A stretch of DNA of 64,000 nt from Sulfurimonas sp. (lineage in GTDB: Bacteria; Campylobacterota; Campylobacteria; Campylobacterales; Sulfurimonadaceae). The translations under genes were made by a program, and so were the position numbers. Under the pieces are notes generated by a model. The model saw nothing but the letters and a program-made list of their open reading frames with translations, did not search any database and was not told the DNA's origin. This document shows positions 1-64,000 of the stretch, piece by piece. The DNA lies in assembly GCF_026196735.1 (NCBI RefSeq), contig NZ_JAPHUF010000016.1:1-64000 (forward strand), given 5' to 3'. The first letter of the stretch is position 1. The number at the start of each line of letters is the position of its first letter.

Positions 1-423
1 CACAGCCATAACATCAGGACGGTCTATATATGGAGTTATCCTTCTAAAACCTTCGGGTTCATTTTGTGTACAAAAAATATTTCCTGATTTATAAAGCCCT
101 TCTAATTCACTGTTTAACTGCGGATAAATTTTGTTGAGGATAATTATTTTGAACTCATCTGGGACATCTAAAATCGTAAGAGTTTCTTCACCTATGACAT
201 ATCTTGTATTATCAAGCTTCAAATCATCTAAATATATATCTACCAATTCTAAGTCTATGCTGTTTAAAACTATGTCTTTGGCATTTTTGTCTTCTTTAGT
301 AATACTCATCATATTGGTCACTAAAGTATACTCTTCAAATAGTTCAAAAACCAAGTCGCAGTTATGTATTTTAAATTCTGGTGCTTTATAATCTTTTAGG
401 TAAATCGTCTCTACTTTACTCAT
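1..423 (-). CDS. pepN: aminopeptidase N, N-terminal part (runs off window start)
   Basis: Reading the reverse strand from the ATG at 421-423 gives 141 open codons that continue past base 1. Residues 118-138 contain QNEPEGFRRITPYIDRPD, the strongly conserved stretch of M1 zinc aminopeptidases of the PepN type. Its Glu lies in the segment that binds the substrate N-terminus. The HExxH zinc site would lie outside the window; full-length family members are about 850-870 residues. PepN trims N-terminal residues from peptides in the cytoplasm. The gene is divergent from the phosphomannomutase gene, with 123 bp of AT-rich DNA between them that must carry both promoters. A forward ORF at 131-391 is only its shadow. 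Confidence 0.93.
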   Translation of the reverse strand, partial: MSKVETIYLKDYKAPEFKIHNCDLVFELFEEYTLVTNMMSITKEDKNAKDIVLNSIDLELVDIYLDDLKLDNTRYVIGEETLTILDVPDEFKIIILNKIYPQLNSELEGLYKSGNIFCTQNEPEGFRRITPYIDRPDVMAV

Positions 424-546
424 AAATTCTCTTTATTTTTTTCTAATGATAGCATAAGTCATTAAGGGTATGACAACAAGTAAAATAATTGCTTTGTAAG
501 ATTCTTATTGTAGAATTACATCATTAATAATTATAAGGCAAATATT

Positions 547-1917
547 GTGAGCATTTACAGAGAATACGACATAAGAGGCATCTACGAAAAAGAGTTAAAC
601 GAGCAGAGTGTTGTCCGTATTGGTTACGCACTTGCTTCAAAAATTGACGGCGAATATGTTGCTGTTGGTTATGATGCCAGAAGTCACTCTCCTATTCTTT
701 TTGAGTATCTTGTTCACGGTCTTAATGCCGGTGGTAAAAAAGTTCTTGACATGGGTCTTGTGCCTACTCCGGTTAACTACTTTACAAACTATCAGGAGTG
801 GGAAATAGGAAATGCTAGCGTTACTCCATCTGCTTCTATTATGATTACAGGCTCACACAATCCAAGCGAGTACAACGGATTTAAAATCACCGTAGATAAA
901 GCACCGTTTTTCTCTGAAGACATCTATGCTTTAGGTCGCGAGTGTGAGGCTATGCAGATGCCGGCTAAAGTACAAAGAGATGTCACTAAAATAGATGCTC
1001 TCACAAGATATATCGATTTTATAGTAAATGCATTTGGGCACTTAAAAGGCATGGAGACAAAGATAGTATATGACTGTGGAAACGGGGTTGCAGGTGTTGT
1101 TACAGAAGATATTTTCTCTCGTCTTAACCTTAAAACAACTGGTCTTTATGTAGATCCAGATGGAAGTTTTCCAAATCATCATCCAGACCCCTCAGAAGAA
1201 CACAATTTAGAAGATGTAAAAAAACTTTTAGCAGATGGTAATGATATTGCTTTTGCGTATGATGGTGATGCCGATAGAATAGCAGTTTTAACGCATAAAA
1301 ACAATATAAAAGGCGACATGATGGCCCTTTTATACTCTATGAAAATGGACAAACCTACTGTTATTGGTGAAGTAAAATGTTCTCAAGTTATGTACGATGA
1401 GCTTGAGCGTCGTGGTGCAACAGCTATCATGTACAAAACTGGTCACTCAAATCTAAAAGTAAAAATGAAAGAAACAGGTGCTGATTTAGCTTGTGAAGTT
1501 AGTGGACATGTGTTTTTCAAAGACCGTTACTTTGGTTACGATGATGCTATTTATGCAACTCTTAGAATGTTAGAGCTTATTCATGATGGAATAGATTTGG
1601 ATGTTGAGTTAGCAAAACTTCCACAAGTTTTTTCAACTGAGGAGATAAAAGTAAAAACAACTGAATCTGAAAAATTTAAAATTATAGATAAAGTTAAAGA
1701 ACTTTTACTTCATCCATCAGCTACTTTTCCAATTATCAAAGATATTATTGATGTAGATGGTGTTCGCATCAACTTTGAAAATGGTTGGGGACTTGTAAGA
1801 GCTAGTAACACAACTCCAGTTTTAGTTACTCGCTTTGAATCAACCTCTCAAGAAGAGGTTTTAGTTTATGAAAAAGCAATAAACAATTTAATTTTAGAGG
1901 CTAAAAGTTCTATTTAG
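547..1917 (+). CDS. phosphomannomutase / phosphoglucomutase
   Basis: A 456-residue alpha-D-phosphohexomutase. Visible family signatures are the phosphoserine loop TGSHNPSEYNGFK (active Ser about residue 103), the Mg-binding loop DGDADR (about 239-244) and the C-terminal phosphate-binding segment RASNTTPVLVTRFE near 418-431. It interconverts hexose 6- and 1-phosphates and so feeds nucleotide-sugar synthesis, plausibly for the surface glycans encoded at the other end of this window. Length matches the AlgC/ManB group. The start is a GTG at 547 preceded by AAGG-rich sequence. pyrC follows 40 bp downstream on the same strand. Whether mannose or glucose is preferred cannot be read from sequence. 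Confidence 0.93.
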   Translation: MSIYREYDIRGIYEKELNEQSVVRIGYALASKIDGEYVAVGYDARSHSPILFEYLVHGLNAGGKKVLDMGLVPTPVNYFTNYQEWEIGNASVTPSASIMITGSHNPSEYNGFKITVDKAPFFSEDIYALGRECEAMQMPAKVQRDVTKIDALTRYIDFIVNAFGHLKGMETKIVYDCGNGVAGVVTEDIFSRLNLKTTGLYVDPDGSFPNHHPDPSEEHNLEDVKKLLADGNDIAFAYDGDADRIAVLTHKNNIKGDMMALLYSMKMDKPTVIGEVKCSQVMYDELERRGATAIMYKTGHSNLKVKMKETGADLACEVSGHVFFKDRYFGYDDAIYATLRMLELIHDGIDLDVELAKLPQVFSTEEIKVKTTESEKFKIIDKVKELLLHPSATFPIIKDIIDVDGVRINFENGWGLVRASNTTPVLVTRFESTSQEEVLVYEKAINNLILEAKSSI

Positions 1918-1957
1918 ATATAATTTTAAAACTAATTAATACAGGATTGACAAACCA

Positions 1958-2965
1958 ATGAAAACTCATACTCTTTTAATGCCACTTGACATGCACTTAC
2001 ATCTTCGTGATGGAGTTATGCTTGAAAATGTTGCTCCGCTTACTGCTTACAGTTTTAGCGGTGCGATAATTATGCCAAATCTTGTACCTCCGGTTACGAC
2101 TTTAGAAGATGTACAAGCTTATAAAGCGCGAATTATGGCAGCAGTTCCAAATGACTATTTTGAGCCATATATGACTCTGTTTTATAAAAACTATGATAAA
2201 AAATTCTTGGCTAGTGTTGTTGATGATATTGCAGCTATCAAACTTTATCCTGCAGGAATAACTACAAACTCTGAAGGCGGTGTTTCATCTTTTGACATTG
2301 AGGAAATGCGTGAGACATTAGAAGCTATGAGCACCTTAGGAATTCCGCTTTGTGTTCATGGTGAGACTGACGGTTTTGTTATGGACAGAGAAGCTGAGTT
2401 TATGAGTATTTATGAACTTTTGGCTACAAACTTTCCAGACCTTAAAATCATTATGGAGCATATTACGACAAAAGCAGCTGTTGACATGTTAGATAAATAT
2501 GAAAATCTTTATGCGACTATCACCGTTCACCACTTGCTTTTGACTCTTGACGATGTTGTTGGCGGGATGATGCAGCCACATCTTTTTTGTAAACCGATTG
2601 CAAAAAGACCTGAAGACTTAGATGCACTTTTAAGCGTTGCTCTTGAAGCGCACCCAAAAGTAATGTTTGGTTCAGACTCTGCACCTCATCCTCAAGACAA
2701 AAAAGAGAGTTGTGGATGTGCAGCCGGAGTTTTTACAGCACCTATTGCTTTACAACTTTTATGTGAGATTTTTGAGCAGTATGACAAACTTGATAATCTT
2801 CAAGATTTTGTCAGCGACAATGCACAACGCATTTATGGAATCTGTCCTGAGTTTAAAGAGGTTACTCTAGAGAAGAGACCCTTTGTAGTACCTGAGAATT
2901 ATGGCGGGGTTGTACCTATGTATGCAGGCAATGCTATAAATTGGGCGATTGAGAGCATTGACTAA
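1958..2965 (+). CDS. pyrC: dihydroorotase (type II)
   Basis: A 335-residue amidohydrolase that cyclises carbamoyl-aspartate to dihydroorotate in pyrimidine synthesis. The metal-binding HLHLRDG motif is at residues 13-19. The lysine in IKLYPAG is the expected carbamylated bridging ligand. Further ligands are the His of VHGETD and EHITTK and the catalytic Asp in GSDSAPHP. Length and motif order fit the short E. coli-type PyrC. Its last 17 bases overlap the response-regulator reading frame that starts at 2949, suggesting translational coupling. Confidence 0.95.
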
Positions 2966-3611
2966 AGTTTTACTACTAGAAGATGATCTGCTCTTTGCAG
3001 AGACTCTTGTCGATTTGCTAGAAGACTCTGACTTTGAAGTCACGCACGCTCCAAATGGGCAGAGTGCACTTGATACTACTTACTCACAAAAATTTGACCT
3101 TTACCTTCTTGACATAAATGTACCTCTTATCGATGGTATTACACTTTTAAAAGAATTGAGAGAAGCCAATGACAATACACCTACAATTTTTTTAACATCG
3201 CATAAAGATAAAGAGGTTCTAAAAAATAGTTTTGTTAGCGGAGCAGACGACTTTATAACCAAACCATTCGACAGTGATGAGCTATTTTTTCGCATTAACG
3301 CACTTTTAAAAAGAGTTAACCTAAATAAAATAGAATGCATTGGTCTGCTTTGTCATGATGATACTCACAAGCGTATTCTGTTTGATAATGAAGAGCTAGA
3401 ACTATCAAAAAAAGAGTATGAATTGCTTCTTTTACTTATGCAACATGTAAACAGTACTGTACCAAAAGAGTTGATTTTAGATGAACTATGGGCTATTGGT
3501 GAGACCGGAAGTGATGGAGCAATAAGAGTTTATATAAACCGTATAAAGCAGCTTCTTCCTCAAATGAGCATAGAAAATATTCGTGGTGTAGGATATAAAC
3601 TTGTTTCGTAA
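2949..3611 (+). CDS. OmpR-family response regulator
   Basis: About 220 residues: a receiver domain with the acidic pair LLEDD near the N-terminus, the phospho-acceptor Asp in LLDINVPL and the conserved Lys in TKPFD. A winged-helix DNA-binding domain follows, ending NIRGVGYKL. No ATG is available; TTG at 2949 or the in-frame TTG at 2958 (giving a typical [10 protein letters not shown] start) are both possible, and ribosome-binding evidence does not separate them. It overlaps pyrC upstream and the histidine kinase downstream (11 nt), so it should be co-translated with its kinase. The target genes are not evident; exbB/exbD directly follow. Confidence 0.92.
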
Positions 3612-4431
3612 TCTTCGTATAAATGTTTTTTTATACTATTTCTTAACGACAGCTACTTTTTTAGCTGTTTTATACTACTTTATAGCAATTGTTCAAATAA
3701 CAAATATTCCTTTACTGACAGTCGTTTTGTTATGTTTAATCGCCTTTGGAGGAGTTGTAATATCTAAACTTTCAGTTGATCCTCTCGTTCAACATGTAAA
3801 CAATCTTCAAAACCTATCAAAAGAGACTCTACACGAACTAAACCTTCCCATAAGTACAATAAAAACAAATATGCATATGTTAAGAAAAAATATTGAAAAT
3901 GAAAAAGATTTAAAAAGAGCCACTAGGATTGAGAGGGCCTGTGATATGCTTCAGCAGAGATATAATGAACTAGACTATATGATAAAACTGCAAAGCTCAA
4001 ACATTACAAAAGAAGATTTCAATCTTGATGAACTAATTACTCAAAGAGTTGCTTTTTTAAAGCCGATATATCCACATGTAGAATTTAATCTCAACCTTCA
4101 CTCTACACAAATTAACAATGATAAAGTAGGCTTATCCAAGGTTATTGACAATCTTATAGATAATGCTGTAAAATATTCACAAAACATTCACAATATTGAT
4201 GTAAGATTACAAGACAATGAACTTCAAATTCAAGACTACGGTTGCGGAATGGATGAAGTTGAGCTGTTGCAAATATTTGACAACTATTACCAAAGCAACA
4301 GCAATATACAGGGTTTTGGAATAGGACTCAGTATGGTAAAAAGATTTTGTGACGCGAATGGAATTTTGTTAAATTTCAAATCCACGCCCAATGTTGGTAC
4401 GACAGTTATATTAAAATTTAAGGAAGATTAG
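3601..4431 (+). CDS. sensor histidine kinase
   Basis: A 276-residue membrane kinase with two closely spaced N-terminal hydrophobic helices (about 8-28 and 33-53) and almost no periplasmic loop. The phospho-acceptor His is in LHELNLPIS (His about 78). It has an N box DNLIDNAVKYS and G boxes DYGCGMDE and GFGIGLSMV. The very short sensor region suggests it senses something in the membrane or via a partner. The start is TTG at 3601, inside the end of the regulator gene. Its stop codon shares one base with the GTG start of exbB, so kinase, regulator and the ExbBD pair probably form one transcript. Confidence 0.92.
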   Translation: MFRNLRINVFLYYFLTTATFLAVLYYFIAIVQITNIPLLTVVLLCLIAFGGVVISKLSVDPLVQHVNNLQNLSKETLHELNLPISTIKTNMHMLRKNIENEKDLKRATRIERACDMLQQRYNELDYMIKLQSSNITKEDFNLDELITQRVAFLKPIYPHVEFNLNLHSTQINNDKVGLSKVIDNLIDNAVKYSQNIHNIDVRLQDNELQIQDYGCGMDEVELLQIFDNYYQSNSNIQGFGIGLSMVKRFCDANGILLNFKSTPNVGTTVILKFKED

Positions 4432-4880
4432 TGGAAAACAATTTTTTAGCTTATGCAGAAGATGCTATTGACTACGGTGTAATTGGGGTTTTAATCCTTA
4501 TGAGTATAATTACCCTATGGTTGTTTATAGAGAGAATGATGTTTTATTCAACTGTTCGCAGTGAAGATTATGATCATAGAGACAACCTTGAAATGGATTT
4601 AACTGACAATATAAATGTAATCTCAGCAATAGGCTCAAATGCTCCATATGTCGGTCTTCTTGGAACAGTGCTGGGAATTATGTTTACCTTTTACACTATG
4701 GGTGATACTGGAGCTGTGGATGCTAAAAAGATTATGGTAGGACTTGCTCTTGCTTTAAAAGCTACTGCTATTGGTCTTATGGTAGCTATGCCCGCAATTG
4801 TTGCATATACGATTTTACTACGCAAAGTTGAAAAAATATTAACTATATTTGATGTAGCACAAGAAAAAGCAAGTAAATAA
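4431..4880 (+). CDS. exbB: ExbB/TolQ/MotA-family proton channel subunit
   Basis: A 149-residue protein with three hydrophobic helices: an N-terminal one around 15-35, and two around 70-90 and 105-130 containing the MotA/TolQ/ExbB core (APYVGLLGTVLGI, and GLALALKATAIGLMVAMPA). Together with the following ExbD-like protein it would use the proton gradient to energise an envelope process. The length fits the short ExbB form of Campylobacterota. The GTG start at 4431 overlaps the kinase stop by one base. No tonB, tolA or receptor gene is adjacent, so the partner it drives is unknown. It could equally be called TolQ. Confidence 0.88.
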   Translation: MENNFLAYAEDAIDYGVIGVLILMSIITLWLFIERMMFYSTVRSEDYDHRDNLEMDLTDNINVISAIGSNAPYVGLLGTVLGIMFTFYTMGDTGAVDAKKIMVGLALALKATAIGLMVAMPAIVAYTILLRKVEKILTIFDVAQEKASK

Positions 4881-4886
4881 CTACTT

Positions 4887-5285
4887 ATGGCAAAATTTAA
4901 AATACAACGCAAAAGATTTGATGAAATAAATGTAATACCTTTTATAGACATCATGCTTGTTCTTTTGGTCATGGTTTTAACCACGGCTACATTTATCAAC
5001 CAAGGTGTTATTCCTGTTGATTTGCCGACCACTAAGACAAGCGCTAAAGAAGATATTAAAAAAGAGATTACTATTTATGTAAATGCTAAAGGTGAACTAT
5101 TTTTTGAAAAACAAAAAGTAAACCTAAAAGAGCTTGAAGAAAAACTAACAACTATATCCAAAGAGCAAGCGGTAGTTCTTAGAAGTGACAAAGAGTCAAA
5201 ATTTCAAGACTTTGTAAGTGTTATGGATATTTTAAAGCGCCTAAAGCATGAACAGCTATATATAATCACAAAAGAAAATAATTAA
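4887..5285 (+). CDS. exbD: ExbD/TolR-family protein
   Basis: A 132-residue protein with a short cytoplasmic N-terminus, one membrane helix (about 18-38) that begins with the conserved proton-path Asp in FIDIMLVLL, and a periplasmic C-terminal domain. It lies 6 bp after exbB. Expected role: stator partner of ExbB converting proton flow into motion transmitted across the periplasm. It converges with the patatin gene, with only 6 bp between stop codons and no terminator hairpin visible. Confidence 0.88.
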   Translation: MAKFKIQRKRFDEINVIPFIDIMLVLLVMVLTTATFINQGVIPVDLPTTKTSAKEDIKKEITIYVNAKGELFFEKQKVNLKELEEKLTTISKEQAVVLRSDKESKFQDFVSVMDILKRLKHEQLYIITKENN

Positions 5286-5291
5286 TAAGCT

Positions 5292-6146
5292 CTATTTTTT
5301 AGCAAAAGTTTTATCACACATGTTGTAACCATACTCAATAACTTCTTCTACCTTGTCAAAATCAAAAGTATCACACAGATTTTTCGGGATAATTATCTCT
5401 ACATCAGGTGGGTATGCAGATAGTTTCATCCGAGCAATTGTACTCTGCATAGACTCAAAAGCTTTATTTGCAACAGCATACATACCATCTTCTTCAACTA
5501 TAGACTCAGGTAATGATATTTTGCTTATATACGCTTTTATTTTTGAATAGTAAGTTTTGTTCTCTTCAATTATTTGCAAATCAAATTTTGGCAGCATCTC
5601 ACCACCAAGATTGACAGCAATAATCATATCTGTAGAATCATGAAAAGTTGGAGCGATAGGAACTGGGTTTAAGGTACCACCATCTACAAGAGACCTTCCA
5701 TTAAGCACATAAGGAGCAAAAAATAGCGGTAAAGATGTAGAGGCCCTAATGGCATCTAGCATCGGGCCTTTGTTTATCCAGATCTCTTTTTCTGCATCTA
5801 TATCAGTCGCAACAGCAGTGAATTTTATTGGCAATTCTTCTATGAGATAATTTCTTCCTAATAATTCTTGCATCTTATCAACAATTTTATTTCCAGATAC
5901 AAGACCGCCTGAACCGCTTAAGTCTAAAAGCTTTAGCAAGTCAATACCATCAACTTCAATTATCCATTTTGTAAAAATATCAAGCTTACCTGCAGCATAA
6001 AAACCACCAACTAAGGCTCCCATGGAACAGCCTGAAATGGACTCTATTTTATAATTATGTTCTTCAAGCCATCTTATCACACCAATATGCGCCATTCCTC
6101 TAGCGCCACCGCTACCAAGGACTAGAGATACTCTTTTTTCTTCCAT
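5292..6146 (-). CDS. patatin-like phospholipase (RssA/NTE type)
   Basis: 284 residues. The oxyanion loop GSGGARG is at residues 11-17, the nucleophile elbow GCSMG has Ser41, and the catalytic-dyad Asp is in DGG (about Asp155). This is the complete Ser-Asp lipase dyad, so the enzyme is probably an active lipid acyl hydrolase on the cytoplasmic side. No signal peptide is seen. The small membrane-protein gene at 6167-6430 lies 20 bp upstream on the same strand and may be co-transcribed. The substrate is unknown. Confidence 0.9.
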   Translation of the reverse strand: MEEKRVSLVLGSGGARGMAHIGVIRWLEEHNYKIESISGCSMGALVGGFYAAGKLDIFTKWIIEVDGIDLLKLLDLSGSGGLVSGNKIVDKMQELLGRNYLIEELPIKFTAVATDIDAEKEIWINKGPMLDAIRASTSLPLFFAPYVLNGRSLVDGGTLNPVPIAPTFHDSTDMIIAVNLGGEMLPKFDLQIIEENKTYYSKIKAYISKISLPESIVEEDGMYAVANKAFESMQSTIARMKLSAYPPDVEIIIPKNLCDTFDFDKVEEVIEYGYNMCDKTFAKK

Positions 6147-6166
6147 GTTAAAACTTTCTATACTTT

Positions 6167-6430
6167 TTAATTGCCATTATATCCACCATAACTCGTTGAA
6201 TTTACTTCTAAAAGTCTAAAACTATTTGTTTGGCTTTTTTCTTCTACAATATTATTCTCTTTGTCTACTGTTGAAATTTTACTTGACTCTGTAGCAAAAG
6301 TTTTTTTCTCAATATCCTCAACATCAAGAAACAAAGTACTCGCAATAAAAAAAAGCACCATTATAACTACCACACTCGCATAAAGTAATAAATAATTTTT
6401 GATATGACCCGATTCAAAAGGATTTTGCAT
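6167..6430 (-). CDS. small single-pass membrane protein, unknown function
   Basis: An 87-residue protein with one strong hydrophobic segment at about residues 13-33 (YLLLYASVVVIMVLFFIAST), followed by a hydrophilic Ser/Glu/Asn-rich tail ending in a Gly-Tyr-Gly-Gly-Tyr stretch. The orientation suggests a short cytoplasmic N-terminus and an exported tail. I do not recognise a family. It has an ATG start with AAAGAGAA-like sequence upstream and lies just before the patatin gene on the same strand. A supporting point is that it fills the space between two genes in frame and has membrane-protein composition. Confidence 0.6.
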   Translation of the reverse strand: MQNPFESGHIKNYLLLYASVVVIMVLFFIASTLFLDVEDIEKKTFATESSKISTVDKENNIVEEKSQTNSFRLLEVNSTSYGGYNGN

Positions 6431-6531
6431 TTGTTCTCTTTGTAGTTATTTGTGTATTAATTATATAATAAATAAGATAACTTACATTATTTTTATGATA
6501 ATATATTTTAAATTTTTTTTAAGGAATGTCT

Positions 6532-7041
6532 ATGCAAACTACTACTTTTAACGGGAGTCCTGTCAAATTATCAGGAAATGAAATCAATGTAGGAGACAAA
6601 GCACCAGTTGTGACTGCTGTAGCAACTGACTTAAGTGATGTTGAGATTGGCGGAGCTAAAGATAATATTCAACTAATCATTACTGTCCCATCTTTAGATA
6701 CTGATACATGTGCAGCTGAAACTAGAAGATTTAATCAAGATGTAAATAACTTGGATATATGTGAAACTACTGTTATTTCTATGGATTTACCTTTTGCTTC
6801 TGAGCGTTTTTGTACAACTTCAGGGATTGAAAACCTTACTGTAGCATCTGATTATATTGACAAAGCAGTTAGTAAAGCGTATGGTGTATTAATGGCTGAC
6901 AACAAACTTGTAGGCTTAAGTGCAAGAGCGGTTTTTGTAGTGGATAGAAGTGGAGAAGTTGTTTATAAAGAGATCGTACCGGAAGTAACGGCAGAGCCAA
7001 ACTATGAAGCTGCGTTAGATGCTATAAAAGAAGCTAGATAA
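6532..7041 (+). CDS. tpx: thiol peroxidase Tpx
   Basis: An atypical 2-Cys peroxiredoxin that reduces peroxides using thioredoxin. The peroxidatic Cys is in SLDTDTCAAETRRF and the resolving Cys in SERFCTTSG, at about residues 60 and 94 from this start, matching the E. coli Tpx spacing. The AAGGA ribosome site at 6521-6525 lies directly against an ATG at 6526 but six bases before the ATG at 6532, so I place the start at 6532, giving MQTTTFNG. The gene stands alone and is followed by a clear intrinsic terminator. Confidence 0.94.
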   Translation: MQTTTFNGSPVKLSGNEINVGDKAPVVTAVATDLSDVEIGGAKDNIQLIITVPSLDTDTCAAETRRFNQDVNNLDICETTVISMDLPFASERFCTTSGIENLTVASDYIDKAVSKAYGVLMADNKLVGLSARAVFVVDRSGEVVYKEIVPEVTAEPNYEAALDAIKEAR

Positions 7042-7113
7042 GTTTCATATGTGGTTTTGAAAACGCTTTAGTTCTCGGCGGTCCTTCGGACATCGTCTGT
7101 GGTTCCGACCCTG

Positions 7114-7141
7114 AAAACGACAAGAAATTGTCGTTTTTTTT
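7114..7141 (+). terminator. intrinsic terminator between tpx and groEL
   Basis: A perfect 10-bp stem (AAAACGACAA at 7114-7123, TTGTCGTTTT at 7128-7137) closes a GAAA tetraloop and runs into a T tract to 7141. The A run on the 5' side lets it also work on the reverse strand, so it could serve both tpx and the convergent groESL operon. Confidence 0.85.
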
Positions 7142-7148
7142 ACGGGTC

Positions 7149-8786
7149 TCACATCATACCCGGCATTCCCATTTGAGGAGGCATTCCACCACCCATATCT
7201 GGAGCTGGAGTCTCTTCTGGAATTTCATAAATTGCAGCTTCTGTAGTTAAAAGAAGACTTGAAACTGAAGTTGCGTTTATCAGAGCTACACGAGCAACTT
7301 TAAGCGGATCGATGATACCAGCTTCAAACATATCTACATACTCACCTGTTGCAGCGTTAAAACCTGTACTTTGGTTTTGAGCAGATTCAACTGCATTTAC
7401 AACAACACCGGTATCATAACCTGCATTCTCAGCTATCTGCTTCATCGGTGCTTTTACTGCACGAAGAATAATCTCACAACCGATTTTTTGATCACCCTCA
7501 AGGTCTAGAGTAACTTTCGCAGCTGCACGAACTAATGCAGCTCCACCACCGATTATAATGCCCTCTTCTACTGCAGCTTTTGTAGCTGATAGTGCATCAT
7601 CAACACGGTCTTTTTTCTCTTTCATCTCAGTCTCAGTTGCAGCCCCTACTTTGATAACTGCCACACCGCCTGAAAGTTTCGCTAAACGCTCTTGAAGTTT
7701 CTCTTTGTCATACTCACTCGTAGTAGCGTCGATTTGAACTTTAATCTCAGAGATTCTAGCTTTAACAGCCGCTTCATCGCCGGCACCTGCTACGATTACA
7801 GTGTTATCTTTGTCAATTACAACACGAGAAGCTTGACCTAACATCTGAATTGTTGCACCTTCAAGTGTGTGACCTGTCTCTTCTGAAATAACAGTACCCG
7901 CTGTAAGTGTTGCAATATCTTGAAGCATAGCTTTTCTTCTATCGCCAAAGCCAGGAGCTTTAACAGCAGAGATATTTAAAACACCGCGAAGTTTATTTAC
8001 AACTAGAGTTGAAAGTGCCTCACCTTCTACATCTTCAGCTATTATAAGAAGTGGACGATTTGTTTTTTGAACTTGCTCTAAAACCGGAAGCAAGTCTTTT
8101 AATGAAGTGATTTTACTGTCAGCTAGTAAAATCCAAGGATTCTCTACTTCTGCAATCATCTTCTCAGTATTTGTAATAAAGTACGGGCTTAGATAACCAC
8201 GGTCAAACTGCATACCTTCAACAACTGTAAGCTCATCACTTATCCCTTTAGCTTCTTCAACAGTAATAACACCATCTTGACCGACTTTATCCATAGCTTC
8301 AGCAATCATATCCCCAATTGAAGTGTCAGAGTTTGCTGAAATAGTAGCAACTTGAGCAATGTCTTGTTTACCGTTTACAACTTTAGAAGCTTCTTTTAAG
8401 TTTTCTAAAATAGCGTCACAAGCTTTGTCCATACCGCGTTTTACTTCAACAGGATTTGCACCCGCAGTGATGTTTCTAAGACCTTCAGAAAAAATAGCAT
8501 TTGCTAAAACTGTAGCTGTGGTAGTACCGTCACCTGCTTCATCTGCAGTATTTGATGCCACTTGCTTTACAAGTTGAGCACCCATATCTTCTAGTTTATC
8601 TTTTAATTCTATCTCTCTTGCAACAGAAACACCATCTTTAGTAATTACCGGTGAACCATAGCTTTTTTGAATAAGTACATTACGACCGCGAGGCCCCATT
8701 GTTACTTTTACTGCATCTGTAAGTTTCGCAACACCACGAGCTAATGCATTTCTTGCATTATCTGAAAAAATTATCTCTTTTGCCAT
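7149..8786 (-). CDS. groEL: chaperonin GroEL (Hsp60)
   Basis: 545 residues, full length. It shows typical GroEL signatures: the nucleotide-binding region [12 protein letters not shown] near residue 30, [12 protein letters not shown] near 85, the apical-domain segment and the Gly-Met-rich tail [14 protein letters not shown]. It folds cytosolic proteins together with GroES, whose gene lies 54 bp upstream in the same orientation. No CIRCE element (TTAGCACTC inverted repeat) is present before the operon, so control by HrcA at that site is not supported here. Confidence 0.98.
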
Positions 8787-8840
8787 CTAATATTCCTTAT
8801 TTTAATTTATTATTTAATTTATTAATTGTATTGAATTGAA

Positions 8841-9101
8841 TTATTTTATAATTCCAAAAATATCATCAGTTTCCATAACTAAATACTTTTGTGAATCTAA
8901 TGAAATCTCACTGCCTGTATATTTTCCAAATACTACAACATCTCCACAAGCCAGCTCAGTAACTTCTGCGCTTACTGCAACTACTTCACCTTTTGCAGGC
9001 TTTTCTTGTGCACTATCAGGGATAATAATTCCACTACTTGTAGTGCTAGCCTCTTCTACTCTTTTAACTAAAATTCTTTTACCTAAAGGTTGAAAATTCA
9101 T
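8841..9101 (-). CDS. groES: co-chaperonin GroES (Hsp10)
   Basis: 86 residues, beginning [16 protein letters not shown] with the mobile loop around [19 protein letters not shown] and the conserved end of the fold [19 protein letters not shown]. It caps GroEL. A good ribosome site (AAGGAG) lies just upstream of the ATG. It is the first gene of the groES-groEL operon. Confidence 0.97.
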
Positions 9102-9211
9102 ATATATCTCCTTAATTAATTTAATAAATGTGATTCTACTAAATTTTTGTTAAATCCTTGGTAAATTACTTTAGAATTATTTATTTTAAGCTATTTAAAG
9201 GTTTAAAACAA

Positions 9212-9217
9212 TATAAT
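9212..9217 (+). promoter_or_regulatory. -10 box of the tRNA promoter
   Basis: TATAAT at 9212-9217 lies 18 bases before the first tRNA, in a strongly A/T-rich upstream stretch with periodic T runs typical of sigma-70 promoters in Campylobacterota. It should drive both tRNA genes. Confidence 0.6.
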
Positions 9218-9234
9218 TCTGCCTCTTAAAAGAT

Positions 9235-9311
9235 GTCAGGGTAGCTCAGCTGGTTAGAGCGCTGGTCTCATAAGCCGGAGGTCGAGAGTTCAAGTCTCTC
9301 TTCTGACACCA
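9235..9311 (+). tRNA. tRNA-Met (CAT anticodon)
   Basis: A 77-nt cloverleaf with acceptor GTCAGGG pairing with TTCTGAC (two G-U pairs), a standard D arm, anticodon loop CTCATAA, T arm with TTCAAG, and an encoded CCA. The anticodon stem lacks the three G-C pairs of initiator tRNA, so it is an elongator Met. A tRNA-Ile whose CAT is modified to lysidine is the alternative. Confidence 0.93.
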
Positions 9312-9332
9312 TTTTTTAAGAACTTTTTACAT

Positions 9333-9407
9333 TCCGGATTAGCTCAGCGGTAGAGTAGGTGACTGTTAATCACTTGGTCACTGGTTCGAATCCAGTATCC
9401 GGAGCCA
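9333..9407 (+). tRNA. tRNA-Asn (GTT anticodon), island insertion site
   Basis: A 75-nt cloverleaf with acceptor TCCGGAT/ATCCGGA, anticodon loop CTGTTAA, TTCGAAT in the T loop and encoded CCA. It lies 21 bp after tRNA-Met. An integrase remnant begins 30 bp beyond its 3' end, so this tRNA is the likely attachment site of the island that follows. No second copy of its 3' end was found by eye before 14.2 kb. Confidence 0.94.
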
Positions 9408-9437
9408 TTACTTTTGAAACCCCATAAACAGCGACTT

Positions 9438-9896
9438 TCAACCAACTTTTTCAATAATCGGTGTCGTTTCGGTGTCTTTTAGTGCCACTGTTTTTTCTAA
9501 GAATGTAGCTCTTTTCTTATCATCACGCTTTATATACTTTGCATATCTGCTAAGTGTCATTGTAGAATCTTTATGACCTAACATATTTGATATCCACAGA
9601 ATATCCTCACCGTTCTCCAACATTACCGTAGCAAATGTATGTCTTGTATGATAAATAGGTCGATAATCAAGTTTACACTTTATAAGTGTCTTTTTCCATT
9701 GATTATCTCGTATCCTTTTTATATCATATAGAGGTTCATGATTCTCATTTAAAAACACATAAGAGTTTTGTGAACCAGTTAGTTGATATTGATTTTTCAA
9801 GTAAGGCAATAGTGAATCTAAAATCTCAATCTCTCTATAACTAGATTCAGTTTTTAATTTTCCATCCTTACCTGATCTGACTACACTTTTTATCAC
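9438..9896 (-). pseudogene. tyrosine recombinase (phage-type integrase), C-terminal fragment
   Basis: A 152-residue fragment of the catalytic domain: HTRHTF (His83, Arg85), GH (His108) and a candidate nucleophile Tyr118 in SRYAKY are visible. The N-terminal DNA-binding domains and the first catalytic Arg box are missing. The reading frame starts at a GTG with an in-frame TAA immediately upstream. A complete integrase would be 350-420 residues, so this one cannot recombine DNA as it stands. It faces tRNA-Asn, the usual position of the gene that inserted the island. Confidence 0.88.
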
Positions 9897-10065
9897 TTAC
9901 ATCTCCTAAAAACAGAAATTTAAGATTTTACTGCAACTGTAGATAAGCACTTTTAGTTCTAGAACGGTAACACCATATAATTTCGAATATACTCTTTTAT
10001 TTTTTTGCATGCCACATTATGTAACTTTTTTTATAAAACATCATAGTAATTTAAATATTTTTATA

Positions 10066-10071
10066 TATAAT
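10066..10071 (+). promoter_or_regulatory. candidate -10 box for the CHASE2 operon
   Basis: TATAAT at 10066-10071, 52 bases before the CHASE2 start, in the 226-bp gap after the integrase remnant. The rest of that gap is AT-rich and shows no gene. No clear -35 element is seen. Confidence 0.4.
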
Positions 10072-10122
10072 ACAATTGAATGTAACGAAAGACAATATTA
10101 AAACAAGGTACTATTATTATAA

Positions 10123-11403
10123 ATGAATTTAAATAGCATCAAACAAAATACCCTTGTATTAATCATTTACTCATTCTTGTTTGTTAACGGGATAATATAT
10201 ATACTGGATAAACAATTAGGGTATTTTGACATGCTTCACTCAGCTATGCTTAGAAATATTTCTAGTACATATGATGAGAGCACTCCTGTTTATTCCAATC
10301 ATTCTGATTCTGTTGTAATATTAATTAGTAATAAAACGTTTGAAAAAGAATTTAATTCCAAAACTCCATTAAACAAAGATAAGCTTGGTATTTTAGTTCA
10401 AAATATTTTGGATAAAAATCCAAAAAGTCTTATTTTTGACCTTGATATATCACCTGATTATAATTTTGAAAATAAAAAGCAGATACAAACAAATTTATAT
10501 AATATATTGATGAATAATTCCGATAATGTAAAGATATTTTTGCCTTTTGCCTTCATAGCAGACACACAAGAAAATAAAACTCTAAAACTTACTTGGGCAA
10601 AACAAATGTGTGAAAATAATATTAAGTTTGCATTTCCATTCATAACTGATGAAATAGGATCAGTGTTACAATATTATCAAGACCCTAATCATATTTCATT
10701 GTTTACACATAGTTTACAAGAAGGTAGTTCTAACTTAGGAGTATGTAATAAAATTACTGGAACTGATATAAAAGATTTAAAAGACATCAATCAATACTAT
10801 TTTGAGGAACATCATACATTTAAACAACTTCCTGTAAATTACCAAACTATTAACAAAAATACGATTATGATTGATAATTTTAAAGATTTAGATAAATATA
10901 ATCTTACAAACAAGGTTGTATTTTTAGGTGGTAGTTATGGGTTTGGTGATAAATATATAACTCCATACGGAGAAAAATATGGTGTTGAAATACTTAATGC
11001 TATATATTATTCTTTAAAACATAAAATTGACGAAGCAGACGCATTAACGACACTAATAATTACTGATGTAATTATTGGTTTACTATTCGGAGTAATTATC
11101 AGTTATCTAATTAAACAAAGAAAGAAAATTTCTACACAAAGCAAGTTAGCCCTAAATAACTTTAGTTTGATCACTGTAGCTGCTGTCTTTTTATTTATTT
11201 CTTTAATAGTTTCATCTTACATATTTCACAACCTATATCTTTGGCTTAACCCTGTTCCTTTAATTATTGGAATGTTTATTGACTCAATAACTGGGTTAGG
11301 AGAAGAAGAAGTTGAAGATAAGGGAAACTATATAAACCTAGTATATGTAATAAAAGCATCTTTAGTTTTTATTGGTGGATATAGCTTTATTGATAGTATT
11401 TAA
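10123..11403 (+). CDS. stand-alone CHASE2-domain membrane protein
   Basis: 426 residues: one N-terminal membrane helix (about 9-28), an extracytoplasmic domain of about 270 residues, then four hydrophobic helices (about 310-332, 347-369, 374-392, 404-423). The outer domain has CHASE2 hallmarks: an early FDM segment, SLIFDLDIS, and the C-terminal block VVFLGGSYGFGDKYITPYG with GVEILNAI (about 264-293). CHASE2 normally sits in front of a kinase, cyclase or GGDEF domain. Here nothing follows the last helix, so signalling must pass through partners. It is the first gene of a three-gene operon. The ribosome site is weak (AAGG about 14 bases from the ATG). The ligand is unknown. Confidence 0.75.
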   Translation: MNLNSIKQNTLVLIIYSFLFVNGIIYILDKQLGYFDMLHSAMLRNISSTYDESTPVYSNHSDSVVILISNKTFEKEFNSKTPLNKDKLGILVQNILDKNPKSLIFDLDISPDYNFENKKQIQTNLYNILMNNSDNVKIFLPFAFIADTQENKTLKLTWAKQMCENNIKFAFPFITDEIGSVLQYYQDPNHISLFTHSLQEGSSNLGVCNKITGTDIKDLKDINQYYFEEHHTFKQLPVNYQTINKNTIMIDNFKDLDKYNLTNKVVFLGGSYGFGDKYITPYGEKYGVEILNAIYYSLKHKIDEADALTTLIITDVIIGLLFGVIISYLIKQRKKISTQSKLALNNFSLITVAAVFLFISLIVSSYIFHNLYLWLNPVPLIIGMFIDSITGLGEEEVEDKGNYINLVYVIKASLVFIGGYSFIDSI

Positions 11404-11424
11404 ATATAAAATGGAGGTAGTCAA

Positions 11425-12144
11425 ATGATAAAGTATAACTTTGTATTTTTTCTGTTTACAAGTAGCTTATTAGCAAACATACTGTTTATGGGTAGCAAGC
11501 AAGATACATTTAAATGTGATTCTGAAATTGGTCATCCGATAAGTCTTATGGATTGTAAAAATATTGAAGCAGTAACAGATATAAGTATCTGTTACTTTCT
11601 AAACGCATCATTAGGATGCAAAAAACTATTCAAAGGGGATTCTTATTCAGCTGATAAGATAGATACAAATAGTTTAAGTTTTAAACGACTTTTATCTTTT
11701 AATACAAATAAAAAAACTTCATTTGGAATAAAAAGATTTGGTAACGAAGCAAAAGATATTGGAATCCCAAATGGAACAATTATAAAACCAAAAAACAATT
11801 TGCATATAAAGTTAGATAAAGAGTATAACATTGAATTAGTACTGATGAATAGCTATAAAAAGATTCTTTTGCAAAAGAACCATACAAGTGATGTAGTTGA
11901 CATACCTGGAAACTTATTAGAATACTCAAAAAAATATTATTGGCAAGTTAAGCTTGACACAATCACCTATGAAGGTAGTTTCGATACATTAGATCAAGAC
12001 AGTTATAAAGAGATGAATAACGAAATTACTAATTTAGTTAAAAGTCTTAATGATGAAAAGTCAATAAGATATATAAAAAGTGTTATTTATGATCAATATG
12101 GTTTGACATATGATCGGAACATAATTTTAAAAGGAGCATTCTGA
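11425..12144 (+). CDS. secreted protein with a beta-sandwich-like C-terminal half, unknown function
   Basis: 239 residues with a signal peptide (about 1-17, FFLFTSSLLA). The mature N-terminus has several Cys (CDSEIGHP, MDCKN, CYFLN, CKKLF) that may form disulfides in the periplasm. Residues about 115-195 have alternating hydrophobic strands ending in KYYWQVKL, a pattern like the Ig/fibronectin-type modules found next to FecR and CHASE2 proteins; that likeness is inference. A strong GGAGG ribosome site lies before the ATG. It is 21 bp after the CHASE2 gene and 1 bp before the M48 gene, so it should be made with both and could bridge the sensor and the protease. Confidence 0.65.
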   Translation: MIKYNFVFFLFTSSLLANILFMGSKQDTFKCDSEIGHPISLMDCKNIEAVTDISICYFLNASLGCKKLFKGDSYSADKIDTNSLSFKRLLSFNTNKKTSFGIKRFGNEAKDIGIPNGTIIKPKNNLHIKLDKEYNIELVLMNSYKKILLQKNHTSDVVDIPGNLLEYSKKYYWQVKLDTITYEGSFDTLDQDSYKEMNNEITNLVKSLNDEKSIRYIKSVIYDQYGLTYDRNIILKGAF

Positions 12145-12145
12145 G

Positions 12146-13168
12146 ATGAAAAAAATATTCTTAAGTAGTTTAATTATAAGTAGTTTATTCGCATTTGATT
12201 TAGGTATTGGTAGTTTAATTAGTGTAGTTAAAAGTGGTGCATCGGCTTTAGGTATGGATGGAGAAACAAGTACAATCAATGTAGATAGAGAGTGTAATCA
12301 AGCATTCGAAAGCTATGATTTAAACACTGAAGCACTATTGAAAACTACATCTATGTATGGTATATCAAAATCAGACAATATATTAGATTTTTTAAATACT
12401 AATAAATCTAGCGGTAAAGATATAACAAGCGATGATTTTAAAGAGCTTTCAAAAATAATGGCTAAAAACTTTTTATGGATTCCATTAGAAGTTGAAAAAA
12501 TCTATGGTGAAAAGCAATATAAACATAGAATTGAGTCTGGTGATGTTATTTTGAAAACAACAAGAAATAAAAAATACAAAAAAATGTATGCGAAGATAGA
12601 TAAGTATCTCAGAAAATATAATTCCTATCTAGAAAAAAATGATTTAAAGTATCCATATGATATAAAAATATATATATTATCAACACAAAAAAAAGCTGAA
12701 TCATTACCTTACGGATATGTTTTTATTAGTGAAGATTATATTGAAAATGGAATGTATGAAACAATACTTTCACATGAGTTGGCACATGTATCAAAAAGGC
12801 ACGCAACAAAAGAAATACAATATCAAATTGTTATGTCATATGACAATATTACAGATATTATGAAATTAATTAAAGAAATGCAAGATGAAAATGTTGCCAC
12901 CAAAGTTGCAACTGGATTTATGACAAAAGATATCATTAAAGCAAGTTATGAGCTTTATCCACAAGAACAAGAGATAGAGGCAGATGCATGTGGATTAAAA
13001 ACTATCAACGCATTTATACCTGATAGGAAAGAGGATCATGTTAAAAATTTTATAGCAAATGTAAATAATAGTAAATACGATGATAAAGAAAAAGAAGGTG
13101 GATTTCAAGATCATCCTAGCAAACAAGTAAGAATATCTAATATAAAAAATGTAGCACAATTATTTTGA
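12146..13168 (+). CDS. secreted M48-family zinc metalloprotease
   Basis: 340 residues with a signal peptide (about 1-16). The zinc site is HELAH (residues 210-214) with the third ligand in EIEADACGL (about 277), and the usual C-terminal DHPSKQVRI segment follows. This is the layout of periplasmic M48 proteases such as BepA/LoiP, which act in outer-membrane quality control. There is no TPR extension and no clear lipobox. About 120 residues lie between the signal peptide and the start of the catalytic region, with no recognised domain. AAGGAG at 12131-12136 gives a good start. Last gene of the CHASE2 operon. Confidence 0.88.
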   Translation: MKKIFLSSLIISSLFAFDLGIGSLISVVKSGASALGMDGETSTINVDRECNQAFESYDLNTEALLKTTSMYGISKSDNILDFLNTNKSSGKDITSDDFKELSKIMAKNFLWIPLEVEKIYGEKQYKHRIESGDVILKTTRNKKYKKMYAKIDKYLRKYNSYLEKNDLKYPYDIKIYILSTQKKAESLPYGYVFISEDYIENGMYETILSHELAHVSKRHATKEIQYQIVMSYDNITDIMKLIKEMQDENVATKVATGFMTKDIIKASYELYPQEQEIEADACGLKTINAFIPDRKEDHVKNFIANVNNSKYDDKEKEGGFQDHPSKQVRISNIKNVAQLF

Positions 13169-13228
13169 TATCCTAAGCATATGAAAGTCAAGTTAATCGC
13201 TTTCAGCCATTAAATATTGGTTGTTTAT

Positions 13229-13256
13229 GGAGCCTGTAAAATAAACTGTGTAAATC
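13229..13256. repeat. IS256-type terminal inverted repeat, 3' side
   Basis: GGAGCCTGTAAAATAAACTG followed by TGTAAATC resembles the ends of IS256-family elements and lies just beyond the transposase stop codon. No matching opposite end was seen past 13999, in line with loss of that half. Confidence 0.5.
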
Positions 13257-13273
13257 CACCTCTATCTATCTAA

Positions 13274-13999
13274 TCACTTAGTATATTTTTCCATAATTTC
13301 ACTGAAAAATATACTAAGTTGAGGGTAAATCTCACTCCAATTTCTAATTTTAGCACTTTTCCATTTTTCCTGAACCTCCTGAGTTGCCAGATATAATAAT
13401 TTAAAAGCTGAATCTACAGTTGGAAATGAGCCTTTGGATTTGGTTTTTCTTTTGATATTTGAGTTAAGAGACTCAATCGGATTTGTTGTATAAATAAGCT
13501 TTTTTATAGCTTCTGGGTATTTGAAAAATGTGGAAAGTTCATTCCAGTGAGACTGCCAGGACAGAGTGATGTGAGGATATTTTTTACCCCATACATCATT
13601 AAACTCTGTAAGCGCAAGTTGTCCATCTTCTTCTGTTGCTGCAGTGTAGATAGTCTTTAAATCTTTTGCAACCGCTTTTCTGTCTTTCCAAGAGACATAT
13701 CTGAGAGAGCTTCTTATCTGATGAACGATGCATCTTTGTATTTCAGCTTTTGGATACACGGCTTGTATGGCTTGATTAAACCCATTGAGACCATCTATAG
13801 CAAATATCAGGACATCTTCAACACCTCTATTTTTGAGTTCATTTAAAAGTGTCAGCCAATACTTTGAAGTTTCATTCTCTCCAATCCAAATACCGATAAT
13901 CTCTTTTTGGCCATCAAGAGTGATTCCAAGCATTATATATGCTGAAATATTTTTTACAACTCTGTCTATTCTTATTTTTAATAGGAGCCATACACTCAC
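13274..13999 (-). pseudogene. IS256-family transposase, 5'-truncated
   Basis: 241 residues corresponding to the C-terminal 60% of an IS256/Mutator-type transposase (normally about 400). Recognisable blocks are GIWIGENETSKYWL, the second catalytic Asp in FAIDGLNGF (Asp69), CIVHQIR and the catalytic Glu in TTNPIESLNS (Glu176). The first catalytic Asp block is gone: family similarity begins only at KIRIDRVVKN and the preceding residues look unrelated. The element must be inactive. It marks the right part of the island. Confidence 0.9.
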
Positions 14000-14147
14000 A
14001 AACCCAAAAATACCGTACTTTCCAACTGAATTATTTAGCTACTGTGCCAATAATATGCCCTTTAATGTCTACTATATTCAATCTTGTATTTCTAATTATA
14101 AGTTATTGCACTTTGGAATATCCCCAATAAATTAAACTATACACTAG
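14000..14147. other. junction DNA, no gene seen
   Basis: 148 bp between the broken transposase and the peptidase stop codon. One reverse frame reads a 22-codon piece ending RLNIVDIKGHIIGTVAK before a stop, which could be a gene tail brought in by rearrangement, but it is too short to assign. No opposite IS end and no tRNA-Asn repeat was found. Confidence 0.4.
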
Positions 14148-15179
14148 CTATTTAATATACAACTTTTTTAATATACAAATCATACTCTCAACAGCTTTTA
14201 TGGATGTTGTTTCATGTACAGTGTGGTACCCAATAGTAGGAAGCTGTAGAGTTGCTCCTTGGATTTCACCCTTTGTAGCATGAATAAGTCGTCCAAGTTC
14301 AGTAGTTCCAAGTGAACCTTTTGTTCCATTTTGCTTCATCTTATTTTTTAAGTAAGCATCTTTAAAATGATATTTTATATTCTCTTTTATAGCTATATTT
14401 TTAATTTCATTTTTTAAAGGTGACCTAAAAACAGCATTTGCATCGCGATTTCTTAAAATAATATCAAGATTATTGATATCTTCTAAAGTGTCGTACGGGC
14501 TTGTGTCAAGAACAAGAAGTTCTTTTGTGTTTATATTAAATCTTCTAAACCATTCAAGTAAAAATCTCCAACTTTTTCCGGCCTCTTCTGAAGCTGTAAA
14601 AAAGGCAGTGCCTTGATATCCAATACTATACATGTAAATAATGATTGCAACAGATATTACATTGTCAAGTTGAGCTGATATCAACTCATCTTTTACTTCA
14701 AGTTTATCCATAAATGCTATCGGAGTTCCGGGAAACAGATAGTCAAAGCCATCTACTTTGAAAATAATATTATTTCTTCTTTGACAAAGAAAAGCTTCTT
14801 TTATTGTTCCGATACCTAGATATGAACCTGACCATGGTTCATATGCCTGAACTTTTTCATCTATAAATCTTGTTGTAAAATTATGCAGCAGTTGTTCTGA
14901 GTTTGAATCCCCAGTCAAATCAGCTTTATTTTTTGCAATAAATGCCGAATATTGAAACTCATTGTGTCCTGTACATGTAAGTCCATGTCTATCTGAGTGT
15001 GCCGAAATATATCCGCTCTCAGGACTGCTTCCTTTTGCCACAAGAACACCATCATAGTATTCAACTTTTATACCAAGTTCTTCTAAGTCTCTTTTTACAA
15101 ACATGAAAAATGGGTGTTCAGCACCGACAACACTTGGTATACGAATTAGTTGTTTTAATATATCGTAAAATAGTTCCAT
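14148..15179 (-). CDS. M42/M28-like zinc peptidase
   Basis: 343 residues. Metal-site residues in order are His61 and Asp63 (SAHSDRHGL), bridging Asp172 (AQLDNVIS), the Glu198-Glu199 pair (TASEEAGK), Asp225 (LDTSPYD) and His319/His322 (GYHTVHET). This is the co-catalytic two-zinc pattern of M42/M20/M28 aminopeptidases. It is cytoplasmic (no signal). It is the last gene of a packed operon, 2 bp after the deacylase-like gene, behind a RimK ligase and a RimB protein. The context suggests it cleaves amino acids or short peptides that the ligase adds or makes; this is inference. Confidence 0.82.
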   Translation of the reverse strand: MELFYDILKQLIRIPSVVGAEHPFFMFVKRDLEELGIKVEYYDGVLVAKGSSPESGYISAHSDRHGLTCTGHNEFQYSAFIAKNKADLTGDSNSEQLLHNFTTRFIDEKVQAYEPWSGSYLGIGTIKEAFLCQRRNNIIFKVDGFDYLFPGTPIAFMDKLEVKDELISAQLDNVISVAIIIYMYSIGYQGTAFFTASEEAGKSWRFLLEWFRRFNINTKELLVLDTSPYDTLEDINNLDIILRNRDANAVFRSPLKNEIKNIAIKENIKYHFKDAYLKNKMKQNGTKGSLGTTELGRLIHATKGEIQGATLQLPTIGYHTVHETTSIKAVESMICILKKLYIK

Positions 15180-15181
15180 AG

Positions 15182-16231
15182 TTACTCTATTATATCTTCA
15201 TCATTGAGTTCATGAAATTCACTTGACTCATTAATATCTTCATTAAAATACTCCATTTTATCTTCTGCCATCTCAAGATTTGTAAATTTAGCAATATGAA
15301 AAATAGCATCACCTGCTTGGACTAAAGGGATTTCTGATTTCCCTATGATAACTCCGTCAAATGGTGATTTGATTTCAAAACTTTCATCGTCTAAAGGTTC
15401 ATCTATAAATGCAATAGTTTCATCTTTTGATACTGTGTCGCCAAGTGCTTTTATGGTTCTAAGCATTCCGCTTTCACTTGCGCGTGTCCATTGACTTGTT
15501 TTTGTAATTATTGGGGTTTTTCTTGGTTTTTTTCTTGCTACTTTAGGGAGCATATCGTTTTCTCTAAGCACATTAACTATTCCATGAACTCCAACCCTGA
15601 TGCAAGCTTCATCAAATCTCAAGGCTTCACCGGCTTCATATAAAAGAATCGGCACCCCTTTTTCTTGCGCTACTGCTCTTAGAGAACCATCCCTGAGTTC
15701 AGAGTGCAAAATCACAGGTGCCTGAAAAGCTTTTGCCAAATTAAATGTATGCTCATTATCTATATTTGTTCTAACTTGTGGAAGGTTAGATTTGTGTATA
15801 GACGCTGTATGCAAATCTATTCCCAAATCACACTTTCTTACAATCTCATCAAAAAAAGTTTTTGCGACTCTACTAGCGAGTGAACCCTTTAAGCTTCCGG
15901 GAAAACTTCTATTTAAGTCTCTTCTATCTGGTAAATATCTAGAAAGTGTCATAATTCCATACACATTTACTATTGGAACTAAAACCAAAGTACCCTTTAG
16001 TTTTTTTAAAATATGTAACTTTCGTAAGCGTCTTATTATCTCTATACCGTTTAATTCATCGCCATGGATTGCTGCGCTCACAAAAACAATTGGCCCATCT
16101 TTTTTACCACGAATTACTCTAACTGGCAGTTGTGTTGGAGTATTATATAACTTAGGCAAATCAATATTTATGGTAACATTAACCCCTTTTGGTATTTCAA
16201 CGCCGCCTAATGTAAATACTTGATTAAGCAT
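15182..16231 (-). CDS. succinylglutamate desuccinylase / aspartoacylase family protein
   Basis: 349 residues. It has a zinc carboxypeptidase-like (M14) fold: HGDELNG (His56, Glu59), the substrate-binding DRRDLNRSFPG (103-112), the third ligand His141 in GIDLHTAS and the likely catalytic Glu199 in LLYEAGEA. A C-terminal barrel-sandwich domain follows (about 245-325). Family members remove acyl or amino-acyl groups from small substrates. It starts one base after the stop of the RimK-like gene. Genes of this family are known neighbours of rimK/rimB, but the substrate in that setting is not established. An acidic tail (LNDEDIIE) ends the protein. Confidence 0.88.
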   Translation of the reverse strand: MLNQVFTLGGVEIPKGVNVTINIDLPKLYNTPTQLPVRVIRGKKDGPIVFVSAAIHGDELNGIEIIRRLRKLHILKKLKGTLVLVPIVNVYGIMTLSRYLPDRRDLNRSFPGSLKGSLASRVAKTFFDEIVRKCDLGIDLHTASIHKSNLPQVRTNIDNEHTFNLAKAFQAPVILHSELRDGSLRAVAQEKGVPILLYEAGEALRFDEACIRVGVHGIVNVLRENDMLPKVARKKPRKTPIITKTSQWTRASESGMLRTIKALGDTVSKDETIAFIDEPLDDESFEIKSPFDGVIIGKSEIPLVQAGDAIFHIAKFTNLEMAEDKMEYFNEDINESSEFHELNDEDIIE

Positions 16232-17164
16232 TTAAGCTCCTATACTATCTCTTTTAATTCTTTTCTTTTTAGCAGTCGTATCAGATTTTGGAGTAACATT
16301 TTTTGCTATATAATCCATGATTTTTCCAGCAATGTCAATATTTGTAGACTTTTCAATTCCCTCTAATCCTGGAGATGAGTTTACTTCCATTACAAGCGGT
16401 CCTCGAGCAGATGGAATCATATCAACGCCACAGACACCAAGACCCATAGCTTTTGCAGCAGCAAGCGCAGTCGATTTTTCTTTTCTAGTTAATTTATGAA
16501 TAGTGGCCTTTCCGCCTTGATGCAAGTTAGACCTAAATTCACCGTCTGCACCTTGGCGCTTCATAGCTCCAACAACCTCTCCACCAACAATAAAGACTCT
16601 TATGTCAGCTCCACCGGCTTCTTCTACAAACTCTTGAACAAGTAAGCTCACATCCATTCCATAAAACGCATCTAGAACTGATTTTGCAGCTTTTGCAGTA
16701 TCTACAAGTACTACGCCGACACCCTGAGTACCTTCAAGAATTTTCAAAACTAATGGTGCACCACCGCTTAATGCAATAATATCTTTTGCACTTGATTTAT
16801 TTGAAGCAAAAACAGTTTTTGGCATATCTACACCATATTTAGAAAGTATTTGCAAGCTTCTTAGCTTATCTCTGCTTCTTGCTATTGCAAGATTACCTGA
16901 AGTCGAGAAAACATCCATCATTTCAAAGTGTCTAACCATAGCAGTTCCATAAAATGTTCTGCTCGCTCCGATTCTAGGAATGATAGCGTCAGGAATTGGC
17001 AATTGTTCGCCCAGATAGTTGATTCTCAATTGCCCTTTCATAATCTCAATAGAACATTTTAAATAGTCAATTACTCTAACTTCCCAACCTTTTTGCTCTG
17101 CCGCTTCAAGCAATCTTTTTGTTGAATACAATTCTTTGTTTCTAGATAATATATACACTCTCAT
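16232..17164 (-). CDS. rimK: RimK-family ATP-grasp ligase
   Basis: 310 residues with the RimK pre-ATP-grasp domain (1-100, including [14 protein letters not shown]) and the ATP-grasp core: [31 protein letters not shown] and the Mg-binding end [21 protein letters not shown]. RimK adds glutamate residues to the C-terminus of ribosomal protein S6 in E. coli, and relatives ligate amino acids to small acceptors. The tail from about 290 is Lys/Arg-rich. It is 11 bp after the RimB-like gene and abuts the deacylase-like gene. The acceptor here is not known, so the symbol denotes family rather than proven function. Confidence 0.9.
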
Positions 17165-17175
17165 TATTTTTCCTT

Positions 17176-17601
17176 TTATTTATTCTCTTTGGATAGATAC
17201 TCTTGTGATACATCAACTAAAAATTTTCCACTTAAAAATCTTCTTCCTATAAGCATCGGGTATTTCATATCTGCTCTATTTGTTAAAGAGATAACTGTTT
17301 TATATTTTTTCCCAAAAAATTTAACACTGACTTTTATAGAAGGTCTCTCTTGTATTTCGCCATTTGAACTTTTTACTTTTTTAACTTTATAGAGCGGCAC
17401 AACCATTTTTTTACCGTGATATGCCAAATGAACTTCATCTAGCAGGTGAAAATGCACATTATTTTCATCATCTATATATATATGGTCGCAATGCAAAGCG
17501 TTTGAATCAGCACCAGTGTCTACTTTTGCATCAAGATCATATAACTCTAAATCTAAAATTGATATAAGCTCTTTCTTACCAATTACTTTTTTTTCCTTCA
17601 T
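17176..17601 (-). CDS. rimB: RimB-like retropepsin-fold protein (ATP-dependent zinc protease family)
   Basis: 141 residues. The core motif [13 protein letters not shown] places an aspartic-protease-like Asp-Thr-Gly at 28-30. [17 protein letters not shown] and [20 protein letters not shown] complete the family pattern. The family is named ATP-dependent zinc protease but has a retropepsin-like fold and genetically accompanies RimK (rimABK in Pseudomonas). No signal peptide, so cytoplasmic. First gene of the reverse operon, with a -10 box at 17625-17630. A second, exported copy lies at 18862. Confidence 0.85.
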
Positions 17602-17624
17602 ATTCTCAATCCTGAATTTTATAA

Positions 17625-17630
17625 ATTATA
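17625..17630 (-). promoter_or_regulatory. -10 box for the rimB-rimK operon
   Basis: On the reverse strand TATAAT (17630-17625) follows TATGG, giving an extended -10 (TATGGTATAAT), 24 bases before the rimB start codon. A canonical -35 is not obvious. Confidence 0.5.
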
Positions 17631-17818
17631 CCATATACTTGCAATAAGTGAAATCTGGGCTCGTACTTATAGAGATAAATTTTTTTGCAAATAGGAATTT
17701 TATATTGACCCAGTAGTGTAATTTAGTCAAAGTTTTTTGTAGTTTTTTTGCTGCGTTTTTGCATTTTCTGAAGAATATTTAAGTTTTTAATATAAAGCTT
17801 AATATTTTGATAAGATTA

Positions 17819-17874
17819 TTTTGTTAGGATTTCACTACGGTTTTAAATAAACCGTAACTTAATCCTTAACAAAA
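17819..17874. repeat. long imperfect hairpin in the non-coding region
   Basis: TTTTGTTAGGATT (17819-17831) pairs with AATCCTTAACAAAA (17861-17874) with one bulged T. Inside, TACGGTTT (17836-17843) pairs perfectly with AAACCGTA (17849-17856) around a 5-nt loop; a 4x4 internal loop separates the two stems. About 21 of the 56 bases are paired on each side. It is too long for a simple terminator and has no adjacent T run. It could be part of an RNA, a small mobile repeat or a protein site. Confidence 0.6.
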
Positions 17875-17893
17875 CTGCATTTTCGTTTTACTA

Positions 17894-17975
17894 GGAGTAT
17901 ATCAATATTAACCGCCAAGCTATATTGATATACAAAGTAGATTAAACTTCACTATTCGCAGTGGAATTATACTCC
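17894..17975 (+). ncRNA. candidate structured RNA with alternative pairings
   Basis: GGAGTATA (17894-17901) can pair with TATACTCC (17968-17975), enclosing the element. GTATATCAATAT (17897-17908) can instead pair perfectly with ATATTGATATAC (17922-17933) across a 13-nt loop. The two stems share 17897-17901, so only one can form fully. A small hairpin with loop ATTCGC lies at 17948-17966, and nine T residues follow at 17984-17992. Strand and expression are unknown; no known RNA family was recognised. Confidence 0.3.
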
Positions 17976-18000
17976 CAAAATCATTTTTTTTTGCTAAAAA

Positions 18001-18025
18001 TTATCTTAATAGAAAAAAAAGATAA
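18001..18025. repeat. 7-bp inverted repeat
   Basis: TTATCTT (18001-18007) and AAGATAA (18019-18025) flank an A-rich 11-nt loop. It sits between the candidate structured element and the next promoter region. Confidence 0.45.
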
Positions 18026-18065
18026 CCTCAATGGAATTCCACTCGGTACTTTGGTGATTTGTTGT

Positions 18066-18087
18066 GTTTGATAACAAGATATCAAAC
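18066..18087. promoter_or_regulatory. operator-like dyad upstream of the small acidic protein gene
   Basis: GTTTGATA (18066-18073) and TATCAAAC (18080-18087) form a perfect 8-bp inverted repeat spaced by 6 nt, 40 bases before the ATG at 18128. Size and spacing suit a dimeric repressor. The binding protein is unknown. Confidence 0.45.
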
Positions 18088-18127
18088 AATTATCTCATGT
18101 AGAATAAATATATTTATCGAGGATATA

Positions 18128-18373
18128 ATGAAAGTTTCTGATGTAGTGTTTGAAATGGAACTTAATGGCGTTGATGCAGCAGATATTGCTGAGATTGTTG
18201 CACTTTGTGAAAACAAAGGGTTTAATAGTGACTTTATTGATGAAGAACTTCTTAAAAGAGGTTATACAAAGATTTTCACTATAGATTATGATTCGTATGA
18301 TGATTATGATAATTGGGAAGAAGATGAGTATGCCTCAATAGAAAAATTCCCGCACAGACAACAATATTCTTAG
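18128..18373 (+). CDS. small acidic protein, unknown function
   Basis: 81 residues, starting at the ATG at 18128 with GAGGA upstream; a longer frame to 18059 has no ribosome site. The N-terminal part (to about 52) reads like a short helical module with paired hydrophobics (VSDVVFEMELNGVDAADIAEIVALCENKG). The C-terminal part is highly acidic and Tyr-rich (DYDSYDDYDNWEEDE), then turns basic. No family recognised. The gene is 10 bp before the NTF2-like gene and probably shares its transcript. Confidence 0.65.
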   Translation: MKVSDVVFEMELNGVDAADIAEIVALCENKGFNSDFIDEELLKRGYTKIFTIDYDSYDDYDNWEEDEYASIEKFPHRQQYS

Positions 18374-18383
18374 AGGAAAAAAG

Positions 18384-18779
18384 ATGACAAATAAAAATCT
18401 TGTAGCTAAATATTACGAAATGTGGAACTCTCACAATTTTGATGCAGCAGAGATGATTTTTGACAAAGGTGTACATTTTCGTGGGTCTATTGGAACCGAC
18501 ACTGTTGGAATAGAACAGTTTAAAGATTATGCAAACACTATTTTAACTGCATTTCCAAATTTATATCATGCAACTGAGATTGTTGTAGCGGAAGATTCAC
18601 AAGTAGCGGTATATGTCAGTTACATTGGTACGCACAGTGGTAAATTGCTTGATTATGAGCCAACCGGCAATAAGATTAATTACTCAGGTGCATCATTTTT
18701 TAGTATTAAAAACGGAAAAATAACCGATATAAAAGTATTGGGCGATAGATATTCTCTATATAATCAGATAAGCTCTTAG
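18384..18779 (+). CDS. SnoaL-like / NTF2-fold protein
   Basis: 131 residues. The pattern VAKYYEMWNSHNFDAAEMIF, followed by FKDYANTILTAFPNLYHATEIVVAED and a strand-rich second half with GASFFSIKNGKITDIKVLGD, is typical of the SnoaL-like polyketide-cyclase/ester-cyclase family, a small cone-shaped NTF2 fold that binds hydrophobic ligands. Most bacterial members have no assigned reaction. It has a GAGGAAAAAAG ribosome site and follows the small acidic-protein gene. Confidence 0.8.
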   Translation: MTNKNLVAKYYEMWNSHNFDAAEMIFDKGVHFRGSIGTDTVGIEQFKDYANTILTAFPNLYHATEIVVAEDSQVAVYVSYIGTHSGKLLDYEPTGNKINYSGASFFSIKNGKITDIKVLGDRYSLYNQISS

Positions 18780-18791
18780 TCTTAAGAGCTT
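18770..18791 (+). terminator. possible terminator hairpin
   Basis: AAGCTCTTA (18770-18778) and TAAGAGCTT (18783-18791) form a perfect 9-bp stem with loop GTCT, overlapping the stop codon of the NTF2-like gene. No T run follows, so it may be an RNA 3' stabiliser rather than a true terminator. Confidence 0.4.
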
Positions 18792-18861
18792 AAACTGATA
18801 CAGATGAGTTTATAAAAGCAGGCATAATATTGAGAGAAACAATAAAGAGGTTGTATACTAA

Positions 18862-19329
18862 ATGAAATATCTAATATTACTACTTTTGGTTTTTAATCTA
18901 TATGCTAAAGACACATTGGGAAGAATTGATAAATTTGATTTACCTGAGCTTAATATATACAATATTAGAGCAAAAATAGATACCGGCGCAAAGACATCAT
19001 CACTTCATTGTAGCAATATAATACCAGTAGGTGATAATCTGGTAAAGTTTATAGTTTTAGATGGTAAAAACAATCAATTGACCAAAGGTTATATCACTAA
19101 GCCTATCTCAAGAGTAGCAAATGTAAAAAGTTCAAATGGAGAAATTGAACAGAGATACTTTGTACATACAAAAATAGTGATTTATAATAAAACATATGAT
19201 ATTGAGCTGTCTTTAACCTTTAGAGACAGTATGAGATACCCACTGCTAATCGGACGAGAACTTCTAAATCAAGGCTTTATAGTAGATACAACTCAGAAAA
19301 ACCTCTCATTTAAGGCAAAAGATAATTAA
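18862..19329 (+). CDS. exported RimB-like retropepsin-fold protein
   Basis: 155 residues with a signal peptide (about 1-15, LILLLLVFNLYA). The core KIDTGAKTSSLHC places Asp-Thr-Gly at about 40-42. [14 protein letters not shown] and YPLLIGRELLNQGFIVDT match the cytoplasmic paralogue at 17176-17601. It therefore brings the same fold to the periplasm. In other proteobacteria exported members of this family accompany RimK-like ligases and transglutaminase-like proteins. It converges with the MscS gene, the stop codons only 2 bp apart. Confidence 0.85.
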   Translation: MKYLILLLLVFNLYAKDTLGRIDKFDLPELNIYNIRAKIDTGAKTSSLHCSNIIPVGDNLVKFIVLDGKNNQLTKGYITKPISRVANVKSSNGEIEQRYFVHTKIVIYNKTYDIELSLTFRDSMRYPLLIGRELLNQGFIVDTTQKNLSFKAKDN

Positions 19330-19331
19330 AC

Positions 19332-20756
19332 TTATTCTATCTCATTGTCTTTCAATTTTGTAGACTTGCCCGGACTTTTTTTCAATTGGATTTCTGGATA
19401 TTTTTTATATTCATTTAGTAACTTTATGGTTAAATCACCTCTATTTTTTAAAGAAGTTTTAAATTGAGTTTCATACCATATTTGACTACTCATAGAAGTT
19501 TTTAACGAGTTTAACTGTATTGAAAATTGATGTATGATATTTTCTCTGTCAAAAACCTCTTTTGTGATTTGTTCAATAAATTCAAAATCATTATCAAGGT
19601 CAAAATCAATCTCTATTAAATCCCTTATTATTCCATTATTAGCCGTTGAATAGTTGTAGAAAACTTGCGTAAATATATAACTATTTGGTATGTGAAGTCT
19701 TCGTCCGGCATTTTTAATCTCTTTTAAATTACTATAATCTTCTACTTCATTAAGAGTCATCTTCATAAGTGTTATTGATTTAATATCACCCACAGTATGT
19801 TTTGTTCCAACTAAAAACAAGACTCTGTTTCCTTGCTTAACAATACTTGTACTAAATATATACACCCATCCTGCAATGTTTAATATAATTTCTCTAGTAG
19901 CAATGGTTAATGCGGCACCAATAACACTTAATAGTGTTAATGCATGAAGTATATTGTCACTATATCTTAGTGATATGGTGATAATAACGATTAATGTAAA
20001 AATAATATTTCCAAGCTTTTTATAAGATGCTTTGTCTTCATCCTGTTTTATGAGTTTTACACTCAATTTAGAGTTAAGTAAGTGCAAAATATATGCTATG
20101 AGAATGATAACAAGTGTTATGAGATGTTTTACCAAAACATTTTCATAATAAGTTTTGTAGGCTTTTTTAATCTCTATCTTTGAGTCAATTAAATTTTGTT
20201 CACTTTTATCTATAATCTCTTTAAAGTCTTTAAAATACTCTATATCTGATTCTAACTCTTTAAGCGAGACTTTTTTTAACATCTCATTTTCACTATTGGT
20301 AGACTTGGTTTTATACATCTTTTCTAAGTGTGATTTTGCAAGATTATATTCGTTAATCAATATATTATATTGCAGTATCTTATTATCAACATTATTCAAT
20401 GAGGATTCTAGTAAATAGTCAAAAAAGTCTACTTCTTTCATCACAAAATTTAAATATGGGTTTATTAAAACCATAAGATTGTTATTTTTTTGAAAAAGTA
20501 AAAGTTTTGATTGCTGAATATTTAACTTTTTATTCAAAGTTCTTATTCTTTCTAAATCGTTATTTTTGTTGGCTTTTATAAGTTGGTTTTCATATGTTGC
20601 TATCAATGATATCGAACGGTCATAACTTTTTACATTTTTATAAATTTTTAGCCACTGATTATCTATATTTAGATATTCATATGGTTTATTCTTCTTTGCT
20701 GTTATTTCTTGAGAAAATGAACATATTGCAATTAAAATCATTATAAATTTTTTCAA
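19332..20756 (-). CDS. large MscS-family mechanosensitive channel
   Basis: 474 residues: signal peptide (about 1-20), a long helical/coiled periplasmic region (about 30-200) and membrane helices from about 210. The MscS pore and beta domain (about 275-380, with TIATREIILNIAGWVYIFST and RRLHIPNSYIF) follow, then a cytoplasmic tail. Such channels open under membrane tension to release solutes during osmotic downshift. The region around LVGTKHTVGDIKSITL corresponds to the Sm-like domain. CorA lies 84 bp upstream on the same strand. Confidence 0.85.
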   Translation of the reverse strand: MKKFIMILIAICSFSQEITAKKNKPYEYLNIDNQWLKIYKNVKSYDRSISLIATYENQLIKANKNNDLERIRTLNKKLNIQQSKLLLFQKNNNLMVLINPYLNFVMKEVDFFDYLLESSLNNVDNKILQYNILINEYNLAKSHLEKMYKTKSTNSENEMLKKVSLKELESDIEYFKDFKEIIDKSEQNLIDSKIEIKKAYKTYYENVLVKHLITLVIILIAYILHLLNSKLSVKLIKQDEDKASYKKLGNIIFTLIVIITISLRYSDNILHALTLLSVIGAALTIATREIILNIAGWVYIFSTSIVKQGNRVLFLVGTKHTVGDIKSITLMKMTLNEVEDYSNLKEIKNAGRRLHIPNSYIFTQVFYNYSTANNGIIRDLIEIDFDLDNDFEFIEQITKEVFDRENIIHQFSIQLNSLKTSMSSQIWYETQFKTSLKNRGDLTIKLLNEYKKYPEIQLKKSPGKSTKLKDNEIE

Positions 20757-20840
20757 TAATTTATCTCCGTCTATAGTTAATTAAAATAGAATTATACTTA
20801 AAAAAAACTGAGCATAATTCATAAATACAGTATATTAGTC

Positions 20841-21638
20841 TTAAATATTTTTATCAGTCTTGCCTTTCCATAAGTATAAAACACCCGAACTCACTAAAAG
20901 AAGTGAAACCATGAGCAAGACGGCATTTAAAGTTCCCATACTTCCACCTGCAAATGGAAGACCGCTTGTATTCATTCCAAAAAAGCCGACAACAAGATTA
21001 AGAGGAAGAAAAACAGCAGATAATAGAGTAAGTATAAATATCATTTTATTCATCTTATCATTGGTGCGGGCTGTGTAAAAACTGTAAAGATAATCAAGTT
21101 TGGACAGCTGAAGACCTGCAGAACGCATTGTTCTTTCCATATGCTCATGTAAATCAATATAGTGGTTAATTGGGAACGCTTCTTCATGCTCATAAAATTC
21201 TATTAGCTCATCAATTGTCAATGATGAACGCAACAGAAGTCTCTCTATGCGAACTATATCCTTCTTAAGAGCAAGCCAATTTTTCATAAAATCATCTGTT
21301 ACCTTATCTTCATACATATTCTCTTCTAAGTCAGCAACTGTATCTTGATAATATGTAAAAGATTTCAAAAATTTATCAAGAATTTTATCAAGAATTTTAT
21401 ACGGACCCTCAAATTTATCGCCCGTTTCGTCAAAGAGCTTTTTGGTTTTGTCATACAGATAACTTTTATCGTCTGCTATAACAAAACCTATAGATTTTGC
21501 CTCTAAAGTAGCATTTATTATAGGTAGTCTGACAATAAGCATATCATAACCATCATTTTCATCAAAAAAAGATGGATGAAGCTCATTACGCAAATCTTCA
21601 AGATGAAGGTCGTCTACTAGTTGTTCTAATTTTTCCAT
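20841..21638 (-). CDS. corA: CorA-family divalent metal transporter
   Basis: 265 residues. Two C-terminal membrane helices are joined by the signature GMN (221-223, in VGFFGMNTSGLPF), and a long helical cytoplasmic funnel precedes them. It moves Mg2+ (or Co2+/Ni2+) down its gradient. It is shorter than the E. coli protein (316), mainly at the N-terminal domain, which is common in this group. A 12-bp tandem repeat in the gene encodes ILDKILDKFL. It may share a transcript with the MscS gene downstream. Confidence 0.92.
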   Translation of the reverse strand: MEKLEQLVDDLHLEDLRNELHPSFFDENDGYDMLIVRLPIINATLEAKSIGFVIADDKSYLYDKTKKLFDETGDKFEGPYKILDKILDKFLKSFTYYQDTVADLEENMYEDKVTDDFMKNWLALKKDIVRIERLLLRSSLTIDELIEFYEHEEAFPINHYIDLHEHMERTMRSAGLQLSKLDYLYSFYTARTNDKMNKMIFILTLLSAVFLPLNLVVGFFGMNTSGLPFAGGSMGTLNAVLLMVSLLLVSSGVLYLWKGKTDKNI

Positions 21639-21780
21639 AGATTTCTCCTGCTTTTTTACGGTATCTACATGACATGTTGTTTAGTGCATTATAAATCAAG
21701 ATAAGACTATTATATATAACTATATCATAAATATCATACTGATTATAAATTTTAAAACTAGATTTTATATACAAAAATTA

Positions 21781-24504
21781 CTAAAAATCTTTTATATATA
21801 AAATTGTCACTCCGTGTCCTGTTTCATAAACATCTATGTCAAATCTTATTGACCTGCTAAGAGTATACTGCAAAATTATGCTTGAGATTGTGTTGTTTTT
21901 GTATATGACTCGTATCTTATCGTTAAAACGAGCCCCGATTTCATATCCCAAGGTTCCCTCCTCGTTTGTCAATACATTTAAAGTATCTATATTTATCCCT
22001 GCTGTGTCATTAAATATCTGTTTCACTCCTGTTGCCAAAAGCATTGAACTGACAGATGTTTTTGCTCCGGATGAGCTATCAAAGGCTGATGAAGCAGGCT
22101 CTCCAAAGAGTATATATGACATTATGTCATTTTGACTTAAGTATGGTGTTGATTTAAATATAACCACAGGCGAAGCAAGCGTATTTGTCACATAAATTTC
22201 TATATCAATATAGTCTAATGTCTGATAGTGCATATTGAGGTTCAAATATGGATTTATCGGATTCGCTCCGTTAAAATAAACTTCACTTTTATCAAAAGTA
22301 AAGAGCTTGTCACTTGCCGTCACTTTTCCCTCTTCAATCGTTAGCATTCCCAAAAGAGCTAAAGGATTTGATGACTCTTGCCAAAGAACAATATCTGGAA
22401 CAAATTGTAAATCAATATCTTTTGTTTTATAAGTAATGGGTTTTAGAGAATTTATATGTATATTTACAAAACGCTTATACCCTGTCTGCGGCTTAATGTC
22501 CTGTATTACAATTATGTCATCTGAGATTGTATACTCAACAGGCGGTTCATAAGTTATCACGCCATCAATCAGCGTTACATTTCCTTGTATCTTTTGGGTA
22601 CCCTTGCCGTCAAAAGAAGCCTCTAAATCAGCTTTAAGAGTAACATTTGCTTCTTTGCCCTCATATCTGAACATATCACTTTTTATCCGTACATCCCCCT
22701 TCATCTCAACCGGATTAAAAAGGCCGGTTACAAGCAGGTTGTCATATATCCAAAACTCTTTTAGATTTAAAGTTATATTTTCATCAAAACTTATTTTTGA
22801 CTTTTTTTGGGAGGAAAAATTATGATTCATGAAATCAAAGCTATATTGTTCTATGCTTATGTTGTTATCTACCATGGTTGCCTCTAAATAAAGATTTTCC
22901 CCTCTATAAGTTGTTTTAGTGTCAATTTTTGTGATAAACCAAGGAACATGCAGACGGCTTTTTATCTCTATATTTTTAGAAAAATCAACACTAGCCTCTA
23001 TATTTGCCTCTGCATCAAATAAAACACCCTCTTCTGGCTTACTCAAACCAAACTCGCTCAACAGTGCATTAATTGACGCTATTTTTGCGTTGAGTATTAT
23101 ATTTTTATCAGAGATATCGCCTTTAACTTCAAAACTCTCTGAGCCAAGATTTCCTAATCCACTAAGAGTTTGTCCACTCTTAAATAGAGTTACATCAAGC
23201 ATTTTCGCATCAAGATTTAAAACAGTTTTTTCATCTTCACTATAATATACAAACTTAAGTGGCGAAAACTTATCTATAGGATATTCTTTGAAAATCTCTG
23301 ATTCGAGTTTTGGATGTATTTGCGCTACAACTAGCTGACTGCTCTTATCTAGCTCTACATTCCCATCTACGCTACAGTACACTCCTTTAGTAGTAAATGT
23401 TCCCGTCAATGAAAATGGAGACATTGCTAAAACTGCGTCTACATTAACTGCAACAGCATCTTCTTTAAGCACATCGGGAAGCTCAGATATAGATGATAAT
23501 GCCAGTGCTTTACTCTCTACATGTAGTAAAAATTCTTTATAATCTTTGGACTTAATATCAAGATTTAAATGCTGTGCTTTTATGTTCCCTGCCATACTCT
23601 CAGTATCTCCTGAGACCTCTGCGCTAAACTTATCAAAAGGAATCTGCGGTGGATATTTTCTCAAATTGGCACTCAACTCTGTGGTATAAGTACCAAGAGA
23701 GTTAAATATCCCGTTTTGTTTTACCTCTGCTTCAAGTTCTTGATGAAAAAACATGTAAGAACTCTCAAACGAGAAGTAATCCTCTTTTATAAAATATGTT
23801 AGCGTTACATCTGCATTTCCTATACTTATATTTTGGTCTGTGCTGAGACTTAAATGATTAAGATGGGTACGCATCAATACTTTTTGCAGCGATGCATCAA
23901 CATCAATGGCGATTTTTTTGACAATAGATGTTTTGGGAGTCACAAAAGTTTTTGCTAAGAGTCTGTTTTGTTTTATGCTCCCTTTCATTGTTGCATCTGC
24001 GTAGGGAGTAAACAACTCTATCGAGAGTTTTTTAACATTTAAATTTTTGTTATAGCTAACTTTTGAAGCATCTAGATTAAACACAAATCTTTCACCGTCA
24101 AGGATAATACTTGCATTTGTCAGTTGAAGTTTTGTAAGGGCAAAAGAAAATAAAGACAAATCACTACTGCCATCTTCACTCTTTGGCAACTTATCAAGAT
24201 TTAACGATACTCCGTCTGCTTTGATTTTTCCAATAAGAGGAGTCGGACTAAAAAGCATGTCAAAACTATAGCCTATCTCTATATTTTTGGCACTAAAAAC
24301 ATCCCCATAATCTACATTATGCAGAGCTGCCCCCGTGAGAAGAGAACCTTCCACTTTGCTATACGCAATTTCATTTTCTGTTAAAAACTTATCTGCAAGA
24401 TGCTTTAGAGTATCGGGCTGCAAAGCTATAGTTGCAACAGCTAAGCCAACGGCTACAATAAAGATTATAAAATAGTAAGCAAACAGATAAATCCTAAGAA
24501 TCAA
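21781..24504 (-). CDS. tamB: TamB-like translocation/assembly protein
   Basis: 907 residues: one N-terminal membrane anchor (about 4-26), a very long beta-rich periplasmic part with repeated amphipathic strands, and the C-terminal DUF490/TamB domain (including NDIMSYILFGEP and a final beta segment ending FDIDVYETGHGVTILYIKDF). TamB-type proteins span the periplasm and are implicated in outer-membrane protein insertion and lipid transport. The start overlaps the end of tamA by 4 bases, so the pair is translationally coupled. Shorter than E. coli TamB (1259), as usual in this phylum. Confidence 0.9.
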   Translation of the reverse strand: MILRIYLFAYYFIIFIVAVGLAVATIALQPDTLKHLADKFLTENEIAYSKVEGSLLTGAALHNVDYGDVFSAKNIEIGYSFDMLFSPTPLIGKIKADGVSLNLDKLPKSEDGSSDLSLFSFALTKLQLTNASIILDGERFVFNLDASKVSYNKNLNVKKLSIELFTPYADATMKGSIKQNRLLAKTFVTPKTSIVKKIAIDVDASLQKVLMRTHLNHLSLSTDQNISIGNADVTLTYFIKEDYFSFESSYMFFHQELEAEVKQNGIFNSLGTYTTELSANLRKYPPQIPFDKFSAEVSGDTESMAGNIKAQHLNLDIKSKDYKEFLLHVESKALALSSISELPDVLKEDAVAVNVDAVLAMSPFSLTGTFTTKGVYCSVDGNVELDKSSQLVVAQIHPKLESEIFKEYPIDKFSPLKFVYYSEDEKTVLNLDAKMLDVTLFKSGQTLSGLGNLGSESFEVKGDISDKNIILNAKIASINALLSEFGLSKPEEGVLFDAEANIEASVDFSKNIEIKSRLHVPWFITKIDTKTTYRGENLYLEATMVDNNISIEQYSFDFMNHNFSSQKKSKISFDENITLNLKEFWIYDNLLVTGLFNPVEMKGDVRIKSDMFRYEGKEANVTLKADLEASFDGKGTQKIQGNVTLIDGVITYEPPVEYTISDDIIVIQDIKPQTGYKRFVNIHINSLKPITYKTKDIDLQFVPDIVLWQESSNPLALLGMLTIEEGKVTASDKLFTFDKSEVYFNGANPINPYLNLNMHYQTLDYIDIEIYVTNTLASPVVIFKSTPYLSQNDIMSYILFGEPASSAFDSSSGAKTSVSSMLLATGVKQIFNDTAGINIDTLNVLTNEEGTLGYEIGARFNDKIRVIYKNNTISSIILQYTLSRSIRFDIDVYETGHGVTILYIKDF

Positions 24505-26201
24505 AACTGTTCACCTATATGAAAATGAAAAGCATACTGCTTTGTCGGATTTTCTATGTCAAACCCGATATCAAATGCTATCGGTCCAATCGGTGTAACA
24601 TAACGAACTCCTGCTCCAAGAGAGTAGTAACCTTTCTTATATTCAGGTGTTTCTTTCTCCCCTATAAATGTGGTGTCGTTAAAAACCACTCCTCGAAAAT
24701 TACCGCTAATTGCAAAGCGGTATTCAGCGGTCATCTCCAAAAGGGAATGAAGTCCTATCGGATTGCCCTGATCATTAATGGGTCCCAGTTTTCTATAACT
24801 ATATGCGCGGTTGCTGTTCATGCCGCCTGCATAAAAACGGTAAGATGCCGGAATATTGCCATCATAAAGTCGAAGTGAGCCGAAGTTTGCCTTTAAGGCT
24901 ACGACTGACGGCAGAAGTGGAAATATGTATCCTCCGGACAGATTATATTTGTAATAGCTTGCATCTGATATTTTAGACTTAAGCGAGCCGCTTACCTGCG
25001 GTCGCAAAAAATAGCCTTTTTTAGGATTAAGAATATCGTCTCTGGTATCATAGCTCCATTGAAGTTTTGCAGACACGACAAACAGTTGACCTTCTGGAAA
25101 CAGAGTATCATCCTCACTATCATAAGTAGTCACATTATCAAAAAGCAGCGTCTCTTGAAATATATGAGATGTTTCATTTTGCTTAAGAAAGATACTTCCA
25201 AAATATCTATCCTCCTTAAAACCTATAAATTTTTCTTTCTCAAATCCTATCTCGGCACCTGTTGAATTTCTATTTGTTAGAGGCATAAAAAAATTTGTTT
25301 TAACTGTCTGTTTTGTTTCTGTTAGTCGTGTCTCAATTGCAGCAGTTTTGAGATTTTTAAATATATTTCTATGCTTAACGCCAAGAGAGAGCATAGCTCC
25401 TTCATCACTGCTCGCACCAATACCTGCTTGAAATCGAATTGGTTTTTCAAGCTCAGTTACAGACACTTTTATCGGAGCAGTATCATTATTTTTAACGCTT
25501 GTATCTATCAAGACCTTGCTAATACCTTCGTTTGCATATAGACTTTGATAACTTTTGCGTATTTTTTCTGGAGAAAATGGTTTATTTTGTTTGATATGAA
25601 GCATTGAATTTACTATCTGAGGATCGATACTCTGCGGAGAACTTATCTCAATCTCTCCAAAATAACACAATTTATTAGGCGTTACATCATACAAAATATA
25701 CGCGCTATTTGTCTCTATGTCTATCCATGTTTTGGAATCAAGCTCAGTATTACAGTAGCCCTCATTGGCATATAAAAGTTTTATATCTTTTTTACTAATA
25801 TCAAATTTATCAGCATCAAAAATCATCCCTTTTTTAAAAGGAATTGCAGAGTTGATTTTTAGTTTTGATATTATTGAAATATCGGCTATGCGTATAGGTA
25901 ATTTTTCAGAAATTGTAATTTTTACCTCATTATCACTTTTTTCATGTGTCACTTCTGCGTGAAAAAATCCTTTTGAGCGGTAAAAATTTTTAATAGTTTG
26001 GCTAAGCACGGCAGCTGTATCAGGATTTACGGTAGGTTCTTTTTTCCAAAATTCGTACATGTAGGGTTTATGTAAGTTTAATGCCTCATAAAGCTCTCGC
26101 TCTTTTATCTGCTCATTGCCTTTAAAGTAAATCGGTACAAAATCCCCATACAAAAGCGAAGAAAACAACAATAAGAGAAGAACTAATTGCTTCATTTTCA
26201 T
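24501..26201 (-). CDS. tamA: TamA-like outer-membrane Omp85 protein
   Basis: 566 residues: signal peptide (about 1-18), periplasmic POTRA-type repeats (about 20-250) and a 16-strand barrel domain ending in Phe (HFHIGEQF), the typical outer-membrane sorting signal. The barrel contains the Omp85 marker region FRFYAGGMNSNRAYSYRKLG in the form RFYAGGMNSNRAY. It partners with TamB, encoded immediately downstream with a 4-base overlap. Confidence 0.92.
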   Translation of the reverse strand: MKMKQLVLLLLLFSSLLYGDFVPIYFKGNEQIKERELYEALNLHKPYMYEFWKKEPTVNPDTAAVLSQTIKNFYRSKGFFHAEVTHEKSDNEVKITISEKLPIRIADISIISKLKINSAIPFKKGMIFDADKFDISKKDIKLLYANEGYCNTELDSKTWIDIETNSAYILYDVTPNKLCYFGEIEISSPQSIDPQIVNSMLHIKQNKPFSPEKIRKSYQSLYANEGISKVLIDTSVKNNDTAPIKVSVTELEKPIRFQAGIGASSDEGAMLSLGVKHRNIFKNLKTAAIETRLTETKQTVKTNFFMPLTNRNSTGAEIGFEKEKFIGFKEDRYFGSIFLKQNETSHIFQETLLFDNVTTYDSEDDTLFPEGQLFVVSAKLQWSYDTRDDILNPKKGYFLRPQVSGSLKSKISDASYYKYNLSGGYIFPLLPSVVALKANFGSLRLYDGNIPASYRFYAGGMNSNRAYSYRKLGPINDQGNPIGLHSLLEMTAEYRFAISGNFRGVVFNDTTFIGEKETPEYKKGYYSLGAGVRYVTPIGPIAFDIGFDIENPTKQYAFHFHIGEQF

Positions 26202-26237
26202 CCCCCTTGCATATGTTTTGCTATAGTATAACTATGA

Positions 26238-26723
26238 TTATTTATTTATTCTGATAACAGGTTTTTGCAGCACAAGGTTGTTGGGGTACAAGATAAGATT
26301 CTCTTCACTGTCTACAAGTTCTATTTGAAAAAGAGATATCTCTTTAATTGTCCCCTCTACGCTGTTGTCACCATCCACAATTTTAATTTTATCACCGACT
26401 CTTGCAGGAAATGTAAAAAATATAATAATACTGGCTGTTACATTACTTAGTATTGACCATTGCGCAAACATCGCAACACCGATAATGGCAAAAAGCGATG
26501 ACGCAAAAAGTGAAATGCCCTTTAAGTCAACACTCCAAACAAAAGCCATAGCAACCATTCCCATGAGTACGAACAGTATTTCAAAAACTTTTTGAATATA
26601 AAAGAGTCTTTTTACATCGACTTTCTTTCCTATGGCTATTTTATTTAAAATTCTTTTGAACAATCTGAAACTAATATATGTAACAACAATTACAACCAAA
26701 CTCCATAATACACTTACACCCAT
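26238..26723 (-). CDS. small MscS-like membrane protein
   Basis: 161 residues with about four hydrophobic helices and one beta domain (FPARVGDKIKIVDGDNSVEGTIKEISLFQIEL as RVGDKIKIVD...GTIKEIS). This matches the pore helix plus Sm-like domain of MscS channels, but the C-terminal cage domain is absent. Many Campylobacterota carry such minimal forms; whether they gate as channels is unknown. It lies 36 bp upstream of tamA on the same strand and may be co-transcribed. Confidence 0.8.
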   Translation of the reverse strand: MGVSVLWSLVVIVVTYISFRLFKRILNKIAIGKKVDVKRLFYIQKVFEILFVLMGMVAMAFVWSVDLKGISLFASSLFAIIGVAMFAQWSILSNVTASIIIFFTFPARVGDKIKIVDGDNSVEGTIKEISLFQIELVDSEENLILYPNNLVLQKPVIRINK

Positions 26724-26905
26724 CTGTCAACCTTCTTTTTTATAATATAATAAATTTTATTTAGCACTTTAGATGCATTATCAGTTATAATAAAACAACT
26801 ATATTATATCTGATACAACATACAAGTTTCATGAAATATATGTGTGAAATTAAGTCGAAATTTTTCCTATAAACTAGACAATATTTGCCTCTACTATTAT
26901 TGTAG

Positions 26906-26911
26906 TATAAT
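26906..26911 (+). promoter_or_regulatory. -10 box for the Sel1-repeat protein gene
   Basis: TATAAT at 26906-26911 preceded by TGTAG (extended -10 style), 24 bases before the ATG, with a GAAGGTGAT ribosome site between. Confidence 0.5.
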
Positions 26912-26934
26912 TTTAAAAAATGAAGGTGATATAA

Positions 26935-27561
26935 ATGAAAAAACTAATATTAATTTTTAGTATAATTTGTAGTATTAATCTCTATGCAGATTCATTTGAA
27001 AATGCTTTTAATGAAGAACTCAATGGTAATGTAAAAATAGCTGCCAAATTGTATTTACAATCTTGCAATGACGGGAATAGCAACGCCTGTTATCATTTGG
27101 GCCTTTTATATACTAAAGGAAAAGGTGTAAGACAAAATAATAAAACAGCAAATGATTTTTTTACAAAAGCATGCAACAATGCAAATCCAGAAGCATGTTT
27201 TAATTTAGGAATAACTTACGAAGATGGGCGAGCTGTTATAAAAGATAAGAAAAAAGCTGCAAAATTTTATGAAACAGCTTGTGATGGCGGTAGTGCTGAT
27301 GGATGTTTTTATTTAGGGAGAATGTACCTAAAAGGGAAAATTTTTAAACAAGACTATAAAAAAATAGTTGAATTATATACAAAATCATGTGATTTAAAAA
27401 ACAGCCAAAGCTGCTATAGTCTTGGATTGATGTACTTACAAGGAGAAGGTGTAAGACAAAATAAGAGTACCTCTAAAGAGTTCTTCGGAAGAGCTTGCGA
27501 TAGTGGAAACAACAAAGGATGCAAGCAATTTCGTATTTTAAGTGATGCTGGCATTAAGTAG
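26935..27561 (+). CDS. secreted Sel1-repeat (Hcp-like) cysteine-rich protein
   Basis: 208 residues with a signal peptide (about 1-18). Five Sel1/TPR-like repeats of about 36 residues follow, each with the form YHLGLLYTKGKGV and a Cys pair spaced by seven residues (for example CNDGNSNAC, CNNANPEAC, CDGGSADGC, CDLKNSQSC, CDSGNNKGC). Paired Cys lock each helical hairpin by a disulfide, as in Helicobacter cysteine-rich proteins. Those bind peptidoglycan fragments or interact with host cells; in a free-living relative an envelope role is more likely. Its stop abuts the convergent DUF2391 gene directly. Confidence 0.9.
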   Translation: MKKLILIFSIICSINLYADSFENAFNEELNGNVKIAAKLYLQSCNDGNSNACYHLGLLYTKGKGVRQNNKTANDFFTKACNNANPEACFNLGITYEDGRAVIKDKKKAAKFYETACDGGSADGCFYLGRMYLKGKIFKQDYKKIVELYTKSCDLKNSQSCYSLGLMYLQGEGVRQNKSTSKEFFGRACDSGNNKGCKQFRILSDAGIK

Positions 27562-27969
27562 TTACTCTTTGTCCAAAGCATCTACAATTATTGCTCCCAT
27601 TGAAGCAGGCATTGCTATAACAATCAACCTTTTTATAGCGATAGCAGGCTCACTCAGAAGAGGAAACTTATCTAGACTCCATAATACTAAAGCGACTACT
27701 AAAACAGCGATAAAATATGCTGCAATAATACGAAATAAAAATACAGGATATCGATTTTTAATATTTGATTGAAATACACTTCCATAGGTAAACAATGCCA
27801 AGAATCCCATAGAAATCACAAAAATAACAATAAGATTAAACATTGGCAGTGTTTCACTAAGCCTCCATGCCTCTTCTGAAAATGATATAGGTACAGCCAG
27901 AGCAAATGAACCAATTGCAATTTGGCTTGCGTCTTCTAAATTAAAATACCAATTACGCGCTATTGGCAT
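27562..27969 (-). CDS. DUF2391 / TIGR02587-like integral membrane protein
   Basis: 135 residues with four hydrophobic helices. The N-terminal RNWYFNLEDASQIAIGSFALAVPISFSEEAWRL pattern (an amphipathic start, then a helix with a Glu-Glu pair) resembles the DUF2391 membrane family, whose function is unknown. The start codon is directly next to the stop of the diguanylate cyclase gene, so the two are likely co-expressed. The family call is moderate. Confidence 0.65.
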   Translation of the reverse strand: MPIARNWYFNLEDASQIAIGSFALAVPISFSEEAWRLSETLPMFNLIVIFVISMGFLALFTYGSVFQSNIKNRYPVFLFRIIAAYFIAVLVVALVLWSLDKFPLLSEPAIAIKRLIVIAMPASMGAIIVDALDKE

Positions 27970-28821
27970 CTATTGTTTACCTTTAAATACAACTACGCGG
28001 TTTTTTCCAGTTTGTTTTGCTTCATATAGTGCTTTATCTGCCCCATTAACAATATCATCTGCGGTTTTTATATCTAATGACGAATGACATACCCCAATAC
28101 TAACTTTCACAGAAAAACCAGAAAATTTAATCTCTGATATTTTCTTCCTAATCCTTTCGGCTAGAAAAACAGCTTCTTCAGGTTTTGATTCTGGCACAAT
28201 TATAGCAAGCTCTTCGCCTCCATATCGCGCCGCAATATCCATACTTCTAATATTATTATTTATCAACTTACCAATTGCTTTTAATACTTCATCTCCCACT
28301 AAATGGCCAAAAGTATCATTTACTTTTTTGAAATCATCAATATCAATCATCAGCAAAGAAAGGTTATGTTTGGTTCGAAAACTTTTTTCTAACTCTTTTT
28401 GCAATGCGAAATTAAATACACTCTTTAGATACAGTTGAGTTAATTCATCTCTAGTTGTTGTTTCAGATATAAAATCACTTTTATCTTCTTGAATAAGAAC
28501 AGGAGATAATAATGAATTATCAATGTTTGAAAGATAATCAAGTGTAGCTACAACAATACCGGGATTTCTATCAAGCTTCTTCGTTAAAGTATCAAGATGC
28601 GAACTTATTTTATCCCATAATAATTTGGCTTCATCGGTTTCATACCTTTCATGAGTTAATGCAAGCAATATTTCAGAGTACAATCTCTCACCATACTCTT
28701 TTTCAAAACTCTCAAAGATATTTTTGTTATGAATAATAGATTCAATATTTTCCAATGATAAAGTAGAATATTCGGTTTCAATTAAATCTTCATAATGTTT
28801 ATGTTTATCTTTCAAAAACAT
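27970..28821 (-). CDS. soluble diguanylate cyclase (GGDEF)
   Basis: 283 residues: an N-terminal helical domain of about 120 residues without membrane segments, then a GGDEF domain with MIDIDDFKKVNDTFGH, the active loop RYGGEEL (200-205) and an allosteric I-site RSMD (192-195) exactly five residues before it. It ends ADKALYEAKQTGKNRV. It should make c-di-GMP with product inhibition intact. The sensor domain is not recognised. The gene is followed at once by the DUF2391 membrane protein. Confidence 0.92.
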   Translation of the reverse strand: MFLKDKHKHYEDLIETEYSTLSLENIESIIHNKNIFESFEKEYGERLYSEILLALTHERYETDEAKLLWDKISSHLDTLTKKLDRNPGIVVATLDYLSNIDNSLLSPVLIQEDKSDFISETTTRDELTQLYLKSVFNFALQKELEKSFRTKHNLSLLMIDIDDFKKVNDTFGHLVGDEVLKAIGKLINNNIRSMDIAARYGGEELAIIVPESKPEEAVFLAERIRKKISEIKFSGFSVKVSIGVCHSSLDIKTADDIVNGADKALYEAKQTGKNRVVVFKGKQ

Positions 28822-28971
28822 CTCCTTTTTTCACAATTAACGATTTAAGAGTTATTATAGCACATAGACAACGATTATCAGATGATAACTTGATATTTAA
28901 ATATAGTGACCTAAAAAATAAAATGTAGTTAGCAAACTTAACAATAAAACCATAATCTTTTTAGTACAATT

Positions 28972-28986
28972 ATTACAAATTGTAAT
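28972..28986. promoter_or_regulatory. dyad before the chemoreceptor gene
   Basis: ATTACAAATTGTAAT is a perfect 7-bp inverted repeat around one central base, ending 12 bases before the ATG at 28999. It may be an operator or affect the ribosome site. Confidence 0.35.
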
Positions 28987-28998
28987 AAAAGGCCTCAC

Positions 28999-30564
28999 AT
29001 GCAATTTGGCACTATTAAATCAAAATTACTTCTATATCTGTTTGCATCTTTAAGTGGTATTTTAATAAGTGTAATCCTCGCATATTTTGTAGCATCTGGT
29101 GCTATAAAGAACATTATGTTAAATGATGTAATGGATGTTGCAAAAGCCTTAGAAAAAAACATTAATTTTTATGCAAATGAAAACAAAAAAGGTTATGAAA
29201 GCAAAACTTTTAAAGAGATGCTTAAAACAATCACTATCGGCAAAAGCGGCTATGTATATATTATTGATGCAAGTGGAAAGATGATTGTGCACCCTAAAAA
29301 AGAAGGCGAAAGTTTAGCTGGGACTAATTATGGAGATCATATTCGTTCACATAAAGAAGGCGGTGTTTATGAGTATACTTCAAGCACTACAGGTCAAGAT
29401 AAACTTGCAGCTTTTAAATACATCAAAGCATGGGATATGTGGGTAGTACCCGGTGTTAACAAAGAGGATTATTTTCTAGATTTAAAAGAAACTTTTTTGA
29501 TATCAATGAGCATTGGTGGATTAATCATTGCTGTTATATTGGCTTTAGTGGGAAAACTTCTTGAACGAGCTATAGTAAAACCTGTAGAAAATCTTATCGA
29601 AGTTGCACAGGACTTAGCTCAAGGAGACGGTGATTTAACAAAACGCTTAAACTTTTCAAACAAGTCAGAAATGTCTGAAGCTAGCGGTTATGTTGACAAA
29701 TTTATTGATAAAATCCAAGTTACTATCAATGTTGCTAAAGCAGCAGTTGACACAACTGTGAAATCATCAGATAAGCTTGCAGCACTTTCTGGTACTATAA
29801 CATCGCATACAAAAAAACAGCATGAACTCATTGCCCAATCTTCAGACTTAGTAAAAGATATAAGCAGCTCATTTGATGAAAGCGAACATGCTTCTATACA
29901 GACTTCTGAGGATCTTAACAGCACATCTGCTGAACTTGATGTTATGATTGGAGAACTTTCTAAAATATCCGCTCATATAAATGAGGCCAGTACAGAGCAA
30001 GAAGACTTCGCAGAAAAACTTGAGCAACTAAACCAAGATGCTTCACAAATTCAAGCGGTTCTTCAAGTTATCAATGAAATTGCAGACCAGACCAACCTTC
30101 TTGCACTTAATGCTGCCATCGAAGCAGCACGAGCAGGTGAACATGGGCGTGGGTTTGCTGTCGTTGCTGATGAAGTAAGAAAACTTGCTGAAAAAACACA
30201 AAAAAGTCTTTTAGAAATCAATACTACAATCAGTGTTGTTGTACAATCTATTTCAGACACTAGTGCACAGATGAATAACAGCGCTAAGCAGATGCTTGTT
30301 ATCAGTGATGTCAGCAGCAAGATAGAAGCAAAAACTCAGACTACTAAAGAAGCAATGTATCAAACAATGGGTTATTCAAATAAAGCAGCTAAACTAGCTA
30401 CAGTAATCGCTTACAAGACTAAAGAGCTAATCACAAATATGGATAATGTTAAAGAAGTTGCGACTGACAGTGAAAAAATTATAGAGACTATCAATGAAAA
30501 CATCCAGCTTATCACAAAAAATTCTCATGATTTGGATGATAAATTAAATCAATTTAAGAGCTAA
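28999..30564 (+). CDS. methyl-accepting chemotaxis protein with a Cache domain
   Basis: 521 residues: membrane helix (about 9-31), a periplasmic sCache_2-type domain (about 35-165; [17 protein letters not shown] and [14 protein letters not shown]), a second helix (about 168-190), a HAMP segment (190-240) and a signalling domain. The tip is highly conserved ([20 protein letters not shown]). Small ligands such as organic acids are typical for this Cache type. No methyltransferase-docking pentapeptide is seen at the C-terminus. It converges with the esterase gene, stops 2 bp apart. Confidence 0.95.
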
Positions 30565-30566
30565 AA

Positions 30567-31181
30567 TTACTCTATAGCAAGACGCTCAATAAATGCGTCA
30601 GCCATCATTTCATACCCTATCTTGTTTGGATGGATATTGTCACTTTTAAACCTACGGTCTGATTCTATAACAGATAGTATATCTTCTTCAAAAACAACCC
30701 CTGTTTCATTAGCGACTTCACTATATAGTTTTGCTGTTTTAAACCCAAAAATACCAAAATCAGGAACACCCACAAGTAAAACATCTGCACCGCTATTTTT
30801 AATAAGTTTTATCATTGCTAATAAATTATTTTTCAGTTTGACATGTGAGCGTTGACGCAAAATATCATTTCCGCCGTGACAAAGAATAACTAACTTAGGC
30901 TTTTGTTTTAACAACGCAGGAAGACGGAGTAAGCCTTCTGAGGATTCTTCACCGGAGACTCCGGCATTTATTACATGTAGTCCTGTTTTCATCTGAAGTT
31001 GTGATGGGTAGCTAAAAGCGCTTGGCACACCGTATCCGTAAGTGATACTATCGCCAAAAGCAAGTATTACATCATCTTTTTTTAATACATGTGAAGAAGT
31101 CTCGTCGTCAATATTTTGACTAATGATTGAAAAAAGTAGAGTAGCAACTACTAGTATAGTGATAAATTTAATTTTATTCAT
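30567..31181 (-). CDS. SGNH-family esterase (arylesterase/TesA-like)
   Basis: 204 residues with an N-terminal hydrophobic signal/anchor (about 5-21). The SGNH blocks are all present: Ser45 in AFGDSITYGYG, Gly in the AGVSGE block, Asn in HGGNDIL and the Asp/His pair in DNIHPNKIGY near 185. It hydrolyses esters or thioesters in the periplasm. It lies 20 bp after the rhodanese gene on the same strand. Confidence 0.9.
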   Translation of the reverse strand: MNKIKFITILVVATLLFSIISQNIDDETSSHVLKKDDVILAFGDSITYGYGVPSAFSYPSQLQMKTGLHVINAGVSGEESSEGLLRLPALLKQKPKLVILCHGGNDILRQRSHVKLKNNLLAMIKLIKNSGADVLLVGVPDFGIFGFKTAKLYSEVANETGVVFEEDILSVIESDRRFKSDNIHPNKIGYEMMADAFIERLAIE

Positions 31182-31201
31182 CTATACATTGTAGCAATTT
31201 A

Positions 31202-32122
31202 CTACTTATTTTTTGGTAGTTTAAAGTTTTGAGCTTTCCAGCCTTTTTTCCCCGGCCAGTTAACTTCTAGCTCACCTTTTACAGTATTTGCAGTAGAGTA
31301 TTTGGCACTCCAAGCTTTCATACCGCCATTAAGGATTTTCACATCATAACCAAGTGCAGCAAGTGGTACAGCCCCAGCGGCAGCTAAAATCCCGTCTTGT
31401 GACACTAAAACAATCTTGTAACCAAGTTGAGGCTTTGGCATAAGCTGTATGCCATCACGAGAAAGCAGTTGATTAATTGGAACTTGGTAAGCACTCTGGA
31501 GTCTGCTCTTTTTAAACTCTTCTACATCTCTTAAATCAATTACTTTTACTTTTTCTTTGTCTGTAAACCACTGTTTTAATTCTTCAGGAGTCGTTAACCA
31601 CTCACTTGGATTATTATCAGAAGAAAAGATTTTTTGCATCGGTCTGTATGTTGGGTTAGAGTTTATAACCGGCAGATTCTTTTCATCCCAAACAGGTTGA
31701 CCGCCTTTGTACCAGTAAACATTTTTATAACCTCTTTTAGCCATCTCAGCAGTAAGCTTGTAGGACTTCCAACAGTTCACACCCATACAGTAAAAAGCTA
31801 TAGGAGTATTTTTATCTTTTGGTAAAACAGAATAATCCCAGCTATCTTCTTTTATGTTAAAGTTAATATCCAAAGAGGACCACTCAGAAAACGGCACACT
31901 CTTTGCAAAAGGAATATGACCTTCAAATTCATACTCACTATAATGCCATCTAACATCGTAAACTTCTCCACCTGCGTGAAATATATCCATCAAATCTTGC
32001 TCTGTTGCCATTTTAACGCCAGCCGGCGGTTCGTTTGGTGTAGGGATTTTCTCCGCAACTGCTTGTGCTGTAAAAGCGATACTAATTAGTGCTACAAGAG
32101 CAGTAAATTTTAATTTATTCAA
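31202..32122 (-). CDS. exported protein with two rhodanese-like domains
   Basis: 306 residues with a signal peptide (about 1-23). Domain 1 (about 40-150) has Cys112 in FYCMGVNCWKS, a plausible sulfur-carrier loop with a second Cys117. Domain 2 (about 175-290) has the fold motif KVIDLRDVEEFKKSRL, but a Ser (LVSQDG) where the catalytic Cys should be, so it is probably non-catalytic. Periplasmic rhodaneses handle sulfane sulfur, which would fit a sulfur-oxidising host; that link is inference. The next gene upstream is a small membrane protein. Confidence 0.85.
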   Translation of the reverse strand: MNKLKFTALVALISIAFTAQAVAEKIPTPNEPPAGVKMATEQDLMDIFHAGGEVYDVRWHYSEYEFEGHIPFAKSVPFSEWSSLDINFNIKEDSWDYSVLPKDKNTPIAFYCMGVNCWKSYKLTAEMAKRGYKNVYWYKGGQPVWDEKNLPVINSNPTYRPMQKIFSSDNNPSEWLTTPEELKQWFTDKEKVKVIDLRDVEEFKKSRLQSAYQVPINQLLSRDGIQLMPKPQLGYKIVLVSQDGILAAAGAVPLAALGYDVKILNGGMKAWSAKYSTANTVKGELEVNWPGKKGWKAQNFKLPKNK

Positions 32123-32136
32123 CTATGGTTCCTTAT

Positions 32137-32580
32137 TTAGGCTGTAAACATCATTTTTGCAAGAACTACTATACCCAGTCCTAAAACTAAAACCAATTTA
32201 TGAAAGTGATTTTCCATGAAAGCAGGTTTTTTTCTTCCTGTAAACTTATTAAAAAGATTAAAAAGTACCCCTAAAGCGATTATGGTTGCCAGAGCTATTT
32301 TTATAACAAGCAGTTGCTGTAAATTTGTCTCAAAGAATCCTGCATTAGAATTAATGAATTTTGACATCATCATTCCACCTGTTAAAACAATAACCAAAAG
32401 TACTAGAGGGAAAATTTTAAAACTTTTCTTACCTAGTGTTTGATTTATCTCTTTATCTGTCTCGCTGTTAAACCTGTTTTTTAGTGCTGATATCATAAAA
32501 ACATCAGTAAAAACATAGCCTAAAAAGATAATTGCCAAAACTAAGTGTATGATATGTGCGTACGGATAGATAGCTTCCAT
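32137..32580 (-). CDS. four-helix membrane protein (CopD/DUF2269-like)
   Basis: 147 residues with four membrane helices and conserved His near helix ends (YAHIIHLVLAIIFLGYVF). This is the pattern of small CopD-like or cytochrome-b-like four-helix proteins, which may bind haem or copper through these His. No soluble domain. It is 14 bp upstream of the rhodanese gene, so the three genes from here to the esterase may form one operon. Confidence 0.6.
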   Translation of the reverse strand: MEAIYPYAHIIHLVLAIIFLGYVFTDVFMISALKNRFNSETDKEINQTLGKKSFKIFPLVLLVIVLTGGMMMSKFINSNAGFFETNLQQLLVIKIALATIIALGVLFNLFNKFTGRKKPAFMENHFHKLVLVLGLGIVVLAKMMFTA

Positions 32581-32623
32581 TAAAACTCCTGTATAAAATT
32601 AATGTGATTATACATAAAAAATA

Positions 32624-33346
32624 TTAAATGATTTCATGCCAATTAAAGTAATTTATTATGCCCTTAAATGTTTCATCTAATGATGCTTTGATTATTAACA
32701 TGTCATCTTTATACGGATGTTTTAATTCTAAAGAAAGTGCATGAAGAAGCAGCCTATGACAATCATACTGCTCTCGTATAAACTTATTGTGCTCGCCTCG
32801 TCCATACTTTGTATCCCCTAAAATATGGTGAGAGATATGTTTCATATGACGGCGAAGCTGATGCTTTCTGCCTGTTTGAGGAGTAAGCTTTACGAGTGAG
32901 TAGCGGGTTTTGTCATACTTGCCAACTGCAAAAGGAAGCTCCACTGTTGCAAGCCTCTCGTATTTTGTTGTAGCCTCTTGTGCCTCTTTGTTTTTTTGGG
33001 CTTTTTTATCGGCAATCTTGTCAAGCTTTTCAACTAATGCATGCTCAATAATTCCACAATCCTCTGTATATCCTCGAACAACTGCGATGTAAGTCTTTTT
33101 TGTTTCTCTTGTTTTAAACTGCTCAGACATGAGTTTGGCACTCTCTTTATCAAGTGCAAAAAGTAAAACTCCAGAAGTCGGTTTGTCGAGTCGGTGAACA
33201 GGGTAGACAAACTGCCCTATCTGGTCTCTAAGTTGTTGAACTGCAAACTCAGTTTCGTTTTTGTCTATCGGAGAGCGGTGGACTAAAAGCCCAGAAGGCT
33301 TGTTAATAGCCACAAAATATTCGTCTTTATATAATATTTCTAACAA
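32624..33346 (-). CDS. RluA/TruC-family pseudouridine synthase
   Basis: 240 residues. The catalytic Asp54 is in HRLDKPTSG; the N-terminal ILYKDEYFVAINKPSG and the C-terminal LTPQTGRKHQLRRH motifs complete the family. There is no S4 domain, and length and sequence (INKPSGLLVHRS) resemble TruC, which modifies U65 of tRNA. Exact target unproven. It directly follows the DEAD-box helicase gene on the same strand (5 bp), giving a small RNA-processing pair. Confidence 0.9.
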   Translation of the reverse strand: MLEILYKDEYFVAINKPSGLLVHRSPIDKNETEFAVQQLRDQIGQFVYPVHRLDKPTSGVLLFALDKESAKLMSEQFKTRETKKTYIAVVRGYTEDCGIIEHALVEKLDKIADKKAQKNKEAQEATTKYERLATVELPFAVGKYDKTRYSLVKLTPQTGRKHQLRRHMKHISHHILGDTKYGRGEHNKFIREQYDCHRLLLHALSLELKHPYKDDMLIIKASLDETFKGIINYFNWHEII

Positions 33347-33351
33347 AACTA

Positions 33352-34635
33352 TTAATCTCGTTTTGTAGTTTTTCTCTTTTTCTTAGTTACTTTCAAACTT
33401 TTTGCGGTGACTTTTTGGGGAGCTTTTTTCTTAACATGTTTTTTCTCTTGTTTTTTATGTTCGCTCTTTAGTTTTACCTCGTCTTCATCTTTTCTACGAA
33501 TAGTTGGATCAGGCTCAAAACCTTCAACTGTCTCTTGAGGAATTTTAACACCGATAAGTCTTTCAATCTCTTTTATATCGTACTTCTCATAGATGTCAAT
33601 AAGTGAAATTGCTTCACCGTCTCGCCCTGCTCTGCCTGTTCTACCTACTCTATGCACATAATCTTCAGGAATAGATGGTAGTTCATAGTTAATTACATAA
33701 GGAAGGTGCTCTATATCTAAACCACGAGATGCAATGTCAGTTGCAACAAGCACTCTTATCTGTCCCTCTTTAAACTGTTCAAGTGTTTTAGAGCGGTTTG
33801 CCTGAGTCTTGTCACCATGAATAATTCCGCACTTCAAACCATCTTTTTTAAGTTCTATAACTAACTCATCCGCACTTGCTTTAGTTCTAGTAAAAACCAA
33901 AACCTGCCTAAAGTTTCTTGAACCTATTATGTATGCTAAAAGTTCAGCTTTTCTATCACGGTCAACAAGATATACTTTTTGATTGATTTTATCAACAGTT
34001 GAGTTCTTTTTGGATGCTTCAATAAATGCCGGTTTGGTTAAAATCAGTTTTGAAAGTTTTCTTACTTTGTCACTGTATGTAGCTGAGAAAAGAAGTGTTT
34101 GGTGTCTTTTAGGAAGCATCGGATGAATCTTTCTTATCTCTTTTACAAAACCCATATCAAGCATTCTGTCTGCTTCATCGAGTACAAATATCTCCACACT
34201 TTTTAAACTTAGGTTTGCCTGGGCATGTTCTAGCATCCTACCCGGTGTAGCAATAACAATGTCTACACCTTTTTTAAGAGTTTTTTGTTGAGACTCTATA
34301 TCTTTTCCGCCAACTAAAAGAGCTATACTCAAGTCCATATATTTTGCAAAGCTTTTTAAGTCCTGATATATCTGCTTTGACAACTCACGAGTAGGTGAAA
34401 GAATGACGCCTCTGACTGCTCTATTTGGATCATCAGAGTTAGAACGCAGACGCTGAATCATAGGAAGCCCAAATGCAGCAGTCTTGCCTGTTCCTGTCTG
34501 AGCTGTAGCAAATATATCACTTTTAGCCAATACCAAAGGGATAGCTCTTGTTTGTACTGTAGTAGGATTTTTATAGCCTAAATCGTTTATAGCGCCAAGA
34601 AGTTGTTTCATAACTCCTAATTTTTCAAATGACAT
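33352..34635 (-). CDS. rhlE: DEAD-box RNA helicase (RhlE-like)
   Basis: 427 residues. Motifs in order: Q motif (GYKNPTTVQTRAIP), Walker A ATAQTGTGKT, PTRELSKQ, TPGRM, DEAD in VLDEADRMLD, SAT, then the second RecA domain with ATDIASRGLDIE and HRVGRTGRAGRDG. A Lys-rich C-terminal tail (about 380-427) probably binds RNA. It would unwind structured RNA in ribosome assembly or mRNA decay. RhlE is preferred over other groups by length and lack of extra domains. Confidence 0.94.
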   Translation of the reverse strand: MSFEKLGVMKQLLGAINDLGYKNPTTVQTRAIPLVLAKSDIFATAQTGTGKTAAFGLPMIQRLRSNSDDPNRAVRGVILSPTRELSKQIYQDLKSFAKYMDLSIALLVGGKDIESQQKTLKKGVDIVIATPGRMLEHAQANLSLKSVEIFVLDEADRMLDMGFVKEIRKIHPMLPKRHQTLLFSATYSDKVRKLSKLILTKPAFIEASKKNSTVDKINQKVYLVDRDRKAELLAYIIGSRNFRQVLVFTRTKASADELVIELKKDGLKCGIIHGDKTQANRSKTLEQFKEGQIRVLVATDIASRGLDIEHLPYVINYELPSIPEDYVHRVGRTGRAGRDGEAISLIDIYEKYDIKEIERLIGVKIPQETVEGFEPDPTIRRKDEDEVKLKSEHKKQEKKHVKKKAPQKVTAKSLKVTKKKRKTTKRD

Positions 34636-34723
34636 GTATACCTACTTTTAAATAATTAGTGAAATTTTAGCATATTTATCAAGGCATAAAGTAGCGTACT
34701 AAAAAATACGCTACTTAAGGTAG

Positions 34724-37700
34724 TTATTTGGTCGGCTTATTTTTATAAAAGAGTAGATAAGTTGAAGGTAAAATAAGTAGCGTTAAAAGTGTTGAACTTA
34801 TAATTCCTCCTGTGATAACCACTGACAACGGATACTGTATCTCACTACCAACTCCAGTTGCGAAAAGTAGAGGCAAGATACCAAACAAGGTGGTAAAAGC
34901 TGTCATCAAGACAGGCCTAAGTCGTAAAAGTGTTGCATCTTTTAGTACAATCTTCAAATCTACATGTGGAAATTTTAGACGCATCTCATCTATAAAACTT
35001 ACAAGTACTATTCCATTTAAAATAGCAATGGCAAATATTGCTAAAAAACCTATGATTGCTGATACTGAAAGATATATTCCACTTACAATAAGTGCTACAA
35101 TCCCACCAATAAGACCAAAGGGCACATTTATCAAAATCAGCATAGCTTTTGAGAGTGAGTTAAATGCAGTAAATAGAAGTAATATAACCAAAAATAGAGT
35201 TATTGGGATAATTATCATAAGCTTTTGTGTAGCTTCTTGCATATTCTTAAAGTCCCCTGCCCAACCTATATAGTAACCTGTTGGTGTTTTTACTTTTTCT
35301 TTAATTATATTGTTGGCTTCTTCTACAAATGAGGCTACATCTCTGCCCTCAACTTCCATAGATAAAACCATATAACGACTTAGATTTTCACGCTTTATAA
35401 AAGCTGCACCCTGAGTAATAGTAATATCACATATCTGCTTTAATGAGACAATCTCACCACTACTAGAGCGGATGGTTACATTTTTAACAGAGTCTATATC
35501 TAGTTTTGCATCTTTTATTTTTGCGACAATACCAAAGCGTCTAATACCTTCGATTTTCTCACTTACAGCCTCTTCACCGATACCACTTCTTATAACTTTC
35601 ATAACCTCCTCTACACTTATTCCGTAACGAGCCAGAGATAAATAGTTCGGCGTGATATTAATCTGAGCCTGACCAAGTTGAGTTTCAACTTCCATTCGTT
35701 GGAGTCCATCTACATCAGCAATACTCTCTGTTATTTCCTTTGCAATCTCATCAAGAATTTTCTGATCATCACCATAAATTTTTACAGCAAGTTCTGCTTT
35801 TACTCCCTCTAACAACTCTTCTATCCTCATGGCGATAGGCTGTGTAGGCACAAACTGAACATACTCAAAACTATGTTCTAAATCTTCATTCATTTTATGT
35901 GTCAGAGCTTCCAAGTCTTCTATACCGGGCTTTAAAGTAAGCAGTACTTCCATGTAGTTTGCTTGCGCAGTCTCACCCTTTTCACTTCGTCCTATCATTG
36001 AAAGAACAGACTCCACTTCATCTGGATACTTCTTAAGTATATGCTTTTCAACTTCCTGAGCTGTTGTTATAGACTGAGTCAAAGCAGTCCCAGGAATTGA
36101 TATGACACGGTACATTATTGACTCTTCATTTAACGCTGGCATAAACTCTCTACCTTGTTGAGTAAGAACAAAGACCAAAACAAAAAATAGTGCAGATACA
36201 CCAAGAAGCAGAGTCTTGGCATGTGATAGTGCATACATCAAAATAGGTGTATATAGGTTTTTAACACCTTTTATAACTGCATTATCACTGGACTTTGTTG
36301 GTTTTAGAAGTAAGAATGTCAAAACCGGCACCAATACCAAGGCTACAAACAATGAACCAAGCATTACAAAAACAATGTTCAGTGCCATCGGTGAATATAG
36401 TTTACCGGCTAAGCCATCTAAACTAAGCAGAGGAATGAATACTGCGGCAATAATTAATACAGCGAATGTAACAGGAGTAGCCACCTCTTTTGCTGCGTCT
36501 GAAATAACACTCAATTTATCACGATCTGGTTCATCGTGCAGTTTTCTAAAACTATTCTCAACCACAACTATTGTTCCATCAACTATCATACCTACAGCGA
36601 TGGCAAGTCCGCTAAGGCTCATCAAGTTAACACTTACATTGTAATAATCCATCAATAAAAAAGCAATAAGCAGAGATGTTGGGATGGAGACAATAACTAT
36701 AAATGCAGAGCGAAATTCAAATAAAAATAAAAACAGAACAATTGTAACAAGAATAATACCACTAAAGAGTGCTGATGTCATTGTACTTACTGCTTTATGA
36801 GTTATCTCTGTTCTGTCATAAATTGTTTTTACTGTAACACCATCTGGAAGAGCAGTATTGACAGTTTGTATCTTCTGTTTAAGAAGTTCTACTACTTCTG
36901 CCGCATTAGTTGCTGATCGTTGTAGTACCATGCCCATCACAGATTCACTTCCATCAATACTAACGGCCCCGAAACGAGGAGCTGAGCCTGCTTTAACCTC
37001 AGCTACATCTCTAATAGTTACAGCTTGTCCTGCTCCTGCCATAATTACACTGTTGCGAATATCTTCTAAAGACTTGTACAATCCAGCCCCGCGAATGAGA
37101 TACTGTTCGCGATTAAACTCCAAGTACTGTCCGCCTGCGGCTTTATTGCTCTTTTGAAGTGCTTCAACTATATCATCATAAGTTATACCTATGTTTTGAA
37201 GTTTTTTTGTATCAATCAGGACATCGTACTGTTTTTCATTTCCACCCCAGCCAATAACCTCTTCAACCCCGCTAACGCTTTTAAAAAGAGGAGTAACAAT
37301 ATAGTCTTGCATCTCTCGAAGTTCACCTAGAGAGTATTTTGAAGTGGCATCATTTAACTCATACCAAAATACTTGTCCCAGCCCTGTTGTATTTGGTCCA
37401 AGAACAGGTTTTCCCCAGCCAGCCGGTATATCTATATTGTTTAGTCTTTCACTCATTAATTGGCGTAAAAAATATATATCCATATTATCTTCAAAAAAGA
37501 CAGATACATAAGAGAGCCCAAAGAGTGAATTTGACATTATCTTCTTAACACCGGCCATACCTGATACGGCTGACTCAATAGGATAAGTTATAAGTTTTTC
37601 AATATCTTCTGCAGAGTTACCCGGGCTCTCAGTATATACCACGACCTGCTTTGGTGTTATGTCCGGAAAAGCATCTACAGGTATCTCCTTGTATGCCTTC

Positions 37701-37783
37701 AAACCAAAAGCACTTATTGCAATAAAAAGTACAATAACCAATGTTTTGTATCTTAGAGATAGTTCTATAAGTTTATTTAACAT
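34724..37783 (-). CDS. heavy-metal RND efflux pump (CusA/CzcA family)
   Basis: 1019 residues, the inner-membrane proton-driven pump of a tripartite metal exporter. It starts with a membrane helix, has two large periplasmic domains and twelve helices in the RND layout. The helix-4 block GLAIAVGMIVDGTIVVVENS carries the Asp expected in the proton path of metal-type RND pumps. Met residues in the periplasmic part (for example MRIEELLEGVKAELAVKIYG) could guide Cu/Ag. The metal cannot be decided. It is last of three genes in the order outer-membrane channel, adaptor, pump. Confidence 0.94.
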   Translation of the reverse strand: MLNKLIELSLRYKTLVIVLFIAISAFGLKAYKEIPVDAFPDITPKQVVVYTESPGNSAEDIEKLITYPIESAVSGMAGVKKIMSNSLFGLSYVSVFFEDNMDIYFLRQLMSERLNNIDIPAGWGKPVLGPNTTGLGQVFWYELNDATSKYSLGELREMQDYIVTPLFKSVSGVEEVIGWGGNEKQYDVLIDTKKLQNIGITYDDIVEALQKSNKAAGGQYLEFNREQYLIRGAGLYKSLEDIRNSVIMAGAGQAVTIRDVAEVKAGSAPRFGAVSIDGSESVMGMVLQRSATNAAEVVELLKQKIQTVNTALPDGVTVKTIYDRTEITHKAVSTMTSALFSGIILVTIVLFLFLFEFRSAFIVIVSIPTSLLIAFLLMDYYNVSVNLMSLSGLAIAVGMIVDGTIVVVENSFRKLHDEPDRDKLSVISDAAKEVATPVTFAVLIIAAVFIPLLSLDGLAGKLYSPMALNIVFVMLGSLFVALVLVPVLTFLLLKPTKSSDNAVIKGVKNLYTPILMYALSHAKTLLLGVSALFFVLVFVLTQQGREFMPALNEESIMYRVISIPGTALTQSITTAQEVEKHILKKYPDEVESVLSMIGRSEKGETAQANYMEVLLTLKPGIEDLEALTHKMNEDLEHSFEYVQFVPTQPIAMRIEELLEGVKAELAVKIYGDDQKILDEIAKEITESIADVDGLQRMEVETQLGQAQINITPNYLSLARYGISVEEVMKVIRSGIGEEAVSEKIEGIRRFGIVAKIKDAKLDIDSVKNVTIRSSSGEIVSLKQICDITITQGAAFIKRENLSRYMVLSMEVEGRDVASFVEEANNIIKEKVKTPTGYYIGWAGDFKNMQEATQKLMIIIPITLFLVILLLFTAFNSLSKAMLILINVPFGLIGGIVALIVSGIYLSVSAIIGFLAIFAIAILNGIVLVSFIDEMRLKFPHVDLKIVLKDATLLRLRPVLMTAFTTLFGILPLLFATGVGSEIQYPLSVVITGGIISSTLLTLLILPSTYLLFYKNKPTK

Positions 37784-37792
37784 ATATAATCC

Positions 37793-38935
37793 CTAATGAC
37801 CATGTCCGCCAAGAGATGATTTTAACATCATCGACTTAACATAGTAACTTTTATCACTAACATACTCTTCATTTTCAGCTAATCCATTGACTCCAGCATA
37901 TTCGTTGTCTTTATTTATAATATCAACAACACGAGCTTCATAAGCAACTTCTTCATCCACATGTTCATCTTTAGATTCATGTTCATCATGTTTTTCAGAC
38001 TCATTATGCTTATCTTCTTCATGCTCATCATGCTCTTTGTGTCCTTCTTCCTCTTTTGGCACAAAAACAACCCACTCATTCTTAAAAAATGAAAGTGCAG
38101 ATTTTTTAACAGCTACATGTTTTTCATTTGTATCAATATATAGTTTAGATCCCAGATATGCATTAATATATAAATCATCCGCTTTTTCATCAACACTTGA
38201 AAGTAAAATAATCCTTTGAGTTTTTTCATCTAATGCAGGAAGAATCTGAGTTATATATGTAACAATATCTCTATCGTTGTAATTTACTACAATTTTTTGC
38301 CCCACTTTTACAAGACTTGCATATTCTAAAGGCAGATATGATTTAATATAAAAAGCTTGGCTCTTTACTATTGAAATAATTGGTGTGTCTTCACTTATTA
38401 CGGAGTGTAGAGACTGAAGAAGCTCCGAAACTCTTCCAGAACTATGGGCATACAAAATATACTCAGATGAAGCTTTGTTCAGTGTCTGTGTATTTATACC
38501 TAATGTTTCTAGTTGTGATTGCAGAGTATCTATTTTTGCTGACATAGCATTTTTTTTCATACTCTGTTCATTCAACTCCTGCATTGATGTCATACCTTTA
38601 TCGTATAGCTTTTTTGTAGCAGAGTAATTATTGCCAAGTGCTAAAAACTGCTCTTTTAATGAGATATATTGTGCTGTCATTTGAGAGAGCTTTATAGAAT
38701 TAATCAAAGCAATTTTTTGATTGTTCTTAACCATTGAACCTGGTTCAACATAGTATTTTTCTATGTGCCCGCTAAGTAAAGACATGATAGACTGTTGAGC
38801 ATTTGAGAGTTGAATAACTTTTGAGTTCAACTCTATAGATTTTGAAAAAGTACGGACTTTAGCATACTCAACCGGTATATCTAAAGCGTGCATAAAAGGG
38901 CTTAAAAGCAGTACTGTCAATATTAGTTTATTCAT
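37793..38935 (-). CDS. metal RND periplasmic adaptor with His/Asp-rich loop
   Basis: 380 residues from the ATG at 38935, which has AAGGAA upstream and starts a signal peptide (MNKLILTVLLLSPFMHA); a longer frame to 38971 adds 12 unlikely residues. It has a coiled-coil hairpin around 80-150 flanked by lipoyl-like halves, then beta-barrel. A His/Glu/Asp-rich segment (EGHKEHDEHEEDKHNE and on to about residue 330) probably binds metal ions, and the tail ends GGHGH. The start overlaps the stop of the outer-membrane channel gene by 8 bases. Confidence 0.92.
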   Translation of the reverse strand: MNKLILTVLLLSPFMHALDIPVEYAKVRTFSKSIELNSKVIQLSNAQQSIMSLLSGHIEKYYVEPGSMVKNNQKIALINSIKLSQMTAQYISLKEQFLALGNNYSATKKLYDKGMTSMQELNEQSMKKNAMSAKIDTLQSQLETLGINTQTLNKASSEYILYAHSSGRVSELLQSLHSVISEDTPIISIVKSQAFYIKSYLPLEYASLVKVGQKIVVNYNDRDIVTYITQILPALDEKTQRIILLSSVDEKADDLYINAYLGSKLYIDTNEKHVAVKKSALSFFKNEWVVFVPKEEEGHKEHDEHEEDKHNESEKHDEHESKDEHVDEEVAYEARVVDIINKDNEYAGVNGLAENEEYVSDKSYYVKSMMLKSSLGGHGH

Positions 38936-40097
38936 TATAATTTCCTTGAAGGTAGTTTCTGTTGATTGCATTTTGATTCAATGCTGTTTTTATTTTAATA
39001 AGAGATTCTTTTGTTGATATAACTCTATTTTTTATATCTTCAAGTTCTAATAAGTTGATATTTGAAATTTTATATCCCTCTTCAAACATCTTTAACAGCT
39101 CTAATTCTTTTTTTAATATATTCTCATTTTGAACACTTAGTTTTTTCAAAGAAAAATACTCTTTTTGAAGTTTTGTGTTCTCAATCTCAACACGAGTTTT
39201 TTCATTTTTAACTAATAACTCTGAGCGGGATGCCTGCAAGTTTGCGATTCTTCTCTCTTGTGATTTTTGATTGAAAATCACTAATGGAAAACTAAGCCCG
39301 ACTCTTATGATATCTTGTTCGGGTTCGCTTTCATACTCTGTAAAGAGGTTCATCCACTCTAGTTTGTTTGAATTTACCTTTGCCTCTGAAAGTGCTATAT
39401 CTTGTTCAGATATCAATATATTAATATCTAGATTTTTTAACTCTTCATAGTTTTGTGCAGAGGTAAAGGTATAATCAACATCAAGATTCAGCTCTTCATT
39501 CATACCAGCAAACTTCAGCAAATCATAGTAACTTTTTATCGAAGCTAACTGCAGTGTTTCATTTGCAACTTCTATCATCTCATAAGCTATTTGAGCTTTT
39601 AGCATTACACCTCTTGAAATTGTACCGCTGTCATAGCGAGCTTTGGAAATATCATATATTTTTTTAGCAATGCTTAGCTCTTCATCTCCTAAACTCAAAA
39701 GCATTTTTTGCTGTGAGTATTGTGTATACAAGAGGGACAATCCTCTTATAAAAAGTGCCTTTTTCTTGGCATAACCGATATGTGCTCTTTTAGTCGTAGC
39801 CTCCGATAAGGTTTTCTTGTCATCTGCTATTCCCCATAGACGAACTGGCTGAGTATAGTTAATGCGATATCCATTGTCCCTACTTCCACTCTCAGGTTTA
39901 AAATCTGCATACTCCAATTCAAGAGTAGGGTTTTCATATCTAAGTAATAGTGACGCTTCTTCTTTTGCTTCATCAATATCTAAAGATGAAGACTTTAAAT
40001 ATGGGCTGTTTTTAATGGCCTTTTGTAAAAAAATATCAAAATTTACTGCATAAATAGGTGCACACAGAAATAAAGACATAAGTATGTTTTTCAACAT
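38928..40097 (-). CDS. TolC/CusC-family outer-membrane efflux protein
   Basis: 389 residues with a signal peptide (about 1-17), then two similar halves rich in long amphipathic helices with coiled-coil heptads, as in TolC-type channels (PTLELEYADF near residue 59, RYDSGTISRGVMLKAQIAYE in the first half). It completes the metal exporter with the adaptor and pump encoded downstream. It is first in the operon after the small exported protein gene at 40151. Confidence 0.92.
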   Translation of the reverse strand: MLKNILMSLFLCAPIYAVNFDIFLQKAIKNSPYLKSSSLDIDEAKEEASLLLRYENPTLELEYADFKPESGSRDNGYRINYTQPVRLWGIADDKKTLSEATTKRAHIGYAKKKALFIRGLSLLYTQYSQQKMLLSLGDEELSIAKKIYDISKARYDSGTISRGVMLKAQIAYEMIEVANETLQLASIKSYYDLLKFAGMNEELNLDVDYTFTSAQNYEELKNLDINILISEQDIALSEAKVNSNKLEWMNLFTEYESEPEQDIIRVGLSFPLVIFNQKSQERRIANLQASRSELLVKNEKTRVEIENTKLQKEYFSLKKLSVQNENILKKELELLKMFEEGYKISNINLLELEDIKNRVISTKESLIKIKTALNQNAINRNYLQGNYNE

Positions 40098-40150
40098 AAC
40101 TATCCTTTTGTAAATAAAAATTTGGTATTAATATAGGTTGAGAAAAGGAG

Positions 40151-40462
40151 TTATACTATTGGCGGTTTTAAGAAATCAAGACTTGCTTTAAAGTCGTAAC
40201 TATCGTGTTTAAAAAATATAGTGAAATCAAGCTGTTTAACGCAGCTAAAAACATTGTTCTGAGTTAAGATATACGGTGAATGATATTCAAAGTGTATCTC
40301 ACATAAATCCCCATGGTCACTCGGTGATTCTAATTCTAAAACATACTCACTTGCACTGCAGTGATCATCATCATAAATAGCAAATAGATACTCATGAATA
40401 ATAGAAAAGCTCATAACAAACAGTAGTGCCAAAAAGATGATGTTTTGTCGTTTCATTAGCAA
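40151..40462 (-). CDS. small exported protein upstream of the metal efflux operon
   Basis: 103 residues with a signal peptide or anchor (about 3-27) and three Cys (Cys in DDDHCSASE, GDLCEIHFEYH, FSCVKQLD) plus several His and Asp. No family recognised. TTG at 40462 has AGGA at good spacing; ATG at 40456 is the alternative. It is co-oriented with the efflux genes 53 bp downstream. Its Asp/His/Cys-rich middle suggests metal contact, but this is inference. Confidence 0.6.
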   Translation of the reverse strand: MLMKRQNIIFLALLFVMSFSIIHEYLFAIYDDDHCSASEYVLELESPSDHGDLCEIHFEYHSPYILTQNNVFSCVKQLDFTIFFKHDSYDFKASLDFLKPPIV

Positions 40463-40573
40463 TATTGTATCCTAACTCAGTATACTAATACTTAAACATG
40501 AAAATTTATATATAATTCTATGAAATTATTTACAAATTTAAATATATTATTAAAAATATAAGTTCTTTATAGA

Positions 40574-40579
40574 TATAAT
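40574..40579 (+). promoter_or_regulatory. -10 box for the DUF2062 gene
   Basis: TATAAT at 40574-40579 within the 134-bp divergent region. It leaves a very short leader to the ATG at 40597 (or 40609). Confidence 0.4.
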
Positions 40580-40596
40580 CTTTACACTTTGTAATA

Positions 40597-41103
40597 ATGG
40601 TATACATAATGATAAGAAAAACTCTTAAAAAAACAAGTAAACATCATAAATTAAAAGACTTTATAAAAAAATATAAAATTCCGCCGGAGTATCTCTCTAC
40701 TAGCAGAAGAATGGTATCAAAAGCTATTTTCATAGGTCTCCTTATTGCTTTTATACCGATGCCGATGCAGATGCTGGCAGTTATCGCCGTTATACCTTTT
40801 AGCAAGTTTAATGTTCCTATTGCTCTGGCAATGTGCTGGTTAAGCAACCCTTTTACCATGCCGGCAATGTATTATATGGAGTATCTCACCGGAAGTTATA
40901 TTTTAGGCATGGATACAACTCCCGTAGTTATGACGATGGATTGGTTTAGTGAAAACATTGGAAATATATTTATTCCTCTGTACACTGGAGCAGTTTTTTA
41001 TTCAGTAGTCGTCTCATCCTTAGCTTATTACCTAGTAAATCGCTTTTGGATATCTTCAGTCCATAGAGATAAAAAACTTCACCGCCACCATAGAAACAAA
41101 TAA
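40597..41103 (+). CDS. DUF2062 membrane protein
   Basis: 168 residues. The two-helix DUF2062 core is clear: a basic N-terminus, SKAIFIGLLIAFIPMPMQML, FNVPIALAMCWLSNPFTMPAMYY and a last helix around 125-150. In other bacteria such proteins are often next to or fused with glycan enzymes, but their function is unsettled. Start is ATG at 40597 or 40609; neither has a clear ribosome site. The tail is His/Lys/Arg-rich (HRDKKLHRHHRNK). Confidence 0.82.
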   Translation: MVYIMIRKTLKKTSKHHKLKDFIKKYKIPPEYLSTSRRMVSKAIFIGLLIAFIPMPMQMLAVIAVIPFSKFNVPIALAMCWLSNPFTMPAMYYMEYLTGSYILGMDTTPVVMTMDWFSENIGNIFIPLYTGAVFYSVVVSSLAYYLVNRFWISSVHRDKKLHRHHRNK

Positions 41104-41116
41104 TTAAACTCAGTAA

Positions 41117-41194
41117 TTAAGTCTTATATATCTCTACTCTATCGCGTCCATTATTTTTCGCCGTATATAACGCATTATCAGCAAAATTATGCAT
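41117..41194 (-). pseudogene. 3' remnant of a GGDEF (diguanylate cyclase) gene
   Basis: The reverse strand encodes MHNFADNALYTAKNNGRDR followed by VEIYKT and a stop. This is the invariant C-terminal end of GGDEF domains (compare ADKALYEAKQTGKNRV in the intact cyclase at 27970-28821). Nothing upstream continues the domain: the frame runs straight into lgt. It is the scar of a deletion that removed the rest of a cyclase gene. Confidence 0.75.
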
Positions 41195-42023
41195 TATTTT
41201 TTGATTTTATATTTTTACTTTTGCCATAAAAATAAAACCAGGCTATTAAAGCTGCCGCGCTCATACCTAGACTTAGAACCTGTCCGAAGGTAATTGCATC
41301 ACAGCATATATAACCTATTTGAACATCTGGAGCACGCCAAATCTCTGCAATGGCTCTAAAAATTCCATAACTGATAGCGTAAACTAAAATCAGTTCTCCG
41401 CTGAATCTTTGATAGTTTCTATAGATATAAACAACTATAAATACACCAATGCCTTCTAAAATGGCTTCATAAAGCTGTGAGGGATGCCTTAACACTCCAT
41501 CAACTAAAATTCCCCATGGCACATCAGTCTCTCGTCCGATAAGCTCTTGGTTTAAAAAGTTTCCTATACGGCCAAATACAAAGGCTAAAGGCACGCTTAT
41601 CGCAACAAGGTCCATTATCTTGCCTAGTGCTATTTTATGCTTTTTAGTGTACATGTAAGTAGCAATTAGAAAACCTAAAACAGCGCCATGATAACTCATA
41701 CCTCGTATGCCTACAAATTCGCCGTTTTGAAATGGGTTAAATATCTGCCAAGGATGCGAAAGATAGTAAAATGTTTGGGTGTCGTAAAAAAGAATGTATC
41801 CTAGTCTTGCACCGAGTATTACACCTATCTCTACATATATAAAGTAACTGTCGACTTCTTCGCCTTTAAAGTCTAGCTTATCTCTTTTAATAAAGTACTT
41901 TCCGATATACAAAGCACTCACAAGAGCTAAAACATACATAATGCCATACCAATGAACCGGTATAGAAAAGAGACTAAAAGCTATCGGATCAAATGTTTCA
42001 TATATATTGTTCCATGATGACAT
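41187..42023 (-). CDS. lgt: prolipoprotein diacylglyceryl transferase
   Basis: 278 residues with about seven membrane helices. It has the Lgt signature GRIGNFLNQELIGRETDVPWG and the catalytic-region motif RGMSYHGAVLGF. It attaches diacylglycerol from phosphatidylglycerol to the lipobox Cys of prolipoproteins, the first step of lipoprotein maturation. The last residues (KSKNNA) are read through the start of the GGDEF remnant, so the C-terminus has probably been altered by that deletion; the end is cytoplasmic and variable in the family. The stop of the next gene is 9 bp upstream. Confidence 0.95.
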   Translation of the reverse strand: MSSWNNIYETFDPIAFSLFSIPVHWYGIMYVLALVSALYIGKYFIKRDKLDFKGEEVDSYFIYVEIGVILGARLGYILFYDTQTFYYLSHPWQIFNPFQNGEFVGIRGMSYHGAVLGFLIATYMYTKKHKIALGKIMDLVAISVPLAFVFGRIGNFLNQELIGRETDVPWGILVDGVLRHPSQLYEAILEGIGVFIVVYIYRNYQRFSGELILVYAISYGIFRAIAEIWRAPDVQIGYICCDAITFGQVLSLGMSAAALIAWFYFYGKSKNIKSKNNA

Positions 42024-42032
42024 GTAGGTTTA

Positions 42033-43313
42033 TTATCTCAGCGCTTCAGCGATAAGTTCAATAGGATTTTTAAACAATGCCTTAGCGTCTGTATATCCAA
42101 GTGAAGAGTTTATCTGCATTCTACAAGCACTACACTCAGAGCTTACAACATCCGCTTTTGTTTTATTTATCATTGCAGCTTTTGGAATACCGGCTGCTTT
42201 AGCAAAATGATACTTCTCGCTCTGCATGGTCACACCGCCAAATCCACAACAACTATTTGGATCACTCATCTCTTTTATATCGTAATTTTTACTTATAAGA
42301 TTTCTAGGCTCCATAAAGATTCCCTGCATCTTTCTTGCATGACAAGGGTCATGATAGGTAACAATTTTTGTATCTTTTTTCTTTGAAGCTAAAAGTTCTT
42401 CAAGCCCGGTATGATGCTGCAGCCACTCGGTAGCCATAAAGATTTTGTCTCTAATTGCTATAGCTCTTTCTTTCCACTCAGGCTGGTCGTGAAAATAGTG
42501 TTCATAATCAATTTTGAGCATTGCGCTACATGTAGCTTCTGGAACTATTATAGCCTCGACATCTTTTGAAAAACTCTCAAAGTACTCGATATTGAACTTG
42601 GCATTATAATCAACAGTGTAAAAATCACCTGTAAAGTAAGCAGGTGCAGAACAACACTTTTGATCTTTTGCCAAAAATGCATCTATTTCTAAATGTTCTA
42701 AAATCTCTAAAAGTGAATTTCCGACATCTACATAGTTGTAGTTGCCTAAACATCCTATAAATATAGCCACTTTTCTTTTTCCGCCATTATTTATATTTTC
42801 TACATGTGAGTTTAAAAATGATGTTTTTCTAAGACTTGGAAGTACTCTGTCTGCTTTTAACATCGGTAGATTAAATCTAGCATTCATTGAATCCGCATCT
42901 GCTTTGATTTTAAATCCGCATGTCTGAAACACCCAACCAAGCTTAAAAGCCAAATCATTCATCCAGCGATGACGAAGAAGCATAAAGAAGAGTCTCTTAT
43001 ACCAAGCAATACCAAACTTTTTAGCAATATCTGAGCGGACTTGTTCTATGACCATATCTGTAGGAAGAGACTTTGGACAAACTTCAACACAAGCAGTACA
43101 TAAAAAACAGCTCTCAAATATATCTTTTGCGTTTTGATCTAACTCTAGATTTCCTCGCTGATAAGCTCCCAAAAGGTCTAAAAAACCACGAGGAGATGTT
43201 ACCTCATCAGCATTTACATTATGGATGGTACAGACTGGTATACATTTTCCACACTTAATGCAATCATCTGTTATATTTGCATAATCAAAAATATCCTGGG
43301 GCGTTTTACTCAA
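42033..43313 (-). CDS. Fe-S oxidoreductase subunit (GlcF / LutA-like, two CCG domains)
   Basis: 426 residues: two ferredoxin-type 4Fe-4S clusters (CIKCGKCIPVC and CFLCTACVEVC with CP), then two cysteine-rich CCG domains (CCSAPAYF and CCGFGGV, with the CHARKMQG motif between). This is the layout of glycolate-oxidase iron-sulfur subunits and heterodisulfide-reductase-D-like proteins, which carry electrons from 2-hydroxyacids or thiols to quinones. No flavoprotein partner lies next to it. hemN is 3 bp upstream. Confidence 0.88.
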   Translation of the reverse strand: MSKTPQDIFDYANITDDCIKCGKCIPVCTIHNVNADEVTSPRGFLDLLGAYQRGNLELDQNAKDIFESCFLCTACVEVCPKSLPTDMVIEQVRSDIAKKFGIAWYKRLFFMLLRHRWMNDLAFKLGWVFQTCGFKIKADADSMNARFNLPMLKADRVLPSLRKTSFLNSHVENINNGGKRKVAIFIGCLGNYNYVDVGNSLLEILEHLEIDAFLAKDQKCCSAPAYFTGDFYTVDYNAKFNIEYFESFSKDVEAIIVPEATCSAMLKIDYEHYFHDQPEWKERAIAIRDKIFMATEWLQHHTGLEELLASKKKDTKIVTYHDPCHARKMQGIFMEPRNLISKNYDIKEMSDPNSCCGFGGVTMQSEKYHFAKAAGIPKAAMINKTKADVVSSECSACRMQINSSLGYTDAKALFKNPIELIAEALR

Positions 43314-43316
43314 TGT

Positions 43317-44684
43317 TTATACCGTTTTAGAAAATGTTTTAGAACTTGCCGCGTGTTTTTTCATATATGCATCAAATGGCATTGCAATATTTCTAATAAG
43401 CAGAGTTCCTGTTTCGCTACACTCTATAAAATCATCATTCATAGTTAACAGTTCTTCCTCGGCAAAAGGTTTAAGTGCTTCAATCGCATCTGCAAAATAT
43501 GTTTTAAACTCTACATTATAAAGTTTCTCAAATCTTTTTATATCAAGCTTGAAGTTGCTCATAAGCTCCATGATTACATACTGACGGATTAAATCATCTT
43601 CATTTAAAGATATTCCCCTCTCAAAAGGTAATTTATCCGCATCGATAGCAGCCTCATACTCTTTCATGTCTTTATGATTTTGAGCATAATAATCAACACC
43701 TTCACCGATAGAAGTCAGACCTACTCCAATCAAATCAGCTCCACCTTTTGTAGTATAACCTTGAAAATTTCTATGAAGTTCACCCTTTTCTATCGCTTGA
43801 AATAGTTCATCTTCAGGTTTTGCAAAGTGATCCATACCAATCATCTTATAGCCGTTTGAAGTTAAAAAATCGATTGTATACTGCATAATTTGAAGTTTTT
43901 CATCTGGAAGAGGAAGAGTTGTCTCATCAATCTTACGCATTGTCTTTTTCAACCAAGGAACATGTGCATAGTTAAATATTGCAAATCTGTCCGGATTTAG
44001 TGTCAGAGAAAGAGCTAAAGTCTCTTTAAAAGTCTCTAATGTTTGAAATGGAAGTCCATAAATAAGGTCAACATTTACAGAGACCATATTATATTTTCTT
44101 GCCAAATCCATTGCATCCTTTGAGATGCCATACGGTTGAATTCTATGAACCGCTTGCTGAACTTTTTCGTTGAAATCTTGCAGACCAAAACTTACACGGT
44201 TAAATCCAGACTCGCTCATAACACGCATCTGATCTTCATCTATATGACGAGGATCTATTTCACAACTAATCTCCGCACCATCTACAAAATTTGGAAAAAA
44301 TGATTTAATCTCATCTATAACCTCTTTTAATTGAGAAGCACTAAAAAATGTCGGTGTACCGCCACCAAAATGCATCTGAATAACATCTCGCTTACAATCT
44401 ACATGTGAAGAAAGTATTTTCAGCTCTCTTTTTAAATACTCCATATAACGAAGCATTTTGTCTTCTTTAGAAGTGAAAACAACATTACATCCGCAAAAAT
44501 AACATGCATTTTTACAAAAAGGCAGGTGGAAATACAGACTAAGTGGTCGAGAAGAGTCTTGAGACTCTAGCTTTTGTATATACTCATCGTATCCAAACGA
44601 GTCACTAAATTCTAGTGCTGTTGGGTAACTCGTATAACGAGGTCCTGGTTTTGAGTACTTTGTAAATTTTGCAAAATCTAACAT
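43317..44684 (-). CDS. hemN: oxygen-independent coproporphyrinogen III oxidase
   Basis: 455 residues, a radical-SAM enzyme of anaerobic haem synthesis that decarboxylates coproporphyrinogen III. The radical-SAM Cys are Cys57, Cys61 and Cys64 (FCKNACYFC), followed by the additional Cys66 of HemN. GGGTPTFFS, the DLIYGLPFQT block and the C-terminal HemN domain (GYTTKGGADLIGVGLTSIG) support genuine HemN rather than a haem chaperone. It seems to start a short operon with the Fe-S protein and lgt. Confidence 0.95.
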   Translation of the reverse strand: MLDFAKFTKYSKPGPRYTSYPTALEFSDSFGYDEYIQKLESQDSSRPLSLYFHLPFCKNACYFCGCNVVFTSKEDKMLRYMEYLKRELKILSSHVDCKRDVIQMHFGGGTPTFFSASQLKEVIDEIKSFFPNFVDGAEISCEIDPRHIDEDQMRVMSESGFNRVSFGLQDFNEKVQQAVHRIQPYGISKDAMDLARKYNMVSVNVDLIYGLPFQTLETFKETLALSLTLNPDRFAIFNYAHVPWLKKTMRKIDETTLPLPDEKLQIMQYTIDFLTSNGYKMIGMDHFAKPEDELFQAIEKGELHRNFQGYTTKGGADLIGVGLTSIGEGVDYYAQNHKDMKEYEAAIDADKLPFERGISLNEDDLIRQYVIMELMSNFKLDIKRFEKLYNVEFKTYFADAIEALKPFAEEELLTMNDDFIECSETGTLLIRNIAMPFDAYMKKHAASSKTFSKTV

Positions 44685-44753
44685 ATTAATAGTCCATTTT
44701 TTATATAGTTACCGCGATTATCTCTAAAAAGAGTTGAAATACTCATAAAGTTT

Positions 44754-45761
44754 TTATTTAATTATCCCTAAATCTTTAAATGTAATAATTTTACTTTGGT
44801 CTGTACTATTATAATATTCCCTTAAAAAGTTATCAAAATACTCTTTATTATTACTATTTTCAGGAATCTTAATGACATTTATTTGACTATCTTCATAAAC
44901 CATGCCTAATGTTGTTAAAGCTGTCGAAGAAAATGACATTATATGCATAGGGTATATTTTTTCCTCTAAAAGATACATCTCAATTGACTTATTTAAATTA
45001 TTCACTTCAAATAGAGGATTATCTATAGAGGCTATCGTTTGTTTGAGTTTTTCAGATTCTGACCTATGTGGAATATATACAATTTTTTTTTGATACATTT
45101 TGATGATATTTTCTAAAACTTTTTTATACATTTGAACATCAATTACATTCACATCATCTAAAGGTTGCCCTATGAAGTATATTACACTGGTGTCTTTTTT
45201 CGCATCTTTTAAATATTTTCTTTTTAAATAATTCAAGTTGTTTTTCACAACTTCTATCCCATGTACCGGTTTTAAATCAAAATAAGTATACAAATTAACT
45301 TTATCTCTAACCTTGATTTTCAATCCTGCAAATAAAAATCTAAGTTCCCTAAAATTATACTTATTGTACTTATCATGTATAATAAACTTATTATAATATT
45401 TCATAGTTACAGTGCCATCATCTAAAAGAAAAACCTTTTCTTTTTTTGTGTTAGCTACAACTATTTTGTAAAATATTCCAAGCTCTCCAATAAAAATATT
45501 CTTATAGTTATGTTTTTTTAAAGCTCTTATTATTTTTACATATCTAAAAAATTTCGACTTAAAAGATTCCTCTATATGAATTATTTGTTCCCATTTTCCG
45601 AGGCTTAATAATTTCTTCATTTGTTGCGTATTGCTATCAGAGCGATTATACACCGGAACTACTATGTTATTCTCTAAATTAAAATGCTCTATTGCATCCA
45701 GTGCATTAATTATCTGTAGTGGTGATCTCAATATAAATAAATTTTTTAAATTATTTTTCAT
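44754..45761 (-). CDS. polysialyltransferase-like glycosyltransferase
   Basis: 335 residues. The N-terminal FILRSPLQIINALDAIEHF and three motifs resemble bacterial sialyl- and polysialyltransferases: an acidic DDG (114-116, FLLDDGTV), a Pro-His-Arg motif in VYIPHRSESEK (231-233, where His-Pro is more usual) and a Ser-rich SFSSTAL (276-282). Such enzymes use CMP-linked nonulosonic acids as donors. It is the last gene of the legionaminate operon and overlaps the cytidylyltransferase gene by 11 bases. It is therefore the best candidate for transferring legionaminic acid to a surface glycan. Family assignment is by motif only. Confidence 0.7.
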   Translation of the reverse strand: MKNNLKNLFILRSPLQIINALDAIEHFNLENNIVVPVYNRSDSNTQQMKKLLSLGKWEQIIHIEESFKSKFFRYVKIIRALKKHNYKNIFIGELGIFYKIVVANTKKEKVFLLDDGTVTMKYYNKFIIHDKYNKYNFRELRFLFAGLKIKVRDKVNLYTYFDLKPVHGIEVVKNNLNYLKRKYLKDAKKDTSVIYFIGQPLDDVNVIDVQMYKKVLENIIKMYQKKIVYIPHRSESEKLKQTIASIDNPLFEVNNLNKSIEMYLLEEKIYPMHIMSFSSTALTTLGMVYEDSQINVIKIPENSNNKEYFDNFLREYYNSTDQSKIITFKDLGIIK

Positions 45762-46437
45762 TTAACATTACTTTTGCGATCTCAAAATCAATCTCTTCAT
45801 CAATATCAATAGAACTTTTTCTATCCATATTGTACGCATATATATCATTTTTTATGTAAAATGATTTTTCTTTTAATAATTTATCAGTTTTACAGATATA
45901 TATAGCACCGTTTAGTCTATAGTAAGTATCTAAATCTTGGCTTCTTTTATTTAAAACTTCATCTCTTAAAAATCCGCTCATACTCATATCTTCTGACAGA
46001 GTATTTGACCAAAGAGGAGAATGATCCATTTCACATATTGATACAATTGCATCAGCCTTTTTAGTCTCTAGTAATTTTATTGCTTCATCAATATGCACTT
46101 CATTTCTCAATGGTGATGTAGGTTGTAGCAATACAATGTAGTCATAATCATCAAAGCTATTAATTGTATGCTCAACCGCATCAAAACTAGTAGCTTTATC
46201 AGTGGCAAGTTCATATGGTCTTTTTATGATTTGTGCACCAAACTTTGTTGCTATATTTAATATTTCATCATTATCGCTTGTAACAACGACTTTATCTATA
46301 AATTTACTTTTTAATCCAGCATCTATAGTCCAAGCTATAAGCGGCTTTCCTGCTAAATCTAAAATATTTTTTCTAGGCAGTCTTTTGCTCCCACCTCGCG
46401 CAGGGATAATTGCTAAAAAAGTTTTATCTTTATACAT
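45751..46437 (-). CDS. legF: CMP-nonulosonate cytidylyltransferase (NeuA/LegF type)
   Basis: 228 residues. N-terminal IPARGGSKRLPRKNI is the CTP-binding signature; LLQPTSPLRNEVHI and DRKSSIDIDEEIDFEIA match CMP-sialic/legionaminic acid synthetases. It activates the nine-carbon sugar with CTP for transfer. It overlaps the downstream transferase gene by 11 bases and shares a base with the upstream gene. Substrate choice (legionaminic rather than neuraminic or pseudaminic acid) follows from the LegB/LegC/PtmE genes of the operon. Confidence 0.9.
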   Translation of the reverse strand: MYKDKTFLAIIPARGGSKRLPRKNILDLAGKPLIAWTIDAGLKSKFIDKVVVTSDNDEILNIATKFGAQIIKRPYELATDKATSFDAVEHTINSFDDYDYIVLLQPTSPLRNEVHIDEAIKLLETKKADAIVSICEMDHSPLWSNTLSEDMSMSGFLRDEVLNKRSQDLDTYYRLNGAIYICKTDKLLKEKSFYIKNDIYAYNMDRKSSIDIDEEIDFEIAKVMLNEK

Positions 46438-47483
46438 TAAAACACCTCATCGTACTCATCATTGGCTTTTTTATACTCTTCTATTCTTCCGATATCAAGC
46501 CAATATTCTCGAAGTGGAAATGATACTGTATTTTGTTTTTCACTTATTAGCTTTTCAAAAAGTGTTGGCATATCATAAAATTTATTTTCAGGTATATACT
46601 TTAATACCTCAGGTGACAACATGTATATTCCTGCACTTACAAAAAACTTATGAACTGGTTTTTCATCTATAGACACTATCTGGTTACCATCTAAATTCAC
46701 TACACCATAAGGAACTTGAAAGTCATATTCCCTTACACACATTGTTGATACTGAATTATTTGAATTATGGTATTTATGAAGATGCTCAAAATTTACATTT
46801 GTTAAAAGATCTCCATTCATTACAAAAAATGGTTCTGTTGGTACAGTTTTAAGTAAACTTAGTGCGCCGGCTGTACCCATTCTTTCTTCTTCTAGAACAT
46901 ACTCAATATTTACTCCAAACTCACTGCCGTTACCAAAAAAATCTTTTATTATTTGAAATTTGTAATTTACACACATTACAATATTTACATATCCATACTC
47001 AGCAAATTTTTCTACAATAGTTTGCAAAATTGGCCTATCTCCAACTTTCAACATTGGCTTTGGAGTGTTCTCTGTTAGAGATCCAAGCCTTGTGCCCAGC
47101 CCTCCAACCATTAAAATGACTTTATTATTTTTTACTTGTGGTCTTACAAGCTCATCAATTTCCTCTAGTCCAACAACTCTATTTTCATTATCCACTATTG
47201 GTATCTGATGCAATTTTTTATCAAGTGCTTTTTTTAAAATCTCTTCTTTAGTGTCACTAATATTTGCTACAGTTGGTGTTGTATATATTATAGTTTCTAT
47301 AGAGTCATCAAGAGAAATATTGTTTAAAAGTCCTCTCCTTATATCTCCATCAGTTATTGTTCCTAGTAATTTTTCATTTTCATCTATTACAATAGCAATT
47401 TGCATAGCACCACTGTCTATTATTTTTAAAGCTTCTTTTACTGTTGATGTTGGTTTTAACAAAACATTTTTATAGTTTTTCAT
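46437..47483 (-). CDS. ptmE: CBS-domain nucleotidyltransferase (PtmE-like glucosamine-1-phosphate guanylyltransferase)
   Basis: 348 residues: two CBS domains (about 5-115, with VIDENEKLLGTITDGDIRRG), then a sugar-phosphate nucleotidyltransferase domain (GGLGTRLGSLTENTPKPML at about 128-146, and NGDLLTNVNF). This fusion is the architecture of Campylobacter PtmE, which makes GDP-glucosamine at the start of legionaminic-acid synthesis. CBS domains may sense nucleotides. Its start overlaps the upstream epimerase gene by 4 bases. Nucleotide specificity is inferred from the family. Confidence 0.85.
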   Translation of the reverse strand: MKNYKNVLLKPTSTVKEALKIIDSGAMQIAIVIDENEKLLGTITDGDIRRGLLNNISLDDSIETIIYTTPTVANISDTKEEILKKALDKKLHQIPIVDNENRVVGLEEIDELVRPQVKNNKVILMVGGLGTRLGSLTENTPKPMLKVGDRPILQTIVEKFAEYGYVNIVMCVNYKFQIIKDFFGNGSEFGVNIEYVLEEERMGTAGALSLLKTVPTEPFFVMNGDLLTNVNFEHLHKYHNSNNSVSTMCVREYDFQVPYGVVNLDGNQIVSIDEKPVHKFFVSAGIYMLSPEVLKYIPENKFYDMPTLFEKLISEKQNTVSFPLREYWLDIGRIEEYKKANDEYDEVF

Positions 47484-48646
47484 TCTGTAACCTTTATATC
47501 GTAAAATGATTTTTTCAATATACCTTCTAAACTAAAGCTTTTTATACACTCTTTTATTTTAACACTAGCACCACCATTTCCATATGGGTTTTGTGTCTCT
47601 TTTAGTATTTTTTTAAAATCTCTTGAATATATTTTTTCAAATGACTCTTTTATATCTTTATACTTTGAACTGCAATTAATAACACTATCTGCCATTAGAC
47701 GACCTTTTTGTCTATCTCCGATATTTATAGTTGCTATTTTAAATGTTGGTGCTTCTAAAAGTCCACTTGAACTATTTCCTACCACTGCATCTATCCACTG
47801 TAAAGCACTTAAGTATCTCAACTGCCCTAATGAAGTAAATCCAACAGCTTTATCACTGTTATTTGATACATATTCATCTATCATTTGATTTATAACTCTT
47901 CCATCTGTATCACTATTTGCTTTTGTAAGTATTATATTTGTATCTTCTAGTTCATCTATAACATCAAGCAGTTCCCCAAATTGATCTTTTGCAGTAGAAT
48001 TTTCCAAAGTAACAGGATGAAAAGTAACTAAAATATTTTTTTTATTTAGTTTAAAATCAATTGATTTCTCAAACTCTTCTTTAGATAATAACTTAAGCTT
48101 TTTAATATTATCTATACCCAAGCCACCAACATTAAAAACTCTATCTGGATGTTCACCAAGCTGGATTACTCTATTTTTATACTCATCTGTTGCCGTAAAG
48201 TGTAAATGACTCATTTTTGTAATACTATGCCTAATCGATTCATCAAATGCACCCTCAGTTGTCTCACCACCATGAAGATGCGCAATTGGAATTCCAGCAA
48301 TCATAGCAGTACTTACTGCACTAAATACTTCATATCTATCACCAAGCACTACCAACATGTCAGGTTTTAAATCTTCATAAGCCTCCGCAAAACTTATCTG
48401 AGCCAAACCCATAGATTTTGAGATGCCAACAGAAGTGTCTGATGACAAAAGCATCTCTATTTTTTTGTCAATTTTAAAATCATTTTCTATTATTTTATAT
48501 GTTAATCCAAACTCTGGGCTTAGATGCATACCTGTAACAATCAGTTGAAGTTCTAATTCATTATCAGACCCCATCTCTTTCATGAGCCAATAAAGCAAGC
48601 CATATTCTGCTCTCGTTCCAGTTACTACACATATTTTTCTTTTCAT
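47480..48646 (-). CDS. legG: hydrolysing NDP-sugar 2-epimerase (NeuC/LegG type)
   Basis: 388 residues. TGTRAEYGLLYWLM opens the protein and LVVLGDRYEVF, AHLHGGETTEGAFDES and VGNSSSGLLEAPTF are signatures of the hydrolysing UDP-GlcNAc 2-epimerase family. In the legionaminate route it removes the nucleotide and inverts C2 to give the hexose precursor for the synthase. It overlaps both neighbours by 4 bases. Confidence 0.92.
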   Translation of the reverse strand: MKRKICVVTGTRAEYGLLYWLMKEMGSDNELELQLIVTGMHLSPEFGLTYKIIENDFKIDKKIEMLLSSDTSVGISKSMGLAQISFAEAYEDLKPDMLVVLGDRYEVFSAVSTAMIAGIPIAHLHGGETTEGAFDESIRHSITKMSHLHFTATDEYKNRVIQLGEHPDRVFNVGGLGIDNIKKLKLLSKEEFEKSIDFKLNKKNILVTFHPVTLENSTAKDQFGELLDVIDELEDTNIILTKANSDTDGRVINQMIDEYVSNNSDKAVGFTSLGQLRYLSALQWIDAVVGNSSSGLLEAPTFKIATINIGDRQKGRLMADSVINCSSKYKDIKESFEKIYSRDFKKILKETQNPYGNGGASVKIKECIKSFSLEGILKKSFYDIKVTE

Positions 48647-49641
48647 ATCAAATCATCTTCACTATAATCTTTCATGGCGCTTGTTCCGATCACCTCATCC
48701 CATCTCATCGGACTAATACCATTACCTGGTCTTTTTATACCAAGATTTTTTTCAGTAAAAATTTCACCTTTTTTAATTTCACAGTTTGCTACTATAGACT
48801 TTCTGGCAATTTTTATATTTGGTTTTTCACTCTCAGATGGTTTTTTTACACTACTGCCCAATGCCAGCTCAATATTTCGTATAGCTTTTACCATTGCTTG
48901 GAGCTCATCTGGTTCTAGTGAAGCTTTATGATCTGGTCCTTGCATAGTACAATCAAGTGTAAAATGTTTCTCAACACAACTAGCTCCAATAGCAACTGCA
49001 GCAACAGGAACTTCTATACCTAAAGTGTGGTCACTGTATCCAAATGCTATATCGAAAGTATTTCCTATAGTTACCATCGCTTTTAAGTTCACATCTTCCA
49101 TGGGGGTTGGGTACATTGTGTTAGCATGAAGCACGGTAATGTTCTCTTTTTTAGTTCCCTCGCCAACCAACACATCCAAAGCATCTTCTATCTCGCCAAT
49201 ATCTGCCATACCGGTTGAGAGTATAACTTTTTTGTTTAGTTTTCCTATGTGTCTTAAGTATGGTAAATTTGTTATTTCACCACTTGGAATTTTAAATATT
49301 TCAAGTCCTAAATCATCTAACATGTCAATACTGTCATGATCAAAAGGAGTTGAGAGAAACATGATATTTTTTGATTTGCAGTATGAGATAAGTTCATGAT
49401 GAGTTTCTACATCAAGTTCTAACTTTTTAAGCATATTAAACTGTGAATCATCTTTGTCGTTCATATTCTTTTTTTGATACTGGGCTTTTTGCGCATTTTT
49501 AGACACTAAGTTTTCTGTTTTAAAAGTTTGAAACTTAACAGCATCAGCACCAGCTTCTACTGCCGCGTCAATAAGTTTTTTTGCAAGTTCTATTGAACCA
49601 TTATGATTTACGCCGGCTTCTGCTATTATAAATACGCTCAT
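48643..49641 (-). CDS. legI: nonulosonic (legionaminic/neuraminic) acid synthase
   Basis: 332 residues. It has an N-terminal TIM barrel (IAEAGVNHNGSIELAKKLI, DAVKFQTFK, STPFDHDSI, GYSDHTLG) and a C-terminal SAF/antifreeze-like domain (from about 275, ARKSIVANCEIKKGEIF). The enzyme condenses phosphoenolpyruvate with a six-carbon amino sugar to a nine-carbon acid. LegI is preferred to NeuB because the dehydratase and aminotransferase of the legionaminate route accompany it. It overlaps the acetyltransferase gene by 4 bases. Confidence 0.92.
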   Translation of the reverse strand: MSVFIIAEAGVNHNGSIELAKKLIDAAVEAGADAVKFQTFKTENLVSKNAQKAQYQKKNMNDKDDSQFNMLKKLELDVETHHELISYCKSKNIMFLSTPFDHDSIDMLDDLGLEIFKIPSGEITNLPYLRHIGKLNKKVILSTGMADIGEIEDALDVLVGEGTKKENITVLHANTMYPTPMEDVNLKAMVTIGNTFDIAFGYSDHTLGIEVPVAAVAIGASCVEKHFTLDCTMQGPDHKASLEPDELQAMVKAIRNIELALGSSVKKPSESEKPNIKIARKSIVANCEIKKGEIFTEKNLGIKRPGNGISPMRWDEVIGTSAMKDYSEDDLI

Positions 49642-50219
49642 TTTTGTAAACTCCCAGCCTTAATGAAACTACTTTTTTCTATCACAATCGCCTCTTTTGA
49701 GGTAGCATTACTGCCGAAAAAAGTTCCCTCTTCCACTTTTACATCGCCGTTAATTACCGAAGCTGTTGATATATGACAATTATCTTCTATAATACTATCA
49801 TGCTCAATCAATGCTTTTGAGTTTATTATACAGTTTTTTCCTACTTTAACATTTGAATTTATTAACGCCTGATGCATTATCACTGTGCCCTCATCAATTG
49901 TAGAGTGTTTAGATACATAAGCCAATGGTGAAACAATAAGAGGTAAATCATAGCCTATGCCTTTTAGTATATTAAAGAGTTTAACTCTTAGCAGGTTTGA
50001 TTTTATATGTCCTATGGTTATAAGTGCATATTTATATTTTTGAAACAATTCTTCTAAATCATCGTCACAACCAATAACTTTATAACCTAAAATCTCTTGG
50101 CCAATTAGTTCTTTTTTATCAATTATTCCTGCAATGGTGTACTTATCTTCTAGCTCAATTACATCTATGACTGACCGACAATGGCCACCACCACCGATTA
50201 AAAGTATTTTTTCTTTCAT
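49638..50219 (-). CDS. hexapeptide-repeat acetyltransferase (NeuD/PglD type, probable LegH role)
   Basis: 193 residues: a Rossmann-like N-terminus (LLIGGGGHCRSVIDVIE) and a left-handed beta-helix of hexapeptide repeats (about 95-185). This is the PglD/NeuD architecture. PglD-like enzymes N-acetylate the C4 amino group of the UDP-linked sugar; here the position in the pathway is that of LegH, acting after the LegC aminotransferase. O-acetylation of the finished sugar (NeuD) is the alternative. Confidence 0.88.
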   Translation of the reverse strand: MKEKILLIGGGGHCRSVIDVIELEDKYTIAGIIDKKELIGQEILGYKVIGCDDDLEELFQKYKYALITIGHIKSNLLRVKLFNILKGIGYDLPLIVSPLAYVSKHSTIDEGTVIMHQALINSNVKVGKNCIINSKALIEHDSIIEDNCHISTASVINGDVKVEEGTFFGSNATSKEAIVIEKSSFIKAGSLQK

Positions 50220-51355
50220 AATCGCACACTACTTGGTATATTTACAACTCTCTGTTCTAAATATTTTGAATTTTCTAAATTACTACATTGACAATCTTTA
50301 AACATATCTAATTCATTCATAAGCTTCCAAATTGGTCTTGTCATGACTCCATTTTTATTTGTAAAATCTAAAAAGTCATCCCTGTTTTTTACATCTTTAA
50401 CAATTACTGCCTGCAACCAATAGTTGGATACTGAATTTTCAGGTTCTTTTATAAAATCAATATCATCAATGCTACTGAAAAACTCTTCATATTTCAAGGC
50501 TAAATTTCTTTTAGAATCTATAAAATCATCTAATTTTTCCAATTGAGCAACTAACAAAGCAGCATTTAAATTAGGCATTCTGTAGTTATACCCTATCTCA
50601 TCATGAACATATTCCCATTTATGTGGAATTTTAGCCGTCGTCGTGAGGTGTTTAGCTCTTTTCGCAAGTGTTTCATCATCAGTTACTATAACACCGCCAC
50701 CACCAGAAGTAATGATTTTATTTCCATTAAAAGAAAATGCACCTACTTTTCCAAATGTTCCTGTATGTTTTTCATTATAGTATGAACCTAAGCTCTCAGC
50801 TGCATCTTCAACTAAAGCTATATGCCACTCATTACATATATCTTTTATATCCTCAATTTTACAAGCGTGACCAAATGTATGCATCGGGACACATGCTTTA
50901 ATTGTTTTTTTAGTAGTTTTATTTATGCATCTGTTGCCTATTATTTCACAGTTATCTTTTAAAAATTCCTCTAAAGACTTAGGAGATAAACCCATAGTAT
51001 CCAAATCAACATCAACAAAAATAGGTTTTGCCCCGATGTAGCTTATTGCATTACATGTAGCAATAAAAGTAAGCGGTTGTGTTATTACTTCATCATCTTT
51101 AGTCACATCTGCTAGAAGGAGGGATATATGAAGAGCTGCTGTACCGTTTACAGTTGCTACTGCGTATTTAGCACTAACCCTTTTAGCAAATTCTGCTTCA
51201 AATGTATCGACATATTTACCGACACTTGAGACAAATGTAGAGTCAATGCAGTCGTTTAAATATTTTTTCTCATTTCCAATGAATCTTGGTTCATGTAAGG
51301 GGATAAACTCTTTTGTTTTAAAAGTATCCTGAATAAAATCTACAATTTTTTGCAT
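50216..51355 (-). CDS. legC: LegC-type PLP aminotransferase
   Basis: 379 residues of the DegT/DnrJ/EryC1 family. SAKYAVATVNGTAALHISL is the cofactor-binding start, EDAAESLGSYY follows, and FSFNGNKIITSGGGG carries the PLP lysine. It transfers an amino group to C4 of the 4-keto sugar made by LegB. I start it at the ATG at 51355, which has GGGAAG eight bases upstream inside legB; an upstream ATG at 51370 would add five residues. It overlaps the acetyltransferase gene by 4 bases. Confidence 0.92.
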   Translation of the reverse strand: MQKIVDFIQDTFKTKEFIPLHEPRFIGNEKKYLNDCIDSTFVSSVGKYVDTFEAEFAKRVSAKYAVATVNGTAALHISLLLADVTKDDEVITQPLTFIATCNAISYIGAKPIFVDVDLDTMGLSPKSLEEFLKDNCEIIGNRCINKTTKKTIKACVPMHTFGHACKIEDIKDICNEWHIALVEDAAESLGSYYNEKHTGTFGKVGAFSFNGNKIITSGGGGVIVTDDETLAKRAKHLTTTAKIPHKWEYVHDEIGYNYRMPNLNAALLVAQLEKLDDFIDSKRNLALKYEEFFSSIDDIDFIKEPENSVSNYWLQAVIVKDVKNRDDFLDFTNKNGVMTRPIWKLMNELDMFKDCQCSNLENSKYLEQRVVNIPSSVRL

Positions 51356-51356
51356 A

Positions 51357-52547
51357 TTACATCTTCCCATCTAAATATTTACCGGTCTCTTTATGTCCAA
51401 AATTTGGAATCATTTTAAAAAACTCTTTTACTATATCTTCTTTTGTCCATGAGAGATTTTGTTTAAAACCTTGCATAGTTTTAGTAAAAAAATTCAACTT
51501 ATCTTCATCAAACAAAGCCTCGTTTTTAATAACGCCAAGATTTTCAAATCTTTGCATATCTAAAACTTCTTTATCTGTAAAAAACTCTTCAAAATCTTTC
51601 TCACCTGTTGTATCGCTAGATGTAAATAGACAAGGCCACTTTCCTTCTTTAGGCAAAGTCTTAGCTAGTTCCCTTGCCTCATCTTCATCACTGCACAGAT
51701 ATGGCTCATAGCCTAGATTTTCAAGATATTTTACTGCTATATCTGCAAAAGATATAAGGTCCAACTCCTCACTAAGTTTTGGAAAAAATATGTCTCTATT
51801 TTCACCGAAGATACAAGACATGAGACATAACTCCCCTGACTCCTGTGGTGTTACAAAGTATCTTTTAATATCATTTGGAGCAACTATAGGTTGCTGTTTT
51901 TGAATGCGTTGATTAAATCCATGCAAAAGTGAGCCATCCGAAAATGCTACATTGGCAAATCTGGCAGTCGAGATATTTATTTCTAGTGATTTTCTCATCA
52001 AAAACATCTCCATGATTCGCTTACTAGCACCCATCATATTAACTGGATTTGCTGCTTTATCAGTTGAGACACAAAAATATTTTTTAGTACCGTTATCTAT
52101 TGATTGTTGAAGGGTTTTATCAGTATTAAATACATTCACATCAATCATTCTCATTAGAGTAAATGGGTCTTTTTCGCTTCTTACATGTTTAAGTGCTGAG
52201 AGGTTTAAAACATAATCATATTTGCCGTCATTTTTTATAAACGCATCATATTCTACAGAACCGATATCAAGAGCAAAAGTCTGAAAATCACCGTTAATGT
52301 AGCCGAAGGAACTTCGTATATCGCGAACCAGTTCAACCATGTTGTTTTCACTTATATCCACTACATGTAGTTTTTTAGGATTGCGTTTAAATATCTCTTT
52401 TGTGACAGCTTGACCGATTGAGCCGGCACCGCCGATAACCAAAAAAGATGAAGATGAAACTATACTTTTTAATTCTTTGTCGTTATTGTTAATATCTTTT
52501 TCAAACAGCTCTTTTTCTCTGCCGATTAGTTTTAGCATTTGACTCAT
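51357..52547 (-). CDS. legB: LegB-type NDP-N-acetylglucosamine 4,6-dehydratase
   Basis: 396 residues of the CapD-like extended SDR family. It has the NAD-binding GGAGSIGQ near residue 38, the LSALKHV block, and a catalytic region with Ser-Thr and MMGASKRIMEM in place of the Tyr-Lys pair. The length, with a C-terminal extension (about 290-396), fits the LegB group. It starts the pathway from GDP- or UDP-GlcNAc. It is the first gene of the operon and lies 16 bp after msbA on the same strand, so the operon may be read from the msbA promoter. Confidence 0.88.
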   Translation of the reverse strand: MSQMLKLIGREKELFEKDINNNDKELKSIVSSSSFLVIGGAGSIGQAVTKEIFKRNPKKLHVVDISENNMVELVRDIRSSFGYINGDFQTFALDIGSVEYDAFIKNDGKYDYVLNLSALKHVRSEKDPFTLMRMIDVNVFNTDKTLQQSIDNGTKKYFCVSTDKAANPVNMMGASKRIMEMFLMRKSLEINISTARFANVAFSDGSLLHGFNQRIQKQQPIVAPNDIKRYFVTPQESGELCLMSCIFGENRDIFFPKLSEELDLISFADIAVKYLENLGYEPYLCSDEDEARELAKTLPKEGKWPCLFTSSDTTGEKDFEEFFTDKEVLDMQRFENLGVIKNEALFDEDKLNFFTKTMQGFKQNLSWTKEDIVKEFFKMIPNFGHKETGKYLDGKM

Positions 52548-52563
52548 CTATTTTATTTCCTCT

Positions 52564-54273
52564 TTATTTTTCAAACTGTCCAGCCAATCTTTGATAGACC
52601 TCAGAATTTGCCAAAAGCTCACTATGCTTTCCACTTGCAACTATCTTTCCTTTTTGCAGAACCAAAATTTTATCAGCATGTTCAATTGTACCAAGTCTGT
52701 GAGCAATTGTTATGGTTATCTTGTCTTTTGTATACTCATCCAAAGCTTTTTGAATTCTCTTTTCACTCTCATTATCAAGTGCGGATGTCGCTTCATCAAA
52801 AAGGATAAGTGAAGAGTGTTTATAAATAGCTCTTGCAATAGCGACTCTTTGTCTCTGTCCTCCAGATAAATTTACACCAAACTCTTCCATCGTTGTATGA
52901 ATTCCATTTTCAAGTGAGTTAACAAAATCAGATGCATCAGCAAGCCTTAGCGCTTCATTTACTTTATCCTCATCAATCTCTTGACCATAAGCGACATTCG
53001 CCGCAAGAGTGTCTTGAAATATATAAATTCTCTGTGACACCAGAGAGATATGATGTTTTAATGAGTTTTGATTAAACTCTTTTATATTAGTATTGTTTAT
53101 TAGTACTTCGCCTTCATCCGGGTCATAAAAACGAAGAAGCATATTTATAAATGTGCTTTTCCCACCTCCACTATCTCCAACGAGTGCTATGTTCTCGCCC
53201 TGTTTTATATTTATATTTACATCATCTAATGCATATGAATCTTCATACTTTAATTTTACATTTTTAAACTCTACATGTACAATATTGTCTTGAAGAAATT
53301 TTTCTCCATCAATTATTTTACTCTTTGTGTCTAAAATTTCAAACACTCTTTCGCTTGCCGCTATTGCATCTTGAATTTTTGAATATATTGAACCTATTCT
53401 TCTAATAGGTTGAAATACAAGTCCAACAGCTGTCAAAAAGGCTGTAAACTCTCCAACACTCATGTTTTCATTGTAAACTTCCCTAGCCCCAATAAAAATA
53501 ACTGCTGCAAGTCCAACTGCCCCAATCAACTCCATCATAGGTGAGACGATATCTCCAACATAAACAGACTTCATAGTTATCTTAAAAAACTGCCAATTTT
53601 GAATGTTAAAACGATCCATCTCAAATTTTTCAGTTGCATTTGCTTTTATAATTTCACTGTTATTAAAAACTTCTGTAAGCCTACTAACAACATCTGCATT
53701 TTTCTCTTGTGATCTGTGAGAATATTTTTTTAATTTTTTAGCTATGTATATTAGTGGATAAATAGCAGCTGGCAAAACAACTAAAGAGTAGAATGCCAAC
53801 ATTGGATTTAAGTATATAACATATCCTATAAGAGCAACAACAGTCAAACTTTCACGAAAAAGCTCCGGTAACATATTTGATACAAAATAACGAATTCTTT
53901 CTATATCATTAGTAATCCTTGATATAAGCTCACCGCTACGGTTTACATACAAAAAAGCCATGTCAAGATTGATGATTTTTTCAAGAAGTGTTTCTCTAAG
54001 TCTAGTGATGATATGCAAGCCTATATATTTCATAAAGACCGATTGAATATATCTGCCAACTGACTTAAAGATGTATATAACGATTAAACCAATTGGAATA
54101 AGGTAGAGCATCTCTGCTTTTCTTTCAATAAACATCTCATCCATCAAAGGTTTCATAATATGTGCTGTTGCAGCTGTAGCACTAACAGTAAAAAGTATAC
54201 CGATTAATACTAAAAAATATTGTAATTTATAATCTTTTATATATGGTAGATATCGCTTTAAAGTTTTTTTCAA
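52564..54273 (-). CDS. msbA: MsbA-like lipid flippase ABC transporter
   Basis: 569 residues: an N-terminal six-helix exporter domain (to about 320) and a C-terminal ATPase with Walker A GDSGGGKST, ABC signature LSGGQRQR, Walker B LILFDEATSALD and an H-loop in TIAHRLGTI. It flips lipid A-core (or another polyprenyl or lipid-linked glycan) across the inner membrane. Its place between the legionaminate operon and the LPS core cluster supports the LPS role; a PglK-type flippase is the alternative. Confidence 0.88.
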   Translation of the reverse strand: MKKTLKRYLPYIKDYKLQYFLVLIGILFTVSATAATAHIMKPLMDEMFIERKAEMLYLIPIGLIVIYIFKSVGRYIQSVFMKYIGLHIITRLRETLLEKIINLDMAFLYVNRSGELISRITNDIERIRYFVSNMLPELFRESLTVVALIGYVIYLNPMLAFYSLVVLPAAIYPLIYIAKKLKKYSHRSQEKNADVVSRLTEVFNNSEIIKANATEKFEMDRFNIQNWQFFKITMKSVYVGDIVSPMMELIGAVGLAAVIFIGAREVYNENMSVGEFTAFLTAVGLVFQPIRRIGSIYSKIQDAIAASERVFEILDTKSKIIDGEKFLQDNIVHVEFKNVKLKYEDSYALDDVNINIKQGENIALVGDSGGGKSTFINMLLRFYDPDEGEVLINNTNIKEFNQNSLKHHISLVSQRIYIFQDTLAANVAYGQEIDEDKVNEALRLADASDFVNSLENGIHTTMEEFGVNLSGGQRQRVAIARAIYKHSSLILFDEATSALDNESEKRIQKALDEYTKDKITITIAHRLGTIEHADKILVLQKGKIVASGKHSELLANSEVYQRLAGQFEK

Positions 54274-54375
54274 TAATTATTCCAAAAGTTCTTATTTAAG
54301 TCTGTATTCTAGCTAAAAAATAAAAATAGCCTGTAAATTATCTTATATTCATACTTTTTTATGTAAAATTCACTC

Positions 54376-55464
54376 ATGAAAAACAAACATATATTGGAAT
54401 TTTGTCTTGCGCATGGCTTTGGTGGATTGGAGCTATGTGTTGTAGATTATTTTAAATGCTTTCAAACTAAAACAAAATGTAGTTTAATGGTTGCACCCGA
54501 TACTAAACTCGACAAGTCGGTAGATGATAAAAATAAGTTCACTTTAAAACGAAACAAGCTCTTGCCTTTTTTACCTGCCTTAAAACTTGCAAAATTTATA
54601 GATACAAATGATGTAGATATTATTCATTTTCACTGGGGAAAAGATATAATAACCGTTGTTCTTGGAAAGCTTTTAAGTAAAAGAAAACCAAAAATAATAC
54701 ACTCTAGGCACATGAGCATGACAAGATTTAAAGATGACATGTATCATAATTGGTTATACAAAAACATAGATATACTTCATGCTGTTACAAATCAAGTAAA
54801 AGAACAGATGCAAAAGTTTATACCTGACTTTATAAGACCTCCTATTGAAGTAGTTTACCTAGGTGTTAATGAACCTAAAGTTGATAAAGAAAAAATTGAC
54901 CAGTTTAAAGAAAAATATAAAATCAAAGAAAACGAATTTATAGTTGGTATGGTTGGTAGAATTGAGTCTGAAAAAGGGCAATATATACTAATTGATGCAA
55001 TTAAAAAACTACAAAACTTAAACATCAAAGCTTTAATCATTGGACATACTATGGATGAAAACTATCTTGACAAATTAAAAACACAAATTAAGAGTTTAAA
55101 TTTACAAAACAATATAATATTTACAGGCTTTACCAGAGATGTCAATGAGCATATGCAACTTTGCGACACCATGGTCCTAGCTACAAAAAAAGAGACTTTT
55201 GGACTTGTTGTCATTGAGGCTATGGCAAATAAAATATGCATGATCGCTACTAATAATGGCGGTCCTCTTGAGATAATCGATGATAATATAAATGGTCTTT
55301 TGTTTGATAGAACTAGTGACGACTTAGCCAAAAAAATAGAATTTTTATATAATGATACAGATAAAAAAGAAGCTTTGGCACAGGCTGGTTATGAAAAAGT
55401 AAAAAAAGTTTTTGACCATGACACACAAGTTGAAAAACTATATGACATTATAGACAAATGTTAA
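54376..55464 (+). CDS. glycosyltransferase family 4
   Basis: 362 residues, GT-B fold. N-terminal FGGLELCVVDYF is the acceptor-side glycine loop. VGMVGRIESEKGQYILIDAI and the donor-binding EX7E block (KETFGLVVIEAMA, both Glu present) mark a retaining GT4. It probably adds a sugar to the LPS core. First gene of the forward cluster, divergent from msbA with 102 bp between; 7 bp precede the heptosyltransferase gene. Confidence 0.9.
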   Translation: MKNKHILEFCLAHGFGGLELCVVDYFKCFQTKTKCSLMVAPDTKLDKSVDDKNKFTLKRNKLLPFLPALKLAKFIDTNDVDIIHFHWGKDIITVVLGKLLSKRKPKIIHSRHMSMTRFKDDMYHNWLYKNIDILHAVTNQVKEQMQKFIPDFIRPPIEVVYLGVNEPKVDKEKIDQFKEKYKIKENEFIVGMVGRIESEKGQYILIDAIKKLQNLNIKALIIGHTMDENYLDKLKTQIKSLNLQNNIIFTGFTRDVNEHMQLCDTMVLATKKETFGLVVIEAMANKICMIATNNGGPLEIIDDNINGLLFDRTSDDLAKKIEFLYNDTDKKEALAQAGYEKVKKVFDHDTQVEKLYDIIDKC

Positions 55465-55471
55465 TACTATT

Positions 55472-56464
55472 ATGAAAATATGCATAGTTAAATTATCGGC
55501 TATGGGAGATATCATACACGCGATGGTGGCTCTACAGTTTATAAAACAAGAATTACCGGATGCTAAAATAGACTGGGTTGTCGAGAGCGGATTCAAAGGT
55601 ATTTTAGAAAACAATCCTCATATTGACAACATCTTAGCTGTAAATATAAAATCTATCAAAAAGAAAAAAAGCGAAATATTTACTCAATATAAAATTTTGA
55701 AGACTTACTCTAAAAATAATTATGATATTGTTATAGATGCTCAAGGATTACTCAAATCTGCAATTGTTTCTAAAATAATAGGTGCAAAAATTATTGCAGG
55801 TTTTGATAAAGATTCAATTCGTGAAGGGATAGCTTCTATTTTTTATAACAAAAAAGTACATATACCTTATGACGCAAATACAATTGACAGAAATGCAACC
55901 GTTATTTGTAAACCACTTGGAATAGAGGTTACAAGCGAGAAAATAATCAATAAAGAAAAATTTCTTTTTTCTTCTTCACATGTAGAAAATCTACCGGATA
56001 TTTTCAACCTATTTGTCATAGGTTCAACTTGGGAGAGCAGAAACTATCCAAAAGAGAAGTTTGTAGAAATTGCAAAAGAGTTAAAAACAGAAACTTACAT
56101 AGTTTGGGGAAGTGAGGAAGAACATCAAAAAGCACTTTGGATGCAAGAGCAATCAAAATATCTACATGTACTTCCAAAAGGCTCTTTAAACGACTTAAAA
56201 TATGTCATCTCAAAATGCAATTTGCTTATAGGAAATGACACAGGACCAACGCATATGGCATGGGGTCTAAATATTCCATCAATAACTATTTTTGGTCCAA
56301 CTCCAATAAATCGTGTTTATATCACACCAATCAACAAAGTCATAAAATCAAGCAGTAAGATAAATCATTACAGACTAAATAAAAATGACTTTTCAATATA
56401 TGAAATAGAAGTAGCCAAAATCGTTAAAATAGCCAATAAACTGCAAAAATCTGCTTATAAGTAA
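55472..56464 (+). CDS. lipopolysaccharide heptosyltransferase (WaaC-like)
   Basis: 330 residues of GT9. MKICIVKLSAMGDIIHAM is the characteristic start (MGDI), with DAQGLLKSA and GNDTGPTHMAW as the donor-site motif. WaaC adds the first heptose to Kdo in the LPS inner core. Its WaaC-like features (length, WVVESGF, AQGLLKS) favour heptosyltransferase I. It is preceded closely by the GT4 gene. Confidence 0.9.
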   Translation: MKICIVKLSAMGDIIHAMVALQFIKQELPDAKIDWVVESGFKGILENNPHIDNILAVNIKSIKKKKSEIFTQYKILKTYSKNNYDIVIDAQGLLKSAIVSKIIGAKIIAGFDKDSIREGIASIFYNKKVHIPYDANTIDRNATVICKPLGIEVTSEKIINKEKFLFSSSHVENLPDIFNLFVIGSTWESRNYPKEKFVEIAKELKTETYIVWGSEEEHQKALWMQEQSKYLHVLPKGSLNDLKYVISKCNLLIGNDTGPTHMAWGLNIPSITIFGPTPINRVYITPINKVIKSSSKINHYRLNKNDFSIYEIEVAKIVKIANKLQKSAYK

Positions 56465-56534
56465 ACTTTAGATAAAATCCACAGAATTTAATTATTAAAA
56501 ATTAGAATCCTTAATTAAGGTCATATTGTAAATT

Positions 56535-57632
56535 ATGAATATTTTAGTACTAACATCATCAAACGACTCATTTAACAGTGTTAGACCCGAACTGGAAATT
56601 TATATATCTTTGGCTAAAGCTGGGCACAATATTACACTTATGACTCAAAAAGAGAGTGCTTATTCAGCCAGATTTGATAAGTATAAAATTGATATAATAG
56701 ATACAACCTTCAACAAAAAAATAAGCATCAAAAGTATTAAATTAATTAAAAAAACAATTAAAGAAAAAAATATTGATATCATTTATGCTACGAACTCTAG
56801 GGCAATTTCAAATGCCACATTTGCTTGTGTAGCTACTAAAGTCAAACTAGTGAGCTACAGAGGAACAACCGGCGGACTCTATCGTCATGATCCAAGTTCA
56901 TATTTAAATGCATTAAATCCAAGAGTAGACGGTGTCATTTGCGTATCTCAAGCAGTTACAAACCATGTATCAAAACAGGTTTTTTCAAAATCAAAAAAGA
57001 TTGTCACTATATACAAAGGGCATGATGTATCATGGTATAACCAAATGCCTACAAATCTAGATGAGTTTAACACAAACTCAAATAATTTCAATGTTGCTTT
57101 TGTTGCAAATGTAAGACCTCACAAGGGTTTGATTTATGTTATTAAAGCGGCTTATGAACTAGCTGATTTAGAAAACTTACACATTCTTCTAATAGGAAAT
57201 AAAATATCGCAAGAACCCTACCTATCAGAGATAAAAAATAGTGGTATGGAAAATAGAATTCATGTTACTGGATACAGAAGTGATGTACCACAGATCATTG
57301 CAGCATCTGATGTTTTAATACATGCTTCAACAAGAAAAGAGGGTTTACCTCGCGTAATACTTGAATCCCTGGCCAGCAAAACTCCGGTTATTGCATCAGC
57401 AAATGAAAGCAGCCTTGAAATCATAGAAGATGATGTTAATGGGTTTATAGTTCCAATCAAAGATGCAAAAGCAATAGCTCAAAAAACAAGACTTCTATAT
57501 AACTCTCCAGAGACATTGGAGCGCTTAACTGCTAATTCACAAAACATTATCAATGACAAACTATCTCACAAAGCCACAGCTGAAAAATACATTGAATATT
57601 TTGAGTCATTACTAAGGGAATCAAATGATTAA
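56535..57632 (+). CDS. glycosyltransferase family 4
   Basis: 365 residues. Motifs: RGTTGGLYRHDPSSYLNAL (N-terminal domain), VAFVANVRPHKGLIYVI and the donor-site block ASTRKEGLPRVILESLAS with the two Glu of GT4. It probably extends the LPS core with a hexose. Its last 8 bases overlap the O-antigen-ligase-like gene, so the two are coupled. Confidence 0.9.
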   Translation: MNILVLTSSNDSFNSVRPELEIYISLAKAGHNITLMTQKESAYSARFDKYKIDIIDTTFNKKISIKSIKLIKKTIKEKNIDIIYATNSRAISNATFACVATKVKLVSYRGTTGGLYRHDPSSYLNALNPRVDGVICVSQAVTNHVSKQVFSKSKKIVTIYKGHDVSWYNQMPTNLDEFNTNSNNFNVAFVANVRPHKGLIYVIKAAYELADLENLHILLIGNKISQEPYLSEIKNSGMENRIHVTGYRSDVPQIIAASDVLIHASTRKEGLPRVILESLASKTPVIASANESSLEIIEDDVNGFIVPIKDAKAIAQKTRLLYNSPETLERLTANSQNIINDKLSHKATAEKYIEYFESLLRESND

Positions 57633-58842
57633 ATTTAAAAATATAACATTAAATAGCTACATAAACTATATATTTGTGTTATATGCTTTTTTACTTCCTT
57701 TATCAAGGGCTGCCATAACACTGCTTACTGCACTGCTTTTTATTCTTTGGTTATTCACAGATGACTTTAGAGAAAAAATAAACTTTTTAAAATCAAACAA
57801 AGCAGTTATTTACCTAGTTGCTTTTGTAGCTTTTAGTTTGCTCTCTCTTTTGTGGACAGATAATGTCAGCAGTGGTCTGTATTATATTAGAAAATACTGG
57901 TATTTTTTACCAATCTTTGTCATAGCCACAACAGTAGAGAAAAGATTTATATACCATGGTGTATCCGCTTTTTTGTTAGGTATGTTAGTAAGTGAAATCA
58001 TCTCATATGGTATCTTTCTTGAACTATGGTCGACCAGACATAGCAGTCCATCAGACCCGACACCTTTTATGAGTCATGTTCAGTACTCAATGTTTTTAGC
58101 CTTCACTTCACTTTTAATACTAAACAGACTTTTTAAAGAGACTGAGTTAAAGTGGAGAGCAATATATTTTTTATATTTTTTAACAGCTACATCAAACCTC
58201 TTTTTAAATGGTGGCAGGACTGGACAATTAGCATTTATACTCTCTATCTTTGTAGTTGGTATCTTAAATATTAAACATAGAGTAGTAGCTTTTGCAAGTA
58301 TGTTTGTTTTACTTACTGCTATATTATTTACAGCATACAATGTAAGTCCGGTATTTAAATCAAGGGTTCATACTTCTATAGCTGAGTCTAAAAATATTCT
58401 TGATTCTAATCATAAAGGCTCTCTTGGCCAAAGAATATCAATGTGGACTGTAGGAACAAAGATTTTTCTTGATAATCCTGTAGCTGGGCTTGGTGTCTCT
58501 TGTGAAATGAATGTTCTTAATGACTATATAGACAAATACTACCCTGATATGAGTAACATTAAACATACCAATAGTTACCATAGTAACTATATTCAACCAC
58601 TAGCTCAACTTGGTATTATTGGATTTATCTTATATATGATGTTCATATACTCACTTATTACTCTAAAAATACACAATAGAGAGTATAAAAATATGTTAAT
58701 TATTTTTGTAATAGTATATTCAATATCTTCTATATTTGAGACCATGTTTCATTCACAATTTGGCGAAGCACTTTTAGCTCTGTTTGTGGGAATATTTATA
58801 GCTGAATCAAGGCAAGAGAATGAAGCTAGACATAGCAGATAA
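57625..58842 (+). CDS. O-antigen ligase-like polytopic membrane protein
   Basis: 405 residues with about 11-12 membrane helices and a long periplasmic loop (about 245-320) that contains the Wzy_C/WaaL motif region HTNSYHSNYIQPLAQLGI, with the His expected at the catalytic site. WaaL joins undecaprenyl-linked glycan to lipid A-core. A Wzy polymerase is the alternative, but the kinase and core transferases nearby favour the ligase. Overlaps the next gene by 23 bases. Confidence 0.82.
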   Translation: MIKFKNITLNSYINYIFVLYAFLLPLSRAAITLLTALLFILWLFTDDFREKINFLKSNKAVIYLVAFVAFSLLSLLWTDNVSSGLYYIRKYWYFLPIFVIATTVEKRFIYHGVSAFLLGMLVSEIISYGIFLELWSTRHSSPSDPTPFMSHVQYSMFLAFTSLLILNRLFKETELKWRAIYFLYFLTATSNLFLNGGRTGQLAFILSIFVVGILNIKHRVVAFASMFVLLTAILFTAYNVSPVFKSRVHTSIAESKNILDSNHKGSLGQRISMWTVGTKIFLDNPVAGLGVSCEMNVLNDYIDKYYPDMSNIKHTNSYHSNYIQPLAQLGIIGFILYMMFIYSLITLKIHNREYKNMLIIFVIVYSISSIFETMFHSQFGEALLALFVGIFIAESRQENEARHSR

Positions 58843-59554
58843 CAAATATATAAATTTATTAAAAGATATAAAAAGTTACTTTTCAAAATCAAATAACTCT
58901 ATTCATAAAGCACGAAATGAGATAAAAATAATTAACTTTGACAATAAAGAGCTTGTAGTAAAATCTTTTAAAATTCCAAATATTATAAACAAAATCATAT
59001 ATACATTTTTTAAAGATTCAAAAGCAAAAAAATCATATATAAATAGTATTAAAATAGTTGACTTTGTGCCTAAACCAATAGGCTTTATAGAGTTTAGAAA
59101 ATTTGGTTTAATAAACGACAGCTATTTTGTAAGTGAAAATTTTAATTATGATTTCACTATACGCGAACCATTGCTAGATGGCAATTTTAAAGATAAAGAA
59201 AATATTTTTAAAGCATTTGCAAAATTTACTCTAAAGCTTCACGAAAATGGTATTTTTCATTTAGACTACTCCCCTGGAAATATTCTTATAAAAAAAGAAG
59301 CAAATAACTATATATTTAAAATAGTTGACATTAATAGAATGCAGTTTAAAACTCTAAACTTGGATGATAGACTTAAAAATTTTTCTAAACTTTGGGCAAA
59401 AGATGATGATTTAACCACCATAATAAAAAAGTATTCAAAACTAACAAACAATGATGAAAGATTATGTATTGAAATTGCACTTAAATATTCTCAAGCACAT
59501 AAAGATCGAAAAAATGCTAAAAAAAGAAAACGGGGACAAAAAGTTGTTGATTAG
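58820..59554 (+). CDS. LPS core kinase-like protein (Kdo/WaaP family)
   Basis: 244 residues with a protein-kinase-like fold. The catalytic loop is HLDYSPGNILI (Asp in HxDxxPxN) with the Mg-binding DI in VDINRM, and an N-terminal nucleotide-lysine segment KELVVKSFK. Such enzymes phosphorylate Kdo or heptose of the LPS inner core. The C-terminus is strongly basic (KDRKNAKKRKRGQK). It starts 23 bases inside the end of the ligase gene, suggesting coupled translation. Confidence 0.85.
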   Translation: MKLDIADNKYINLLKDIKSYFSKSNNSIHKARNEIKIINFDNKELVVKSFKIPNIINKIIYTFFKDSKAKKSYINSIKIVDFVPKPIGFIEFRKFGLINDSYFVSENFNYDFTIREPLLDGNFKDKENIFKAFAKFTLKLHENGIFHLDYSPGNILIKKEANNYIFKIVDINRMQFKTLNLDDRLKNFSKLWAKDDDLTTIIKKYSKLTNNDERLCIEIALKYSQAHKDRKNAKKRKRGQKVVD

Positions 59555-60257
59555 TACAATGTATCATAATATTAATTCTGATAAATATTCAAACAAACTA
59601 TCAATTTTTAAAGAGCACTTGTTATATATAAAAAACAATTTCAATGTCGTATTTCCCGAAGACACACTTAAAGGTAAAGACATATGCTTAACTTTTGATG
59701 ATGGGTTTTACAACTTTTATGAATATGTTTTTCCACTACTTAAAGAATTAAACTTAAAAGCCATTTTAGCAGTGCCTACAAAATTTATTTTAGATGATAC
59801 TAATATACAAAAAAAAGACCGACTGGCTATTATGCATGATGACACTTATAGTCACATTGATCAAGCTCCATTTTGTACATTTAAAGAACTTAAAGAGATG
59901 AGCGAAAGTGGTCATGTTAAAATAGCATCACATTCACATAGTCATACTAATTTATCTACATGTGATAACCTAAAATATGAACTGCAAAAATCAAAACAAA
60001 TTTTAGAAGAAAAATTAAGCATAAAGTGTGACAGTTTAATTTTCCCGTATGGTAAGTACGATGAAACTGTCTTAACAATGGCAAAAAAAGAGTATAAATA
60101 TCTATTTAGAATCGGAAATGGCATAAATAAAAACTTCGACGGAATAAATGGGATTATTTATAGGATTAATGCAGACAACTTAAAGAATGAAAAATCTATA
60201 TTTTCTTATACTAATATGTTAAAATACAGAATAAAATCTTTTATAAAATCTTTTTAG
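59544..60257 (+). CDS. polysaccharide deacetylase (NodB domain, CE4)
   Basis: About 237 residues from the TTG at 59544 (GGGGAC eight bases before), which gives LLISTMYHNI, a typical CE4 start; an upstream ATG would overlap the kinase gene by 104 bases in another frame. NodB motifs: TFDDGF (the metal-binding Asp-Asp) and ASHSHSHTN (metal His pair), then IFPYGKYDE. It would remove N-acetyl groups from a glycan, perhaps the LPS core. No signal peptide, so it probably acts in the cytoplasm on the lipid-linked precursor. Confidence 0.85.
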   Translation: MLISTMYHNINSDKYSNKLSIFKEHLLYIKNNFNVVFPEDTLKGKDICLTFDDGFYNFYEYVFPLLKELNLKAILAVPTKFILDDTNIQKKDRLAIMHDDTYSHIDQAPFCTFKELKEMSESGHVKIASHSHSHTNLSTCDNLKYELQKSKQILEEKLSIKCDSLIFPYGKYDETVLTMAKKEYKYLFRIGNGINKNFDGINGIIYRINADNLKNEKSIFSYTNMLKYRIKSFIKSF

Positions 60258-60264
60258 GACAATC

Positions 60265-61020
60265 ATGAATATAAGTGCAGTTATAATTGTAAAAAATGGT
60301 GCTACTTCTATTTCTAGTACATTAGATGCATTAAAAGAGTTTAATGATGTTGTTGTATTTGACAATGGTTCATCTGATGGTACACAAGAAATAGCAAAAC
60401 GATATGCTAATGTCAATTTAATTGAGGGTGACTTTATAGGTTTTGGACCAACAAAAAACAAAGCAGCATCATATGCAAAAAATGATTGGATAATCATAAT
60501 AGACAGCGATGAAGTTGTAGATAATGAACTACTTAATACACTAAAGACAAAGGTCTTAGATAAAAACAGAGTATATTCCCTAAACTTTATAGCATACTAC
60601 AAAGAGATACAAATAAAACATTGTGGATGGAGCAATCAAAAAATTAAAAGAGTTTATAACAAAACTGTAACAAAATTTAATGATAATTTAGTTCATGAAA
60701 ATATCATAGACACAAACCCTGAACATAACATGTTAGATGGTAATATAAAACACTATAGTTACACTTCGATTAGTGATTTTATTATAAAAATTGATAGATA
60801 TTCCTCTTTATTCGCAAATGACAATGTTGGCAAAAAGAACTCATCTCCGACAAAAGCCATCTTCAACGGTATATTTTCTTTTATAAAGACATACTTTTTC
60901 AAAAGAGGTTTTTTAGACGGTTATGCTGGTTTGGTCATTGCATTTTCTCATATGGCAACGAACTTCTACAAATATATAAAACTGTATGAACTAAATAAAG
61001 ACAAAAAACAAAACACATGA
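60265..61020 (+). CDS. glycosyltransferase family 2 (WaaE-like)
   Basis: 251 residues. It has a GT-A fold with the N-terminal NISAVIIVKNGATSI, FDNGSSDGTQ and the metal-binding DSDEVVDNEL. Length and the motif CGWSNQKIKRVYNK resemble the LPS core beta-1,4-glucosyltransferase group (WaaE/KdtX). A C-terminal amphipathic part with hydrophobic runs suggests membrane contact. It is 7 bp after the deacetylase gene and 8 bp before the acyltransferase gene. Confidence 0.88.
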   Translation: MNISAVIIVKNGATSISSTLDALKEFNDVVVFDNGSSDGTQEIAKRYANVNLIEGDFIGFGPTKNKAASYAKNDWIIIIDSDEVVDNELLNTLKTKVLDKNRVYSLNFIAYYKEIQIKHCGWSNQKIKRVYNKTVTKFNDNLVHENIIDTNPEHNMLDGNIKHYSYTSISDFIIKIDRYSSLFANDNVGKKNSSPTKAIFNGIFSFIKTYFFKRGFLDGYAGLVIAFSHMATNFYKYIKLYELNKDKKQNT

Positions 61021-61028
61021 AGCAATAA

Positions 61029-61586
61029 ATGAGTCCATTTACAATAATACAAAAACTTAAAAACAAAATTAGAGTAAAAGGTACTAATAATAAAATAGTG
61101 CTTGACGATAAAAAATCACTAAAAATCTCAAAAACGAAAATAGTTATTAAAGGATCAAATAACACTTTACATATAAAAAGTAATGCACATATAAGAAACT
61201 CTTTTATTGAAATTGTTGGAGATAATTGTAGTGTAACTATTGGCAAGAACTGTATTATTGGCGATGAGTGTTATCTGTCAGCAAAAGAGACAAATACAAA
61301 ACTGAAGATTGGTGATGGCTGTATGCTTTCGAGAAATGCAAAACTTATGACATCAGATGGACACCCAATATATCAAAACAGTAAAATTATAAATCATGCG
61401 AAAGATATCATCATAAACGACAATGTCTGGATAGCAGATAATGTAACTATACTAAAAGGCGTAGAAGTGGGAAACAACTCTATTGTTGGCATAAACTCTG
61501 TTTTGACAAAATCAATACCAGAGCATTCAATTGCTGCTGGAAATCCTGCCAAAATTATTAAGCAAGATATTAGCTGGGATCACTAA
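61029..61586 (+). CDS. hexapeptide-repeat acyltransferase
   Basis: 185 residues: an N-terminal strand-rich part, then left-handed beta-helix repeats (about 60-175) with the catalytic-type segment SDGHPIYQ and the end motif SIAAGNPAKIIKQDI of sugar O-acetyltransferases (WcaF/NodL/LacA group). It probably O-acetylates an LPS or O-antigen residue. It ends by overlapping the stop of the convergent heptosyltransferase gene by 4 bases. Confidence 0.88.
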   Translation: MSPFTIIQKLKNKIRVKGTNNKIVLDDKKSLKISKTKIVIKGSNNTLHIKSNAHIRNSFIEIVGDNCSVTIGKNCIIGDECYLSAKETNTKLKIGDGCMLSRNAKLMTSDGHPIYQNSKIINHAKDIIINDNVWIADNVTILKGVEVGNNSIVGINSVLTKSIPEHSIAAGNPAKIIKQDISWDH

Positions 61587-62542
61587 GCTAGCAATTCTCT
61601 TTTTACTTTTTCAAAAAGTTCTTCTCTTTTTTCTTTATCACTTGGAATCATATAGTGCTTTTGCAGAGATTCGTCCCCAACACTTTTCCATCTCTTTGAA
61701 CTCGCAAAAAGTGAATCTGCGAAAAAAGTCATAGTTGGAGTCCCAACTAATGAAGCAATATGATATGTCCCGGTTGATGTACTGATAAAAAGTTTAAAGC
61801 TACTTACCAGTTTTGCAAAATAGACTAAGCCTTCAAGAGAGAGATAAAAAATCACATTCTCGCCAAAGAACCTGTTTTGCATATTTTCATACAACTCTTT
61901 TTCATCAGGGCCGAAAGTCATAACAACTTGATATTTATTTTGTTTCAATACTTCACGAATTAAAATTTCATACTCATCAAGAGTCCAATTAGCATCACTT
62001 GAACCTCCAAAGCCAACATGAAAAGCTACTATCTCTTTTTCAATATCATGGTTTGCGCAAAATACATAGTTAATATTCTTTGCATCATCAAACTTTAACA
62101 GTGGTTTTTTGTACTCCAGACTAATATCGCTAAATAAAGATTTTGTAAGTTGTAAGTTATACTCAAACTCAGCCATTTTTACTTCACTTCGTCTTTGTAA
62201 AACTCTTTTAGTGTAAAATATTTGAGCAATTTTTGTAGCTGGTGCAATGCGCTTAGGTATCCTTGCCAAAAACTGCGCAACAGCTACACGAGTATTTGAA
62301 AACAAAGTTATTGAGGCATTTATCTTTGCTTCTTTGAGTTTTTTAATAAATTTCCATATACTAGAGCCATCATCAACTATTACCTCATCAATAAAGTCAC
62401 ATGCTTCAGCCAAACCTTTGTTCATTGGAGCTACACAAGCAATAATCCTATTTTGAGGATTATGATTCTTTAACACATACATAGTTGGAAGAGCAGTCAC
62501 AAAGTCACCTAGTTTATCCGTACGAACTACAAGTATATTCAA
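61583..62542 (-). CDS. lipopolysaccharide heptosyltransferase (GT9), second copy
   Basis: 319 residues. MNILVVRTDKLGDFVTALP is the GT9 start (LGDF), with VAFHVGFGGSSDANW and the donor-site STSTGTYHIASLVGTPT. It is more divergent than the copy at 55472 and resembles WaaF/WaaQ-type transferases. It is the only reverse gene inside the forward LPS cluster, so it has its own promoter in the 58-bp gap before the next gene. Confidence 0.88.
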   Translation of the reverse strand: MNILVVRTDKLGDFVTALPTMYVLKNHNPQNRIIACVAPMNKGLAEACDFIDEVIVDDGSSIWKFIKKLKEAKINASITLFSNTRVAVAQFLARIPKRIAPATKIAQIFYTKRVLQRRSEVKMAEFEYNLQLTKSLFSDISLEYKKPLLKFDDAKNINYVFCANHDIEKEIVAFHVGFGGSSDANWTLDEYEILIREVLKQNKYQVVMTFGPDEKELYENMQNRFFGENVIFYLSLEGLVYFAKLVSSFKLFISTSTGTYHIASLVGTPTMTFFADSLFASSKRWKSVGDESLQKHYMIPSDKEKREELFEKVKRELLA

Positions 62543-62600
62543 AAAATATCCCTAAAAATTTAATGGATTATTTTACCTTAAAAAGGATATAATTCGCCTT

Positions 62601-63881
62601 ATGAAAGAACCTTATGTATGGGATAGCTATTCCGACCAACCTTACCCACTAAAAGATAAAAGCTATAAGAAGCAAATGAGAAAAAGAGAGTTCACTTCAC
62701 TTTTAAAAACATTTTTGACTGCTCTTGTCATACTTCCTTTTTCACTTATCATGATGCCTTTTGTAAAAAGAAAACAGATAAGCTCAGAAGATTTTTTCTG
62801 CATCGGTGTAGACTATCAAAAAGAGCCAGAGCTTACACTAGGATTCATTGAAGAGCTGGATATCAATAGAATCCTAGTTCGTTTAAAACTCTGGGAGATG
62901 GATACACTTGATGAACTTAAAGAATTTTTACTAAAATGTAAAGATAAAAAAGTAACTCTAAAAATACTCCAAGACAGAGAACATGTAGAAGATTTAGAAC
63001 TTCTAAAAAAAGATTTATATACTATCTTTTCAGAACTAAATGAACATGTAGATATCTTTGAAATCGGTTCGACCATAAACAGGGCTAAATGGGGCTTTTT
63101 TAGTGTAGATGAGTACAACAAATTTTATAAAACTGCTTATGATTTGAAAACAAAAAAGTTTTCACCCTCAACCAAGGAGGACAAGCATATCAAATTAATA
63201 GGAAGTGGAGTTATAGACTTTGAATATCATTTTACAGCTCATACGCTTTTTAACTTCTTTAAATACAGCTATGATGGGATTTCTTCGCTACTTTATGTAG
63301 ACAGACGCGGTGCCCCAGAAAATGAACAAATGGGCTTTACTCTTTCGGATAAGATAGCACTTCTTAGTACTATGGTCTGGTTAAGTCCAAAAGTTAAACA
63401 GGAGTTACACATTACCGAGACTAACTGGCCCATTACCGGTACAGCACCTTATGCACCTACTAGTGAGTATGAGTGTGTTGATGAAGAATCATATGCTGAT
63501 TTTATGCTTAGATACTATCTACTTGCATTCGCTTCTCAGCAGGTTGACTCAGTTTCTTGGCATCAATTAATTGCACCAGGATATGGTCTTATAGATAATA
63601 GAGATACGATTAAAAAACGCTCAGTATTCACAACATATAAATTTATGGTAAAAAACTTAAAAAATGCACAATTTTTAAGACTTGACATAAAAAGAGGATA
63701 CTATATACTTCAGTGTTTAGTAGACAACACTATTTTACAAATACATTGGTCTCTAAAGCCTACAACTCTTAACAATGAAGATTTCTTTACAGTGTACTCT
63801 AGAGATGGAAAACTTATAAAAAACAAAACTTTAGATATAGGCTCTTCGCCACTATATATTTATATACAAGACGCGGTATAA
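62601..63881 (+). CDS. membrane-anchored glycosidase-like protein
   Basis: 426 residues: basic N-terminus, one membrane helix (about 37-54), then a TIM-barrel-like domain. Two Glu in typical clan-A positions are visible: Glu154 in FEIGSTINRAKWG (acid/base-like) and Glu273 in ITETNWPITG (nucleophile-like). This layout resembles GH39-type or related retaining glycosidases. The orientation would place the catalytic domain outside the cytoplasm. Neighbouring genes build LPS, so it may trim or remodel a glycan. A family name cannot be assigned with confidence. Confidence 0.65.
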   Translation: MKEPYVWDSYSDQPYPLKDKSYKKQMRKREFTSLLKTFLTALVILPFSLIMMPFVKRKQISSEDFFCIGVDYQKEPELTLGFIEELDINRILVRLKLWEMDTLDELKEFLLKCKDKKVTLKILQDREHVEDLELLKKDLYTIFSELNEHVDIFEIGSTINRAKWGFFSVDEYNKFYKTAYDLKTKKFSPSTKEDKHIKLIGSGVIDFEYHFTAHTLFNFFKYSYDGISSLLYVDRRGAPENEQMGFTLSDKIALLSTMVWLSPKVKQELHITETNWPITGTAPYAPTSEYECVDEESYADFMLRYYLLAFASQQVDSVSWHQLIAPGYGLIDNRDTIKKRSVFTTYKFMVKNLKNAQFLRLDIKRGYYILQCLVDNTILQIHWSLKPTTLNNEDFFTVYSRDGKLIKNKTLDIGSSPLYIYIQDAV

Positions 63882-63904
63882 TTGCGCTATGGAAAAAACA
63901 GACA

Positions 63905-64000
63905 ATGCATAAACATCAACTATCGCCTATAATTAAAGTTGTCATTTTTAGCTTTGTAGCTTTGATGCTTATACGACTGACTCTTTATAATTTTTATCTT
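63905..64000 (+). CDS. N-terminal part of a membrane protein (runs off window end)
   Basis: ATG at 63905 starts 32 codons open to the end of the window: a short basic stretch, then a strong hydrophobic helix (IIKVVIFSFVALMLIRLTLY). It is read in the same direction as the LPS cluster, 24 bp after the previous stop. The start resembles membrane sulfatase-fold transferases (phosphoethanolamine or LTA-synthase type), but too little is present to be sure. Confidence 0.45.
   Translation, partial: MHKHQLSPIIKVVIFSFVALMLIRLTLYNFYL

Follow-up and report, generated by a model that had tools for sequence, protein, structure and literature searches.

The window analyzed here, a 64,000-nucleotide stretch of a Sulfurimonas sp. 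contig (NZ_JAPHUF010000016.1), contains a three-gene cassette encoding a CHASE2 protein, an exported protein of an orphan family (the middle protein), and an exported M48 zinc protease, which is conserved as one unit in five genomes and is carried as mobile island cargo at tRNA or tmRNA sites. The explanation that we favor, and to which we give about an even chance, is a mobile, co-inherited envelope module in which a CHASE2 receptor and an exported adaptor control a plug-gated periplasmic M48 protease. The receptor and protease families, CHASE2 and M48, are already known. No description of the CHASE2-M48 combination, of the receptor architecture with a fifth transmembrane segment, or of the middle-protein family was found in the libraries and open literature searched.

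In the window, the three open reading frames (ORFs) are all intact and lie on the forward strand, encoding the CHASE2 protein (426 amino acids [aa]; positions 10123 to 11403), the middle protein (239 aa; 11425 to 12144), and the M48 protease (340 aa; 12146 to 13168). The intergenic gaps are 21 bp and then 1 bp, and the contiguous same-strand arrangement described in an earlier, sequence-only reading of this DNA proved exact to the base. The placement of the cassette in an island, also proposed there, agrees with its G+C content of 26.8%, compared with 33.3% in the flanks, and with its neighbors on both sides. To the left are a tRNA-Met gene, a tRNA-Asn gene (9333 to 9407, forward strand; predicted by ARAGORN), and, adjoining the end of the latter, a tyrosine integrase remnant (9438 to 9896, reverse strand). 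The tRNA-Asn gene is the probable integration site of the island, given the adjacency of a tRNA or tmRNA gene in three further copies. The remnant retains only the C-terminal catalytic part of the enzyme (PF00589 profile positions 62 to 167 of 172) and shares 39% identity with an integrase found at a tRNA-Arg gene in genome G256. To the right is the C-terminal part of a truncated IS256-family transposase (13274 to 13999, reverse strand; PF00872 profile positions 169 to 378 of 379; NF033543). Further along the window, the reverse strand carries a row of genes for an M42-like peptidase, an AstE/AspA-like protein, a RimK ATP-grasp protein, and a PF05618 Zn_protease (14148 to 17601), and a second PF05618 gene is located close by on the forward strand (18862 to 19329).

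The order CHASE2-middle-M48 in one orientation is kept in all five copies found, which come from five genomes belonging to three genera, two families, and one order. Using the middle protein as the query against 298 genomes of the phylum, a second copy was found in Arcobacter sp. CECT 8985 (G273; contig NZ_PDKC01000024.1), with all three genes in the same order and with proteins 41 to 44% identical to those of the window. A profile of the middle protein retrieved a third copy from the same genus as the second (G542), and a three-row profile retrieved two more, a fourth (G628) from the same genus as the window and a divergent fifth (G702) from another genus of the window's family. The CHASE2 domain is above the curated cutoff in G542, G628, and G702 as well; both CHASE2 and M48 were confirmed by Pfam in these three copies and in the window, and the Arcobacter copy was placed by alignment. 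Pairwise identities among the copies range from 22% to 58%. The pattern of relatedness is the same for all three genes, with G702 always the outlier and the window and G628 always the nearest pair, which fits joint inheritance.

The cassette is rare, occurring in about 1% of the sampled genomes of the phylum: 3 of 228 genomes of the window's family, 2 of 104 genomes of the second family (counting full-length matches only), and 2 of 397 genomes in the last draw from the phylum. The sequence-only reading had suggested that the three families be sought as neighbors in other genomes and had regarded rarity of the grouping outside this strain as evidence against it. All three families are neighbors in five genomes. 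The rarity is real, but every convincing middle gene was accompanied by both of the others; among the sampled genomes, which are broad inside one phylum only, there was no convincing case of a middle gene without CHASE2 and M48 neighbors. Weak matches to the middle gene (<20 bits), located in long unrelated or broken frames, were left out. In addition, no M48-type HExxH motif was present near the CHASE2 genes of 30 other loci of the phylum, and close relatives were found neither in plasmids nor in viral contigs. Two scans of a genome collection with narrow peptide patterns gave no match for the M48 protein and a single one, Arcobacter sp. CECT 8985, for the CHASE2 alignment; coverage beyond the phylum was shallow, and such narrow patterns do not establish absence there. 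The three genes are one conserved unit.

A tRNA or tmRNA gene adjoins four of the five copies, namely, tRNA-Asn in the window, tmRNA in G542, tRNA-Glu in G702, and, 64 bp from the stop codon of the M48 gene, tRNA-Arg in the Arcobacter copy. None of 51 control loci has such a gene (0 of 21 around the M42-type gene and 0 of 30 around ordinary CHASE2 genes), although these loci of 3 to 4 kb do not reach the length of a cassette plus flanks, are in part orthologous, and serve as a rough control only. The alignment of G542 with its sister genome G541 runs to position 6958, one base beyond the tmRNA gene (6562 to 6957), and restarts at 11172, directly after the cassette. At the tmRNA gene of G541, about 120 bp stand in place of the cassette, which represents an empty site. 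Likewise, the alignment of the Arcobacter copy with its sister genomes ends 2 to 3 bases beyond the tRNA-Arg gene. The M42-type protein beside the window cassette is 82% identical in G628, compared with 47 to 58% for the cassette proteins of the same two genomes, and the cassette of G628 sits between other genes; therefore, simple vertical descent of one insertion fits poorly. At the right edge of the window cassette, the M42-like gene has different neighbors in each relative. In the stretches searched, the tRNA-Asn end was not directly repeated in the window, and a second tRNA or tmRNA 3′ end was not found for three other copies, so the att sites are undefined. Within the genus Arcobacter, the tRNA-Arg gene is an integration hotspot that holds different cargo in three species (L098, 3242 to 7934, and L099, 3587 to 7632, both after tRNA-Arg). 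The cassette is thus island cargo that is mobile at tRNA and tmRNA sites, and the three genes do travel as one mobile cargo, as had been supposed from the window alone.

The mobility of the cassette bears on its purpose. In a periplasmic defense system against phages or competitors, envelope attack would be detected by the receptor and answered by the protease, which would destroy an envelope target or a protein of the invader; this reading is a special case of the favored explanation with a defined purpose. It is consistent with the patchy distribution of the cassette, with its mobility at tRNA and tmRNA sites, and with the strong divergence of the copies, which is often seen in conflict genes. 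In G256, the tRNA-Arg gene that borders the Arcobacter cassette is followed by genes for an integrase and a relaxase-like protein; in G207, the same site holds a restriction-modification-type group, namely, genes for a D12 methyltransferase and an HNH protein. However, tRNA islands carry cargo of all kinds, the immediate flanks of the window copy contain no defense gene, and the PADLOC protein models matched none of the CHASE2, middle, and M48 proteins. A dedicated defense role is considered unlikely, but it is by a small margin the most probable of the alternatives.

The first gene product matches the CHASE2 family (PF05226; E value of 1.4e-8; 35 bits versus a cutoff of 26.3), which upholds the CHASE2-type outer domain assigned earlier. 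Hydropathy alone predicts a layout of one transmembrane segment (TM1), the outer CHASE2 domain, three transmembrane segments, a short charged loop, and a C-terminal segment, TM5. The three segments after the outer domain are as in ordinary CHASE2 receptors, and TM5 is predicted, from hydropathy and the alignment, to be the end of the protein in all five copies; it was not seen in the effector-less CHASE2 proteins of other loci (L049, L050, and L076). CHASE2 signaling receptors of the cyclase, kinase, GGDEF, and HD-GYP types carry a cytoplasmic output domain after their three C-terminal transmembrane segments, whereas none of the five cassette proteins has one, and no further Pfam domain exceeded its cutoff. 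Since a cytoplasmic output domain is lacking, any output should remain in the envelope, and the protein is most likely an inner-membrane receptor with a periplasmic sensory domain and an envelope-confined output. Signaling into the cytoplasm could nevertheless occur through the short loop that precedes TM5 or through a separate protein. In ordinary CHASE2 loci of the phylum (L018 to L047), the upstream gene often encodes a TPR/Slam-like, beta-barrel surface, or FecR-like protein, resembling the NsrA-CHASE2 arrangement discussed below. Locus L049 (4887 to 7594) has an effector-less CHASE2 gene, an opposite-strand nucleotidyltransferase/HEPN-like pair, and then a gene for an exported FecR-like/Ig-like protein.

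The third gene product matches Peptidase_M48 (PF01435; E value of 5e-9; 36.7 bits versus a cutoff of 20.3). Its key residues are the HELAH motif (210 to 214), by which it had already been recognized as a zinc protease, the third zinc ligand E276, and an HPx4R plug (323 to 329). H210, E211, H214, E276, H323, P324, and R329 are invariant in the five copies, so that, judging from the alignment, the catalytic and plug signature is intact in all of them. The HPx4R active-site plug is conserved in M48 proteases and must move for BepA to work (PMC7950410); because the plug gates BepA and is kept in the cassette protein, the enzyme is expected to remain latent in the absence of a trigger. Two cysteines are conserved in every one of the five copies, even the most divergent: Cys50, in the unique N-terminal part, and Cys282, which lies six residues C-terminal to the third zinc ligand. 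A disulfide clamp is plausible. The nearest solved relative is 3c37 of Geobacter, and the fold also matches BepA; the structural model is poor (mean pLDDT of 44.5) and was used only for this fold match to 3c37 and BepA.

M48 proteases with an HP plug are envelope quality-control enzymes of Escherichia coli (PMC7950410), and the cassette might accordingly supply accessory quality control, that is, a mobile extra BepA/LoiP-like protease with a dedicated sensor and adaptor that clears damaged outer-membrane or periplasmic proteins under a particular stress. In addition to the fold matches, weak similarity to the BepA (E value of 8.9e-6; 24.7 bits versus 570) and LoiP (E value of 2.5e-4; 20.6 bits versus 365) NCBIfam models points in this direction, with both scores far below the cutoffs. 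However, a rare and patchy cassette does not suggest general housekeeping, and the protease carries an N-terminal part of its own in place of the TPR domain of BepA, for which no Pfam match was obtained, and belongs to a strict cassette. This reading is also improbable and is placed just after the defense reading.

The middle protein had been described as secreted, cysteine containing, and beta-sandwich-like, and each of these traits reappeared in our predictions. A hydrophobic export segment at its N terminus is followed by a Cys-rich N-terminal part with C31, C44, C56, and C65; the four cysteines are shared by four of the five aligned copies, and the divergent G702 protein does not have the full set of N-terminal Cys pairs. 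In the partial model (mean pLDDT of 49, about 70 for residues 117 to 229), residues 117 to 229 form a putative Ig-like beta-sandwich and, C-terminal to it, two helices. The protein was not matched by any Pfam or NCBIfam family. The best fold match, MtxA (E value of 3.8e-3; Z score of 6.4; 122 residues), is within the chance range for such models, and MtxA did not match by sequence. A profile comparison revealed no homology with the exported proteins encoded beside other effector-less CHASE2 genes. Export signals or membrane helices, as noticed at the outset, are thus predicted for all three products; the M48 protein has an ordinary signal peptide, which is lipoprotein-like in G702.

The junction of the middle and M48 genes is a 1-bp gap or a 1- to 8-bp overlap in all five copies, and this translational coupling would suit a tightly stoichiometric pair, as expected if the middle protein inhibited or chaperoned the protease in a toxin-immunity-like system, with the CHASE2 protein as an anchor or an export or secretion receptor and the protease aimed at other cells. 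However, neither a secretion apparatus nor a delivery domain was seen, and the signals of the M48 proteins indicate that the protease stays in its own envelope, which makes such a system quite improbable. The remaining possibility, three unrelated genes joined by chance on decaying island DNA, draws on the broken integrase and transposase genes that flank the window copy, but it is ruled out for practical purposes by the same three-gene order in four other genomes, with all three genes open and the catalytic residues conserved in five copies at 22 to 58% identity.

The favored explanation, an envelope module controlling a latent protease, may operate as follows. A condition or ligand at the envelope would be sensed by the CHASE2 domain, either by itself or jointly with the middle protein, which probably binds the CHASE2 protein as an adaptor or ligand-binding partner. 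The receptor and middle protein may then displace the plug of the M48 protease or position the protease at its substrate, and the released enzyme would cleave envelope proteins, either the cell's own or those of something entering the cell. Given a receptor that lacks an intracellular output and two further products that are exported, an envelope-confined pathway is the simplest reading. Of the sensing-and-cleavage module put forward in the sequence-only reading, the conserved unit, the exported or membrane products, and the intact plug-type M48 signature have stood in all five copies, and we infer the coupling step, namely, that the parts bind one another and gate the protease, as well as its trigger and substrate.

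CHASE2 receptors are known for feeding signals to cytoplasmic enzymes, and M48 proteases are known for maintaining the envelope. If the coupling is true, the cassette would represent a way of signaling in the periplasm without recourse to the cytoplasm, and it would include a latent protease and an orphan adaptor family. A mobile conflict system lying wholly outside the cytoplasm, in which the CHASE2 protein and the exported adaptor trigger the latent M48 protease upon attack by a phage or competitor, is a more doubtful extension. Because the cassette recurs at tRNA and tmRNA sites, a role in conflict or stress can be tested directly.

Several known systems come close to the cassette in one respect or another. 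BepA, LoiP, and YcaL of E. coli and 3c37 of Geobacter share with the cassette protease the exported M48 fold, HExxH, the third ligand, and HPx4R, but the cassette enzyme differs in a distinct N-terminal part that contains an invariant Cys, in the lack of a TPR domain, and in being encoded within a sensor cassette. The CHASE2 cyclases CyaK, CyaD1, and CyaD2 of Sinorhizobium meliloti receive their signal via the outer-membrane protein NsrA (PMC13001267, PMC7529298), so there, too, an inner-membrane CHASE2 receptor needs a separate exported envelope protein for perception; that system has a cytoplasmic cyclase output and a beta-barrel partner, whereas the cassette lacks a cytoplasmic output, its putative partner protein is small and exported, and an exported protease is encoded as well. 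MtxA of Magnetospirillum (PDB 4z29) is exported and has an Ig-like domain followed by a helical, TPR-like domain; the partial model of the middle protein tentatively suggests a similar succession of an Ig-like part and helices. The mtxA gene is located directly upstream of a CHASE2-cyclase gene, and its deletion mutant had no visible phenotype (PMC4439547); the middle gene likewise adjoins a CHASE2 gene in all five copies, but its neighbors are an effector-less CHASE2 gene and an M48 gene, the latter not described for mtxA.

Groups in which an effector-less CHASE2 gene, a gene for a CHAT-TPR caspase-like protease, and a gene for an exported protein adjoin one another were found in three unrelated backgrounds, including plasmids of Deinococcus taeanensis (L076, 3390 to 8404) and Azospirillum sp. 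B510 (L075, 4429 to 9328) and a third locus (L050, 3905 to 10611). The last of these lies on contig 23 of G182, which is GC rich with long overlapping frames, unlike the phylum, and is probably assembly contamination. The exported protein, encoded after the CHASE2 gene, is 276 to 306 aa long. As in the cassette, an effector-less CHASE2 protein is combined with a protease, but the protease is caspase-like rather than M48, the CHASE2 proteins checked lack TM5, and the exported proteins have no sequence similarity to the middle protein. These groups are possibly a caspase-type counterpart of the cassette. Together with a metacaspase-CHASE2 fusion in Trichodesmium (PMC3501461) and the cassette itself, they indicate that the pairing of CHASE2 with a protease recurs.
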